From Bacteroidales bacterium (GTDB lineage Bacteria > Bacteroidota > Bacteroidia > Bacteroidales > VadinHA17): DNA of 51,026 nt. Shown in pieces: positions 1-51,026 of the stretch (positions are counted from its first letter, which is position 1; each line of letters begins with the position of its first letter). The position numbers were made by a program, and so were the translations under genes. The stretch covers positions 1 through 51,026 of the forward strand of contig JAGPFZ010000012.1 in assembly GCA_018056245.1 (NCBI GenBank). The letters are read 5' to 3'. The notes beneath the pieces are model-generated. The model worked only from the letters and a program-made list of their open reading frames with translations. It did not search any database and had not been told where the DNA came from.

Positions 1-923
1 AGGTCGAGCTTTTCATCAAGTATTGATCGGAGTTCGGCAACTTTCGGCAGTATTTCCTCATTAAGCCTTTTACTCAGTTTTTCTGTCTCTCTCGATCTTA
101 TAGCTTGAAGTACAATAATTTTACAATGCTCACAAAATCTTTTACTTTGTCCCAATTGTCTTATTTTGTTAAGAATTTCCGGATAAAGAGACACCCTGTC
201 GTCATAGTAATGCAGGCAAAGCGCAAGACCGACAAGTGCCCTTTCGCAGACCTGCTCCTGACCATCTTCATAGAAACTGATAAGGTAAAATACTTTTTCC
301 GGCTGCCAGAATCTTAAAAGACTTAATGTTACGGCACTGACAAAAATCGAAATCTCATACCATCTGAATTTACCCGACTTCCTTATTATGGAAATCAGAC
401 TCTCTTCCGCTTCACCATAGGTATCGGCAAGCCATAAGTGATTGAAGATATTTCTTATAAGCTGCTTGTGTTTTCTTGAAATTTCAGAATCAGGATCAGG
501 AATTATTTCAGATGAAAGCTTAAGCCATTCATCCAGTTCCTGTTTGAAGAGAAGATCGTCAACCGTTTCAACGATTGTTTTTCCGCTTAACCTGTATTCC
601 TTTTCAACCTGCTGCTTGAGCCAGTAAGTGTACCATCCGGAATAATATGACAATATGTCGTATTTGACACGATCGGCAAGATTAAGTATTGATTTTAATA
701 ATATTTTATAAATCTTGTCTCGTTCAGGATCTTTAACTCCTTCAATAGTGTACTGTAATAGGTTACGATAAGCAATTGTCAGATTTTCGAACTCATCACG
801 AAATTGTCCGGAATTTGTCGAAGATACCATAGAACCGAGAATATCGAGACTTTGCTTTACTTTCTTTTCAGCAATAAGTTTACATATAGCCTTATATTGC
901 CCGATTGCTTTCTTTACATCCAT
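1..923 (-). CDS. Hypothetical protein, C-terminus beyond window edge
   Basis: An open frame runs on the minus strand from an ATG at 923 (purine-rich AAAGGAAAGA just upstream) to the window edge without a stop, giving 307 visible residues. The start reads MDVKKAIGQYKAICKLIAEK. The protein is rich in Leu, Lys and Glu and looks fully helical, with no signal peptide and no clear membrane segment. An aromatic stretch near residues 105-115 (SYYSGWYTYWLKQQ) and a later HYYDD motif are the most distinctive parts. It could be a helical-repeat cytosolic protein. I do not recognise a family and assign no function. The plus-strand frames inside this segment look like shadows. Confidence 0.75.
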   Translation of the reverse strand, partial: MDVKKAIGQYKAICKLIAEKKVKQSLDILGSMVSSTNSGQFRDEFENLTIAYRNLLQYTIEGVKDPERDKIYKILLKSILNLADRVKYDILSYYSGWYTYWLKQQVEKEYRLSGKTIVETVDDLLFKQELDEWLKLSSEIIPDPDSEISRKHKQLIRNIFNHLWLADTYGEAEESLISIIRKSGKFRWYEISIFVSAVTLSLLRFWQPEKVFYLISFYEDGQEQVCERALVGLALCLHYYDDRVSLYPEILNKIRQLGQSKRFCEHCKIIVLQAIRSRETEKLSKRLNEEILPKVAELRSILDEKLD

Positions 924-1193
924 TCTTTCCTTTTTTTAATCAAATAATCCCAACCAGGTTATTTTAATGATTCATTCCTGCAATAATCAGGCCTAAATTG
1001 TTAACTGTCACGTTTTATAGCGGTGATAAAAAAGTTGATTTATTTTTTTATTCTTTCTAAATCCTCATATTCCCGATTCATTCTGAATTTTTTTGTCAGA
1101 AATGTGATGATTTTAAATAAAAACTCGTAAAAAATGATTTATCTGACAATTATTTCAAACTTTATTATGAATCTTTAGTTTTAAATAAAATGC

Positions 1194-1201
1194 TAATTTT
1201 G
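1194..1201 (+). promoter_or_regulatory. Bacteroidetes-type -7 box upstream of tRNA-Val
   Basis: TAATTTTG matches the Bacteroidetes TAnnTTTG -7 consensus and lies about 45 nt before the tRNA. The -33 box is poor (TTAG near 1175). The rest of the 924-1246 spacer is AT-rich and shows no gene. Confidence 0.45.
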
Positions 1202-1246
1202 TACTTGATTGTAAAAGGCATTTAAAAGAGTAATTAGCATAAAAAA

Positions 1247-1321
1247 GGGACGTTAGCTCAGTTGGTTAAGAGCGCTTGTTTGACAGACAAGAGGTCACTG
1301 GTTCGACTCCAGTACGCCCCA
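1247..1321 (+). tRNA. tRNA-Val (anticodon GAC)
   Basis: A full cloverleaf can be folded: acceptor GGGACGT with ACGCCCC, D stem GCTC/GAGC, anticodon stem CTTGT/ACAAG around loop TTGACAG (anticodon GAC, valine), T stem ACTGG/CCAGT with loop TTCGACT, and discriminator A. The 3' CCA is not encoded, since ACAA follows. One acceptor pair, position 4 with 69, is A-C instead of the expected G-C. Confidence 0.93.
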
Positions 1322-1374
1322 CAAATGTCGCGCTGAAAGGTTGAAGCATATTAATAAATATTTTAGGAATTAAA

Positions 1375-1382
1375 TATTTTTG
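1375..1382 (+). promoter_or_regulatory. Possible -7 box for the dipeptidyl peptidase gene
   Basis: TATTTTTG matches TAnnTTTG and sits 38 nt before the chosen ATG at 1420. The -33 element is weak, so this is tentative. Confidence 0.35.
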
Positions 1383-1419
1383 TTTCTTTATATTGCTTAA
1401 ATGTAATATTTTTCCGACT

Positions 1420-3585
1420 ATGAAATCTTTAAGAATTCTATTTCTCATCTTTTTTATTTTTATAGAACCCGTTTTTTCATTCCGGTTGGATGCTCAGCCA
1501 CAGAGAGGTTCTGGCGGAGCACATCGGGTAACTGGCTGGATTGATGATACTCACTTCATCTTTCAGACTTATGATTCGGAAAACCGTCCGGTAACTCTCA
1601 ATGTAGATGTCAAAAGCGGCAAAAGCATTCCTTATACACCTCCCAAAACGCCTGAGGAAATACTGAATGAGTCGCTTCCTGCCGGAATCAAACTGGGAAG
1701 GGATGATATTTTAAGTCCGGATGGTGTAAGTGCGGTTCTCATAAAAGAAAAAGATCTCTACTTTTTTAAACCTGGATTCAAAGAACTGCGCAGACTAACT
1801 TCCGACCCGGATGAGGAAGTGAATACCAGATTTTCACCCGATGGCTTGAAACTGGCTTACACGAAGAATAAGGATCTATATGTTTATGACCTTGTAAGTT
1901 TTAAAGAGATAAGGCTGACCAAAGATGCTACCGACAGGATTTACAACGGTTATGCATCGTGGGTTTATATGGAAGAAATTCTTGGCAGGTCAAGCCGTTA
2001 TGCGGCATTCTGGTGGTCGCCCGACAGCAAAAGAATAGCATTTCTGAGAACGGATGAGACTCAGGTGCCCGTTTTCACACTCAACAGACTCGATGAGCCT
2101 GACGGCATACACGGGAAGCTTGAGGTTACTCCATACCCAAAAGCAGGAGACCCGAATCCTAAGGTGAGAATGGGGATAGCTGATATTACAAATTCTTCCA
2201 TCACATGGGTTAAAACAGACGATAATATAGACCAGTATATAGCATGGCCGTTCTGGAAACCCGATGGAAGCCGCCTTGCAATTCAGGTACTTAATCGTGA
2301 TCAGAACGACATGCGCTTCATCCTTGCCGATCCTGCAACAGGCAATTACACCGAAATATATTCTGAGAAACGAAATAGCTGGGTGGATTTTTTCGAGGAC
2401 ATTTATGTAATGAAAAACGGTTCGGGCTTTATCGTCAGAAGCTACAAAACCGACTGGGAGAATCTTTATTTGTACGGCTGGGACGGAAGGCTTGTCTCGC
2501 AGATAACGAATGTGGAATGGCGCATTAACGGCATCTCACGCGTGGATGAAGATGCAAAGCTGTTATATTTCACAGGCACCGGGCCCGAATCAACCGATTA
2601 TCATTTCTTCAGAGTAGGACTCGACGGTAAAAACCTTATTCAGATAACTGAAGAACCTGGCACCCATGTGGTAACCATTTCGCCAAAAGGAAGTTATTTT
2701 ATAGATACATGGAATAATATAAATACACCTGGTTCAATTGTAGCTTACGATAAAAAAGGGAGACTGGTGAGGGAAATATATAAATTTGAAGAGTATCCTT
2801 TTGATCCGGCCAGGAATTCACGAAGCGAAATGGTTAAAATAATGACGTCCGACGGACTTTTCAATATGCCTGCCATAATAACCTATCCTGTCAATTTTGA
2901 TGAGACCAGAAAATATCCGGTTGTTTTCACTATATATGGCGGCCCCGGCTCAGCAAACGTCATCAACAGATGGCAGGGCAACAACCCTTCATGGTATGCG
3001 CAGAATGGTATAATCACTTTCACGGTGGACCACCGCGGGTCGGGTCATTTTGGGAAAAAAGGAATGGATTATTTGTACAGGAATCTTGGCAAATGGGAGA
3101 TACTCGATTATGCCGATGCAGTAAAATGGCTTAGAACTAAATATTTCGTTGATTCGGAGAAAGTCGGCATAACGGGTTCTTCATACGGTGGTTATATGAC
3201 GTGTCTGGCTCTTACGAAAGGAGCTGATTACTGGACACATGGTTTTGCCGGCTCGTCCGTTACCGACTGGCGTTTATATGATAATGTCTACACAGAAAGG
3301 TACATGGACAAGCCTGAAGATAATCCCGAGGGATATAAAGAGGGTTCGACATTAACATTTGTAAAAAATTATAAAGGGAAACTCTATTTGAATCACGGCG
3401 ATATAGATGATAATGTCCACATGCAGAATTCTATATATTTGATCTCAAAGCTTCAGGATGAAGGTAAGACTTTTCAGTTTATGCTTTACCCTGATGCGCG
3501 GCATGGATGGGGTGGAGCAAAGGCCCTTCACACTGCCAATGAAAGAAATAATTTCTGGCTTTCGAATTTTTTCGGGAAGCAGTAA
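1420..3585 (+). CDS. Secreted dipeptidyl peptidase IV-like serine peptidase (S9 family)
   Basis: Predicted exported peptidase that removes X-Pro or similar dipeptides from peptide N-termini. The ATG at 1420 is preferred over the in-frame ATG at 1393 because it starts directly with a signal peptide (MKSLRILFLIFFIFIEPVFS). The 721-residue protein has the family layout: an N-terminal beta-propeller with repeated WSPDSKRIAF-like blades, then a C-terminal alpha/beta hydrolase domain. The catalytic triad is visible: Ser588 in GSSYGG, Asp664 in HGDIDD and His695 in DARHGWGG. WVYMEEI in the propeller matches the substrate N-terminus-binding Glu-Glu region of DPP IV. It stands alone between the tRNA and the transhydrogenase genes. 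DPP IV is favoured over other S9 members because of the EE motif and length. Confidence 0.9.
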   Translation: MKSLRILFLIFFIFIEPVFSFRLDAQPQRGSGGAHRVTGWIDDTHFIFQTYDSENRPVTLNVDVKSGKSIPYTPPKTPEEILNESLPAGIKLGRDDILSPDGVSAVLIKEKDLYFFKPGFKELRRLTSDPDEEVNTRFSPDGLKLAYTKNKDLYVYDLVSFKEIRLTKDATDRIYNGYASWVYMEEILGRSSRYAAFWWSPDSKRIAFLRTDETQVPVFTLNRLDEPDGIHGKLEVTPYPKAGDPNPKVRMGIADITNSSITWVKTDDNIDQYIAWPFWKPDGSRLAIQVLNRDQNDMRFILADPATGNYTEIYSEKRNSWVDFFEDIYVMKNGSGFIVRSYKTDWENLYLYGWDGRLVSQITNVEWRINGISRVDEDAKLLYFTGTGPESTDYHFFRVGLDGKNLIQITEEPGTHVVTISPKGSYFIDTWNNINTPGSIVAYDKKGRLVREIYKFEEYPFDPARNSRSEMVKIMTSDGLFNMPAIITYPVNFDETRKYPVVFTIYGGPGSANVINRWQGNNPSWYAQNGIITFTVDHRGSGHFGKKGMDYLYRNLGKWEILDYADAVKWLRTKYFVDSEKVGITGSSYGGYMTCLALTKGADYWTHGFAGSSVTDWRLYDNVYTERYMDKPEDNPEGYKEGSTLTFVKNYKGKLYLNHGDIDDNVHMQNSIYLISKLQDEGKTFQFMLYPDARHGWGGAKALHTANERNNFWLSNFFGKQ

Positions 3586-3659
3586 GCGAATGAATTTTTT
3601 TCTTGCGATTTTTTATTTATTTTGGCAGCCTTAAACAGGCATACATTAATTTGAGCAAT

Positions 3660-4787
3660 ATGATTATTGGTATTTTAAAGGAAGCCGGCAATGAGAAAAG
3701 AGTAGCCATGCTTCCCGGCGAAGTTGCTATTGTAAAAAAGTGGGGAGTTGAATTTTTTGTTGAGAGAGGGGCAGGAGATAGGGCTTATACTTCGGATGAA
3801 GATTATATTTCTTCAGGCGCTTCGGTAAACAGCAGAGCAACCGTTCTGGAAAAATCGGATATTCTCTTATCTGTAAATATTCCGGAAGATGATATAAGAC
3901 TTTTCAGAAAAGGGCAGGTGATATGCTCGGTAGTGAATCCGGTAGAAAACCGTGATTGGCTCGAGAAAGCACGGGAAAAAGGATTGACTGTTCTGGCTCT
4001 CGATCTTATTCCCCGAACAACCAGGGCACAGGCAATGGATATTCTGTCGTCAATGGCAACGGTTTCCGGTTATAAGGCCGTACTTCATGCAGCATTTTTG
4101 CTGCCACGTTTTTTTCCGATGTTTATGTCGGCCGCAGGAACAATGAAGCCAGCTAAGGTTTTGGTTCTCGGTGCTGGTGTTGCCGGCCTTCAGGCGGTTG
4201 CTATTGCCCGTAAACTGGGTGCTGTAGTTGAAGTGTTCGACGTAAGGTCGGCCGTGAAGGAAGAAGTGAAGAGTCTCGGAGGGAAATTCATAGAGGTGGA
4301 AGGTGCGATCGAAGATACGACGGCAGGAGGATATGCGGCTGAGCAAACTGAAGAGTTCAGGATGAAACAGCAGGCTCTTATAAAGGAACATGCAAAAGCA
4401 GCCGATGTAATAATTGGTACTGCTCAAATTCCAGGTAAAAAGGCACCTATGCTGGTCTCGAAGGAGAGCGTTAAACAAATGAAACCGGGCTCGATAATAA
4501 TCGATCTGGCCGCATCAACCGGAGGCAATTGCGAGCTTACGGTCAATGGCGAGACAGTAATCGAGAATGGTGTGACTATCATCGGAAAATCGGACTATCC
4601 TTCCGACATGTCTTCCGATGCCAGCAAAATGTTCGGTTCTAACCTTATTAACCTGCTCAGGATACTTCTCGATAAAGAGAATAATCTGGTAATTAATCTC
4701 GAAGATACAATTATCAGCGGAACGACCGCAGTCCATAACGGACAATATATCAGTCAGAGAATCAAACAAATGCTAAATATTCAATAA
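3660..4787 (+). CDS. pntAA: NAD(P) transhydrogenase alpha subunit, part 1 (NAD-binding)
   Basis: Domain I subunit of the proton-translocating transhydrogenase, which moves hydride between NADH and NADP+ using the proton gradient. The chosen ATG at 3660 opens with MIIGILKEAGNEKRVAMLP, the typical start of the alanine dehydrogenase/PntA family; the in-frame ATG at 3603 would add an unrelated tail. The Rossmann loop VLGAGVAGLQA is near residues 163-173, followed by AVVEVFDVRSAVKEE and GSIIIDLAASTGGN. At 375 residues it is a soluble alpha1 subunit without the membrane part, which is encoded separately 10 nt downstream. The three pnt genes form a tight operon. Confidence 0.93.
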   Translation: MIIGILKEAGNEKRVAMLPGEVAIVKKWGVEFFVERGAGDRAYTSDEDYISSGASVNSRATVLEKSDILLSVNIPEDDIRLFRKGQVICSVVNPVENRDWLEKAREKGLTVLALDLIPRTTRAQAMDILSSMATVSGYKAVLHAAFLLPRFFPMFMSAAGTMKPAKVLVLGAGVAGLQAVAIARKLGAVVEVFDVRSAVKEEVKSLGGKFIEVEGAIEDTTAGGYAAEQTEEFRMKQQALIKEHAKAADVIIGTAQIPGKKAPMLVSKESVKQMKPGSIIIDLAASTGGNCELTVNGETVIENGVTIIGKSDYPSDMSSDASKMFGSNLINLLRILLDKENNLVINLEDTIISGTTAVHNGQYISQRIKQMLNIQ

Positions 4788-4797
4788 ATCTACATAA

Positions 4798-5103
4798 ATG
4801 GAAAGTTTTTTTGCATTCATTCTTGAACACAGAGAAGCAATTTTTCTGGTAATTCTTTCGATTTTTCTCGGCATTGAGGTTATAAGCCATGTTCCGGCAA
4901 TTCTTCATACTCCGTTGATGTCCGGAGCAAATGCAATCCACGGTGTGGTCATTATCGGCGCCATAATCGTTATGGGTCATGCCGATACTACAGGTTCGAT
5001 GATTCTCGGCTTTCTGGTCGTTGTGCTTGGAACGCTCAATGTCGTCGGAGGGTTTGTGGTTACCGACCGCATGCTCGAAATGTTTAAGAAAAAGAAAAAA
5101 TAA
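4798..5103 (+). CDS. pntAB: NAD(P) transhydrogenase alpha subunit, part 2 (membrane)
   Basis: Small 101-residue membrane protein with about three hydrophobic segments (around residues 15-30, 40-65 and 70-92). It is the separate alpha2 subunit that supplies the first transmembrane helices of domain II of the transhydrogenase. Its place between the alpha1 and beta genes, with 10 and 20 nt gaps, and the conserved segment around NAIHGVVIIGAI support the call. A basic KKKKK tail ends the protein on the presumed cytosolic side. Such a three-gene pnt arrangement is common outside enterobacteria. Confidence 0.9.
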   Translation: MESFFAFILEHREAIFLVILSIFLGIEVISHVPAILHTPLMSGANAIHGVVIIGAIIVMGHADTTGSMILGFLVVVLGTLNVVGGFVVTDRMLEMFKKKKK

Positions 5104-5123
5104 CCTTTCAGAAAAAAAGTCAA

Positions 5124-6545
5124 ATGAGTCAGACATTTACATTAGGAATTCTTGAGATTACCTATATTATTTCTTCAGTAATGTTCATCATCGGTTTAAA
5201 GATGCTGAGCCATCCCGATACGGCACGCAGAGGAAATTTTATTGCTGCAATAGGAATGGGCCTGGCAATTCTGGCAACATTACTCTTTCACGAAAAGGAC
5301 GGTAAACACATAGGAAATATTGGTTGGATAATTACCGCTATGGCTCTTGGAACGGCTATTGGATGGGTGATAGCGAAAAAAGTAAAGATGACGGCCATGC
5401 CTCAGCTTGTATCTTTTTTTAACGGTATGGGCGGTGCTGCTGCCGCTCTGATATCAATGATGGAATTTCCGCATATCAGTCCCGTTCTGATTGCCCGCAG
5501 CGGAATGGCAAACGGGCATGTTCTTTCAATTCTGCTGGGATTGATGATAGGGGCTATATCTTTTGCAGGGAGTATGATAGCATTCGGCAAACTCGACGGC
5601 TGGATTGGCGATTTGAGGGTAAAAGCTGTCAGATATGTGAATTTAACTCTTCTCTTAGTTCTGATTGGCTTTATGGTATTTATTATGACCAGAGAAGTCA
5701 GTGTAAGCAAAGAACTGATGCCATTTATATACATAATGTTCGGTATTTCGATGGTATATGGAGTTCTGTTTGTAATGCCGATAGGGGGTGCGGATATGCC
5801 TGTGGTGATATCGCTTCTGAACAGTTTTACTGGTGTGGCCGCAGCCATGGGAGGTTTTCTGTACAACAACCAGGCTATGCTCACCGGGGGCATCCTTGTA
5901 GGTTCTGCGGGTACTATTCTGACGATTCTGATGTGCAAAGCGATGAACAGGTCTCTGTTCAATGTCATAGCCGGAATTTTTGGCAGCGGTGGGAAGGGAG
6001 TTGAGGCGAGCGGTGTGGTAAAGGAAATTACTGTGGCCGATGCTGCAGTGCTTCTCAGTTACTCGAAAAAAGTGGTAATTGTTCCTGGCTATGGGCTGGC
6101 TGTTGCACAGGCTCAGCATATCTGTCATGAGCTCGATAAGCTGCTGGAGGAAAAGGGCGTCGAAGTTAAATATGCCATTCATCCTGTAGCAGGCAGGATG
6201 CCCGGGCACATGAATGTTTTGCTTGCCGAGGCAGATGTTCCTTACGATAAGCTGGTAGAGAGCGATGAGATAAACCCCGATTTGCCAAATACGGATGTCG
6301 TTGTTGTGATAGGTGCCAACGATGTAGTCAATCCTGCGGCGGAGGATGATCCGTCGAGCCCTATATACGGCATGCCGATTGTAAAAGTGAGAGAAGCTAA
6401 AAATATTATTGTGATTAAACGCGGAATGGGCAAAGGGTATGCGGCTATAGATAACCCTCTGTTCTACAATGAAAAGACCAGAATGTTGTTCGGCGATGCA
6501 AAAGTCGTGCTTCAGAATCTGGTAAGTGAGATAAAGAATCTGTAA
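5124..6545 (+). CDS. pntB: NAD(P) transhydrogenase beta subunit
   Basis: Beta subunit of proton-translocating transhydrogenase, 473 residues. The N-terminal 270 residues are a chain of hydrophobic helices forming most of the proton channel. The C-terminal part is the NADP(H)-binding domain III, with GYGLAVAQAQH, HPVAGRMPGHMNVLLAEA, VVVVIGANDVVNPAA and the KRGMGKGYAAIDNPLF loop, all diagnostic of PntB. It closes the pnt operon. The 374 nt after it up to the next gene hold no credible ORF. Only weak hairpins (for example AAAGAT/ATCTTT near 6545-6565) are seen there, so the terminator is not certain. Confidence 0.95.
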   Translation: MSQTFTLGILEITYIISSVMFIIGLKMLSHPDTARRGNFIAAIGMGLAILATLLFHEKDGKHIGNIGWIITAMALGTAIGWVIAKKVKMTAMPQLVSFFNGMGGAAAALISMMEFPHISPVLIARSGMANGHVLSILLGLMIGAISFAGSMIAFGKLDGWIGDLRVKAVRYVNLTLLLVLIGFMVFIMTREVSVSKELMPFIYIMFGISMVYGVLFVMPIGGADMPVVISLLNSFTGVAAAMGGFLYNNQAMLTGGILVGSAGTILTILMCKAMNRSLFNVIAGIFGSGGKGVEASGVVKEITVADAAVLLSYSKKVVIVPGYGLAVAQAQHICHELDKLLEEKGVEVKYAIHPVAGRMPGHMNVLLAEADVPYDKLVESDEINPDLPNTDVVVVIGANDVVNPAAEDDPSSPIYGMPIVKVREAKNIIVIKRGMGKGYAAIDNPLFYNEKTRMLFGDAKVVLQNLVSEIKNL

Positions 6546-6817
6546 AGATTTAAGAGATATCTTTCCTGGTATAAAATTTCTTGTTTATCAGGAAGATTAT
6601 TGTACTAATTTAAAAATTTCTTCTGAGGGTTTTTCTGTCCTTTTTTCTCCCAATTTCTCTTATCTCCAGTATCTTCGGGTCATTTTTATCCCGGAGATTT
6701 AATCCTCATGAGAGATAAAATATATAATACGTAAGATAAATTATGGAAAGATGATTTTATCGAACAGCTCGAAAAACGTCTTTGCTATTTAATTACAATA
6801 ACACACTAACACATATT

Positions 6818-6847
6818 TTTGTATTGTACAAAAATGTAGTAACTTTG
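6818..6847 (+). promoter_or_regulatory. Bacteroidetes-type promoter for the RNA-binding protein
   Basis: TTTG at 6818-6821 and TAACTTTG at 6840-6847 are separated by 18 nt, close to the TTTG-N19-TAnnTTTG consensus. Transcription would start near 6854, giving a 5' leader of about 65 nt before the ATG at 6920, without an obvious Shine-Dalgarno site. Confidence 0.6.
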
Positions 6848-6919
6848 TTATGATATGCATTCAATAAAAATGCATTTATTTTGACGTTTCTATTTCATTT
6901 ATTTTTAATTTTTTTTCAG

Positions 6920-7210
6920 ATGAATATTTTTGTAGCCAACCTAAGTTCAAAGACAACGAGTGAAGATCTTGAACAACTTTTCAGCAGATTTGGAGAAGTA
7001 ACTTCATCGAAAGTTATTGTTGACAAAAGAACAGGTTCTTCCAAACGCTATGGTTTTGTGGAAATGCCTGATGAACAGGCAGCTAATGAGGCCATCGAAG
7101 AACTTAACGACACCGAGCTCGACGGTAGCAGGATAGTGGTTAAACCTTCGGTTCCTTCTCAGAAAAATAAACACCAGCGCCGCAGGAGAGAGCCAGATAA
7201 TGAGGATTAA
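6920..7210 (+). CDS. RRM-domain RNA-binding protein
   Basis: Small single-RRM protein of 96 residues with a charged, basic C-terminal tail (KNKHQRRRREP). RNP2 is IFVANL at residues 3-8 and RNP1 is KRYGFVEM near residues 42-49, the two RNA-contacting strands of the RRM fold. The ATG at 6920 is chosen because MNIFVANL begins directly at the first strand; an upstream in-frame start at 6881 would only add a Phe-rich segment from the AT-rich leader. Bacteroidetes often carry several such proteins, proposed to act as RNA chaperones or post-transcriptional regulators. Targets are unknown. Its end is 4 nt from the convergent GH127-like gene. Confidence 0.9.
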   Translation: MNIFVANLSSKTTSEDLEQLFSRFGEVTSSKVIVDKRTGSSKRYGFVEMPDEQAANEAIEELNDTELDGSRIVVKPSVPSQKNKHQRRRREPDNED

Positions 7211-7214
7211 TATA

Positions 7215-9272
7215 TCACTCTAACTGGATCATAAATCCGACATCAATTAGTGGGAATTCCGTTATTCTGAGTTTTGCCGCACCGTAAGGGATTAATGTTA
7301 TTCCTCCCGGAGCATCTGTACTTTTTATAGGTGAAACCGGCGGAACATCGGCCGAGTTATTTTTCATCCCCCATTCGGGTATTTTAATCCCTCTCGTTCT
7401 TATCACGACAGGCGGATCAGATGTCCATTTTATGTATTTTAACGAATCATCCGACCATATCATATCGCCATTGTCTCCAAAAGGATATTGTGAAACAGCA
7501 TTCTCAGTTACTTCGAATGCCACATCAGGCTGGCTTAAATCGGCTAAGAGGCCATAGTTCCAGTCACTCAGAGGATGAATTTCCCAATCAATGCTCCCTT
7601 TATACCCGAAGTTATCGTAACTGAGCTTCACACTTTTATATTGCTTTTTTATCCTGAGCGAGAAATAGAGAGGACCTCGAAGTATCGAAATGGAATTATT
7701 ATACCTTCTTTCATGTCTTATCTGCATCGGGATTTCGATAAGTATTTCATCTCCATTTTCCCATTTCTCCTTTAAAACCGGTGTTGTTCCCGGAGCAGCA
7801 GTCAAAATCTTATCCCTGTATTTTATGGTAAACTTTTCTGCCCAGCCCGGCACGCGGAGGTAAAGAGGGAAACGGACATTCTTCCCTGTAGTAATTTTTA
7901 ATTTTATCGTTCCTTTGAAAGGATAATCCGTTTCCTCGGTAATAGTTATTTCCTGTCCTTTACCTGTCTTTGCCTTAACCTGTGAAGGCCCGTAGGCAAC
8001 AGCAACAAGCCCGTTATCGTTTGTGGCCATCCACATATTCTGTACGAACTTGGGCCATCCCTGATGCATGTTGGCCAGACAGCAGCCGTAGTTCGGCATC
8101 AATCCATATATATTCGATTGGTCGCCATTTGTGCTCCATGCTCTTTTAGCCACTGACACCAATACCTGGTTCGACTGCTGGTCGTACTGGTGAGCCCACA
8201 TGTCGGCAGTGGTTGTTCCGGGAAGAGAATTGTATGCAAGTAACTCCAGACGGTCGGCAAGGCGGTTATCTCCGAATATCTGGTATAATTCTCCCAGTGA
8301 AAACATATATTCAACAACTGCGCATAGTTCTGTTCCTCTGTCAGGGCTTTTGCCCGACAGATGCTCGTCTCCTGAAAACCTTCCACCTGCCTGACCATGG
8401 TTTTTGTCATATTTTTCTATTCCGCCGAATACTGCCTTTTTAAATCTTTCATCGCCTGTCTGCTGATACCACAGGCCAGGATATTTTATTGCCATTGCAT
8501 TATTAACAACATGTGCCGTAAGTCCTTCAGCACCCCAGTTGAGAGGTATTTTCTTATTGGCCAATGCCGCAGAATCCCATGGAAATCTCTCATAATAGGA
8601 AGTCCAGTCAAAACTATTTTTCTGTATTGACTCTATCGTCTCAAGAAGCCATGGCTCGTTGATGTGTCTGAAGAGCCAGTATCCTGTTACCGCATTCTCC
8701 ATTGCTCTCATTCCTCTCCATTCTTTATCGGGCCAGTCGGGCGGTGTGTCGTGGAGATATCTGAAATATTTTATCAATACATTTAATGCGCCAGTATCGC
8801 CTGAGGCGTCAAAGTATTGCATCAGTACTTTGTTTGCCACTGCCAGGGGCCACCTGTCTTTGTTTTTTGTTGGACCATACCATCCTGAATCAGTGCTACT
8901 TGCAATTATTTTGTCAATCCAGCCTTTGGTTTTTGAAATAAGTCTCCCATCATCGAGCAGATAGGCTAAAGGTACAAGCCCATCGAGATAATAAGGCCCT
9001 CTTTCCCATGCCTCGCCGTTACCTCCACGCCATGCCGAATTGACAAGGTCGGGCCAGAAATCATCAAGGTAACCGGTCAGACCTTCGGCCTGTATCTCGA
9101 GCTGGCGACGCAGCCATCCATCTGGCTTTACAGCGCCAGGAGGCAGTTTGATATATGCATTCTGCTTAAGGGGAGCAGGATTGTTATTGTAATTTATATT
9201 CTCCTTTTTCACCGAACAACTGAAAAACATCAGCGACAAAACAGCGACTGATAATACTATTTGCCTTTTCAT
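7215..9272 (-). CDS. GH127-like (DUF1680) lipoprotein, probable beta-L-arabinofuranosidase
   Basis: Predicted outer-membrane or periplasmic lipoprotein: a signal peptide ends in FFS-Cys19. The body is an (alpha/alpha)6 barrel followed by beta-sandwich domains, total 685 residues, as in the DUF1680/GH127 group. The zinc-linked residues of GH127 enzymes appear to be kept: Glu315-x-Cys317 (GTELCAVVEY) and the Cys397-Cys398 pair (NYGCCLANM). That supports a thiol-based retaining beta-L-arabinofuranosidase or a related activity (GH146 is an alternative). The exact sugar cannot be read from sequence. The gene lies 18 nt downstream of another glycosidase-like gene on the same strand, so both are probably one transcript acting on the same glycan. 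Confidence 0.8.
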   Translation of the reverse strand: MKRQIVLSVAVLSLMFFSCSVKKENINYNNNPAPLKQNAYIKLPPGAVKPDGWLRRQLEIQAEGLTGYLDDFWPDLVNSAWRGGNGEAWERGPYYLDGLVPLAYLLDDGRLISKTKGWIDKIIASSTDSGWYGPTKNKDRWPLAVANKVLMQYFDASGDTGALNVLIKYFRYLHDTPPDWPDKEWRGMRAMENAVTGYWLFRHINEPWLLETIESIQKNSFDWTSYYERFPWDSAALANKKIPLNWGAEGLTAHVVNNAMAIKYPGLWYQQTGDERFKKAVFGGIEKYDKNHGQAGGRFSGDEHLSGKSPDRGTELCAVVEYMFSLGELYQIFGDNRLADRLELLAYNSLPGTTTADMWAHQYDQQSNQVLVSVAKRAWSTNGDQSNIYGLMPNYGCCLANMHQGWPKFVQNMWMATNDNGLVAVAYGPSQVKAKTGKGQEITITEETDYPFKGTIKLKITTGKNVRFPLYLRVPGWAEKFTIKYRDKILTAAPGTTPVLKEKWENGDEILIEIPMQIRHERRYNNSISILRGPLYFSLRIKKQYKSVKLSYDNFGYKGSIDWEIHPLSDWNYGLLADLSQPDVAFEVTENAVSQYPFGDNGDMIWSDDSLKYIKWTSDPPVVIRTRGIKIPEWGMKNNSADVPPVSPIKSTDAPGGITLIPYGAAKLRITEFPLIDVGFMIQLE

Positions 9273-9290
9273 TTAAGAGTTTTTTATCTT

Positions 9291-11297
9291 TTATCTTTCG
9301 TCTTTAATAGGATCTTCTATAACCTGCAATAAATCGAACCATCCAACTCCCTGACCCGGCATTCTGAAAATTACATTTGTTTTAATTTCCGGTACAGTAT
9401 CCTCAGGAATTGTAACAAATGTAACAAATTGCCGCCACTCACTTTCAGGAACAAACCTTGCACGATGAAAATCTCCGAGTCCCACTTCGGCATATTGTGG
9501 CATGGGATTTTTCTTCAACGAATTCGAGAGTGAATCGGCTAATCGCTGTTCCGGATCGCATTTAGCCCATACAGAGATCATATATGAGTTACCCGGTTTA
9601 ACTTTTATTGGATAAAATGTAAGGCTGACTCCTGAATTTTCCTTTGGTGTAACAAGGCGAAGCGAAAAATTGCCTTCGAACGGAACTCTTGGGTCGGTGA
9701 AATATGTTGCTCCGCGGTCGGTGCCGGGCCTGGCATAACATGCTGAAGGGATACCCGGACTTGTGATATCCTCAAATCCAGGGTCGGCAAGCAGGTTATT
9801 TTTGAACGGTTTGATTATTATTGTGGGAGGCTCTATGTCTATTATATATGCCAGGGTACCGTACGATTGAATATAGTCGTGTATTAAACCTGCATTTACT
9901 GTTACAGTACGGTTTTCGAACAGTACCCTTGCCCTGCCGCTGATATTTTTATTTATGATGAGTTGCACGGAACGTGGTGAGTTCGTATTATTGACGGCCA
10001 CAACAAGTAATTGGCCGCGGCAGTACTTCGAAGTGACCGATATATCCTTTGAAAGCGAAGTTACAGGTATGCTCTCCTCGTCAGTCAGCAGCCATGGTAC
10101 AATTGTATTTACTTCTATTGCCATCTTGCCGCACTCGTTCCACATTGCAGTTGATTTAGGGAAAGCATTCAAGCCCTGTCTGATGAAATACTGGATACCT
10201 GTTGCACCTTCAATTATTGCCTGCCATGTCATGGTTCTAACTTCCTGTATGGTTGGTTCCCTCAGCCAGTGCTCTCCGCCTCCGAAAGCCTGCGGCACAA
10301 TCCAAACCGGCATTCTGCCGTCGAATTCTTTTTTAAGCCTTCGTGCAGCACTGCCTGCCATCGTTGGCGGAAAAACAGGTATCGGATAGGGGTCGGCCAT
10401 CACAATGTCCATTGCATTCGCATAATCCTTTGCTTTTGTAAAAGGAGTCATAAAAACTATTGTTATGGGGTGCCATGGATCGGTTTCTTTAATAACTCTG
10501 TAAATTTCTTCGAGTGTTTCGGGAGTTACCTTATTGCCGTCGGGTTCATCGGCAATGTACCATGCAAGAAGTGCCGGATGATCCATAAAAGATTTGACTT
10601 CGTTTATCAGAAGTTGCCTTCTTTTTTCGTCGTCCATTTTTCCGTTCTTTGAGTTAACGCCTCCTCCGCCTGCCACCGAAGTAAGATTATAATTAACTTT
10701 CATACCGAGCTCTGCACAACGATCCATATAAGCCTTTCTTTGATTCATCGTTTCAGGCAAAACCCTCTGATAGGGTGAAATAAGATTGAACCCTTTCACA
10801 ACCTCTTCTTCAGGAAGGGTGGGATGAACAGGCGTATAAGTATAAAATCCGAAAGGGAAAAAAGGAAGGCGATTCACTATAAGTCCTCCTGTCAATCTGT
10901 CGATCTTTACTTCATTGGGTTTGTGCCTAAGGATTACCAGCTTGCTTCTGCACCGATATTTCAGATTAGATATACCGGCTCGTGAGATTTCAGCTTCAAC
11001 TGTTCCAGAACCGACATAGTCATTGATTTCGAAAGCCAGCCTCATAATGTCTTCCTTGTACAAACCTTTCCATTCACCGATAATGTGTCCGTTATTTCTT
11101 AATGTGACATGAAGATTCGAATTCCTGAGTTTCGGAGGGATATGAAGAAGCATCTCACCCTTTTTCTCATCAGAAAAGAAACTTAATCGTGAAATCAAAG
11201 TGAATGAAGTTGTGTCAATAGTTTGACTGATAGAATGATAAGAAAAAAGTGTTATAAAAAGGATGGTTATAAATAATCTTCTCTTCTTAAAAATCAT
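9291..11297 (-). CDS. Secreted TIM-barrel glycosidase-like protein with C-terminal carbohydrate-binding domain
   Basis: The frame opens at 11390, but the ATG at 11297 is preferred because it starts a clean signal peptide (MIFKKRRLFITILFITLFSY). The 668-residue product has an N-terminal beta-sandwich region, a TIM barrel of the GH2/GH42-like clan A type (FPFGFYTYTP, then AWYIADEPDG with Asp250-Glu251 as a candidate acid/base, then WIVPQAFGGGEHW) and a C-terminal jelly-roll resembling CBM4/9 modules (LLADPGFED near residue 520 onward). This architecture is found in uncharacterised Bacteroidetes glycosidases. The exact family and substrate are not assigned. It is the first gene of a two-gene operon with the GH127-like lipoprotein. 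Confidence 0.7.
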   Translation of the reverse strand: MIFKKRRLFITILFITLFSYHSISQTIDTTSFTLISRLSFFSDEKKGEMLLHIPPKLRNSNLHVTLRNNGHIIGEWKGLYKEDIMRLAFEINDYVGSGTVEAEISRAGISNLKYRCRSKLVILRHKPNEVKIDRLTGGLIVNRLPFFPFGFYTYTPVHPTLPEEEVVKGFNLISPYQRVLPETMNQRKAYMDRCAELGMKVNYNLTSVAGGGGVNSKNGKMDDEKRRQLLINEVKSFMDHPALLAWYIADEPDGNKVTPETLEEIYRVIKETDPWHPITIVFMTPFTKAKDYANAMDIVMADPYPIPVFPPTMAGSAARRLKKEFDGRMPVWIVPQAFGGGEHWLREPTIQEVRTMTWQAIIEGATGIQYFIRQGLNAFPKSTAMWNECGKMAIEVNTIVPWLLTDEESIPVTSLSKDISVTSKYCRGQLLVVAVNNTNSPRSVQLIINKNISGRARVLFENRTVTVNAGLIHDYIQSYGTLAYIIDIEPPTIIIKPFKNNLLADPGFEDITSPGIPSACYARPGTDRGATYFTDPRVPFEGNFSLRLVTPKENSGVSLTFYPIKVKPGNSYMISVWAKCDPEQRLADSLSNSLKKNPMPQYAEVGLGDFHRARFVPESEWRQFVTFVTIPEDTVPEIKTNVIFRMPGQGVGWFDLLQVIEDPIKDER

Positions 11298-11483
11298 TTT
11301 ATTTGAAATTGTTTCTAAATATAGCAACTTTTGCGATTGGGATATCAAATCAATATTCTGGTAAGTATAAGTTAATTTATCAAAAAACATATAACATTAA
11401 GAAATTCAACAAAATGACCATTGCATGATTATCGAATTACAATTTTTCGGAATATTTTATATTTTTAAAACAAATATCTTTTT

Positions 11484-13589
11484 ATGAAACGTTTTTGTTT
11501 TTTAATTTTTCTTTTGGCAGCTTTACTTTTCTTGCCGGAAAAAGCTTTTTGTTAGAAAATTTATCTATCTCCTTCAGGGAATGACTTCAATCAAGGCACT
11601 CCTAAAAAACCACTTGCAACACTTAGTGCAGCCTGTAATATGGCGAGGCAGATACGCAAGGCCGATTTCACGGGCGGGCCCGTTGAGATTATTGCCCTTC
11701 CAGGTGAATATTTTATGATGCAACCTCTTTTGTTGACTGTTGACGATAGCGGTACAGAAGCATCGCCGCTTATTATTAAAGCAGAAAAGGAGACAAAGGC
11801 AGTATTCAAAGGAGGTGTCGAACTCACAGGTTTTGAGAAGGTAAATGACAGGCTCTGGAGGTGCTTTGTTCCTCAGGTCGGCTGGTACGATTCATATTTC
11901 GAACAGCTTTATGTGAACGGCCGGAGGGCAAAAAGAGCACGGACTCCGGATGAAGGATTTTTTACAGTAAAAAATGTTACGGAATCCGTTCTTGAAAAGG
12001 GTACGGGAAGATATCCATTGCTTGCAGTGCAAAAAATCGACCTCGATACTTCGGCTTATTTATGTTTCACCAACTTCTCGGATGACGATTATCGTGATGC
12101 CTTGATTATCTTTTATCATAGCTGGGATAATACACGTAAGAGGATTCTTGGTTACAGCAGAGAAACGTCCTCGATATATATTGCCGGCGAGGGAATGAAG
12201 CCATGGAATCCTTTAAACAGTAAGTCGAGATATTATATAGAAAATTATCGTTCAGCTCTCGATTCGCCGGGGGAGTGGTACCTCGACAGATCGGGATATC
12301 TTTACTATATACCTCTGGAGGGTGAGACTATCGAAAACACGAAATTTATTGCACCGGTAATCGAAGATATGATACTAATAAGCGGTGAATCGGTGGATAA
12401 AAAGGTTTCATATATCAGATTTGAAAACCTGTCATTTCAGTGTTCGGGTTACCGTACTCCGGCCGACGGCAACGAGCCGGCTCAGGCTGCTGCACCGCTT
12501 GGCGCAGCTATAACTCTGGATTTTGCAAGTAATATTGATTTCGTTGAATGCGAAATAGCACATACCGGCACTTATGCGGTGTGGTTTCGCAGAGCTGTTA
12601 GCTATTGTTCGGTAAATCAATGCTATATGCATGACCTTGGGGGTGGAGGAGTGAAAATCGGAGAGACGATCATCAGACCGTCGGCTGACGAAATAACAAA
12701 TCATATCATCGTTGACAACAATATAATTACCGATGCAGGTCATATCTTTCCCTGTGCCGTGGGTATTATCATTTTCCATGGAAGTGATAATAAGCTGACA
12801 CATAATGAAATATCCAACCTTCGTTATTCGGGCATATCAGTTGGCTGGGTCTGGGGCTATTCATATAGTCCGTCAAAACGGAATCTTATTGCATATAACC
12901 ATATTCATCATCTGGGATGGGGAGAACTTTGCGACATGGGAGGTGTTTACACACTTGGAGCATCTGAAGGTACTGTTGTCGCTAACAATGCAATTCATCA
13001 TATCTATTCATTTGATTATGGTGGATGGGGACTTTATACAGATGAGGGTTCCTATGGAATAACGATGGAAAATAACCTGGTTTATTGCTGTAAAAATTCT
13101 GGTTTTCATCAGCATTATGGAAAGGAAAATATAATAAGAAATAATATCTTCGCCTTAAATATAAGAGCACAATTACAGGCAACAAGGATCGAAGAACATC
13201 GTTCATTCACATTTACAAATAACATCGTTTATTTTGACAGTGGAACTCTATTTAGTAGCAACTGGCATAAAATCAATCTTTTAACAGATTATAATTGTTA
13301 TTGGGATACCCGTACAAGGGATATAAAATTCGGTACTTATTCATTTTCCGAATGGCAAAAATCGGGGAAAGATATTCACTCGATAATTGCCGATCCTTTG
13401 TTCATAAATGCCGGTGGATTCGATTTCAGGTTCAGGAGTCAGTCGGTTATAAAGAAAATAAAATTTATTCTATTTGATTACACTGAGGCAGGTGTTTACG
13501 GCGCCGATGAATGGAAAAAAACTGCTGTTTTCAGTCAGGTTCTCGAGAGAAAATTTGACGAGACGGTTGCAAAAATGGAATCAAGGTAA
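11484..13589 (+). pseudogene. Right-handed beta-helix (polysaccharide-degrading type) protein, broken by in-frame TAG at 11553
   Basis: An ATG at 11484 encodes a typical signal peptide (MKRFCFLIFLLAALLFLPEK), then a TAG at 11553-11555 interrupts the frame at codon 24. Directly after it the same frame continues as KIYLSPSGNDFNQGTPKKP, the usual first strand of secreted parallel beta-helix proteins, and stays open to 13589. The rest shows repeated beta-helix turns such as GSDNKLTHNEISNLRYSGISVG and NIIRNNIF. Translation could only restart at the ATG at 11640, giving 649 residues without signal peptide or first coils. Family members include lyases and glycosidases such as GH120-like or pectate-lyase-like enzymes; the substrate is unknown. 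A sequencing error or recoding is possible, but a nonsense mutation is simplest. Confidence 0.75.
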
Positions 13590-13675
13590 GAAAAAACAGA
13601 TGATATTACTTGATCTATAAGCTAATAATAAAATATTAAATAATAATTGATTAACATAAATTAAAAACGAATACT

Positions 13676-13927
13676 ATGAAAAATTAAATTATGTCGGTTA
13701 TTTTAGCTTTTGTGCCTTTACTCATTTTTTCTCAGCAGGAGAAAATCAATGTTATAGTTATTGGTGCCCATCCCGACGACTGTGACGGGAGGGCAGGAGG
13801 CACTGCAATTTTGTCTTTCAAAAGGCCGGGACTAATATTTTTGAAAACTTTATCGGATTCATTGCACGAAATTAATGTCAACATAATTAAAGTGATACAA
13901 CAAAGTGTAATATGCTTTCTCATTTAG
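13676..13927 (+). pseudogene. PIG-L family deacetylase remnant
   Basis: A short frame encodes a signal-like segment (MSVILAFVPLLIFSQQ) followed by NVIVIGAHPDDCDGRAGGTA, the zinc-binding AHPDD motif of PIG-L/LmbE N-acetylglucosaminyl deacetylases. Similarity ends about 60 residues in, whereas family members usually have about 250 residues or more. A further in-frame ATG at 13676 is followed after two codons by TAA, so the original start also seems damaged. The remaining sequence to 13927 looks unrelated. I call it a degraded gene lacking at least three quarters of its length; it sits next to the broken beta-helix gene. Confidence 0.75.
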
Positions 13928-14023
13928 TTAAAGATTTATATTTATATATATATTAATTTTGTGCTTGTAAGGTAAGGAAAAAACAAAAAATTGAACTGAA
14001 TTTAAAATATTTAGTGAAAATAT

Positions 14024-14031
14024 TAACTTTG
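14024..14031 (+). promoter_or_regulatory. Possible -7 box for proBA
   Basis: TAACTTTG matches TAnnTTTG and is preceded by TTTA at 14001-14004 with a 19-nt spacer. It lies 49 nt before the proB ATG. A second candidate, TAATTTTG, lies about 75 nt further upstream. No leader peptide or terminator hairpin was found here, unlike before the threonine genes. Confidence 0.4.
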
Positions 14032-14080
14032 TAACAAAATTCACAAAAAATAATTATGATGATAAAAAACATACATTATA

Positions 14081-15211
14081 ATGAGTTTTGATTTAAAAAA
14101 CAGAAAGTCGGAATTCTCAAGGATAACCGTTAAAATTGGAAGTAATGTTGTGACTCAGGATGACGGTACACTTAATAATTGGAGGATTTCGAGAATTGTG
14201 GAAGATGTGGCCATTTTATTCAGAAACGGAATTGAAGTGATTATTGTTACTTCAGGTGCTGTGGCTGCGGGCAGAGGGGAACTTGTTCCTTCGAAAAAGA
14301 CGAATGAGATTGCTGCAAAACAGGTACTTGCTGCCATAGGGCAGGTGAAGCTTATGGCTACTTACCAGTATCTATTTGGAAAATATGGCATAAAGGTCGG
14401 TCAGGTGCTTGCAACAAAAGAGAGTTTTAGCGATCGCAGGCATTATCTCAATATGAAAAATTGCATTTCAGCGATGCTTGAGAATCATGTGATTCCGGTT
14501 GTAAATGAAAATGATACGATATCAATAAATGAACTAATGTTCACCGATAATGATGAACTTTCAGGCCTGATTTCGTCAATGATGGATTGTAAATCACTCC
14601 TCATTTTGTCGAATGTTGACGGTATCTTTAAAGGAGTGCCCGGTCAAAGTGGTTCGGAACTTATAAAAGAAGTATTGGCTAATTCGGATGATGTAGTAAA
14701 GTACATTTCTGGTGACCGATCGGAAACAGGACGCGGTGGAATGATAACAAAATATCTGAATGCAAGAAAAATTGCTTCTGAAGGTATAAGCGTCTTCATT
14801 GCAAACGGTTTGCGTGATTCCATTTTAACTGATATCATAAGAGGGAAAGATGTTCCATGCACAAAGTTTGTACCGGCAGAGAAACACAAAAAAAGCATTA
14901 AGAAATGGATTGCTCATTCCGAGACGTTTACCAGAGGAGAAGTAATAATTAACAGCGGAGCAAGAGATGCATTACTTGGGAACAAGGCATCCAGTCTCCT
15001 TTTGATAGGAGTTACAGGCATATCGGGCTTATTCAAAAAAGGTGACATTGTAAAAATTATAAGTGAAGACGGCGAAGTTATTGGATTGGGAAAATCGGAA
15101 TACGATTCAGAAAAGGCAAAGATGTATATAGGACAAAAATGTAATAAACCTCTTGTTCATTATAATTATCTTGTGATAAACCAGAAGGAAGGCGCAGAGT
15201 CTGCAGTGTAA
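14081..15211 (+). CDS. proB: Glutamate 5-kinase
   Basis: First enzyme of proline synthesis: phosphorylates glutamate to gamma-glutamyl phosphate in the cytosol. The 376-residue protein has the amino-acid kinase fold with KIGSNVVTQDDG at the start, IVTSGAVAAGRGEL, PVVNENDTISINELMFTDNDELS and RGGMITKYLNARKIA. The C-terminal 90 residues form a PUA domain, as in Escherichia coli ProB. The ATG at 14081 places the first kinase strand at the expected distance. proA follows after 24 nt, so the two enzymes that make glutamate semialdehyde are cotranscribed. Confidence 0.95.
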   Translation: MSFDLKNRKSEFSRITVKIGSNVVTQDDGTLNNWRISRIVEDVAILFRNGIEVIIVTSGAVAAGRGELVPSKKTNEIAAKQVLAAIGQVKLMATYQYLFGKYGIKVGQVLATKESFSDRRHYLNMKNCISAMLENHVIPVVNENDTISINELMFTDNDELSGLISSMMDCKSLLILSNVDGIFKGVPGQSGSELIKEVLANSDDVVKYISGDRSETGRGGMITKYLNARKIASEGISVFIANGLRDSILTDIIRGKDVPCTKFVPAEKHKKSIKKWIAHSETFTRGEVIINSGARDALLGNKASSLLLIGVTGISGLFKKGDIVKIISEDGEVIGLGKSEYDSEKAKMYIGQKCNKPLVHYNYLVINQKEGAESAV

Positions 15212-15235
15212 TAAAAATTAAATTTCATCAAAAGA

Positions 15236-16483
15236 ATGAATTGTTTGCCAGTTTTTAAAAAAGCCGCAGCAGCGGGGCAGATATTATCTGTTACCGAAAG
15301 TGAAAAAAGAGATTATGTATTGCAGAAACTTGCCAATGTTATCGAGAAAGATATTCCATTCATTCTTCAGGAGAATTTCAAGGATCTTACAAAAATGAAT
15401 ATTTCCGATCCGCGTTATGATCGCCTGCTGCTCGATGAAGGGAGAATAAGAAACATTGCTTCAGATATACGGAATGTCGTTTCATTGCCGCAGCCTGTAG
15501 GAAGAGTTCTTTATAAGAATGTAAGACCTAACGGGTTAATAATTAAGAAAGTTGCAGTACCCTTCGGTGTTATTGGGATTATATATGAATCGAGGCCAAA
15601 CGTTACTCTCGACGTGTTCACGCTTTGTTTCAAATCGGGGAATGCCTGTGTTCTTAAAGGCGGAAGTGATGCTATCAATTCGAACAGAGCTATTGTAAGC
15701 ATAATTCAGCGTGTTTTGGAAGAGGAAGGAATTGACACAGGCGTTGTATCGCTTCTTCCACCAGGCAGAAATGAAACGGCACAGCTCATGAAAGCCCGTG
15801 AATATATCGATCTGATAATACCACGAGGCGGAAAGGAACTGATCGAATTTGTGAGGGAAAATTCTAAGGTGCCGGTAATTGAAACAGGTGCCGGAATATG
15901 CCATACTTATTTCGATGAATATGGCGATAAGGAGAAAGGGAAAATCATTATCAACAATGCAAAAACACGTAGAGTAAGCGTATGTAATGCACTTGACTGC
16001 CTGATTATTCATAAAAAACGACTTGAGGATCTGGCATATATAACTGAATTATGTGCTGAGAAAAATGTCATAATTTATGCCGATAAACAGGCAATGAAAC
16101 ATCTTAAAGGGAAGTATCCTTCAGATCTTTTGAAACCTGCAGATAAAAATTCGTATGGAACAGAATTTTTATCTTATAAAATGGCAGTTAAGACAGTAGA
16201 GAGCTTTGATAAAGCTGTGGAACATATAACACGTTATGGTTCAAAGCATAGCGAAGCAATAATATCAGAAAACAGTGAAAGAATAAACATGTTTTTTCGC
16301 CGTATTGATGCTGCGGCTGTTTATTCAAATGCATCGACAGCTTTTACTGATGGAGCCCAATTTGGTCTGGGAGCAGAAATAGGAATATCAACCCAAAAAC
16401 TTCATGCAAGAGGGCCGATGGGGCTTGAAGAACTTACAACGTATAAATGGATTATTGAGGGAAACGGGCAGATAAGAAGCTGA
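15236..16483 (+). CDS. proA: Gamma-glutamyl phosphate reductase (glutamate-5-semialdehyde dehydrogenase)
   Basis: Second proline-pathway enzyme; reduces gamma-glutamyl phosphate to glutamate-5-semialdehyde with NADPH. The 415-residue length and motifs fit Pro[52 protein letters not shown] and the active-site cysteine region [15 protein letters not shown], ending with [26 protein letters not shown]. It lies directly after proB. Pyrroline reductase (proC) is not in this window. About 80 nt of AT-rich spacer separate it from icd, so read-through is possible. Confidence 0.95.
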
Positions 16484-16563
16484 AAAATTTCTTATTTTCA
16501 CAGGCTATTAAGAAAAAAGAATACTTTCTGACTTCATAATTTACCTCATTAAAAAAATAAACG

Positions 16564-17829
16564 GTGGTACCTGAAAAAATAGAAATGCGAGAGGGTTTAT
16601 TACGTGTACCGGATTACCCGGTAATACCTTTCATAGAGGGTGATGGTACAGGCCCTGATATCTGGAGAGCCGCAGTAAGAGTTATTGATGCTGCAGTTGA
16701 AAAAGCCTATTCCGGCCGGCATAAAATATTCTGGCAGGAGGTTCTGGCAGGTGAAAAGGCTTTTAATTTGAAGGGTCAATGGCTCCCGGAAGAAACGATT
16801 GAGGCTTTCAGAGATTATCTGGTTGGTATAAAGGGACCTCTTACAACTCCGGTTGGAGAAGGAATCCGCTCACTCAACGTGGCTCTCAGACATGAACTTG
16901 ATCTTTATACCTGCTACAGGCCGGTGAGATGGTACAAAGGAGTCCCTTCGCCGGTTAAGCATCCGGAACAGGTTGATATGCATATTTTCAGAGAGAATAC
17001 CGAAGATATTTATGCAGGTATTGAATTTATGACAGGAGAACCTCAGACATTGAAGTTCAAAGATTTCCTTATAAAGGAAATGGGTGTAAAGTCTATAAGA
17101 TTCCCGGATACTTCTTCATTTGCTGTGAAACCTGTTTCGATAGAAGGAACTGAACGACTTGTACGACAGGCAATAAGATTTGCCATAGAAAAGAATTTGC
17201 CTTCAGTAACATTTGTTCATAAGGGAAACATAATGAAATTTACTGAAGGTTCCTTCATGAAATGGGGTTATGCACTTGCTGAAAGGGAATTCGGACCGAA
17301 GGTTTTTACGTGGAATACTTACAGAAATATTTCCAGAGAAAAAGGAGAAGAGACTGCCGATAACGCCCTTAAAAATGCTGTAGAGGAGAAAAAGATGATT
17401 ATTAAAGATGTCATAACCGATGCTTTTCTTCAGCAAATACTTACTAGGCCTGCAGATTATTCGGTAATTGCCACCCTAAACCTGAACGGCGATTATATTT
17501 CTGATGCCCTTGCTGCAATAGTAGGTGGTATTGGCATTGCGCCAGGGGCAAATATAAACTTCGAAACAGGACATGCAATTTTTGAAGCTACTCATGGAAC
17601 AGCACCTAAATATGCTGGACAGGATAAAGTAAATCCCGGATCGGTAATACTTTCCGGAGCTCTTATGCTCGATTATATAGGGTGGAAAGAAGCTGCTGAA
17701 AGAATTCATTACGGAATCGAATGTGCAATATCTGCCGGAAAAGTTACATACGACTTTTACCGATTGATGGAGGGCGCAGTAATGGTAAAGACGTCAGAGT
17801 TTGCAGATGAAATAATAAAAGCTATGTAA
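16564..17829 (+). CDS. icd: Isocitrate dehydrogenase (NADP-dependent)
   Basis: TCA-cycle enzyme oxidising isocitrate to 2-oxoglutarate. At 421 residues it matches the E. coli-type homodimeric family. Visible motifs are [12 protein letters not shown], the substrate loop [23 protein letters not shown] (shown here as key region; its serine is the phosphorylation site in enterobacteria), [13 protein letters not shown], and [16 protein letters not shown], whose Lys-Tyr pair indicates NADP preference. The first start codon is GTG at 16564; an ATG at 16585 is possible, but the GTG keeps the usual N-terminal length. The citrate synthase gene follows after 10 nt. No aconitase gene is adjacent. Confidence 0.93.
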
Positions 17830-17839
17830 TTTTTAAAAG

Positions 17840-19195
17840 ATGAGTGAAAACGGATTTTTAACAAAATTCGAGGATTATGTGCGTGATGCTTGCAAGATGG
17901 ACAATAATCTGTTCGAATTGTACGACGTTAAAAGAGGCCTTCGAAACAGTGACCGCACGGGTGTGCTTGTTGGCCTGACAAATATAGGAGATGTGGTGGG
18001 ATACGAAAAGAAGGAAGGTAAAATTATTCCTGTTCCGGGCCGTTTGTTATACAGAGGCATTGACATTTCGGATTTAACACATGGTTTTCAGAAAGAAAAC
18101 AGACATGGTTTTGATGAGATTGTATATCTATTACTTACCGGTAAATTACCAACTGCCGACGAGCTAAAGGAATTCTCGGCATATCTTGCTTCTCTAAGAG
18201 CATTGCCTGATTCTTTCATAAACAATATGATCCTGTCTCTTAAAGGCAAGGATGTGCTTAATATTCTTGCGAGATCAGTTCTTGGCCTATACACACTCGA
18301 TGAGGACCCTGATAATATTTCGCTCGACAATATGATAAGGCAATCGCTCAACCTTATTGCCAAATTCCCTTCGATAATAGCATATTCCTACCAAGCATTA
18401 CGTCATGCGTATTATGGTAAGACTCTATCAATAAGGCATCCGCGAACCGACATAACTACAGCCGAGAACTTTCTGCACCTGGTAAAGGGAGATACTTATA
18501 CAAAACTTCAGGCCGACATGGTAGACCTGGCACTCGTCCTTCATGCCGAGCATGGCGGAGGAAACAATTCAACTTTTACAATGCGGGTAACAAGCTCGAC
18601 CGAAACTGATATTTATTCTGCAGTCACAGCAGCCATAGGATCACTTAAAGGCCCGCTGCATGGTGGAGCTAATCTGAAAGTGCTCGAAATGATGGAAAAC
18701 ATAAAGAAAAATGTGAAGGACTGGAAAGACAGAGAAGAGGTTTCAAACTATCTGATGAAAATCCTGAGAAAAGAAGCCAATGACCATACAGGAAAAATTT
18801 ATGGCGTTGGTCATGCAGTATATACAATTTCCGATCCCAGGGCAGTGCTTCTTAAAGAAAAAGCAAGAGAACTTGCTTCAGAAGCGAGACGCCTCGATGA
18901 ATTCAATCTTTATTGTCTGGTCGAAGAACTTACCCCTGAAATCTTTAAAGAATTCAAAAACGGGCAAAACGATAAGACAGTATGCGTTAATGTGGACTTC
19001 TATTCGGGATTTGTTTATTCTTGCATAGGAATTCCAAGAGATCTTTATACTCCACTTTTCGCCATGTCGAGAATTGCAGGATGGTGTGCTCACAGAATAG
19101 AAGAACTTACTTTTTGTGCAAAAAGGATTATCAGGCCTGCATTTAAGAATGTTTATGGAAACAGGTCGTATGTTCCCATTAATGAGCGAAACTGA
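17840..19195 (+). CDS. gltA: Citrate synthase
   Basis: Condenses acetyl-CoA and oxaloacetate to citrate. The 451-residue protein carries the family catalytic set: His in KGPLHGGANLKVLEMM, His in YGVGHAVYTISDPRA and Asp in VCVNVDFYSGFVY, plus the early strand VPGRLLYRGIDISDLTHGF. It is longer than the E. coli enzyme by an N-terminal helical extension, a form seen in Bacteroidetes. With icd it supplies 2-oxoglutarate, the precursor of glutamate and thus of the proline made by the upstream proBA genes. The threonine promoter starts 30 nt after its stop. Confidence 0.93.
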   Translation: MSENGFLTKFEDYVRDACKMDNNLFELYDVKRGLRNSDRTGVLVGLTNIGDVVGYEKKEGKIIPVPGRLLYRGIDISDLTHGFQKENRHGFDEIVYLLLTGKLPTADELKEFSAYLASLRALPDSFINNMILSLKGKDVLNILARSVLGLYTLDEDPDNISLDNMIRQSLNLIAKFPSIIAYSYQALRHAYYGKTLSIRHPRTDITTAENFLHLVKGDTYTKLQADMVDLALVLHAEHGGGNNSTFTMRVTSSTETDIYSAVTAAIGSLKGPLHGGANLKVLEMMENIKKNVKDWKDREEVSNYLMKILRKEANDHTGKIYGVGHAVYTISDPRAVLLKEKARELASEARRLDEFNLYCLVEELTPEIFKEFKNGQNDKTVCVNVDFYSGFVYSCIGIPRDLYTPLFAMSRIAGWCAHRIEELTFCAKRIIRPAFKNVYGNRSYVPINERN

Positions 19196-19224
19196 AGAAA
19201 AAAATAAAAAATATTTTAAAATTA

Positions 19225-19255
19225 TTTGGATATTGATTTAAAAAACATATTTTTG
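19225..19255 (+). promoter_or_regulatory. Bacteroidetes promoter of the threonine operon
   Basis: TTTG at 19225-19228 and TATTTTTG at 19248-19255 are exactly 19 nt apart, a full match to TTTG-N19-TAnnTTTG. The predicted start is near 19262, only about 14 nt before the leader ATG. Confidence 0.75.
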
Positions 19256-19275
19256 TCGTCATAAATTTAAAAACT

Positions 19276-19356
19276 ATGAATTTTACAAGCACAGGAAACA
19301 CTACCGTTACGACAGAAACAGGGACGCTGTTGTACTGGGGATGCTGTGCTTTATAA
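19276..19356 (+). CDS. thrL: Threonine operon leader peptide
   Basis: A 26-codon ORF (ATG 19276, TAA 19354-19356) begins about 14 nt after the predicted transcription start. Eight of 26 residues are threonine, at positions 4, 6, 9, 10, 12, 13, 15 and 17, and four different Thr codons are used. The C-terminal part is LLYWGCCAL. Being followed by a terminator hairpin and the aspartokinase-thrB-thrC operon, it fits a leader peptide whose translation senses charged tRNA-Thr. I infer this from codon content and position. It was not in the list of long frames because it is so short. Confidence 0.85.
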   Translation: MNFTSTGNTTVTTETGTLLYWGCCAL

Positions 19357-19390
19357 AGGAAGATGTAGGATTAAAGTTTATGCCATCCCC
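19337..19390 (+). promoter_or_regulatory. Antiterminator pairing in the threonine leader
   Basis: GGGGATG at 19337-19343, inside the last codons of the leader ORF, is the exact complement of CATCCCC at 19384-19390, which overlaps the 5' arm and loop of the terminator; a U-G pair can extend it. A ribosome stalled on the early Thr codons would leave GGGGATG free to pair, blocking the terminator. A ribosome reaching the stop codon would cover it. Confidence 0.7.
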
Positions 19391-19415
19391 GCAAAAAGGA
19401 TGGCATTTTTGTTGT
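19380..19415 (+). terminator. Attenuator terminator before the threonine genes
   Basis: A hairpin with arms ATGCCATCC (19380-19388) and GGATGGCAT (19398-19406), 9-nt loop, is followed directly by TTTTGTTG. It ends 17 nt before the aspartokinase ATG and lies 24 nt after the leader stop codon, the layout of an intrinsic terminator used for attenuation. Confidence 0.8.
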
Positions 19416-19431
19416 ATATAAACGTAAGAGA

Positions 19432-20820
19432 ATGATAGTATTGAAATTTGGAGGTTCTTCACTCGCCGATGCTCAACTTATCAAAAAGGTTATCGGCATT
19501 ATTAAAAAATATGTTTATGGCGGAGATGAAGTGTCAGTAGTTATTTCGGCAATGGGAGGTGTTACCGACCGGCTTCTGAAAGTATGCAAGTCAATAACGG
19601 AAGGAACAGGAGAGTCAGAAGAGATTATAAGGGAACTGGAAAAAAAACACCTTGAGACCGCCAGTGTATTGGTACCGGTTCAAAAGCAACCCGAAGTAAT
19701 GGCCGAGGTAATGTCGATATGTAACGAATTGTCAGATATTGTCCATGGTGCTCAACTGCTATCCGAAGTCACGCCACGGACACGCGACATTATTCTTAGT
19801 TTTGGAGAACGGCTGTCAACTTACATCATAAGCCAGGCATTGAAAATAGATATTCCTCAAACCATATACACGGATGCCCGGAAGATAATAAGGACGGATT
19901 CGAGTTTCGGCATGGCAAAAGTTAATATGAATGTTAGCAACACATTAATTAAGAAATATTTCGACGAAAACAAGGGATTAAAAGTAATAACGGGGTTCAT
20001 TGCGTCGGATGCTGCCGGGCAGACAACAACACTCGGGCGCAGCGGATCGGACTATACTGCAACAATAATAGGTGCCGCAACAGATGCCATGGCGGTTGAG
20101 ATATGGTCCGATACCGACGGTGTTATGACGGCTGATCCACGATATGTGTCTGACGCCAAAAGTATCGAAAAGCTTTCTTATCATGAGGCAATGGAATTGT
20201 CGCATTTCGGTGCTAAAATTCTCTTCCCTCTTTCGCTTCAGCCGGCAATGATGAAACAGATACCGGTTATAGTAAAAAATACTTTTAATCCTGAACACAG
20301 AGGCACTTTAATTTGTAGCGAATCGAACGGCAGTAACGGATTAATAAAAGGCATTACATCTCTGAAAGAAATAAGCATAATAAATGTCGAAGGAAGCGGG
20401 ATGACCGGTGTTGCCGGCGTTGCGGCAAGGCTCTTCAATGCCTTATGGCATAGCGAGATTAATGTAATTTTTATTAGCCAGGCTTCTTCGGAACATTCTA
20501 TTTGCCTTGCCGTGATGCAGGATGATGCGCCCCGTGCAACACAGGTTATAAGAGATGTTTTTGCCCAGGAACTTGCTTCAGGTCTTATCTCTTCTATCAA
20601 CTATGAAAAAGAACTTGCAATTATAGCCGTAGTAGGAGAAGGAATGAGACAAAGGCCTGGTGTGGCAGCACGTGTCTTTGAACCACTTGGGGCAAATAAC
20701 ATAAATATTAAGGCTATTTCACAGGGTAGCTCCGAGTTGAATATTTCTTTTGTAATACGTGAAGCTGACCTCAGAAAGGCTCTACAGGTACTGCACGACT
20801 CGATGTTTCGAAAAACATAA
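19432..20820 (+). CDS. Aspartate kinase, ThrA-like, without homoserine dehydrogenase domain
   Basis: Phosphorylates aspartate, the first step towards Thr, Lys and Met. The 462-residue protein starts with VLKFGGSSLADA and has FGERLSTYI, TTTLGRSGSDYTATIIGAA and WSDTDGVMTADPR of the kinase domain. Two ACT domains follow from about residue 300, including IINVEGSGMTGVAGVAARLF and VVGEGMRQRPGVAARVFEPL, expected to bind an end-product amino acid. Sequence style and the final SSELNISFVIREADLRKALQ match the kinase half of bifunctional ThrA, but the protein stops 15-20 residues later where ThrA would enter its homoserine dehydrogenase domain. It leads the attenuated thr operon. Confidence 0.92.
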   Translation: MIVLKFGGSSLADAQLIKKVIGIIKKYVYGGDEVSVVISAMGGVTDRLLKVCKSITEGTGESEEIIRELEKKHLETASVLVPVQKQPEVMAEVMSICNELSDIVHGAQLLSEVTPRTRDIILSFGERLSTYIISQALKIDIPQTIYTDARKIIRTDSSFGMAKVNMNVSNTLIKKYFDENKGLKVITGFIASDAAGQTTTLGRSGSDYTATIIGAATDAMAVEIWSDTDGVMTADPRYVSDAKSIEKLSYHEAMELSHFGAKILFPLSLQPAMMKQIPVIVKNTFNPEHRGTLICSESNGSNGLIKGITSLKEISIINVEGSGMTGVAGVAARLFNALWHSEINVIFISQASSEHSICLAVMQDDAPRATQVIRDVFAQELASGLISSINYEKELAIIAVVGEGMRQRPGVAARVFEPLGANNINIKAISQGSSELNISFVIREADLRKALQVLHDSMFRKT

Positions 20821-20890
20821 AATCATAATGATTATCATATAGATATCGGGATAATATAAAATAAATAATTATATTTAATAGATAACATAG

Positions 20891-21844
20891 ATGAATGACA
20901 AACAATCTGTTACAGCTTTTGCACCTGCAACAGTTGCAAATATTTCGTGCGGATTCGATATAATGGGTTTTGCACTCGAAGGTGCAGGCGATAAGGTTAC
21001 AGTTTCTGTGACCGATAAGCCAGTCGAGAATAAAATAAAATTAATCGGAAAATATGGAGAATTGGTACCTGCCGACAAAGAGAGGAACACTGCGGGCGTT
21101 GCAGCATATTCACTTTTACGTGCAGTGGGAATGGAAAAAATAAGTGTAGAAATAACACTTGAAAAAAATCTTCCTGTGGGTAGCGGTATGGGAAGCAGTG
21201 CAGCAAGTTCTGCTGCAGCAGTCTTTGCTTTGAACCATCTGCTGGGAAATCCTTTAACTACTACGGAACTAATTCCCTTTGCAATGGAAGGAGAGAGAGC
21301 CGCTTGTGGAACAGCTCATGCTGATAATGTGGCCCCTTCTCTTCTTGGAAAATTCGTTCTCATACGAAGTTATGATCCTCTCGATATTATAAGTCTGAAT
21401 GTAACAGCGCGACTTTTTTGTGTCCTTATCCATCCACATGTTGAAGTAAAAACATACGATGCACGCAGAGTTCTGAGAAAAGATTTTCCACTGAGCATTG
21501 TTACACGTCAGAGTGCCAATACTGCTGCTCTCACTGCCGGATTACTTACCGAGGATTATGACCTTATTGCAAGGTCTATGACCGACCTGCTTGCTGAACC
21601 ACGACGTACCATGCTTATCCCGGGATTTGAGAAAGCAAAAAAATCGGCAATTGAAGCCGGCGCCGTGGGTTGCGGAATATCGGGCTCAGGGCCCTCTATG
21701 TTTGCCTTTTGTAGAAGTATAGAAGATGCAGAAAAAATTGCCGGCGCTATACAGGAAGCATTTTTCCTTAATGCCGGACTCGAATCCGACAGGATAATAT
21801 CCTCGCTTAATGCCCCCGGCGCAAGAATAATAGAAGAAAGATAA
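20891..21844 (+). CDS. thrB: Homoserine kinase
   Basis: GHMP-family kinase that phosphorylates homoserine for threonine synthesis. The 317-residue protein has the ATP loop LPVGSGMGSSAASSAA at residues 94-109, an N-terminal AFAPATVANISCGFDIMGFA and the C-terminal GAVGCGISGSGPSMFAF motif, all typical of ThrB. It lies between aspartokinase (70 nt upstream) and threonine synthase (23 nt downstream) and is probably expressed from the attenuated promoter at 19225. Confidence 0.95.
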   Translation: MNDKQSVTAFAPATVANISCGFDIMGFALEGAGDKVTVSVTDKPVENKIKLIGKYGELVPADKERNTAGVAAYSLLRAVGMEKISVEITLEKNLPVGSGMGSSAASSAAAVFALNHLLGNPLTTTELIPFAMEGERAACGTAHADNVAPSLLGKFVLIRSYDPLDIISLNVTARLFCVLIHPHVEVKTYDARRVLRKDFPLSIVTRQSANTAALTAGLLTEDYDLIARSMTDLLAEPRRTMLIPGFEKAKKSAIEAGAVGCGISGSGPSMFAFCRSIEDAEKIAGAIQEAFFLNAGLESDRIISSLNAPGARIIEER

Positions 21845-21867
21845 ATATAATATAATAAAGAGAGAGT

Positions 21868-23163
21868 ATGCTTTATTACAATATCAATAATCCGGTTGAA
21901 AAAGTCTCATTGTTCAGTGCAGTGATGAGAAGCGTTTCTGAAAACACAGGACTTTACATGCCTGAAACAATTCCTTGTTTTCCTGAATCATTTTTCAGAG
22001 AGATGCGTGACAATGAACTTCCCGGAATCGCTTACCAGGTAACACGACCGCTGATGACACCTGATATACCTGATGAATCTATTAAGTTAATAACTTCAGA
22101 CGCATTGAACTTCGATATCCCGTTGGAAAGACTCGACGAGAATATCTATGTACTCGAACTTTTTCATGGACCCACTTATGCTTTCAAAGATGTGGGTGCA
22201 AGATTTCTGGCAGGTGTTCTGGGTTATATCACTCAGAGTCTGAACCGTAAAATAACCGTACTTGTTGCCACATCGGGCGATACCGGAGGTGCTGTTGCAA
22301 ATGCTTTTGCCGGAAAGGAAGGAATAAAGGTGGTAATTTTATATCCATCAGGCAGGGTAAGCCGTGTACAGGAATTCCAGCTTAAATATGCGGCTCCTAA
22401 TATTACTGCAATCGAGCTCGAAGGTGATTTCGACGATTGTCAACGCCTTGTCAGAACCGCCTTTGCCGACAGAGAACTCAATGAGAAAATCATACTTACT
22501 TCTGCTAACTCTATAAATTTTGCACGACTCTTTCCACAGTCGGTGTATTATTTTTATGCACTGGCTCAGATGGAAAACATCACTTCTCCTGTTGTGATCA
22601 GTGTACCGAGTGGAAATTTCGGTAATCTTACTGCCGGACTTATTGCTTCAAAAATGGGCTTGCCAGTAAGTAGATTTATTGCTTCGACAAACATAAACAA
22701 CTCTGTACCTCTTTACCTCAAGACCGGCAAGTTCGTGCCCCATCCTTCTTATCATACTATTTCCAATGCAATGGACGTGGGTAATCCGGGCAATTTTCAA
22801 AGAATGCTTTCTCTTTTCGGAAACGACTACAGTCAGATTAAAAAGGCGCTGGCAGGTTACTGGTTCACCGATGAACAGACCATAGAAGCGATGCACGAAC
22901 TATATGAGAAATATTCCTATATAGCCGACCCTCACAGCGCAGTTGCTTATCTGGGATTAAAGAGTTATATGGCCGGGACTCCTTCTACTGGCATTTTCCT
23001 TGCCACTGCTCATCCGGGCAAATTTCCCGAAGAAGTAGAAAAAGCTACCGGTGTTAAAGTTACTCTGCCTGTTTCAGATTCAGAACCGGTTTGGAAATCC
23101 GAACATTTTAAAGCTCCTGACGATTACAATTTTCTAAGGGAATTTTTATGCAGTACATTTTAA
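21868..23163 (+). CDS. thrC: Threonine synthase
   Basis: PLP enzyme converting O-phosphohomoserine to threonine. The 431-residue protein has the Lys107 Schiff-base site in FHGPTYAFKDVGARF, VATSGDTGGAVANAFAG for phosphate binding, and SVPSGNFGNLTAGLIA, as in the E. coli-type ThrC group. It ends the thr operon. The 158 nt to the convergent ribokinase gene hold no clear terminator hairpin that I could fold by eye. Confidence 0.95.
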   Translation: MLYYNINNPVEKVSLFSAVMRSVSENTGLYMPETIPCFPESFFREMRDNELPGIAYQVTRPLMTPDIPDESIKLITSDALNFDIPLERLDENIYVLELFHGPTYAFKDVGARFLAGVLGYITQSLNRKITVLVATSGDTGGAVANAFAGKEGIKVVILYPSGRVSRVQEFQLKYAAPNITAIELEGDFDDCQRLVRTAFADRELNEKIILTSANSINFARLFPQSVYYFYALAQMENITSPVVISVPSGNFGNLTAGLIASKMGLPVSRFIASTNINNSVPLYLKTGKFVPHPSYHTISNAMDVGNPGNFQRMLSLFGNDYSQIKKALAGYWFTDEQTIEAMHELYEKYSYIADPHSAVAYLGLKSYMAGTPSTGIFLATAHPGKFPEEVEKATGVKVTLPVSDSEPVWKSEHFKAPDDYNFLREFLCSTF

Positions 23164-23321
23164 TATTTGAAGGTATTATATTCTCTTCAAGAGATATTCC
23201 TCTTATGTGTAGTTTTTGTCACTTTACGTAAATATAAATTGATTGATTCTTATCACGCTCGTTATGTTTATTTATTGAAATTTCTTACGAGTGAGTATTA
23301 ATGTAAAAAAATCAATAATTA

Positions 23322-24230
23322 TCAGACCATTGTATCAATCTCGTGCCTGAAAGGTGCCGACGATTGTGCGCCGAGTCGCGTCACAGAGATAGCGGCTGCC
23401 TTGTTTGCAAACTCAGCAGCTTCTTTAATTCCTTTTCTTTCTGCCAGAGCAACTGCTAATGCTCCGTTAAAAACATCGCCTGCAGCAGTTGTATCTACAA
23501 CATTCACTTTCAAACCGGGAATATGACCATTAAAGGACCTCGACTTCACGTAAGCACCTTTTTCACCCAGTGTTATTATTACATTTTTAGCTCCTCTGTT
23601 GCATAATTCCATTGCTACTTGATCGCACGATTTGACATCTCTTATTTTTATTCCCGTAAGTTCTTCAGCCTCAATAGCATTAGGAGTCAAAAGCCATACA
23701 TTTTGATACAACTCTTTGGATAAGGGCTGGGCAGGGGCAGGATTAAGAATTACTCTGATATTGCAATTCTTACTCACTCCGGCGCAATATTCCACAGTTT
23801 TCATGGGTATTTCAAGCTGTAAAAGCATAATTGAAAACCTGCTGCAGTCGAAGATTATTTCGGGCATATCTTCAGGTTGAAGGTTTGCGTTGGCGCCGAG
23901 GGCAACAACTATTGTCTTTTCTCCTTTTGAATCAACAGTAATAAGCGCAACACCGGAAGGAAATTCTGAATCTTTTATAAAATATTCGGTATCAATACCC
24001 TCACGCATAAGTAAACCGACTGTCTGATTACCAAATAGGTCATTACCTCTTTTACCGATAAAAGTTACTTTACCTCCAAGGCGAGTCGCAGCAACAGCCT
24101 GATTTGCACCCTTTCCACCCGGATTAAGCAGAAATTTTCCTCCCAGTATTGTTTCTCCTGGTCGGGGAAGTTTTTCTGTTTTTATTACCATATCAGTGTT
24201 CGAACTTCCTATAATCAGTATTTCCTTCAT
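23322..24230 (-). CDS. rbsK: Ribokinase
   Basis: PfkB-family sugar kinase, 302 residues, phosphorylating D-ribose with ATP. The first signature, LNPGGKGANQAVAATRLG, is at residues 36-53. The second, DTTAAGDVFNGALA, is at 246-259 with catalytic Asp252. NTDMVIKTEKLPRPGETI near the start is the ribose-binding region typical of RbsK. No ribose transporter is adjacent, so the gene may salvage ribose or deoxyribose internally. The downstream side is convergent with thrC. A different substrate within the PfkB family cannot be fully excluded. Confidence 0.88.
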   Translation of the reverse strand: MKEILIIGSSNTDMVIKTEKLPRPGETILGGKFLLNPGGKGANQAVAATRLGGKVTFIGKRGNDLFGNQTVGLLMREGIDTEYFIKDSEFPSGVALITVDSKGEKTIVVALGANANLQPEDMPEIIFDCSRFSIMLLQLEIPMKTVEYCAGVSKNCNIRVILNPAPAQPLSKELYQNVWLLTPNAIEAEELTGIKIRDVKSCDQVAMELCNRGAKNVIITLGEKGAYVKSRSFNGHIPGLKVNVVDTTAAGDVFNGALAVALAERKGIKEAAEFANKAAAISVTRLGAQSSAPFRHEIDTMV

Positions 24231-24349
24231 AAGATTACTTTCGTTTTTGTCTTATTTTAAATAATCAATTTTTTCAAAACATGCCTCAGGCTTATTACAA
24301 AATTTGGGCCATTAATATTTTATCGGTGCAACAAATTTTTTAAAGAATT

Positions 24350-25201
24350 TTATTTTAAAGCCTTTATGTGTTCTTTTAATAACTCAGGTTCATCGGTAGT
24401 TATATAATTGAAACAATGTGAAATAAACCAGTCCATATCGTCAGGATTGTTAACAGTCCAGACATTAAGTATAACGCCTGACATCTTTGCTTCATCTATC
24501 CATTCTGGCTTTTCCTTGAAAACCGGATAATTATATCCCGCCCCTTTTATCCCTTCGGATTTCAACACGGCTGGTGCTATATCACCATTCAAGTAGAATA
24601 CTTCGGCATCGGGTTCAATCTCTGATATTCTTTTCACAATATCGTAATTGAAACTTATCCATGAAATACGTTTAATGGCATTAAGCTCCCTTGCAAGTTT
24701 AATACTTTTTTCGGTTAGGAAAATATTCCTTTCTTTACCCAGACCAGAAGCTTTCAATTCACAAATAAGTTGTGTGTAATTGTTTTTCTTCAATCCTTCT
24801 GTAATGTACTCTCTTAAGGTAGGTAGTTTCTCACCGTTTGAAAGAGTGAATCGTACCAGTTCATCATAAGGTGTCTTTTCAATCACCATCTTATTGTATT
24901 CGCTATCGTGATTTATTACAAGTGAGTCGTCAGATGTTATCCTTACGTCAAATTCCGACCCTTCAGTTTTGAGTTTGATGGCATTCCTGAGAGACGCGAG
25001 AGAATTCTGCGGGTATGCATTCTTTTTCCATGCCCCTCTATGAGCTATTATCTTTATTGTGCAGGATTTGTTTTTATGTCCCGATCTTTTATCAACCGGC
25101 TTCGATGACAAACCGGAAAAAACAAAAAATAAGACAGCAATCAATGTTGCAAGTAAAATGCTCTGGGAATGACTATTTTTCATAAGATGACAGTTATTCA
25201 T
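24350..25201 (-). CDS. Glycerophosphodiester phosphodiesterase family protein, exported
   Basis: Predicted to hydrolyse glycerophosphodiesters to glycerol 3-phosphate and an alcohol. The catalytic pattern is visible: His54-Arg55 in IIAHRG, PQNSLASL, Glu83 and Asp85 in GSEFDVRIT, and His98 in INHDS. An N-terminal hydrophobic stretch (residues 13-32) acts as signal peptide or anchor, so the enzyme works outside the cytosol. Translation may start at the ATG at 25201 or at an in-frame ATG six codons later; the second gives a more standard signal peptide. Separated by 119 nt from ribokinase on the same strand, so cotranscription is uncertain. Confidence 0.88.
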   Translation of the reverse strand: MNNCHLMKNSHSQSILLATLIAVLFFVFSGLSSKPVDKRSGHKNKSCTIKIIAHRGAWKKNAYPQNSLASLRNAIKLKTEGSEFDVRITSDDSLVINHDSEYNKMVIEKTPYDELVRFTLSNGEKLPTLREYITEGLKKNNYTQLICELKASGLGKERNIFLTEKSIKLARELNAIKRISWISFNYDIVKRISEIEPDAEVFYLNGDIAPAVLKSEGIKGAGYNYPVFKEKPEWIDEAKMSGVILNVWTVNNPDDMDWFISHCFNYITTDEPELLKEHIKALK

Positions 25202-25354
25202 ATTTTGTAAATGTAATCAAATTCCGGTAATATAAATATAATAGAGTTACATAAGTAGGCAGATGATTTTAAAAAGTAATAAGGTATATAGCTGCCAATT
25301 TATATATATTTTATAACTTTACATTATTATTTTAATTTTCAAAAATTTTATTCT

Positions 25355-26584
25355 ATGAAAGTAAATTCGTCTATCATTACGATAATAATTTTTACCATTA
25401 TTTTTTATGGATGCAGCAAGCCTGTTTCGATAAATAAGATAATAAAAAAAAGTTTATCAGTTGCAATAGGACAATATACGGCAATGGCTGAAATTATGAA
25501 AAATAAGTCTGATCTTCTGCCAAGAACTATCGACAAGGAAGGAAATCTTGTAACATCGCCTTCAAGCTGGTGGACATCGGGTTTTTTCCCCGGTTCTTTA
25601 TGGTATCTTTATGAATATACTGGCGATGAGAAATTCAGGCAATATGCAGAGGAAATGACTTCAAGAGTGGAGAAAGAGAAATATAATAAAGGCACACACG
25701 ACCTTGGCTTCATGCTTTATTGCAGTTTTGGAAACGGGTTAAGATTGACCGGCGAGGAAAGTTATAATGAGGTTTTGCTTACAGGCGCCAGGTCGCTTAT
25801 TACACGTTTCAAGCCTAAAGTTGGTTGTATACAGTCGTGGAATAGCCGTAGTGGATGGCAATGCCCGGTAATTATTGACAATATGATGAATCTGGAATTA
25901 CCGATGTGGGCGTTCAGAAAAACAGGTGATTCCATATATTATAAAATATGTGTCAGCCATTCCGATACCACGATTAAAAATCATTTCCGACCCGATTACA
26001 GCTCATGGCATGTAGTATCGTACGACACTATTACAGGAAAAGTTGAAGCAAAACAGACTGCTCAGGGTTATTCCGATGAGTCTGCATGGGCAAGGGGACA
26101 GAGCTGGGGTTTATATGGTTATACTGTAATGTACCGTGAAACAAAGCTTGAAAGATATCTTAAACAGGCAAAAAATATTGCTGATTTTCTGATTAATCAT
26201 CCAAATCTTCCTGAAGATAAAATACCTTACTGGGATTATAATGCTCCGAATATTCCTGATGAGTTGAGGGATGCTTCGGCTGGCGCTATAATGGCCTCAG
26301 CTCTTATAGAGCTTAGCGGTTATGTCGACCAGATTACAGCACAAAAATACCTCCAGGTTGCAGAAAAACAAATAAGGACTCTTGCTTCACCTGAATATCT
26401 GGCAAAAGTAGGTGAAAATGGTCATTTCATTTTAAAACATAGCGTGGGATCTCTTCCTGGTAAAAGTGAAGTGGATGTGCCACTTACTTATGCCGATTAT
26501 TACTTTATTGAAGCTATGTTAAGATATAGAAATTTACCTGCGATAAGGGAATTAAAAATGGAATCAGACGAAGCCGGTATATAA
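25355..26584 (+). CDS. GH88 unsaturated glucuronyl hydrolase, lipoprotein
   Basis: Removes the terminal 4,5-unsaturated uronic acid from oligosaccharides made by polysaccharide lyases. The 409-residue protein has a lipobox ending at Cys20 (FYGC), then the (alpha/alpha)6 barrel with WWTSGFFPGSLWYLYEYTGD, catalytic Asp116 in GTHDLGF, Asp175 in IIDNMMNLELP and ARGQSWGLYGY. These are the conserved GH88 positions. It pairs functionally with lyases such as the heparinase II/III-like gene 8 kb downstream, which would yield the unsaturated product. Exact polysaccharide not known. Confidence 0.9.
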   Translation: MKVNSSIITIIIFTIIFYGCSKPVSINKIIKKSLSVAIGQYTAMAEIMKNKSDLLPRTIDKEGNLVTSPSSWWTSGFFPGSLWYLYEYTGDEKFRQYAEEMTSRVEKEKYNKGTHDLGFMLYCSFGNGLRLTGEESYNEVLLTGARSLITRFKPKVGCIQSWNSRSGWQCPVIIDNMMNLELPMWAFRKTGDSIYYKICVSHSDTTIKNHFRPDYSSWHVVSYDTITGKVEAKQTAQGYSDESAWARGQSWGLYGYTVMYRETKLERYLKQAKNIADFLINHPNLPEDKIPYWDYNAPNIPDELRDASAGAIMASALIELSGYVDQITAQKYLQVAEKQIRTLASPEYLAKVGENGHFILKHSVGSLPGKSEVDVPLTYADYYFIEAMLRYRNLPAIRELKMESDEAGI

Positions 26585-26684
26585 TTTTTTAGATTGTATA
26601 TATTTGATTGAAGAAATAATATATATAAAGATTGGAATTGTTAACTTTAACTTAAACCATAATCATTTTTAAACCAGAAAAAAT

Positions 26685-28013
26685 ATGAAAGAAGAAAGGA
26701 AAAAATTATCCAGGAGGCAATTTCTTGGTACCTCTGCTCTTGGTATGGCGGGGATACTGATTTTGCCGGCAGTTGGTTGTGGTCGCGGCAAAACCGCTTC
26801 TACATCTCCATCCGATCTCGTTAGGCTTGGTTTCATAGGATTAGGCCAACAGGCTATGTTCCTCCTGAATGGTTTCCTGCAGATTCCGGGAGTGGAAGTG
26901 CTTGCTGGAAGCGATGTTTATGGTATTAAACGCACCCGATTCGAAAAAAGAGTTGGAGAATTTTATTCCAAAGCAGGTAAAAAGGTAGATGTCAAAACTT
27001 ATGAAAAATTTGAAGACCTTCTTGCACGAAAGGATATTGATGCTGTGGTAATAGCTACTCCTGACCATTGGCATGCTCTTATTGCCATTGCTGCATGCAA
27101 GGCCGGTAAAGATGTTTACCTTGAAAAGCCGCTTACTTTTACAATATATGAAGGACAGATGTTAAGGAATACTGTCCGCGAAAACAACAAAATACTTGCC
27201 GTTGGCAGTCAGCAGCGGTCAGATGATACTTTCAGACATGCTGTGAATCTAGTGCAGTCGGGTGCTATAGGGAAAATATCGCTTGTAAAAGCATACGTTG
27301 GAGCTCCGCCAAAACCTTATGATCTTCCGGAAGAATCAATACCGGCAGACCTTAACTGGGACAGGTGGTTGGGTCCACTTCCGGGAAATATCCACTACAA
27401 CAACCAGCTTAATCCACCAATATCGCTTGATCCTCCTAAAGATGAGCAGATTTGGGGAGCATGGAGATGGTATAAGGAAATGGGCGGCGGCTTTACAACC
27501 GACTGGGGAGCCCACATGTTCGACATAGCACAGTGGGGACTCGGCATGGATAACAGCGGTCCGGTAGAAGCCTCACCTATCGGCGATGGAACGGAATTCA
27601 TGCAGTTCAAGTATGCCAATGGTGTGATAATGACATCCGAAACATGGGATGAGAAAAAAACCAAAGGAGTCAAATTCTTCGGCGAAAACGGCTGGATAGA
27701 AGTTGCTCGCGGATATTTCAATGCATCCGATCCAAAACTCTTCCCTGAGAAGAAAGAGGAACAGACCGATATGCCTTATGAAACCAGAATTCCTCATCAG
27801 GTTAACTTCATTGAATCAGTGCGTTCGAGAAAAGACCCTGTTGCAACCGTCGAAATCGGCCACAGAACATGCACTGTATGCAATATAGGAAATATTGCAT
27901 GCGACCTGAAGCGAACTGTCAAATGGAATCCGGAAACCGAAACATTTATTGACGACCCGGATGCAACGAAAAAGATGCACTATACTTACAGAGAACCCTG
28001 GATACTGGCTTGA
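26685..28013 (+). CDS. Tat-exported Gfo/Idh/MocA family oxidoreductase
   Basis: NAD(P)-dependent sugar oxidoreductase with a twin-arginine signal (LSRRQFLGTSALGMAGILIL) that may also end at a lipobox cysteine (PAVGC). The Rossmann part follows (RLGFIGLGQQAMFLL) and the family signature VYLEKPLTF is near residue 145. The C-terminal domain has WRWYKEMGGGFTTDWGAHMFD, with the His and Asp positions seen in secreted Bacteroidetes members. Total 442 residues. Tat export fits a pre-bound cofactor, as in GH109-like and 3-keto-glycoside enzymes; which chemistry applies here is open. A strong terminator follows. Confidence 0.88.
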   Translation: MKEERKKLSRRQFLGTSALGMAGILILPAVGCGRGKTASTSPSDLVRLGFIGLGQQAMFLLNGFLQIPGVEVLAGSDVYGIKRTRFEKRVGEFYSKAGKKVDVKTYEKFEDLLARKDIDAVVIATPDHWHALIAIAACKAGKDVYLEKPLTFTIYEGQMLRNTVRENNKILAVGSQQRSDDTFRHAVNLVQSGAIGKISLVKAYVGAPPKPYDLPEESIPADLNWDRWLGPLPGNIHYNNQLNPPISLDPPKDEQIWGAWRWYKEMGGGFTTDWGAHMFDIAQWGLGMDNSGPVEASPIGDGTEFMQFKYANGVIMTSETWDEKKTKGVKFFGENGWIEVARGYFNASDPKLFPEKKEEQTDMPYETRIPHQVNFIESVRSRKDPVATVEIGHRTCTVCNIGNIACDLKRTVKWNPETETFIDDPDATKKMHYTYREPWILA

Positions 28014-28063
28014 TATTCAGGTGTTAACCTGTTAGTTTTTTATTATTTTGTATCTTGATATTG

Positions 28064-28113
28064 ATTAATCGTGAAGAATGAAGTAATTGAATTCTTCACG
28101 ATTAATTTTTTTT
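28064..28113 (+). terminator. Strong intrinsic terminator after the Gfo/Idh gene
   Basis: A perfect 16-bp inverted repeat, ATTAATCGTGAAGAAT at 28064-28079 and its complement at 28091-28106, with an 11-nt loop, runs into eight T residues (28106-28113). It ends the GH88-independent or joint transcript of the upstream Gfo/Idh gene. Confidence 0.9.
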
Positions 28114-28143
28114 GTATTTAGGGGAATCTTATATGAATAATTC

Positions 28144-28172
28144 ACCACAGAGGGCACGGATTAACACGGATA
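28144..28172 (+). repeat. ACGGATTAACACGGAT-type short repeat
   Basis: ACCACAGAGGGCACGGATTAACACGGAT contains ACGGAT twice, four bases apart. Strings of this kind occur scattered in the intergenic DNA of many environmental bacteria; I recall the pattern but cannot check copy number from one window. Confidence 0.35.
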
Positions 28173-28230
28173 TTTTCTTTTCAAATGTGCAGGCTACGTA
28201 GTGAAAAAGAAGACCTTCTATTAAGTGCAA

Positions 28231-29241
28231 TTATATCTTCAGAAATATCTTCTTTTTATAGAGTATGTAAAGAAATACCCATCCTACGGTTGCGATACCA
28301 ATACCATTGATGAATGTCCCCCATGTTTCAGGCAATATTTCGGCAAAGCCTCCAAAGAAAAATCGGGCAGCATTTCTGAAGTTTATAATACGGTTGGCAA
28401 GATAAATAGTTATTGGATTCATGCCTATCACAACAAAGAAAAAAGTCCATTTTTTAAGACCCCATACATCAATTATCAGGTAAAAAACTGAAAACAGAAT
28501 GAGGCTTAGCCCGCCAACGTAACATACGAATGAACTAGTCCATAAATTTTTGTTAATAGGGAAAACCTGGTTCCATAGTTTACCAATAATGACAAAGAAA
28601 ATGCCTGCACCTAAAATTACAAGAGCTTTTTTGTAAAGTTTGTTTTTAAAATATTCCGACATCAGAAATTCTCCTGTAAACATTCCAAGCAAAGCTGTTG
28701 ATATTGCAGGCACAGTACTCAATATTCCTTCCGGATCGTGGTTCCCGAGATAAAGTTTGCCTGGCATCAATATCCGGTCAACATAACTGGCAAAATTGCC
28801 CTCCCGTGAAAAAACATCCGCTCCATTACCGTCAGGAGCAGGAACCAGCGCCAGCAACAACCAATAACCAATAATTAATACCCAGAACCAGACGATTCTC
28901 CATGTAAGTTTTGTATTCATAAAGATTAATGCCGCAAACATCCATGCCAGGCCAATCCTGCCAAGTACACTTCCATAACGCAGTTCACCAAGTTTGAACC
29001 TGACTCCGTTATTATATAGAATACCGAGCAGAACAAGTATAAGACCACGGTAAAAAACATGTTTGTAAATTTTGCTTCTGGTTTCGCCCGATGCAGTTCT
29101 TTTTGCTAAAGAGAAAGGAAAAGATATCCCGGAAATAAACAGGAAAAGGGGGAATATCATATCGTAAAAATGAAAACCATGCCATGAAACATGTTCAAGC
29201 TGTTCGGCACACCAGTTGAAAACAGGCCAAGTTATAGGGGG
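28231..29241 (-). pseudogene. Membrane acyltransferase-like protein (DUF5009/HGSNAT type), 5' truncated
   Basis: Multi-pass membrane protein resembling heparan-alpha-glucosaminide N-acetyltransferase relatives of Bacteroidetes: FYDMIFPLFLFISGISFPFSLAKR, followed by about eight hydrophobic segments and GMNPITIYLANRIINFRNAARFFFGG. The first ATG in the frame (29160) begins in the middle of a conserved segment. Upstream, the frame remains open and homologous (WPVFNWCAEQLEHVSWHGFHF) back to about 29236, then meets TAA at 29242-29244. The first 20-40 residues, including the Leu-Asp-x-Arg-Gly motif of the family and helix 1, are missing. The break coincides with the start of a decapitated GH2 gene on the other strand. 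Confidence 0.75.
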
Positions 29242-29876
29242 TTAATACAGAACCTGTACATATACAGTTCAATCCTAAGGACCTTGTGGTGGAATATGTT
29301 AACAGAACATATAAGCCGGTTGAAAACCTTACAGCGGAGATAAAAATATTAAATGTACAATCTACACTTATTTTTAGTCGGTCGGAAACAATTAATCTTG
29401 AAGGTACTTCATCCCTTCGGGGCATTTCGCTTGCGGAGCAACTTGAAAAGAATCCCGGCATTTCTTTTATCTTTCTTAGTCTCATGTATAACACAGGTAA
29501 ATTTATATCACAAAATGTTTACTGGCATTCTTCATCGAATGATTACACAAGCCTTAACTCTATGGCTGAAACAAAAATTTCAGTCAAAGTCACAGGTTCA
29601 TCAAAATCGCTGAATGAGATGAAATGGAATATGAATATATCGAATCCATCTGATAAGATTGCCTTTTTCATTAATCTGCGTCTCATGGCCGAAGATGAAG
29701 AAGTAACACCTTCTTTTTGGTCGGCAAATTATTTTACACTTGCACCCGGAGAATCAATGGACATCACTGTCGGATGTCCGATTGAGAAAATATTGGGGGA
29801 AATGATGTTTTTGAGGATTGAAGGCTTGAATATTCCAGAACTTGATTTTTCACTCGAGAAGAGCATAAAAAAATAA
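29238..29876 (+). pseudogene. C-terminal fragment of a GH2 glycosidase (exo-glucosaminidase/mannosidase type)
   Basis: The frame is open from just after a TAG at 29235-29237 and encodes about 212 residues ending at 29876. VHIQFNPKDLVVEYVNRTYKPVENLTAEI and LAPGESMDITV resemble the last two Ig-like beta-sandwich domains of large GH2 enzymes such as exo-beta-D-glucosaminidase or endo-beta-mannosidase. The catalytic TIM barrel and N-terminal domains, about 600 residues, are absent. Upstream is the truncated acyltransferase on the opposite strand. No start codon or signal peptide suits expression. Some other Ig-fold protein is possible but less likely. Confidence 0.7.
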
Positions 29877-29929
29877 CACGCTTTGCCTGTGGAATAATAA
29901 TTACATATATTTGGATATGATACTGGCAA

Positions 29930-31408
29930 ATGGATCCTTCAATTGAAAAAATATTATTAGTTGTTTCGATTATTCTTTTTATTTGTATTCTGGCAGGTAA
30001 GATCTCTTTCAAAATAGGAGTACCGACAGCCGTTTTATTTCTTTTTGTGGGTATGCTTGCCGGCTCGGAAGGGATAGGGGGCATCGAATTTGATAAACCG
30101 GCAGTAGTTCAGTTTATTGGAATTATTGCTCTTAATTTTATTTTGTTTTCAGGCGGATTTGAGACCGATTGGTCGTATGTCAGGCCAGTTATTGGGCCAT
30201 CAGTGTTACTTTCAATATTCGGTGTACTATTTACCGCTATTATACTTGGAATATTTGTATGGCTGGTTACTGATTTCACTCTTTATGAAGGGTTGTTATT
30301 AGGCTCGATAGTTTCATCAACCGATTCCGCAGCTGTATTTTCTATTCTAAGATCCAAAAAACTCGCACTTAAAGGGCATCTAAGGTCAACTCTGGAGTTT
30401 GAAAGCGGAAGCAACGATCCAATGGCAAGCATACTGACTATTATTTTTATTTCCCTTATTATAAATCCAGCAGGTAATATATGGTCAATTGTCCCGTTGT
30501 TCCTTCAGCAGTTTTGTATAGGTGGGGTTTTAGGACTTCTTTTCGGTGTTGCAGGGAAATTTATTATCAATAAAATCCAGCTCGATTATGATGGGCTTTA
30601 TCCTCTACTTGCAATAACTCTTATGCTTTTAACATATTCAGCGACTTCTTCTCTTAAAGGAAACGGATTTCTTGCTGTGTATCTCTGTGCACTTTACTTA
30701 GGCAACCAGGAACTTTTACATAAAAGAACAATAATGAAAATGTTCGACGGTCTTGCGTGGCTTATGCAAATAATCCTTTTTACGTTATTGGGCTTACTTG
30801 TCTTTCCAAGCCATATAATTCCGGTTATAGGTATAGGAGTTCTGATTTCGGTTTTCTTGATTCTGGTTGCCCGACCTGTTGCCGTATATTTGTGCCTTCT
30901 CCCTTTTAAAATGAAAGGCAGAGAACACTTGTTTATCTCCTGGGTGGGACTTAGAGGTGCATCTTCTATAGTCTTCGCCACTTTCCCTTTTATGGCTAGC
31001 CTTGAAAAAGCCGATACAATTTTCAATATAGTTTTCTTTATCTCTTTCACCTCTGTACTTTTACAGGGTGCTACAATACCGGCAGTGGCTAAATGGCTTC
31101 ATGTTGCACTGCCTGCAAGAATAAAACCTTTAACACCTGTAGACATACTTCTCTCGGAGCCTGTTAATACAGCTATGGCTGAAGTAATAGTGTCAGATAA
31201 TTCGCCTGCAGTAGGAAAGAAGATAATTGACCTCGAATTTCCCGAGAATGTTAGAATAGCACTGCTTAACAGGAGAGGCAAATATATTATTCCACATGGC
31301 CAGACTGAAATTATGCCCCAGGATAAATTGATTTTGATTGCAACAAGCAAGGTAACACTTGATTCTATTATTGAAAATTTAAGTGTTGTAAAATCATCGG
31401 AAATATAG
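29930..31408 (+). CDS. cvrA: Potassium/proton antiporter, CPA1 family with TrkA-C domain
   Basis: Inner-membrane cation/proton antiporter of the CvrA/NhaP2 type, 492 residues. About 12 hydrophobic helices are visible, with the family motif SIVSSTDSAAVFSILR (TD in the ion site), LEFESGSNDPMASILT and SWVGLRGASSIVFATFP. The last 90 residues (AEVIVSDNSPAVGKKIIDLEFP and following) form a TrkA-C (RCK_C) regulatory domain. It is expressed alone, with its own spacer on both sides, and appears intact although it lies inside the accessory region. Confidence 0.92.
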   Translation: MDPSIEKILLVVSIILFICILAGKISFKIGVPTAVLFLFVGMLAGSEGIGGIEFDKPAVVQFIGIIALNFILFSGGFETDWSYVRPVIGPSVLLSIFGVLFTAIILGIFVWLVTDFTLYEGLLLGSIVSSTDSAAVFSILRSKKLALKGHLRSTLEFESGSNDPMASILTIIFISLIINPAGNIWSIVPLFLQQFCIGGVLGLLFGVAGKFIINKIQLDYDGLYPLLAITLMLLTYSATSSLKGNGFLAVYLCALYLGNQELLHKRTIMKMFDGLAWLMQIILFTLLGLLVFPSHIIPVIGIGVLISVFLILVARPVAVYLCLLPFKMKGREHLFISWVGLRGASSIVFATFPFMASLEKADTIFNIVFFISFTSVLLQGATIPAVAKWLHVALPARIKPLTPVDILLSEPVNTAMAEVIVSDNSPAVGKKIIDLEFPENVRIALLNRRGKYIIPHGQTEIMPQDKLILIATSKVTLDSIIENLSVVKSSEI

Positions 31409-31523
31409 AATTAATTGAGTAAAATGTTAAGCTATTAACTTAATAACGCATAGTGTAAAAATTATATGATTATAAAATTAATATGTATTATTACTAATAA
31501 TGGATAAAACGAAATCGTAGGTC

Positions 31524-32537
31524 ATGAAAACAGTTATTAAATCCTTCTTTCTGATAATAATTATTATTGGAGGCTGCACCGGAAAGATGCAGGAAAACTA
31601 TATTATGACTGTAAAAGGTCCTGTTGAAGCAAATAAAACAGGAATATGGCTTACGCATGAACATATTCTGGTTGATTTTATTGATGCCGACAGTATTACG
31701 CCCGGTAGATACAACCGCAGTGAAGTGATAAACAAGACGCTGCCTTTTCTCCGTACGATTAAAGAATTGGGTTGTAAAACATTTGTCGAGTGTACACCTC
31801 AATACCTGGGCAGAGATGTTGAAATTCTGCGTGCCCTTTCCGACTCGACAGGAATGAACATATTGACCAATACCGGATTTTATGGTGCAAACAATAATAG
31901 ATATATCCCTTCATCTGTCATGTCAATGTCGCCTGAACAGATGGCAGAAATATGGATTGGAGAATGGGAGAAAGGCATTGGTGAAACAGGGATAAAGCCT
32001 GGATTTATTAAAATATCTGTTGATCCGGGGCCATTATCTGATTTCCACGCCAAACTTGTAAAGGCAGCGGCAATGACTCATTTAAAAACAGGTCTTACTA
32101 TAGCCTCTCATACAGGGCCTGCAGTACCGGCTTTTCAGGAAATTGAACTACTTAAAGAATACGGAGTCGACCCTTCCGCATTTATCTGGGTGCATGCATC
32201 GGGCGAAAAAGATTATTCGAAGATTGTCGAAGCAGCAAAACAAGGAACATGGATTAGCATTGATAACCTTAACGACAATAATGTTCAGGAAGTAATTGAC
32301 ATTATTCAATATTTGAAGGAAGCAGGACATCTTGGGAGAGTGCTCGTATCGCACGATGCAGGATACTATGACCCATCAAAAGAAGATGGAGGAAGTTTCA
32401 GACCTTTAACAACACTATTCGAAAAACTCATTCCGGAACTTAAGTTAAAAGGATTTTCCGATTCTGAGATAAAACAGTTGATTGAAAAAAATCCCATAGA
32501 AGCATTTACGGTAAAGATTAGAAAAATAAAACATTAA
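31524..32537 (+). CDS. Phosphotriesterase-family lipoprotein hydrolase
   Basis: Amidohydrolase-superfamily enzyme with a complete binuclear metal site: His45 and His47 (LTHEHI), Lys163 (GFIKIS, the carboxylated bridge), His196 (ASHTGP), His224 (WVHASGE) and Asp278 (SHDAGYY). The signal peptide ends at a lipobox cysteine, Cys18 (IIGGC), so it is probably a periplasmic lipoprotein. Length 337 residues is typical. The natural substrates of these relatives are mostly lactones or phosphoesters rather than pesticides. It is 12 nt upstream of the PHP-glycosidase fusion, which suggests one transcript. Confidence 0.88.
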   Translation: MKTVIKSFFLIIIIIGGCTGKMQENYIMTVKGPVEANKTGIWLTHEHILVDFIDADSITPGRYNRSEVINKTLPFLRTIKELGCKTFVECTPQYLGRDVEILRALSDSTGMNILTNTGFYGANNNRYIPSSVMSMSPEQMAEIWIGEWEKGIGETGIKPGFIKISVDPGPLSDFHAKLVKAAAMTHLKTGLTIASHTGPAVPAFQEIELLKEYGVDPSAFIWVHASGEKDYSKIVEAAKQGTWISIDNLNDNNVQEVIDIIQYLKEAGHLGRVLVSHDAGYYDPSKEDGGSFRPLTTLFEKLIPELKLKGFSDSEIKQLIEKNPIEAFTVKIRKIKH

Positions 32538-32549
32538 TTTCCTGATATA

Positions 32550-34385
32550 ATGAAATCATATTTTTCATACGTAAATAATTTAAACAAAACAAAAAAAATC
32601 TTTATGCCACTTATGGCATTATTTGTTTCATGCACCCTTTTCTCACAAGAAGATCCATTTCCACTAATAGATCTTCATATTCACATAAAAGAAGATTTTA
32701 CAATGGAGAAAGCCATCCAGAAATCAAGAGCGGAACATATTCAGTACGGTCTGGCAATTAATTGCGGAATTGGATTTCCTGTCCATTCCGACAGACAGGT
32801 TGATTCATTTCTCCTCGAAATGAAAAAATACCCGCAATTCTACGTTGGAATGCAGGCAGAAGGCAGGGAATGGGTAAAGATATTTTCAAAGGAGACCATT
32901 GGAAAATTTGACTACGTCTTTACCGATGCAATGACATTTACCGATGCTAAAGGAAGAAGGAACAGAATCTGGATTAAAGAGGAAACATGGATTGACGATG
33001 AACAGAAATTCATGGATAATCTTGTTAAAACCATTGTAAAGATAATGAACGAAGAACCTATAAACATATACGTAAACCCAACTTTTCTACCTCAACAGAT
33101 GGCCGACCGATATGACATGTTCTGGACAGACAAAAGGATGGATGCAGTGATTGCCGCTGCAAAGAAAAACAATATAGCAATAGAAATAAACAACAGATAT
33201 AGAATACCGTCGGAGAAATTTATACGTAAGGCAAAGGATGCAGGTGTGAAATTTACTATTGGAACGAACAACGCCGATTCAAGGTTCGGACGGGCAGAAT
33301 ATGCTCTTGAGATGATAAAGAAATGCGGACTACAGGAATCGGATTTCTATAAACCGGTTAAGAAAAACCGGACGGTCGTGACAATTATTGATGACAATTT
33401 TTACATTAACGGTGGAATAACCTACAATGACAGGTATTGGAAGGGCAACAAAATTGAAGGGCTTTTGTTTAATTCAAGAATGGTTCAGGGTATTTTCGAT
33501 GACCTTAACCCCGAAACCGCAAGCCGATGGGTTTACCCCGACACCAGAAAATGGGATCCTGAAAGGAACACAAGAGAATTTGTTCTCAACATGAAAAAAT
33601 GGTCGGATTACGGTCTGCTGTCATTCACAATAAATCTTCAGGGAGGGAGTCCCACAGGCTATTCTGAAGAACAGCCCTGGCATAATTCCGCATATAATGA
33701 GGATGGGTCATTACGTCCGGATTATATGGCACGCCTTCAGAAAATACTCGACCATGCCGACGAACTTGGCATGGTACCGATTCTCGGACTGTTTTATTTC
33801 GGGCAGGACCAGCGGCTAAAAGACGAGGCTGCCATACGCAATGCCATAGATAATGTCCTAAACTGGTTATTCGTAAGAAATTACAAAAATATACTTATCG
33901 AAATCAACAATGAATGCAATGTCAAATACGACCACGAAGTGCTCAAACCTGAACGTGTCCATGAACTCATTGAACTTGTGAAACAGAAAAGCCGCAATGG
34001 TTTTAGATTTTATGCCGGCACAAGTTACGGAGGTGGATTCATCCCTCTTCCGAATGTTGTGAAGTCGTCCGATTTCATCCTTTTGCACGGAAACGGTGTG
34101 TCGAATCCAGATAACATTCTTGCAATGGTGAATAAAACCAGGAATGTGGCAGGATATACTCCAAAACCCATACTCTTTAACGAGGACGACCATTACGAAT
34201 TCGATAAGGAATGGAACAATTTTATAGCGGCAATCAAAGGATACGCATCATGGGGTTACTTCGATTACAGGATGAAAGGCGAGCCTTTTGAGGCAGGTTA
34301 CCAGAGTGTCCCTGTTGACTGGGGTATTAATTCAGATAGGAAAAAAGCTTTTTTTAATCTGCTTAAAGAAATTACAGGATACTAA
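32550..34385 (+). CDS. Fusion of a PHP/amidohydrolase-like domain and a GH5-like TIM-barrel domain, secreted
   Basis: A signal peptide (cleavage near residue 32, CTLFSQ) is followed by a metal-hydrolase-like domain beginning FPLIDLHIHI with His43-x-His45; it ends near residue 270 with LQESDFYKPVKK, as PHP-type phosphoesterases often do. From there the frame continues into a clan A glycosidase-like domain: TIIDDNFYINGGITY, RMVQGIFDDLNPET, LLSFTINLQGGSP, IEINNECNVKYDHE with Asn-Glu as candidate acid/base, and PILFNEDDHYEF. The total is 611 residues. The two parts normally occur as separate genes as far as I recall. No internal frame break is seen. Substrate is unknown; the neighbours point to sugar catabolism. 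Confidence 0.75.
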   Translation: MKSYFSYVNNLNKTKKIFMPLMALFVSCTLFSQEDPFPLIDLHIHIKEDFTMEKAIQKSRAEHIQYGLAINCGIGFPVHSDRQVDSFLLEMKKYPQFYVGMQAEGREWVKIFSKETIGKFDYVFTDAMTFTDAKGRRNRIWIKEETWIDDEQKFMDNLVKTIVKIMNEEPINIYVNPTFLPQQMADRYDMFWTDKRMDAVIAAAKKNNIAIEINNRYRIPSEKFIRKAKDAGVKFTIGTNNADSRFGRAEYALEMIKKCGLQESDFYKPVKKNRTVVTIIDDNFYINGGITYNDRYWKGNKIEGLLFNSRMVQGIFDDLNPETASRWVYPDTRKWDPERNTREFVLNMKKWSDYGLLSFTINLQGGSPTGYSEEQPWHNSAYNEDGSLRPDYMARLQKILDHADELGMVPILGLFYFGQDQRLKDEAAIRNAIDNVLNWLFVRNYKNILIEINNECNVKYDHEVLKPERVHELIELVKQKSRNGFRFYAGTSYGGGFIPLPNVVKSSDFILLHGNGVSNPDNILAMVNKTRNVAGYTPKPILFNEDDHYEFDKEWNNFIAAIKGYASWGYFDYRMKGEPFEAGYQSVPVDWGINSDRKKAFFNLLKEITGY

Positions 34386-34444
34386 AAATATGCTTATCAA
34401 CCAATAATATTTAAAATTATTCTTTGCCATAAAAACTGTTTAAT

Positions 34445-36328
34445 ATGAAAGGATTAATATCTAAAATTTTTTCTGCTGTTTTTTTGACTGTTTTCTCTTT
34501 ATACGCTTGCGCTCAGGAAACGTCAGTTCGTAACGTTCATCAAATGCCTGATCATCCACGTATTATTTTTTTTAAAGGTGATGAAGAGAAAATTCTTAAA
34601 AATCTGCAGTCTGATGCCGCCTGGGGAAAAGTGCATGATATGATAATAGGAGAGTGCAATAACATCGTAGGGAAGCCTCCGGTGGAAAGAGTGTTGATCG
34701 GAAGACGATTGCTCGATAAATCGAGGGAAGCTCTTAAAAGGATTTTTTATCTTTCTTATGCATACCGGATGACTGGCAACAAGATATATCTCGACCGTGC
34801 TGAAAAAGAATTGCTTGCAGTTTCAGAATTCACCGACTGGAATCCGTCTCATTTCCTTGATGTGGCTGAGATGACCATGGCTGTGTCAATAGGCTATGAC
34901 TGGCTTTATCATTCACTTTCCGAAACGACAAGGGCCAATGTAAGAGAAGCCATTATACAAAAAGGGCTGAATCCCTCCCTCGATTCGAAATACAATAGCT
35001 GGTTAAAAGCAAGCCATAACTGGAATCAGGTATGCAATGCAGGCATGACTTTCGGCGCACTTGCTGTGTGGGAAGCCGATGCACAAATGGCTTCAAAAAT
35101 TATCGAAAGGTCGGTAAGTTCGATCAGCCTGCCTATGGCCGATTATCTGCCCGACGGAGCATATCCTGAAGGATATGGTTACTGGGATTACGGCACCAGT
35201 TTTAATGTAATGTTTATCAGTGCTTACGAGAAAGTTTTTAATACAAAATTTGGTGGTTCTGCAGTTGATGGCATTTTAAAAACTCCCTATTATATGGTAA
35301 ATATGACCGGTCCCACTGGCTTATGTTTTAACTATTCCGACAACGGTTCGGGTGCAGGCATTCATCCTGCAATGTTCTGGCTGGCATCAAGAATAGGGGA
35401 TAACAAAGTTCTTTACGAAGAAAAGAAATTTCTTGGAAAAATGAAAAATGCGGGCAACAGGCTACTGCCTGCTATGCTTATATGGAACGCAGGAATAAAT
35501 ACATCTTCAATTACCGCACCGGAGAAACTAATGTGGGTGGGCCATGGCAAAAATCCTGTGGCTTTAATGCGTACCTCATGGAGCGATCAGAATGCTTTGT
35601 TTATAGGCCTGAAAGCAGGCTCACCCGGTGTTAACCATGGCCACATGGATGTCGGTTCATTCGTCATGGAGTCGGAAGGAGTGCGATGGGCAATGGACTT
35701 CGGATCCCAGGATTATAATTCACTCGAATCGAAAGGGGTCAATCTATGGAGCATGTCACAAAACTCACAACGATGGGAAGTGTTTCGTTACAATAATTTC
35801 GTACATAACACACTCACTATCAACGGCCAACTGCAACGTGTCGACGGTAAGGCCGATATAATCTCTTTCTCCGACATGCCTTCATTTATGAATGCCGTAA
35901 CAGATATATCACCAGTTTATTACAACCAGCTTTCCACGGCAAAAAGAGGCATTGCAATAGTTGACAAAAAATATGTCGTGGTACGTGACGAATTGCAACC
36001 TTTATCTGACAACACAACGGTGAGATGGACAATGCTCACTCCGGCTGATGTGAAAATTTCCGGACCAGGCACTGCCGAACTGACTAAAAACGGGAAAAAA
36101 CTGGTTATTAAAGTCGCACTACCTGATAATGTTATAATGAGAACATGGTCAACCGAACCTCCGCACGATTATGATGCCCCTAATCCGGGTACTGTACTGG
36201 TTGGTTTCGAGACTGTTATTCCGGCAGGCAAAACAACGGCTATAGAGGTGTATCTGATCCCAGGAAACATTAATCCGGTAAGCATTAAAGGTAAAGGAGA
36301 ACTCAGTAATTGGCCTTCATCACGGTGA
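34445..36328 (+). CDS. Heparinase II/III-family polysaccharide lyase, secreted
   Basis: Predicted periplasmic lyase cleaving uronic-acid polysaccharides by beta-elimination. After a signal peptide (to about residue 23), residues 30-360 form an (alpha/alpha) toroid with HNWNQVCNAG (191-200) and PEGYGYWDYG (241-250, Tyr244 or Tyr246 as candidate catalytic base). Then comes the beta-sandwich with NHGHMDVGSF (His398, His400) and WAMDFGSQDY. The 627-residue length is in the family range. Products would be unsaturated oligosaccharides, the substrates of the GH88 enzyme encoded at 25355. Whether it acts on heparin-like, alginate or ulvan-like chains cannot be read here. Confidence 0.85.
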   Translation: MKGLISKIFSAVFLTVFSLYACAQETSVRNVHQMPDHPRIIFFKGDEEKILKNLQSDAAWGKVHDMIIGECNNIVGKPPVERVLIGRRLLDKSREALKRIFYLSYAYRMTGNKIYLDRAEKELLAVSEFTDWNPSHFLDVAEMTMAVSIGYDWLYHSLSETTRANVREAIIQKGLNPSLDSKYNSWLKASHNWNQVCNAGMTFGALAVWEADAQMASKIIERSVSSISLPMADYLPDGAYPEGYGYWDYGTSFNVMFISAYEKVFNTKFGGSAVDGILKTPYYMVNMTGPTGLCFNYSDNGSGAGIHPAMFWLASRIGDNKVLYEEKKFLGKMKNAGNRLLPAMLIWNAGINTSSITAPEKLMWVGHGKNPVALMRTSWSDQNALFIGLKAGSPGVNHGHMDVGSFVMESEGVRWAMDFGSQDYNSLESKGVNLWSMSQNSQRWEVFRYNNFVHNTLTINGQLQRVDGKADIISFSDMPSFMNAVTDISPVYYNQLSTAKRGIAIVDKKYVVVRDELQPLSDNTTVRWTMLTPADVKISGPGTAELTKNGKKLVIKVALPDNVIMRTWSTEPPHDYDAPNPGTVLVGFETVIPAGKTTAIEVYLIPGNINPVSIKGKGELSNWPSSR

Positions 36329-36352
36329 TTAACAAATACCCGGGCTGAAATA

Positions 36353-38497
36353 ATGAGAAAATTAACATGTATATATATAATTAAATATTTTAAAATCAAT
36401 CTATTAACAGGTTTGATTTGTGTCTCTTCAATTTTCGTTTCAGGATGTTCGGAAAAAAGGTTTCAAATTGACCGCAATGCACTGGTTACACGACATAATG
36501 TTGAGATTACAGCTGCCGACAGTCTCAATTCGCTTACAGTCGGAAACGGAAAATTTGCTTTCACAGTTGATATTACAGGACTCCAGACATTTCCTGATTA
36601 CTATGCAAAGGGCATCCCTCTTGGCACAATGGCCGACTGGGCTTGGCATAGCGAAATAAATAAAAGCGGATACTCGCTTGAACAGGTTTATAAAACATGG
36701 GATGTTCATGGTCGAAAAATTGATTATGTACACAGATATTCAAATCCCAGGGATACACTAAGATACAAAGCTTCGGAATGGCTGAGGCAGAATCCGCATA
36801 AGATACACCTTGGTATGATCGGATTTGATTTCCCGGGTATTGATATCTTTTCGCAGCACATAGTAAAAAGCCCCCATCAGCTCCTTAACCTGTGGACAGG
36901 TGTGATTGAGAGCCATTTCATTGTAGATGGAAAAACTGTTGAGGTCAGTAGTGTATGCCACCCTGAACTTGATATGGTTTCGGTAGTTGTTCATTCCGGA
37001 TTGCTTGCAGATAAAAGACTCAGGATAAAAATTCATTTCCCACTGGGCACACCTGATCAAAATGGATATGACTTTGATAAACCTGATAAGCATTCTACCG
37101 AATTAGTTTCTGAAACTTCAGACGAAATAGTTTTCAGAAGGCAACAGGATGAGGATGTTTATTTTGTAAAGCTTTACAAGTCGGGTTCGGTTTTCGTAAA
37201 AGGTATTGATAGTCATCTTTTTTTTCTTGAGGCTCAGCCGGGAGACAGTGTGCTGGAATTTTCATGTCTGTTTTCAAAAAATCTGCCTGACAGTTCATCA
37301 CTCCCCGGCTACAATGAGAGTGGGAAGGCATCGGCAGAGAGCTGGAAGGAATTCTGGAGCACAGGAGGGGCCGTTGATTTTTCAGATTGTACCGACCCTC
37401 GCGCATTTGAACTGGAAAGGAGAGTTATCCTTTCGCGGTATCTGACACGCATACAGTGTGCAGGCGATAATCCACCTGGTGAAACCGGACTCACATATAA
37501 TACATGGTACGGAAAGTTTCATCTCGAGATGCACTGGTGGCATAGTGTTCATTTTGCCTTATGGCAGAAAGAACAGATACTCGAAAATCAGATGCAGTAT
37601 TATAGCAGAATTTATGACAGGGCACTTGCCACCGCACGTCATCAGGGATATGCAGGTGTGAGATGGCCTAAGATGACCGACCCCGACGGCCGGGAAAGCC
37701 CGAGCAATGTAGGGCCTTACCTTATATGGCAGCAACCGCATTTCATTTATTTTGCCGAACTTCTTTATCAGAATGCAAAAGACAAGAAAGCTGTGCTTGA
37801 GAAATATAAAAATCTTTTATTTGAAACGGCCGATTTCATGGCTTCCTATGCGTGGTACGACAGTACAACTAACAGGTATATACTGGGACCGGTATTGATC
37901 TCTGCCCAGGAAAGCCTCAGACCAGAAACAACCATTAATCCGACTTTTGAGCTTGTCTATTGGTACTGGGGACTTAAGACGGCGCAGGAGTGGCGTAAGC
38001 GTTTGTGCATGAAACCTGATCCCGTTTATGCCGATGTACTCAGGAAACTCTCATCTCTCCCCGTTCAGGACGGACTTTATCTTTGTTCGGAAGATACAAA
38101 AGATACATGGCAAAATCCACGTTATATGAGCGACCATCCTATAATTTCAGGAATTGCTGGGATGATTCCGGAAACCGGCCTTGTTGACAGGAAAGTTCTT
38201 GCCAATACTCTCGATACTATTAAAGCTCGCTGGAACTGGAACTCATGCTGGGGATGGGATTTTCCCTTGCTTGCCATGTCGGCTGCCGCACTCGGCAGAT
38301 GTGATCAGGCCGTTGATTTTCTTTTTATGGACGCACCTAAGAATAAATATCTTCCCAACGGGCATAATTTTCAGGATGCCACCCGCCTTATGATATATCT
38401 CCCTGGCAACGGAGGACTGCTTACAGCCGTGGCTTATATGTGTAAAACAAACACTTTCCCCCATAACGGGAAATGGAAAGTACGATGGGAAAATTAA
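36353..38497 (+). CDS. Six-hairpin glycosidase-like lipoprotein (GH65/GH95-like barrel)
   Basis: 714 residues with a long N-terminal region ending in a lipobox (FVSGC, Cys32), an N-terminal beta-sandwich, and an (alpha/alpha)6 barrel with TYNTWYGKFHLEMHWWHSVHF as the probable active-site segment (Glu in HLEMH as candidate acid) and WNWNSCWGWDFPLLAM. This pattern is found in uncharacterised family members of Bacteroidetes and Planctomycetes. The end, NGKWKVRWEN, is where such proteins usually finish, so the coding sequence looks nearly or fully complete even though a gene fragment abuts it 1 nt downstream. Family number and substrate are not assigned. Confidence 0.75.
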   Translation: MRKLTCIYIIKYFKINLLTGLICVSSIFVSGCSEKRFQIDRNALVTRHNVEITAADSLNSLTVGNGKFAFTVDITGLQTFPDYYAKGIPLGTMADWAWHSEINKSGYSLEQVYKTWDVHGRKIDYVHRYSNPRDTLRYKASEWLRQNPHKIHLGMIGFDFPGIDIFSQHIVKSPHQLLNLWTGVIESHFIVDGKTVEVSSVCHPELDMVSVVVHSGLLADKRLRIKIHFPLGTPDQNGYDFDKPDKHSTELVSETSDEIVFRRQQDEDVYFVKLYKSGSVFVKGIDSHLFFLEAQPGDSVLEFSCLFSKNLPDSSSLPGYNESGKASAESWKEFWSTGGAVDFSDCTDPRAFELERRVILSRYLTRIQCAGDNPPGETGLTYNTWYGKFHLEMHWWHSVHFALWQKEQILENQMQYYSRIYDRALATARHQGYAGVRWPKMTDPDGRESPSNVGPYLIWQQPHFIYFAELLYQNAKDKKAVLEKYKNLLFETADFMASYAWYDSTTNRYILGPVLISAQESLRPETTINPTFELVYWYWGLKTAQEWRKRLCMKPDPVYADVLRKLSSLPVQDGLYLCSEDTKDTWQNPRYMSDHPIISGIAGMIPETGLVDRKVLANTLDTIKARWNWNSCWGWDFPLLAMSAAALGRCDQAVDFLFMDAPKNKYLPNGHNFQDATRLMIYLPGNGGLLTAVAYMCKTNTFPHNGKWKVRWEN

Positions 38498-38498
38498 A

Positions 38499-39443
38499 GT
38501 GTCGCTGGGATCGGTAAGTGCCGGAATGGATTATTATATGAACGACAAGAATAATTTCAGTTTTAATATCAATTATCAACCTATTTATCAGAATATTGTT
38601 TTTCCGAATACTACCACGTTGTTTAAAAGCGGGAATCCACTTAATACTATGACTTCGCTGACAAGTAATAAGCTGGAGAGTGATGAAACAGCGCTCACGT
38701 TCTTTTATAAAAAGACATTCAAAAAACCTGTTGAGGAATTTACAGCAGAGGCCGTTTATTATACCTTCAAATCTGTTTCGGGAAATTATTTTTCAAACAT
38801 TCGCTATCCTTATAACAGCGATGTAATTTTGGATACATATTCAAGAGTGGAAGACGATTTGAATAACCGCAGTTATATTTCAACAAAGCTTGATTTTGTT
38901 TACCCACCGGGGTTGAATGCAAAAGTGGAAACAGGGTATCATTTTTATTATCAGGAAATAGGATATGATTTCAGAATTAATAATCAGGCAGAAAGCAATC
39001 TGTTTGAGTATTCCGAATTCAGAAACTCAGGTTATGCAGGTATTATGATTAATTTGAAGAAATTTGGATTTCAGACTTCACTGAGGATTGAGAATAGCCA
39101 TATATTAGCTGACTCGGTTACAAAACCAGATTATTCATGTTTTCTACCCTCGGCAAATATCCAGTACAAGTTTTCTGCGTCCCATAATATAAAGCTGACT
39201 TATAACAGGCGTATTAACCGTCCGGGTATTTACAATATGAACCCGTACTGGAAGGTTGGTCAGTCGTACGATATTTCTCAGGGCAATCCTGATTTAAGAC
39301 CCGATTACCGCAACCGCCTCCAATTGACATATACATGGAATTTCGGGAATAATTACTTTTCACCTTTTATTTATAATGAGTTCTTTTCCGACAGGGTCAG
39401 CAACCATTTCTACTCAATAAGATGGGGTGTAGGGATGAAGTGA
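38499..39443 (+). pseudogene. TonB-dependent receptor barrel fragment
   Basis: About 314 residues of an outer-membrane beta-barrel of the OMP_b-brl_3 type: alternating aromatic strands, the conserved LTYNRRINRPGIYNMNPY and SQGNPDLRPDY motifs, and NYFSPFIYNEFF. There is no signal peptide, carboxypeptidase-regulatory domain or plug domain, and the sequence stops (WGVGMK) before the last strands and terminal aromatic residue. The first codons overlap the tail of the upstream glycosidase gene by frame, with only GTG as a start. Both ends are missing, so this is a remnant, not a working receptor. Confidence 0.82.
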
Positions 39444-39449
39444 TATGTA

Positions 39450-40205
39450 TTATTTTATCCTGTGCACTCTTACCCAGTCAACAAAAACAGTGTCGGGGAA
39501 GACTGTGGTTGGATCGGGATTTCCAGGCCATGCTCCGCCAATTGCCAGGTTTAGAAGCATATAGAACGGCGCATGGAATTCATGGGTACTGTTTACACTG
39601 TCTTTGATATTTAAACCGTGATATCTTAGCCCGTCAACAAGCCACACGATGGAATCAGGTGTCCAGTTAACAGCATATACATGATACTGCCTAACATCGC
39701 ATGGAGTCTTGCCGCCTGAACTTACATGTTTTTCGTTATGCCAGTGTGCTGTTCCGTGAAGAATAAGTGTGTTGTTGATATGCTCCATTATATCTATTTC
39801 TCCGCATCTAGGCCATCCTACCTCCCTGATGTTTGTTCCCATCATCCAGAAGGCAGGCCATATACCCTGCCCTACAGGAAGCTTCATCCTTGCTTCGGCA
39901 AGACCATATTTAAATGAAAATTAATCCAGTGTATTGATACTGGCAGATGTGTATTCAAAACCTTCCCATGGTTCTTTCCTTCCTATAATCATCAGATTGC
40001 CGTCCTTTACAACCGCATTCTCAATCCTTTTATGGGTGTAATACTGAAGCTCGTTATTCCGTATATAACCGACTTCATAGCCCCATCTGGTTGAATCGGG
40101 CAGACCTGAATAATTGAATTCATCCGACCATATCAGATTCTCTTCCTGACGCTTACAAGCAAGAAGAGAAAGAATGATTACTGATGCAAGAACTATTTTT
40201 CTCAT
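39450..40205 (-). pseudogene. GH16 endo-beta-glucanase-like lipoprotein split by in-frame TAA at 39921
   Basis: Reading from ATG 40205, a lipoprotein signal (SLLAC, Cys17) leads into LIWSDEFNYSGLPDSTRWGY and NNELQYYT, the N-terminal part of GH16 laminarinase-like enzymes, then TSASINTLD and TAA. The same frame goes on past the stop with FSFKYGLAEARMKLPVGQG, then GEIDIMEHI with the catalytic Glu-x-Asp-x-x-Glu, and ends DWVRVHRIK at 39450. No base is missing or added; only one codon, probably Lys originally, is a stop. The full 251-codon frame would be a normal GH16 enzyme. A sequencing error cannot be excluded. Confidence 0.85.
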
Positions 40206-40345
40206 ACTTTTATTTTTTCTCTATTTCTCTAAGTGAACTTTCTTTGTTATTCCCGAAACCCGAATAATTACAAAAGATGCTTAGAGGCTAAATTATTCAA
40301 AAAAATAAAATTTACACAAATATTTTTATCTTTAAATGCAAAACT

Positions 40346-40353
40346 TAAATTTG
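40346..40353 (+). promoter_or_regulatory. Possible -7 box for the FucP-type transporter gene
   Basis: TAAATTTG fits TAnnTTTG and lies 36 nt before the ATG at 40389. The -33 element is weak (TTTT/TTTA region near 40323-40334). Confidence 0.4.
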
Positions 40354-40388
40354 AATAGTAATCAAATAAATAAGTAAAACACTGTATT

Positions 40389-41678
40389 ATGAATTCAGAA
40401 AGAAAAGATTCTTCAAAGGGTTCCTTTATTACACCTGGATATACTCTTCCTTTTATACTGGTAACATCTCTTTTCTTTATGTGGGCAATACCGCATAATC
40501 TCAATGATGTTCTTATCAAACAAAGCATGAAAGTTTTCGCCATAGACCGGATGCATGCAGGGTTCATACAAACTGCATTTTATCTTGGTTATTTTATTTT
40601 CGCTATTCCGGCTGCGGTTATTATGCGGAAGTATAATTATAAGACAGGTCTGGTTATAGGTTTGTTCCTTTATTCCTTTGGCTGTCTCTTATTTCTTCCC
40701 GCTGCGCTCATATCGAAGTATTTTGCTTTTCTCGCTGCTCTTTTTGTAATTGCATCAGGGCTCTCTTTTCTTGAAACAGGTGCCAATCCGTTTATTGCAG
40801 GACTTGGAGATCCTTCTTCATCGGAGCGGAGATTGAATTTCTCGCAGGCTTTCAATCCTTTCGGTGCAATAATTGGTGCAAGTATAGGGACAATTTTCAT
40901 TCTCTCTGGTCGTGAGCCAGATGCAGCTCAGATCGAATTAATGAAACTCAATGGCACTTATGATGATTTTGTAAAAGAAGAATTATGGCGGATTGTTCCT
41001 CCTTATATGGTACTTGCAGGTGTTGTACTGATTCTGGCAATTCTGATGATAAGAACAAAATTCCCCAAAGCGATTGATGAACATTCTGATGAAAAAGAAA
41101 AAGCATCAAAAGGTCGCATTTCGGAACTGTTTAAGGTACCGCATTTTGTTCAGGCTGTTATTGCCCAGTTTCTTTATGTAGGTGCACAAGTCGGTACATG
41201 GAGTTATTTCATTCAGTATGTCCAGGATTATACCGGAAGCAATGAAAAATTGGCCGGATATCTGCTTACCGGAACTCTTGCGGCTTTTGCAATAGGCCGG
41301 TTCTCGGCAACATGGTTCATGAAATTTATTAAACCAAACAAACTAATGGGACTTTACAGCATTATCAATATAACGTTTGTTTCAGTTGCCATTCTGGAGC
41401 CTGGTGCACTTGGTATGTGGTCACTATTCATAACCAGTTTCTTTATGTCTCTTATGTTCCCCACCATCTTTGCCCTCGGAATAAAAGATCTTGGTCCTAA
41501 TACCAAGCTGGGTGGTTCATTGCTGGTTATGTCTATTATAGGTGGTGCCGTTTTCCCTCCGATTATGGGGAAGATATACCAGATGACCCACAGCATGGCA
41601 ATCAGCATGATTATGCCGTGTCTTTCATATATATTTATTGCTTATTATTCTTTCTTTGGAGCAAGAAGTGAGAATTGA
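40389..41678 (+). CDS. FucP-type MFS sugar:proton symporter
   Basis: Inner-membrane transporter of 429 residues with 12 hydrophobic helices. FFMWAIPHNLNDVLIKQ in helix 1, TGANPFIAGLGDPSSSERRLNFSQAFNPFGAIIGA in the helix 4-5 region and the central cytosolic loop rich in Lys and Glu (residues 220-240) match the fucose permease group, which includes fucose, glucose and galactose carriers. The substrate may be a sugar released by the surrounding enzymes. It is the only intact uptake gene in the island, as the outer-membrane receptor next to it is a fragment. Confidence 0.88.
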   Translation: MNSERKDSSKGSFITPGYTLPFILVTSLFFMWAIPHNLNDVLIKQSMKVFAIDRMHAGFIQTAFYLGYFIFAIPAAVIMRKYNYKTGLVIGLFLYSFGCLLFLPAALISKYFAFLAALFVIASGLSFLETGANPFIAGLGDPSSSERRLNFSQAFNPFGAIIGASIGTIFILSGREPDAAQIELMKLNGTYDDFVKEELWRIVPPYMVLAGVVLILAILMIRTKFPKAIDEHSDEKEKASKGRISELFKVPHFVQAVIAQFLYVGAQVGTWSYFIQYVQDYTGSNEKLAGYLLTGTLAAFAIGRFSATWFMKFIKPNKLMGLYSIINITFVSVAILEPGALGMWSLFITSFFMSLMFPTIFALGIKDLGPNTKLGGSLLVMSIIGGAVFPPIMGKIYQMTHSMAISMIMPCLSYIFIAYYSFFGARSEN

Positions 41679-41683
41679 TGGAT

Positions 41684-41707
41684 GAGGCGTGAGGCGTGAG
41701 GGGAGGG
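41684..41707 (+). repeat. Short GAGGCGT direct repeat
   Basis: GAGGCGT occurs twice in tandem (41684-41697) followed by GAGGGGAGGG just after the transporter stop codon. The G-rich strand is unusual in this AT-rich spacer. Function unknown. Confidence 0.4.
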
Positions 41708-41906
41708 TAAGTATAAGTTTAAAAACGAAAAACGTGAAACGTTAAAAATGAAACAAAGTTTTACTGAAAATTTCATTCATATTGATTTAACATGGTTTTT
41801 AAATTATTTTTATCTTTCAGATTGAAATCAGTATAAACTTTTAAATACATTTTATATAGCCACAAGGAGAGAATTCATACAGAAAGTAGCGCTTGGCTCG
41901 GCAGCT

Positions 41907-43187
41907 ATGGCTTTCAGTACAAAGAGTTATTCGCGCATTATTGGAGCAAACGACAGGGTGCGCGTGGGTATTATCGGTTATTCCGATCGTTTCAGGGGGT
42001 CATTGTATCCGGCATTTATGGCAAATGCCAGAGAAATGAATTTTGAATTTACTGCTCTTTCTGATATATGGCGGCTTCGACGCGAGGAAGCAGATAAATT
42101 CTTCAAGTCAAAAGGTGTTAACCTTAAGCTTTACCGTAATAATGAGGAGCTCTACAATGCCAAGGACACGGATGCGGTTATAATCAGCACTGCCGATTTT
42201 CAGCATGCGTTGCATTGTGCGGAAGCGGTAAGAGCGGGGCGCGATGTTTATGTAGAAAAGCCTTTTGCCGAAACGATGGCCGATGCCCGTACGGCGCTTA
42301 AAGCTGTACAGGAGACGGGTAAAATTGTGCAGATAGGTTCACAGCGTCGCAGCGCGCCGAACTATATTGCTGCCAATGAATATATACGGTCTGGCAAGTT
42401 TGGTAAGATAGTGATGGTAGAAATGACATGGAATGTAAACCAGCCAGGGCGCTGGAGACGTCCGAAGGTGGTTCCTCTTCTAAAGGAGGAAGATACTGAC
42501 TGGAAACGATATCTGTTGAACCGTCCGTTCGAACCTTTCAATGCCAGAAAATATCTCGAATTCAGGCTATTCTGGCCTTATTCTTCAGGCATTCCAGGTC
42601 AGTGGATGGCTCATCAGATAGATACCGTACACTGGTTCACAGGCCTTTCCCATCCGCGCAGTGTAGCTGCTAACGGAGGCATATACCTGTGGAAAGACGG
42701 TCGTACAAACTTCGACACCATGACTGCGGTGTTTGATTATGGTTCAGACACCGACCCGAACATTGGATTCCAGGTTGTCTATTCCTCACGATTCACGAAC
42801 TCTGCAGGTGGCACGAAGGAGCTTTATTTCTCGAATGGCGGCACTCTGAATCTCGATACGAACAAAGTCACCTCTGAAGGAGGACTTCAAGAGCGTAACG
42901 CAAAAGAAATGAATATGAAGGCGAATCTGCTTGAGCCATTTGAGCTTCCCGGATTTAAAGTAGAAACTGCTGCCGATACCGGAGGCGACCCGATGACTAC
43001 GGCTCACATGCGTAACTGGATGGAGTGTGTGCGCGATCGTAAAAAACCCAATGCCGACATTGTTGCCGGATATAACCATTCTATTGCAAACATAATGTGC
43101 ACTGCCTGCCTCAGAACGGGAGAAAAAGTTACCTTTGACGAAAAAACTCAGGAAGTGATGGCAGGTGGTAAACCATTTCAATATTGA
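41907..43187 (+). CDS. Gfo/Idh/MocA family oxidoreductase, probable lost start codon and Tat signal
   Basis: Sugar oxidoreductase with Rossmann start RVRVGIIGYS, the VYVEKPFAE signature near residue 120 and the C-terminal substrate domain (WMAHQIDTVHWFTG). From the first usable ATG (41907) it has 426 residues and begins inside its signal sequence. The frame is open upstream and reads ATRREFIQKVALGSA, a twin-arginine signal, preceded at 41856 by ATA where ATG would be expected. No ATG, GTG or TTG start lies between that point and the upstream stop at 41823. If only the 41907 start is used, the protein stays in the cytosol. The DUF6807 gene follows after 38 nt. Confidence 0.8.
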   Translation: MAFSTKSYSRIIGANDRVRVGIIGYSDRFRGSLYPAFMANAREMNFEFTALSDIWRLRREEADKFFKSKGVNLKLYRNNEELYNAKDTDAVIISTADFQHALHCAEAVRAGRDVYVEKPFAETMADARTALKAVQETGKIVQIGSQRRSAPNYIAANEYIRSGKFGKIVMVEMTWNVNQPGRWRRPKVVPLLKEEDTDWKRYLLNRPFEPFNARKYLEFRLFWPYSSGIPGQWMAHQIDTVHWFTGLSHPRSVAANGGIYLWKDGRTNFDTMTAVFDYGSDTDPNIGFQVVYSSRFTNSAGGTKELYFSNGGTLNLDTNKVTSEGGLQERNAKEMNMKANLLEPFELPGFKVETAADTGGDPMTTAHMRNWMECVRDRKKPNADIVAGYNHSIANIMCTACLRTGEKVTFDEKTQEVMAGGKPFQY

Positions 43188-43225
43188 ATAGGAATAGAGA
43201 TAAAAATCTAAAAAACAATTTTATT

Positions 43226-44254
43226 ATGAGATATTTAATTGTTATGCTCTCGATGGTTGTTTCAACACTGACTGTATACAGTCAGAATGTGAAACTTGTT
43301 CACGATGAGTCGAAAAGAAAAGTGGATGTTTTTATCGGTGACAAGCTCTTTACATCCTATCGTTATCCTGTGGATTTTGAAAAGCCTTTTCTTTTCCCGG
43401 TTTATGCGCCGAACGGTGCTGTCGTGACACGTGGATTTCCTCTCGAACCGAGAAAAGGTGAGCGAGTTGACCATCCTCATCATATAGGATTATGGTTCAA
43501 CCATGGAAATGTCAACGGACTTGATTTCTGGAATAACTCATCAGCCATACCGGCTGGCAAGAAAGATAGTTACGGACATATTACAGTTCAGAAAATCGTA
43601 AAGGCCAAAGGAGGTAAGACAGGAATTCTGGAAGTAATATCAAACTGGAACGATAACAAAGAAAATACCATACTTGTTGAGAACACACAATATATTTTCA
43701 AGGCTTCAGGGGAAGGATGGATAGTTGACCATATTGCAATCCTGACTGCTGCCAATGGACCGGTAACATTTACTGACAACAAGGAAGGAATGTTTGCAAT
43801 ACGTGTTGACAGGGCACTTGAGATGCCTACAAATGAGCCTCTTATCTTCATAGATGAAAAAGGGAACCCCACAACGGTTAAAGTAATGGATAACACTGGT
43901 GTTACCGGTATGTATATCTCGAGCAACGGCAATAAGGGAGATGCGGTATGGGGGACACGCAACAAGTGGGTTATTCTGAGCGGTATGAAAGAAAACGTTC
44001 CCGTTTCTCTTGCAATATTTGACCACCCGAAGAATCCCGGTTATCCTGCTTATGCACATGCAAGAGGTTATGGGCTATTCGCTGTCAATAACTTTGGACA
44101 AAAGGCATACGATCCGAAGCAAGAGCAGTTTATATATAAACTCGAGAAAGGCCAGTCGGTAAAGCTTGTTCACAGATTCTATGTTCAATCAGGTTCAGAA
44201 CTTACACCTGAAGGGGCTGAAGCAGTATTCGGCGAGTTTTCAAAAGCCTATTAA
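43226..44254 (+). CDS. DUF6807 (PmoA-like) secreted protein
   Basis: 342-residue exported protein; the ATG at 43226 starts a signal peptide (MRYLIVMLSMVVSTLTVYSQ), while the earlier in-frame ATG at 43184 overlaps the previous gene and is not favoured. RVDHPHHIGLWFNHGNVNGLDFWNNS is the family hallmark, rich in His and possibly metal-binding. Later parts (GFGLFAVNNFGQKAYDPK-like, YKLEKGQSVKLVHRFYV) are typical. The group is often found beside secreted Gfo/Idh oxidoreductases, as here. Biochemical function is not established to my knowledge; a role in handling oxidised sugars is only inferred. Confidence 0.82.
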   Translation: MRYLIVMLSMVVSTLTVYSQNVKLVHDESKRKVDVFIGDKLFTSYRYPVDFEKPFLFPVYAPNGAVVTRGFPLEPRKGERVDHPHHIGLWFNHGNVNGLDFWNNSSAIPAGKKDSYGHITVQKIVKAKGGKTGILEVISNWNDNKENTILVENTQYIFKASGEGWIVDHIAILTAANGPVTFTDNKEGMFAIRVDRALEMPTNEPLIFIDEKGNPTTVKVMDNTGVTGMYISSNGNKGDAVWGTRNKWVILSGMKENVPVSLAIFDHPKNPGYPAYAHARGYGLFAVNNFGQKAYDPKQEQFIYKLEKGQSVKLVHRFYVQSGSELTPEGAEAVFGEFSKAY

Positions 44255-44458
44255 TTGTAGACCTGAACTTTGGATGCAAATAGAACGATCTAGCCGCAAA
44301 TAGCGAAGAGGTTTTTGTTTATAACAAAAAGAGACAGTTTATCTTAAATAAAGTTTAAGAAATTTGAATAATTATCGCTTTAAAATTTAATATTTTAACC
44401 ATAGTACTGTTTTTGCGTAACAAGTTTAAAGTATTTTAAAATCTAAACTTCTAATAGA

Positions 44459-45265
44459 ATGAAAACAACATTTAAGCTTTCAATGTTTTTATTATTGATC
44501 TTCACAGTTTTCTATCCCTGTAAGGGTGTAACTAGAGGACCGGGTGATGCTCCGGTAATACGTGAGCTATACGAACTAAGAGTTTATCATATAACAGGAA
44601 AGGCGCAGGAGGAAATTACGGATAAGTTTTTGAAAGATGCCTTTCTTCCTGCACTTCACAGGGCTGGTATAGAAAAGGCCGGCGTATTTAAACCGGTCGA
44701 AACCGATACTGCCTATGGGAAAAGGATTTATGTTTTGATTCCTTTCCAGTCAGCCGACCAGATGGTACAACTTCCCTCAGTTCTGTCTCTTGACCAGAAG
44801 TATAATGAAGACGGGAAATTCTTCCTTGATGCTCCATATAATAATCCGCCTTTTAAACGATATGAGAGTATTTATATGCTGGCTTTTCGTGATATGCCTA
44901 GATTTCGGCCTCCTGAATTCAATACTGCTCCGGCGGTAAGGGTTTATGAATTACGAAGTTATGAAAGTGCAACGGAAGCAAAAGCTGCAAAGAAGATAGA
45001 AATGTTCAACGAAGGAGGTGAGATGAAGCTTTTCGAAAAACTGGGCTTCAATGCGGTATTTTTCGGTGAAGTGCTTGCAGGGAGCACAAAACCTAATCTG
45101 ATGTATATGACTTCTTTTTCCGATTTAAAATCGAGACAGGAGCACTGGGCTAAATTCAATAGTCATCCTGAATGGAAAGCTCTGTCGGGAAGTGAAGAAT
45201 ATAAGAATACTGTTTCGAAAATCAATATTTTCTTCCTTCATCCTGCCGATTATTCGGATTTCTAA
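44459..45265 (+). CDS. NIPSNAP-family secreted protein
   Basis: 268 residues with a signal peptide (MKTTFKLSMFLLLIFTVF) and two ferredoxin-like alpha/beta repeats. The first begins IRELYELRVYHI near residue 35; the second begins VRVYELRSYESATEAKAAKK near residue 160. Conserved ends such as SSHPEWKAL-type (FNSHPEWKALSGSEEYK) fit NIPSNAP domains. Such proteins accompany Gfo/Idh genes in many Bacteroidetes sugar loci, but the function is unknown. The 204-nt spacer before it shows only a weak AT-rich hairpin (44312-44330) without a T tract. Confidence 0.82.
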   Translation: MKTTFKLSMFLLLIFTVFYPCKGVTRGPGDAPVIRELYELRVYHITGKAQEEITDKFLKDAFLPALHRAGIEKAGVFKPVETDTAYGKRIYVLIPFQSADQMVQLPSVLSLDQKYNEDGKFFLDAPYNNPPFKRYESIYMLAFRDMPRFRPPEFNTAPAVRVYELRSYESATEAKAAKKIEMFNEGGEMKLFEKLGFNAVFFGEVLAGSTKPNLMYMTSFSDLKSRQEHWAKFNSHPEWKALSGSEEYKNTVSKINIFFLHPADYSDF

Positions 45266-45378
45266 TAAATTGACCTCTGTCTCTCTCCTTCAGGTGATAT
45301 ATCTCTAATAAAGAGAGACACAGGGATTACAGATAGCTCAAACAGAGCTCTCCAGCAGGTAAAATTTACATATAGATA

Positions 45379-46743
45379 TTAATCGGGCAAGTCCTTGAGT
45401 CCATGAAGAATTTTCTCCACCTCTTCGTTTGTTAATTCATGGTCGGGCAGGTTGCCTTCGAAATATTTCTCATAAGCCGAGATATCCAGATGTCCGTGGC
45501 CACTGAGGTTAAAGAGTATAGTCTTCGATGTTCCTTCGAGGTCGGCTTTTCTTGCCTCGTCGAGTGCGGCGGCTATGGCATAGTTAGATTCGGGGGCAGG
45601 TAATATACCTTCATTGCGAGCGAAGAGAACACCTGCTTCGAAACATTCCCTTTGCAGTTTAGATTTTGGTTCTATGAAGCCGTCTTTAACAAGCTGGCTT
45701 ACAAGCACGCCTGCTCCATGATAACGAAGCCCGCCGGCATGTATCTTTTCGGGAATGAAATTATGGCCGATAGTGTACATTGGCAGGAGAGGCGTTAGGC
45801 CGGCCGAGTCGCCAAAGTCGTACATGAATTTTCCTTTTGTAAGCTTTGGGCATGATGCCGGCTCAACGGCAACCAGTCTTATGTCTTTTCCATTAACCAG
45901 CTTCTCCCTTAGAAACGGGAATGCAATGCCCGAGAAGTTCGAGCCTCCGCCAAAACATCCTATAACCACATCGGGATAATAACCGGCTTTTTCCATCTGT
46001 AAAAGTGCCTCCTGACCAATTATAGTCTGATGCAGAATGACATGGTTAAGAACGCTTCCGAGAGAATACTTCGTATAAGGATCTTGTACTGCTATCTCAA
46101 TAGCTTCGGAAATAGCAATGCCGAGACTTCCAGGCGAATCGGGATCCTGTTCGAGTATTTTTCTGCCGGCCATAGTCATTGTGCTTGGCGATGGGATAAC
46201 CTTTGCATTGTATGCATTCATCATTATTTTACGGCCGGGCTTCTGATTATAGCTTACCTTCACCATAAAGACAAGTAATTCCAGACCAAAATGGTTACAT
46301 GCAAAACTCATAGCGCTTCCCCATTGTCCTGCACCTGTCTCGGTAGTTATTCGTCTTATACCTTCCTTTTTGTTATAATAAGCCTGAGCTATTGCAGTAT
46401 TTGCCTTGTGCGAACCCGAGTAATTATAACCTTCATACTTATAGAAAATTTTGCTTTTTGTCCCGATCGACTTCTCGAGCGACTCTGCTCTGAAAACCGG
46501 TGAAGGCCGGTAAGTCATGTAAAGGTCAAGAACTTCATCAGGTATATCAATGTATCTTTCATTCGACATTTCCTGCTTGATAAGTTCCATAGGGAAAATT
46601 GCAGCAAGGTCTTGTGGGCCTGCAGGCTGACGTGTAACCGGATGCAACGGAGGCAAAGGCTTGTTGGGCATGTCGGCTATAATGTTATACCATTGCCTCG
46701 GCATCTCATTTTCATTTAAGGTAATCCTTCTTGAATTTTTCAT
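45379..46743 (-). CDS. TrpB2-type tryptophan synthase beta-like PLP enzyme
   Basis: 454-residue PLP enzyme of the long TrpB2 subgroup. The Schiff-base Lys113 is in YEGYNYSGSHKANTAIAQAYY, the substrate loop ETGAGQWGSAMSFA follows, and VIGCFGGGSNFSG binds the cofactor phosphate. The extra N-terminal 60 residues (MPRQWYNIIADMP) distinguish it from standard TrpB that works with TrpA. It is the last gene of the Phe/Tyr operon, 47 nt after the DAHP synthase gene. No trpA is nearby, so it may use free indole, salvage indole, or act on another amino acid such as serine. Confidence 0.9.
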   Translation of the reverse strand: MKNSRRITLNENEMPRQWYNIIADMPNKPLPPLHPVTRQPAGPQDLAAIFPMELIKQEMSNERYIDIPDEVLDLYMTYRPSPVFRAESLEKSIGTKSKIFYKYEGYNYSGSHKANTAIAQAYYNKKEGIRRITTETGAGQWGSAMSFACNHFGLELLVFMVKVSYNQKPGRKIMMNAYNAKVIPSPSTMTMAGRKILEQDPDSPGSLGIAISEAIEIAVQDPYTKYSLGSVLNHVILHQTIIGQEALLQMEKAGYYPDVVIGCFGGGSNFSGIAFPFLREKLVNGKDIRLVAVEPASCPKLTKGKFMYDFGDSAGLTPLLPMYTIGHNFIPEKIHAGGLRYHGAGVLVSQLVKDGFIEPKSKLQRECFEAGVLFARNEGILPAPESNYAIAAALDEARKADLEGTSKTILFNLSGHGHLDISAYEKYFEGNLPDHELTNEEVEKILHGLKDLPD

Positions 46744-46790
46744 ATTTTTTTTTAAAAGTGGTTTTAGAATTTTTACAAATTAAAACAGAT

Positions 46791-47909
46791 TCAACTTTTC
46801 CCTTTCGAATTATTATTCATTCCGTTGTTGATAATTTTTATCTGTCTGTTGATTGATTCCTGATGAATAGCCTTGAAGATGGTGTCGATCAATTCTGTGC
46901 TCAGTCCTTTCGTATTGCCTTTTATCACGGCTTTTGATATAATTTCGTCCCACCTTGCACTCTGGAGAACCGTTATATTATTGAGTTTTTTGAATAGACC
47001 TATTTTATCGGCTACCTGCATCCTCTGTTCGAGCAGTTCAATAAGATAATCGTCGAAAACATCAATCTGCTGGCGAAGCTCGCCAAGCTCATCGAGTATT
47101 TTGGGATCATCAGGATTTGGGTTTCTTAACACAAGCCTGACAATAATTTCTTTTAGCATGTCGGGAGTTACCTGCTGTGCTGCATCGCTCCATGCATTTT
47201 CGGGATTGATATGTGATTCAATAACAAGTCCGTCGAAATTAAGGTCCATTGCTTTCTGTGATATTTCATAAATATATTTCCTGCTACCTCCCATGTGGCT
47301 CGGATCACAAAAGATAGGCAGGCCGGGTATTCTTCTTCTTAGTTCAATGGGTATCTGCCAGTTAGGCTGGTTCCGGTAAATGGTTTTTTCAAATGTTGAA
47401 AAGCCGCGGTGTATTGCTCCGAGTTTTTTTATCCCTGCTTTTGCCACTCTCTCAATAGCACCTGTCCACAGATCAATATCAGGATTTATTGGATTCTTTA
47501 CCAGAACCATCACATTTGTTCCCGACAATGCATCGGCTATTTCCTGAACAGAAAACGGGTTTACCGATGTACGGGCTCCTATCCATAACACGTCAACATC
47601 ATATTTAAGAGCTTCATAAACGTGTTTCTCATTGGCCACTTCGGTAGCTGTGAGAAGTCCGGTTTCTTCTTTTACCCTTCTTAGCCATTTCAATCCGTTT
47701 ATACCTGCTCCTTCAAATGAACCTGGACGCGTTCTTGGTTTCCAAATTCCAGCACGAAAAACTTTTACCTGTTTTATTTCGGCCAGCATGCGAGCCGTCT
47801 CCATCACCTGCTCTTCGGTCTCTGCACTGCAGGGACCCGATATAATAAACGGCCTTCCCGAATTCTCAATCCAGCCTTTCAAAGGCGAAATATTCATCTC
47901 CATAACCAT
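46791..47909 (-). CDS. Bifunctional DAHP synthase / chorismate mutase
   Basis: 372 residues. Residues 1-265 form a type I beta DAHP synthase (FIISGPCSAETEEQV, KVFRAGIWKPRTRPGSFEG, HRGFSTFEK, PIFCDPSHMGGSRKYIY), which condenses PEP and erythrose 4-phosphate. Residues 275-365 form an AroQ-type chorismate mutase (LGELRQQIDVFDDYLIELLEQRM, then VLQSARWDEI). The fusion gives the first enzyme of the shikimate route and the branch point to prephenate in one chain, and may allow feedback control through the mutase part. It is the fourth gene of the operon; the upstream prephenate dehydrogenase ends 6 nt before it. Confidence 0.93.
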   Translation of the reverse strand: MVMEMNISPLKGWIENSGRPFIISGPCSAETEEQVMETARMLAEIKQVKVFRAGIWKPRTRPGSFEGAGINGLKWLRRVKEETGLLTATEVANEKHVYEALKYDVDVLWIGARTSVNPFSVQEIADALSGTNVMVLVKNPINPDIDLWTGAIERVAKAGIKKLGAIHRGFSTFEKTIYRNQPNWQIPIELRRRIPGLPIFCDPSHMGGSRKYIYEISQKAMDLNFDGLVIESHINPENAWSDAAQQVTPDMLKEIIVRLVLRNPNPDDPKILDELGELRQQIDVFDDYLIELLEQRMQVADKIGLFKKLNNITVLQSARWDEIISKAVIKGNTKGLSTELIDTIFKAIHQESINRQIKIINNGMNNNSKGKS

Positions 47910-47915
47910 GGCAAA

Positions 47916-48761
47916 TTAGTTTAATATCTTTTGAATCTTATTTGCTTCTTCCATAAGCTTTTTAAGCCCTTCAGTGTTTTTTTCAAGAATAAACTTCCTG
48001 AAAGTTTTCATTTTTTCCATATACGTATCAATAACTTCGATGATATGTTCGGCATTTTCGGTGAATATAGGAGCCCACGTTTCACTGTTACTCTTTGCCA
48101 GCCTCACCGTACTTTCAAAACCGCCTCCTGCAAGAGTGAGAATATTTTCAGTTTCTTTCTCCTTTTCAAGAACGCATAAGGCAAGTGAAAAAGAAGTGAT
48201 ATGCGATATATGGGAAACATAAGCAACATGGACATCGTGACTGCTCGAATCCATATATACTATATTCATATTCAAAACATTAAACATACGTTTTACAGTT
48301 TCAAGAGCATCCGCATCACTTAGCTCAGGGTCGCATATAATGGCTCTTTTATAATCGAAGAGTTTGCTATGTGCAGCCAGAGGACCAGAGAATTCTGTTC
48401 CAGCCATGGGATGAGCTGCAACAAATCTTCCTCTGTTCGGATGGTTATTCGATGCATTTGCTATTGAGCTTTTTGTCGAACCCATATCGGTAATGATTTT
48501 ATTCGTTCCCTTTGTCATGTCGAGTATGCCGGGAAGAAGCACGCAATTGACATCAACCGGCGCTGAAAGAATTATTAAATCGCTTTTTCCCACTGCATTT
48601 TCAAGTGTGTCGGTTTCGTCAACTATACCACATAATTTTGCAATATTTTGATGCTGAATATTTACATCAACACCTATTACAATATCGGCAAATCCTCTTT
48701 TCTTGAGGTCAATTGCCATCGAGCCTCCAATAAGCCCTATTCCAACAACACAAATTGTCAT
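47916..48761 (-). CDS. tyrA: Prephenate dehydrogenase
   Basis: NAD-dependent enzyme converting prephenate to 4-hydroxyphenylpyruvate for tyrosine. 281 residues with the Rossmann GIGLIGGSMA (residues 7-16), VIGVD as second strand end, and His117 in AAHPMAGTEFSGP, the conserved prephenate-binding region, plus YVSHISHI near residue 185. No ACT or chorismate mutase domain is attached; mutase is supplied by the neighbouring fusion. Cyclohexadienyl or arogenate dehydrogenase activity is possible, as sequence alone does not fix this. Confidence 0.92.
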   Translation of the reverse strand: MTICVVGIGLIGGSMAIDLKKRGFADIVIGVDVNIQHQNIAKLCGIVDETDTLENAVGKSDLIILSAPVDVNCVLLPGILDMTKGTNKIITDMGSTKSSIANASNNHPNRGRFVAAHPMAGTEFSGPLAAHSKLFDYKRAIICDPELSDADALETVKRMFNVLNMNIVYMDSSSHDVHVAYVSHISHITSFSLALCVLEKEKETENILTLAGGGFESTVRLAKSNSETWAPIFTENAEHIIEVIDTYMEKMKTFRKFILEKNTEGLKKLMEEANKIQKILN

Positions 48762-48794
48762 TTTTATTCTCTAATCTGTTATTAATTAAAAACT

Positions 48795-49961
48795 TTACTT
48801 CATGAAATTATTTATAACTTTTTCTTTTGCCTTCAAAAGTATTTCCTCTTTACAACATAGTGATATCCTCACATATTTGCTCCCGTTTTTCCCGAAAATA
48901 GATCCCGGGGTGATAAAAACATGAGCTTTATCGAGAACTTTGTCGGCCAGTTCTTCTGCATTTTTATATCTGTCGCTTATCTTTCCCCACATGAACAGAC
49001 CAGCCTGTTCGAGGTCATAACTGCATTGCAGTGCGTCCATAAGTTCACAAGCTATCTCTCTTCGGCGTGAATACACACTATTTAGCTCATAATACCAGTC
49101 GTCGCCTCTTTTCAATGCTTCAGCCGCTGCAAGTTGCAAAGGCCGGAACATTCCCGAATCCATGTTACTTTTCACCTTCAGCACTTCGCTTATGTAACCA
49201 TTATCACCTGCTGCCATACCGATTCTCCATCCTGCCATATTATGCGACTTGCTCAAGGAATTAAGCTCGATTGCAACATTTTTAGCCCCATTAAGGTATA
49301 ATATACTTATGTGGTCTTTATTAAGTATAAAGCTGTAAGGGTTATCATTTACTATCAATATGTTATGCTTTTCTCCAAATTTTATCAAACTTTCGAAGAG
49401 CATTGTTGACGCTTTCCGGCCTGTCGGCATATTGGGATAATTCACCCACATCAGTTTAACCTTGCTAAGATCTGAATCTTCGAGAGCATCAAAATCGGGC
49501 AGCCAGTTGTTCTTTTCGGTAAGGTCATATTCTTTAATATTTCCTCCTACGAGTCGGGTAATCGAAGAATATGACGGGTAACCCGGGTCGGGTACAAGAA
49601 CATCATCTCCCGGATTTACAAAAGCCATGCTGATATGCATTATTCCTTCCTTGCTTCCTATAAGGGGCAGAATTTCGTTATCAGGGTCGAGTGTAACATT
49701 GAAATATTTCCTGTACCAGTCTGCCATTGCATTTCTGAGCTCAGGTATGCCATTATAGCTCTGATAGCCATGTACATCAGATTTTGCAGCTTCCTCCGAC
49801 AGTTTTTTTATAGCTTCCGGGGGCGGAGGCATGTCGGGACTGCCTATTCCAAGGTTAATAACATCAATTCCTTCTTTTTTCATCCGGTCAATCTGTTTCA
49901 GTTTGACCGAGAAATAATATTCCTGAACAGTCTTTGTTCTTTCAGCCGGTTTAACTTTCAT
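48795..49961 (-). CDS. Class I/II aminotransferase (probably aromatic)
   Basis: PLP aminotransferase of 388 residues. The Schiff-base Lys238 is in ELNSLSKSHNMAGWRIG, with YQSYNGIPELR, NYPNMPTG and NDNPYS marking fold type I. Its place between prephenate dehydratase (11-nt overlap at its start) and prephenate dehydrogenase suggests it transaminates phenylpyruvate and 4-hydroxyphenylpyruvate to Phe and Tyr. The sequence also resembles LL-diaminopimelate aminotransferase-like and aspartate aminotransferases, so the substrate call depends on context. Confidence 0.88.
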   Translation of the reverse strand: MKVKPAERTKTVQEYYFSVKLKQIDRMKKEGIDVINLGIGSPDMPPPPEAIKKLSEEAAKSDVHGYQSYNGIPELRNAMADWYRKYFNVTLDPDNEILPLIGSKEGIMHISMAFVNPGDDVLVPDPGYPSYSSITRLVGGNIKEYDLTEKNNWLPDFDALEDSDLSKVKLMWVNYPNMPTGRKASTMLFESLIKFGEKHNILIVNDNPYSFILNKDHISILYLNGAKNVAIELNSLSKSHNMAGWRIGMAAGDNGYISEVLKVKSNMDSGMFRPLQLAAAEALKRGDDWYYELNSVYSRRREIACELMDALQCSYDLEQAGLFMWGKISDRYKNAEELADKVLDKAHVFITPGSIFGKNGSKYVRISLCCKEEILLKAKEKVINNFMK

Positions 49962-50796
49962 ATATAATGTCGTCTTTTTGATAGATTCCTAATATTTCGA
50001 GGTCGGTCGTATCGTCTCCCAGCACTCCATGTATCAGTTCCATTGTGGTGGTATCTTCGGGAATCTCAAGGTCAAGATAGAACATATATCCCCATCCGTT
50101 TCCGTTCAGACGCGGCACCGACTGTATCTTGGTAAGGTTTATATTCATTTCTGCAAATTTCACCAGGACATTTGCGAGGCTCCCGGGTTTGTGTTTCAGC
50201 GAAAAGCACACTGATGCCTTGTTACCTTTTCTTAAGCCTTTACTTTTAGGTCCGATAATAAGAAACCGGGTGTAGTTCTCCCTGTATGTCTCAATCCCTT
50301 CTGCAATAATCTCGAGCCCATATAACTCTGCGGCAATTGATGAAGCAATAGTAGCCACACCTTTCAATTTATTTTCGCTTATTTCCCTTGCACTTCCTGC
50401 CGTATCTTCGGTTTCTATTAACGTTATCTCCGGATATTTATTAAGGAAAGTCATACACTGGGAGATTGCTATAGGATGTGTCCTTATCTGCCTGATATCG
50501 CTGATCGTTTGGCCGGGTAGGGCCATCAGGTTCTGTTTTATTCTTAAATCGTGTTCTCCAAGGATTTTAAGTCCCGACTCTCTGATCAGCGAATAGTTAT
50601 ACAAAATACTACCAGCCCTTGCGTTTTCTATAGCCATCACTGCATAATCGGCTTTGCCGGTTTTGGCTTCGAGAAGTGTCTGATCGAAAGTTGCACAGGG
50701 TATTATTTCAATGTTGTTTCCAAAGTACTGTTTTGCGGCAACTTCATGAAAGCTTGCTGCTTCTCCCTGAATAGAAACTTTTATTATTTTTTCCAT
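49951..50796 (-). CDS. pheA: Prephenate dehydratase with ACT domain
   Basis: Converts prephenate to phenylpyruvate. The 281-residue protein has the dehydratase domain in residues 1-185, with ENARAGSI and the TRF motif (Thr176-Arg177-Phe178 in NYTRFLIIGP), and a C-terminal ACT domain (HKPGSLANVLVKFAEMNINLTKI) that usually binds phenylalanine for feedback inhibition. There is no chorismate mutase domain; that is fused to the DAHP synthase of the same operon. First structural gene, lying 17 nt after the attenuator terminator stem; it overlaps the aminotransferase gene by 11 nt. Confidence 0.93.
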   Translation of the reverse strand: MEKIIKVSIQGEAASFHEVAAKQYFGNNIEIIPCATFDQTLLEAKTGKADYAVMAIENARAGSILYNYSLIRESGLKILGEHDLRIKQNLMALPGQTISDIRQIRTHPIAISQCMTFLNKYPEITLIETEDTAGSAREISENKLKGVATIASSIAAELYGLEIIAEGIETYRENYTRFLIIGPKSKGLRKGNKASVCFSLKHKPGSLANVLVKFAEMNINLTKIQSVPRLNGNGWGYMFYLDLEIPEDTTTMELIHGVLGDDTTDLEILGIYQKDDIIYES

Positions 50797-50813
50797 CTGA
50801 CAATAACCGCTTA

Positions 50814-50853
50814 ATTAAACAAGCAAGGGCCCCTTTTTTTGAGGGACCCTTGC
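50814..50853 (-). terminator. Attenuator terminator before the Phe/Tyr operon
   Basis: On the minus strand, GCAAGGGTCCC (50853-50843) pairs with GGGGCCCTTGC (50833-50823) as an 11-bp stem with one U-G pair and a 9-nt A-rich loop, followed by TTGTTTAATT. It stands between the leader stop codon and the pheA start, as expected for an attenuator. The tail is not a pure T tract, so it may be partly leaky. Confidence 0.75.
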
Positions 50854-50894
50854 ACCTGTAATCGTATATTTAAGCCACATACAAAAATCCCTCA
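50840..50894 (-). promoter_or_regulatory. Antiterminator pairing in the Phe/Tyr leader
   Basis: TGAGGGA (50894-50888, minus strand), beginning 2 nt after the leader stop codon, is the exact complement of TCCCTCA (50846-50840), which covers the end of the terminator 5' arm and the loop. Pairing would stop the terminator from forming. A ribosome at the leader stop would hide TGAGGGA; one stalled on earlier Phe or Tyr codons would not. Confidence 0.7.
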
Positions 50895-50896
50895 CT

Positions 50897-50959
50897 TTAT
50901 TTTCCGAAAAAATAGAAAAAGAAAAAAGTGAAGAAATAATATTTATATGCGGCAATCAT
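50897..50959 (-). CDS. pheL: Phe/Tyr operon leader peptide
   Basis: A 20-codon ORF on the minus strand (ATG 50959, TAA 50899-50897) starts about 12 nt after the predicted transcription start. Eight residues are phenylalanine and four are tyrosine, that is 12 of 20, with the run FFTFFFFYFF at residues 9-18. The downstream operon makes exactly these two amino acids. The codon content, position and following terminator support a leader peptide that senses charged tRNA-Phe and tRNA-Tyr. Chance Phe codons from T-rich DNA are possible, but the mix of TTT and TTC plus Tyr codons and the paired hairpins argue against that. Confidence 0.83.
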   Translation of the reverse strand: MIAAYKYYFFTFFFFYFFGK

Positions 50960-50977
50960 TTTCTTAATTTCAGCTTA

Positions 50978-51007
50978 CAAAAATAGTTTTTTAATTAAAA
51001 AAACAAA
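50978..51007 (-). promoter_or_regulatory. Bacteroidetes promoter of the Phe/Tyr operon
   Basis: On the minus strand, TTTG (51007-51004) and TATTTTTG (50985-50978) are 18 nt apart; another TTTG (51011-51008) gives 22 nt. Predicted start near 50971, about 12 nt before the leader ATG. The -7 box is identical to that of the threonine operon. Confidence 0.65.
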
Positions 51008-51026
51008 CAAAAATATAAAAAAATTT

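Follow-up and report, generated by a model that had tools for sequence, protein, structure and literature searches.

The Phe/Tyr operon at the end of a Bacteroidales contig is very probably under ribosome-mediated transcription attenuation, with the supplies of charged tRNA-Phe and tRNA-Tyr sensed jointly, a reading which is drawn from sequence analysis of the locus and its relatives. The window, i.e., the whole stretch of DNA that was analysed (51,026 nucleotides), is one of the 99 contigs of a genome that is 83.8% complete, in which the leader region is single-copy. On the minus strand, from approximately 51011 to 50797, a promoter, a leader ORF and the proposed attenuator precede pheA in that order (Table 1).

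Table 1. Genes, promoter elements and RNA segments of the Phe/Tyr operon and its leader region
Feature	Sequence	Position	Strand	Remarks
Candidate -33 element	TTTGTTTG	51004..51011	-	Sequence inspection
Promoter -7 box	TATTTTTG	50978..50985	-	TAnnTTTG type, 18 nt 5' of leader ATG
Leader ORF	MIAAYKYYFFTFFFFYFFGK + TAA stop	50897..50959	-	20 codons: 8 Phe, 4 Tyr
Segment 1, protector	GCCGCATATAAA	50942..50953	-	Leader codons 3-6, first Tyr codon included
Inner protector part	CTTCACTTT	50925..50933	-	Phe/Phe/Thr/Phe codons; whole-leader RNA fold
Segment 2	TGAGGGATTTTTGTATGTGGC	50874..50894	-	Alternative partner of segment 1 or segment 3
Segment 3	GTGCAAGGGTCCCTCA	50840..50855	-	Antiterminator partner and 5' arm of terminator
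Terminator 5' arm	GCAAGGGTCCCT	50842..50853	-	12-bp hairpin
Segment 4, terminator 3' arm	AGGGGCCCTTGC	50823..50834	-	Pairs with 50853-50842
T-rich tract	TTGTTTAATT	50813..50822	-	Directly after terminator stem; weak
pheA, prephenate dehydratase		49951..50796	-	NF008865, 205.4 bits, somewhat below cut-off 219
Aminotransferase		48795..49961	-	NF006756, 414.7 bits, below cut-off 507
tyrA, prephenate dehydrogenase		47916..48761	-	NF006307, 321.6 bits, above cut-off 295
DAHP synthase-chorismate mutase fusion		46791..47909	-	All models below cut-offs
TrpB-like PLP enzyme		45379..46743	-	NF009057, 708.5 bits, above cut-off 366

Since pheA and tyrA are both part of it, the operon makes Phe as well as Tyr; a first-pass annotation of this DNA had credited it with enzymes for the two amino acids, and profile models matched both genes. 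The aminotransferase has LL-diaminopimelate aminotransferase models as its top match, and its substrate assignment is only putative. In the fusion protein, NF006421, NF009239 and TIGR01361 match in residues 16-258 and chorismate mutase models in residues 275-356. The TrpB-like gene, 47 nt past the DAHP synthase/chorismate mutase gene, is possibly co-transcribed with the operon, and among the 13 named loci that most resemble the window, 11 have such a gene approximately 1.5-1.9 kb past chorismate mutase. A co-directional tyrA was detected 3' of pheA in 71 of the 80 named loci, a set that includes seven repeats; of the nine loci without a detected tyrA, L160, L184 and L186 stop within 2.5 kb. 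The layouts found among the named loci are pheA-aminotransferase-tyrA-DAHPS/CM, pheA-aminotransferase-DAHPS/CM-tyrA and pheA-DAHPS/CM-(aroB, aroD, aroC-like ORFs)-tyrA, where the aroB, aroD and aroC-like names are what we presume from the start sequences.

Codons for the end products of the operon dominate the short leader ORF, Phe and Tyr making up 12 of its 20 codons. When the upstream region of the window was shuffled with its dinucleotides kept, 11 of 5000 shuffles held a comparable Phe/Tyr ORF, defined as having at least eight Phe/Tyr codons that form at least 40% of the ORF and include three Phe and two Tyr. The -7 box was named on the basis of TAnnTTTG, which we take to be the Bacteroidota -7 promoter motif. 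This motif lies 17-21 nt 5' of the leader start in 29/29 close loci, window counted, and as a control it was found anywhere in the same 45 nt in 167 of 5800 mononucleotide shuffles. Judging from the box, transcription would probably start near 50971.

RNA folding gives three helices that are partly mutually exclusive, namely a protector (1:2), an antiterminator (2:3) and a terminator (3:4). The protector helix of 12 bp joins 50953-50942 with 50885-50874 and is predicted by folding to be extendable, as CTTCACTTT can pair with AAAGTGAGG (50898-50890). The antiterminator consists of 16 bp, UGAGGGAUUUUUGUAU with GUGCAAGGGUCCCUCA (50894-50879 with 50855-50840; duplex -23.0 kcal/mol), and since this pairing overlaps segments of the other two helices, including the 5' arm of the terminator, it excludes both protector and terminator. 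Between the leader and the first structural gene, the 12-bp terminator hairpin (50853-50842/50834-50823) has an energy of -23.2 kcal/mol, a stability reached in 0 of 200 dinucleotide shuffles of the 46 nt, and it is followed by a T tract that is weak in the window, with longer T runs in many relatives.

Much of this region had been picked out in the first-pass annotation. Of the promoter-like boxes that it placed on the minus strand, the -7 box is conserved, and its leader ORF is exact in both coordinates and codon counts. The two arms of its 7-bp antiterminator, TGAGGGA/TCCCTCA, are present (50894-50888 and 50846-50840) but are merely the ends of the 16-bp helix that replaces it on folding, while its 11-bp terminator stem just 5' of pheA is present but folds as 12 pairs. 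The protector helix formed from the leader codons was absent from that annotation and completes a four-segment design.

From this arrangement we infer ribosome stalling, termination in the cell and an either-or response to the two amino acids. When Phe and Tyr are plentiful, the ribosome would reach the stop codon, where its footprint would lie over the start of segment 2, segment 3 would pair with segment 4, and transcription would end 5' of pheA. When Phe or Tyr is short, the ribosome would stall at one of the twelve Phe/Tyr codons and leave segment 2 free, the 16-bp 2:3 antiterminator would form, no terminator would arise, and the operon would be read. If the leader is not translated, its codons 3-6 would pair with segment 2 and the terminator would form by default.

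The promoter box, the leader and all three helices are kept in the window and 28 relatives (29/29), i.e., in an alignment of the window with 21 same-genus loci and seven named loci of about equal PheA similarity. L024 and L029, whose contigs start inside pheA, were dropped ahead of all counts. Throughout these 29 loci the terminator hairpin is at or below -13.8 kcal/mol when each sequence is folded on its own, the 2:3 duplex is at or below -13.3 kcal/mol and the protector (1:2) duplex at or below -8.0 kcal/mol, and the segment 2 motif GGGATTxTTGT is present in every one. Conservation of the ORF and the base pairs in relatives is what the first-pass annotation had predicted of a comparative alignment.

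Helix 1:2 covaries: 7 of its 11 pairs, amounting to 16 cells, have changed on both sides, compared with 3.4 and 4.9 in shuffles, of which 0/500 were as high; slid by +2 columns, it yields 7 pairs with 17 cells, but the paired share of cells is then 54.9% versus 87.6% unslid. Helix 2:3 is 94.7% paired in columns that are nearly invariant and without a covariation signal, and its support is therefore conservation and energy. In helix 3:4, 83.1% of cells are paired and two pairs changed on both sides; the alignment is one column off in some rows, and the structure slid by +1 scores nearly as well as the actual one. Because the aligner sets two terminator types one column apart, this helix was judged by per-sequence folding. 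Against swapped partners, cognate segments were the more stable in 544 of 792 comparisons for 1:2 and 553 of 802 for 3:4, and in 455 of 800, barely above even, for 2:3.

The distances between codons and structure are also kept. The stop codon lies 1 nt 5' of the GGGA of segment 2 in 21/29 loci (5 nt in the window), the last Phe codon 13 nt 5' of it in 21/29 (14 nt in the window) and the last Tyr codon 16 nt 5' of it in 22/29 (20 nt in the window); in L011 the leader frame continues beyond the usual stop. Set against the size of a ribosome footprint, this spacing would suit a stall-versus-stop switch, in which segment 2 is freed on stalling and masked at the stop.

Across the class Bacteroidia, a mixed Phe+Tyr leader was found 5' of pheA in 84 of the 88 upstream regions examined, a count of related sequences rather than of independent events. 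The rule used (at least six Phe/Tyr in 10 codons, at least two of each, start codon in frame, 60-420 nt 5' of pheA) by itself demands two Tyr. By this rule a leader precedes pheA in 22/22 same-genus loci with an intact upstream region, window included (shuffles 11/440), in 8/8 other loci of the order (5/160) and in 54/58 other loci of the class (35/1160), so that 51 of 1760 shuffles met the rule over genus, order and class together; it was likewise found in 62 of 70 further named loci (20/1400) and in 5 of 29 loci of other classes (3/580). These figures rest on 58 of the 66 PheA matches within the class and on 29 of the 189 in other classes; from the named loci, repeats of earlier contigs (L126, L127, L129, L130, L131, L143 and L176) and loci with less than 180 nt upstream (L141, L155 and L189) were left out. 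A stricter leader rule was satisfied in 83 of 188 loci taken from all classes and in 9 of 9400 shuffles. The leaderless class loci, L075, L080, L089 and L092, all belong to family f26, which also has leader-bearing members, e.g., L074, L079 and L088. Elsewhere, no leader precedes the combined pheA, aminotransferase and tyrA of L137 and L194 or the solitary pheA of L152 and L172.

A terminator in the last 170 nt goes with the leader, being found in 110 of 121 leader loci, 2 of 35 leaderless loci and 14 of 1210 shuffles (terminators and tandem leaders were counted in L032-L200 with at least 440 nt upstream, i.e., 156 loci of all classes, without L002-L031). This association bears on the idea that the leader acts on translation, through reinitiation or masking of the pheA start, instead of on transcription termination. 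The hairpin ends 26 nt 5' of pheA, so ribosome access could also be affected; the pheA start is, however, outside the stem, and in many relatives a T run directly follows the hairpin. Together with the terminator counts, these features make translational control a decidedly remote explanation, and they favour an attenuator that works on transcription.

Whether such an attenuator reads Tyr beside Phe was judged from the leader codons. Leaders had been selected by Phe+Tyr density (at least four Phe/Tyr, at least 30%), a rule that would admit Phe-only leaders yet favours Tyr through density, and for this reason they were re-chosen by Phe alone. Between the first and last Phe of these 137 leaders there are 348 Tyr, 70 Ser, 45 Asn, 45 Gly, 42 Thr, 26 Ala, 26 Arg, 20 Lys, 20 Trp, 18 Leu, 17 Ile, 16 Val and 10 Cys codons, besides others; as these Tyr-retention numbers come from related sequences they are not probabilities, but they point clearly one way. 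All of the leaders chosen by the density rule (145/145) have two Tyr codons or more, and the cores hold 731 Phe versus 529 Tyr. In 123 distinct cores, 521 of 765 neighbouring Phe/Tyr codon pairs consist of one Phe and one Tyr, compared with a mean of 400 (sd 13, maximum 441, n = 2000) when codons were shuffled within each leader. L131, a repeat of L007, is still counted in the Phe-only, density and alternation figures, and L114, which lies outside the class and is a false positive, belongs to the density set and is absent from the alternation count.

These figures could also be put down to an attenuator that, like that of pheL, senses Phe only; Tyr codons, which differ from Phe codons by a single base, would then be neutral fillers. 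Indeed, Phe is the commoner residue in the cores, and the operon begins with pheA. With Tyr as a mere filler, however, one would expect Ser, Leu, Ile, Val and Cys to be about as frequent as Tyr, but these one-base neighbours of Phe codons are represented very unequally (348 Tyr versus 10 to 70 of each). Moreover, no leader has fewer than two Tyr even where the rule would let Phe-only leaders in, the interleaving of Phe and Tyr lies above all 2000 shuffles, and the 16 nt spacing of a Tyr codon from segment 2 recurs in 22/29 loci. A Phe-only attenuator is thus improbable. Tyr is specifically kept, and its alternation with Phe supports one leader gauging both end products, which agrees with the first-pass suggestion that the leader would sense Phe and Tyr alike.

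The leader is kept, with 4, 2, 2 and 2 Tyr codons respectively, in L166, L173, L175 and L196, which have no tyrA within approximately 6.8 kb of the pheA start; their tyrA may lie further downstream. As a control for codon content we used hisG. No His leader is visible at hisG of the window's own genome (L201), and the control set was therefore built on 28 class loci (L203-L230, with L201 and the fragment L231 left out). There, hisG is preceded by a His-rich leader in 19/28 loci and by a Phe/Tyr-dense ORF or mixed leader in 0/28, and Phe and Tyr together number 3 in the His cores, so leader codons follow the operon products.

The arrangement is similar to pheL-pheA of E. coli, where a short leader ORF with Phe codons lies directly 5' of pheA and is followed by an alternative antiterminator and terminator, as in the window's attenuator. 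The first-pass annotation had rightly given pheL seven Phe codons; it has no Tyr codon, whereas the window's leader interleaves Phe and Tyr codons, in line with the contrast drawn there between a dual leader and the single-amino-acid pheL. E. coli tyrA adjoins pheA on the opposite strand, whereas in the window one operon makes both products. One leader can sense two or more amino acids, as do the thrL and ilv leaders of E. coli, which differ from the window's leader in their amino acids and in the bacteria that carry them.

Within the Bacteroidota, a structured 5' element upstream of pheA was described in 2021 in Flavobacterium psychrophilum, present also in other Flavobacteriaceae genera, along with leader-peptide clues upstream of amino-acid operons (PMC9723704). 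It concerns the same gene, but the word tyrosine appears nowhere in the main text of that paper and its section on the element carries no leader sequence. Leader-like short ORFs in Bacteroides are mentioned in general terms in PMC7366714, and the authors of a 2010 study state that they knew of no leader-peptide system outside Proteobacteria/Actinobacteria before their own Firmicutes finding (PMC2965389). The Bacteroid-trp RNA (Rfam RF01692; PMC2864571) is, like the window's leader, a candidate cis-regulatory RNA of Bacteroidetes, but is tied by name to Trp synthesis. As an identity for the leader it was rejected, its covariance model having no match at the pheA leader; a search with this model gave 0 matches in the window's own genome and, under stricter filters, in 0/60 class genomes (own included).

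At the gathering score, no Rfam family, the Phe-leader type included, matched the leader of the window or of ten relatives, nor did the T-box model; the single Rfam match among the ten relatives was Flavo-1 in L037, away from the leader. A structured 5' region of an aromatic operon could also be a T box, riboswitch or protein-bound RNA in which the ORF is there by chance. The reading frame is conserved, however, and the codon-to-structure spacing nearly fixed, and with no such family detected in these loci we give this alternative hardly any credence. Searches of open-access full texts brought up no paper recognised as describing a Phe/Tyr leader, and older surveys (FEMS Microbiol Lett 2004, 234:357; Mol Biol 2010, 44:128) may list Bacteroidetes pheA attenuators. 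With neither an Rfam match nor a recognised paper of this kind, we class the mechanism as classical ribosome-mediated attenuation and, as far as seen, the bivalent Phe/Tyr code, the class-wide spread and the tandem copies as new.

These tandem copies, two Phe/Tyr leaders in series, each followed by a called terminator, are present in 9 of 121 leader-bearing loci (L063, L128, L134, L140, L158, L167, L171, L190 and L198). Trp is found inside 18 of 145 leader cores, with Trp codons embedded in the Phe/Tyr run in, e.g., L035, L058, L064, L068, L074, L088, L142, L148, L174 and L175. Trp is usually far rarer than Leu, and in leaders chosen by Phe alone the two number 20 versus 18. It may be that Trp is also read by the leader in lineages with embedded Trp codons, which we offer as a lead only. 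Tandem attenuators are known in the Salmonella mgtCBR operon (PMC3641672), and a search of the open literature for tandem attenuators brought up no paper on tandem amino-acid leaders.

As a tentative proposal, which we hold with rather less than even confidence, one ancestral bivalent Phe/Tyr attenuator may serve across Bacteroidia as an either-or sensor for the terminal aromatic pathway, doubled in some lineages for a steeper response and supplied with Trp codons in others to read all three aromatics. The bivalent leader itself would make classical leader-peptide attenuation the rule for Phe/Tyr synthesis throughout the Bacteroidia, a large class with members in gut and soil. One leader weighing two end products of a branched pathway would be a natural, testable logic gate, the tandem copies would provide a natural comparison of one versus two attenuators, and the leader would fill a gap in Rfam.

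Outside the class, five genomes (L036, L046, L101, L102 and L120) have a pheA with a mixed Phe/Tyr leader. These are the five strongest PheA matches of the 29 other-class loci (43-48% identity, E 3.1e-64 or better; next 6.8e-57), a pattern consistent with transfer of operon and leader together. A Bacteroidota-like pheA-tyrA-DAHPS/CM cluster without a leader was seen in L135 (Sericytochromatia label) and L149 (Lentisphaerae label), for whose contigs misbinning or transfer is possible. In several other-class genomes (e.g., G323, G315, G173, G059 and G110), PheA lies within a much longer open frame of approximately 670-740 aa, suggesting a fused enzyme.
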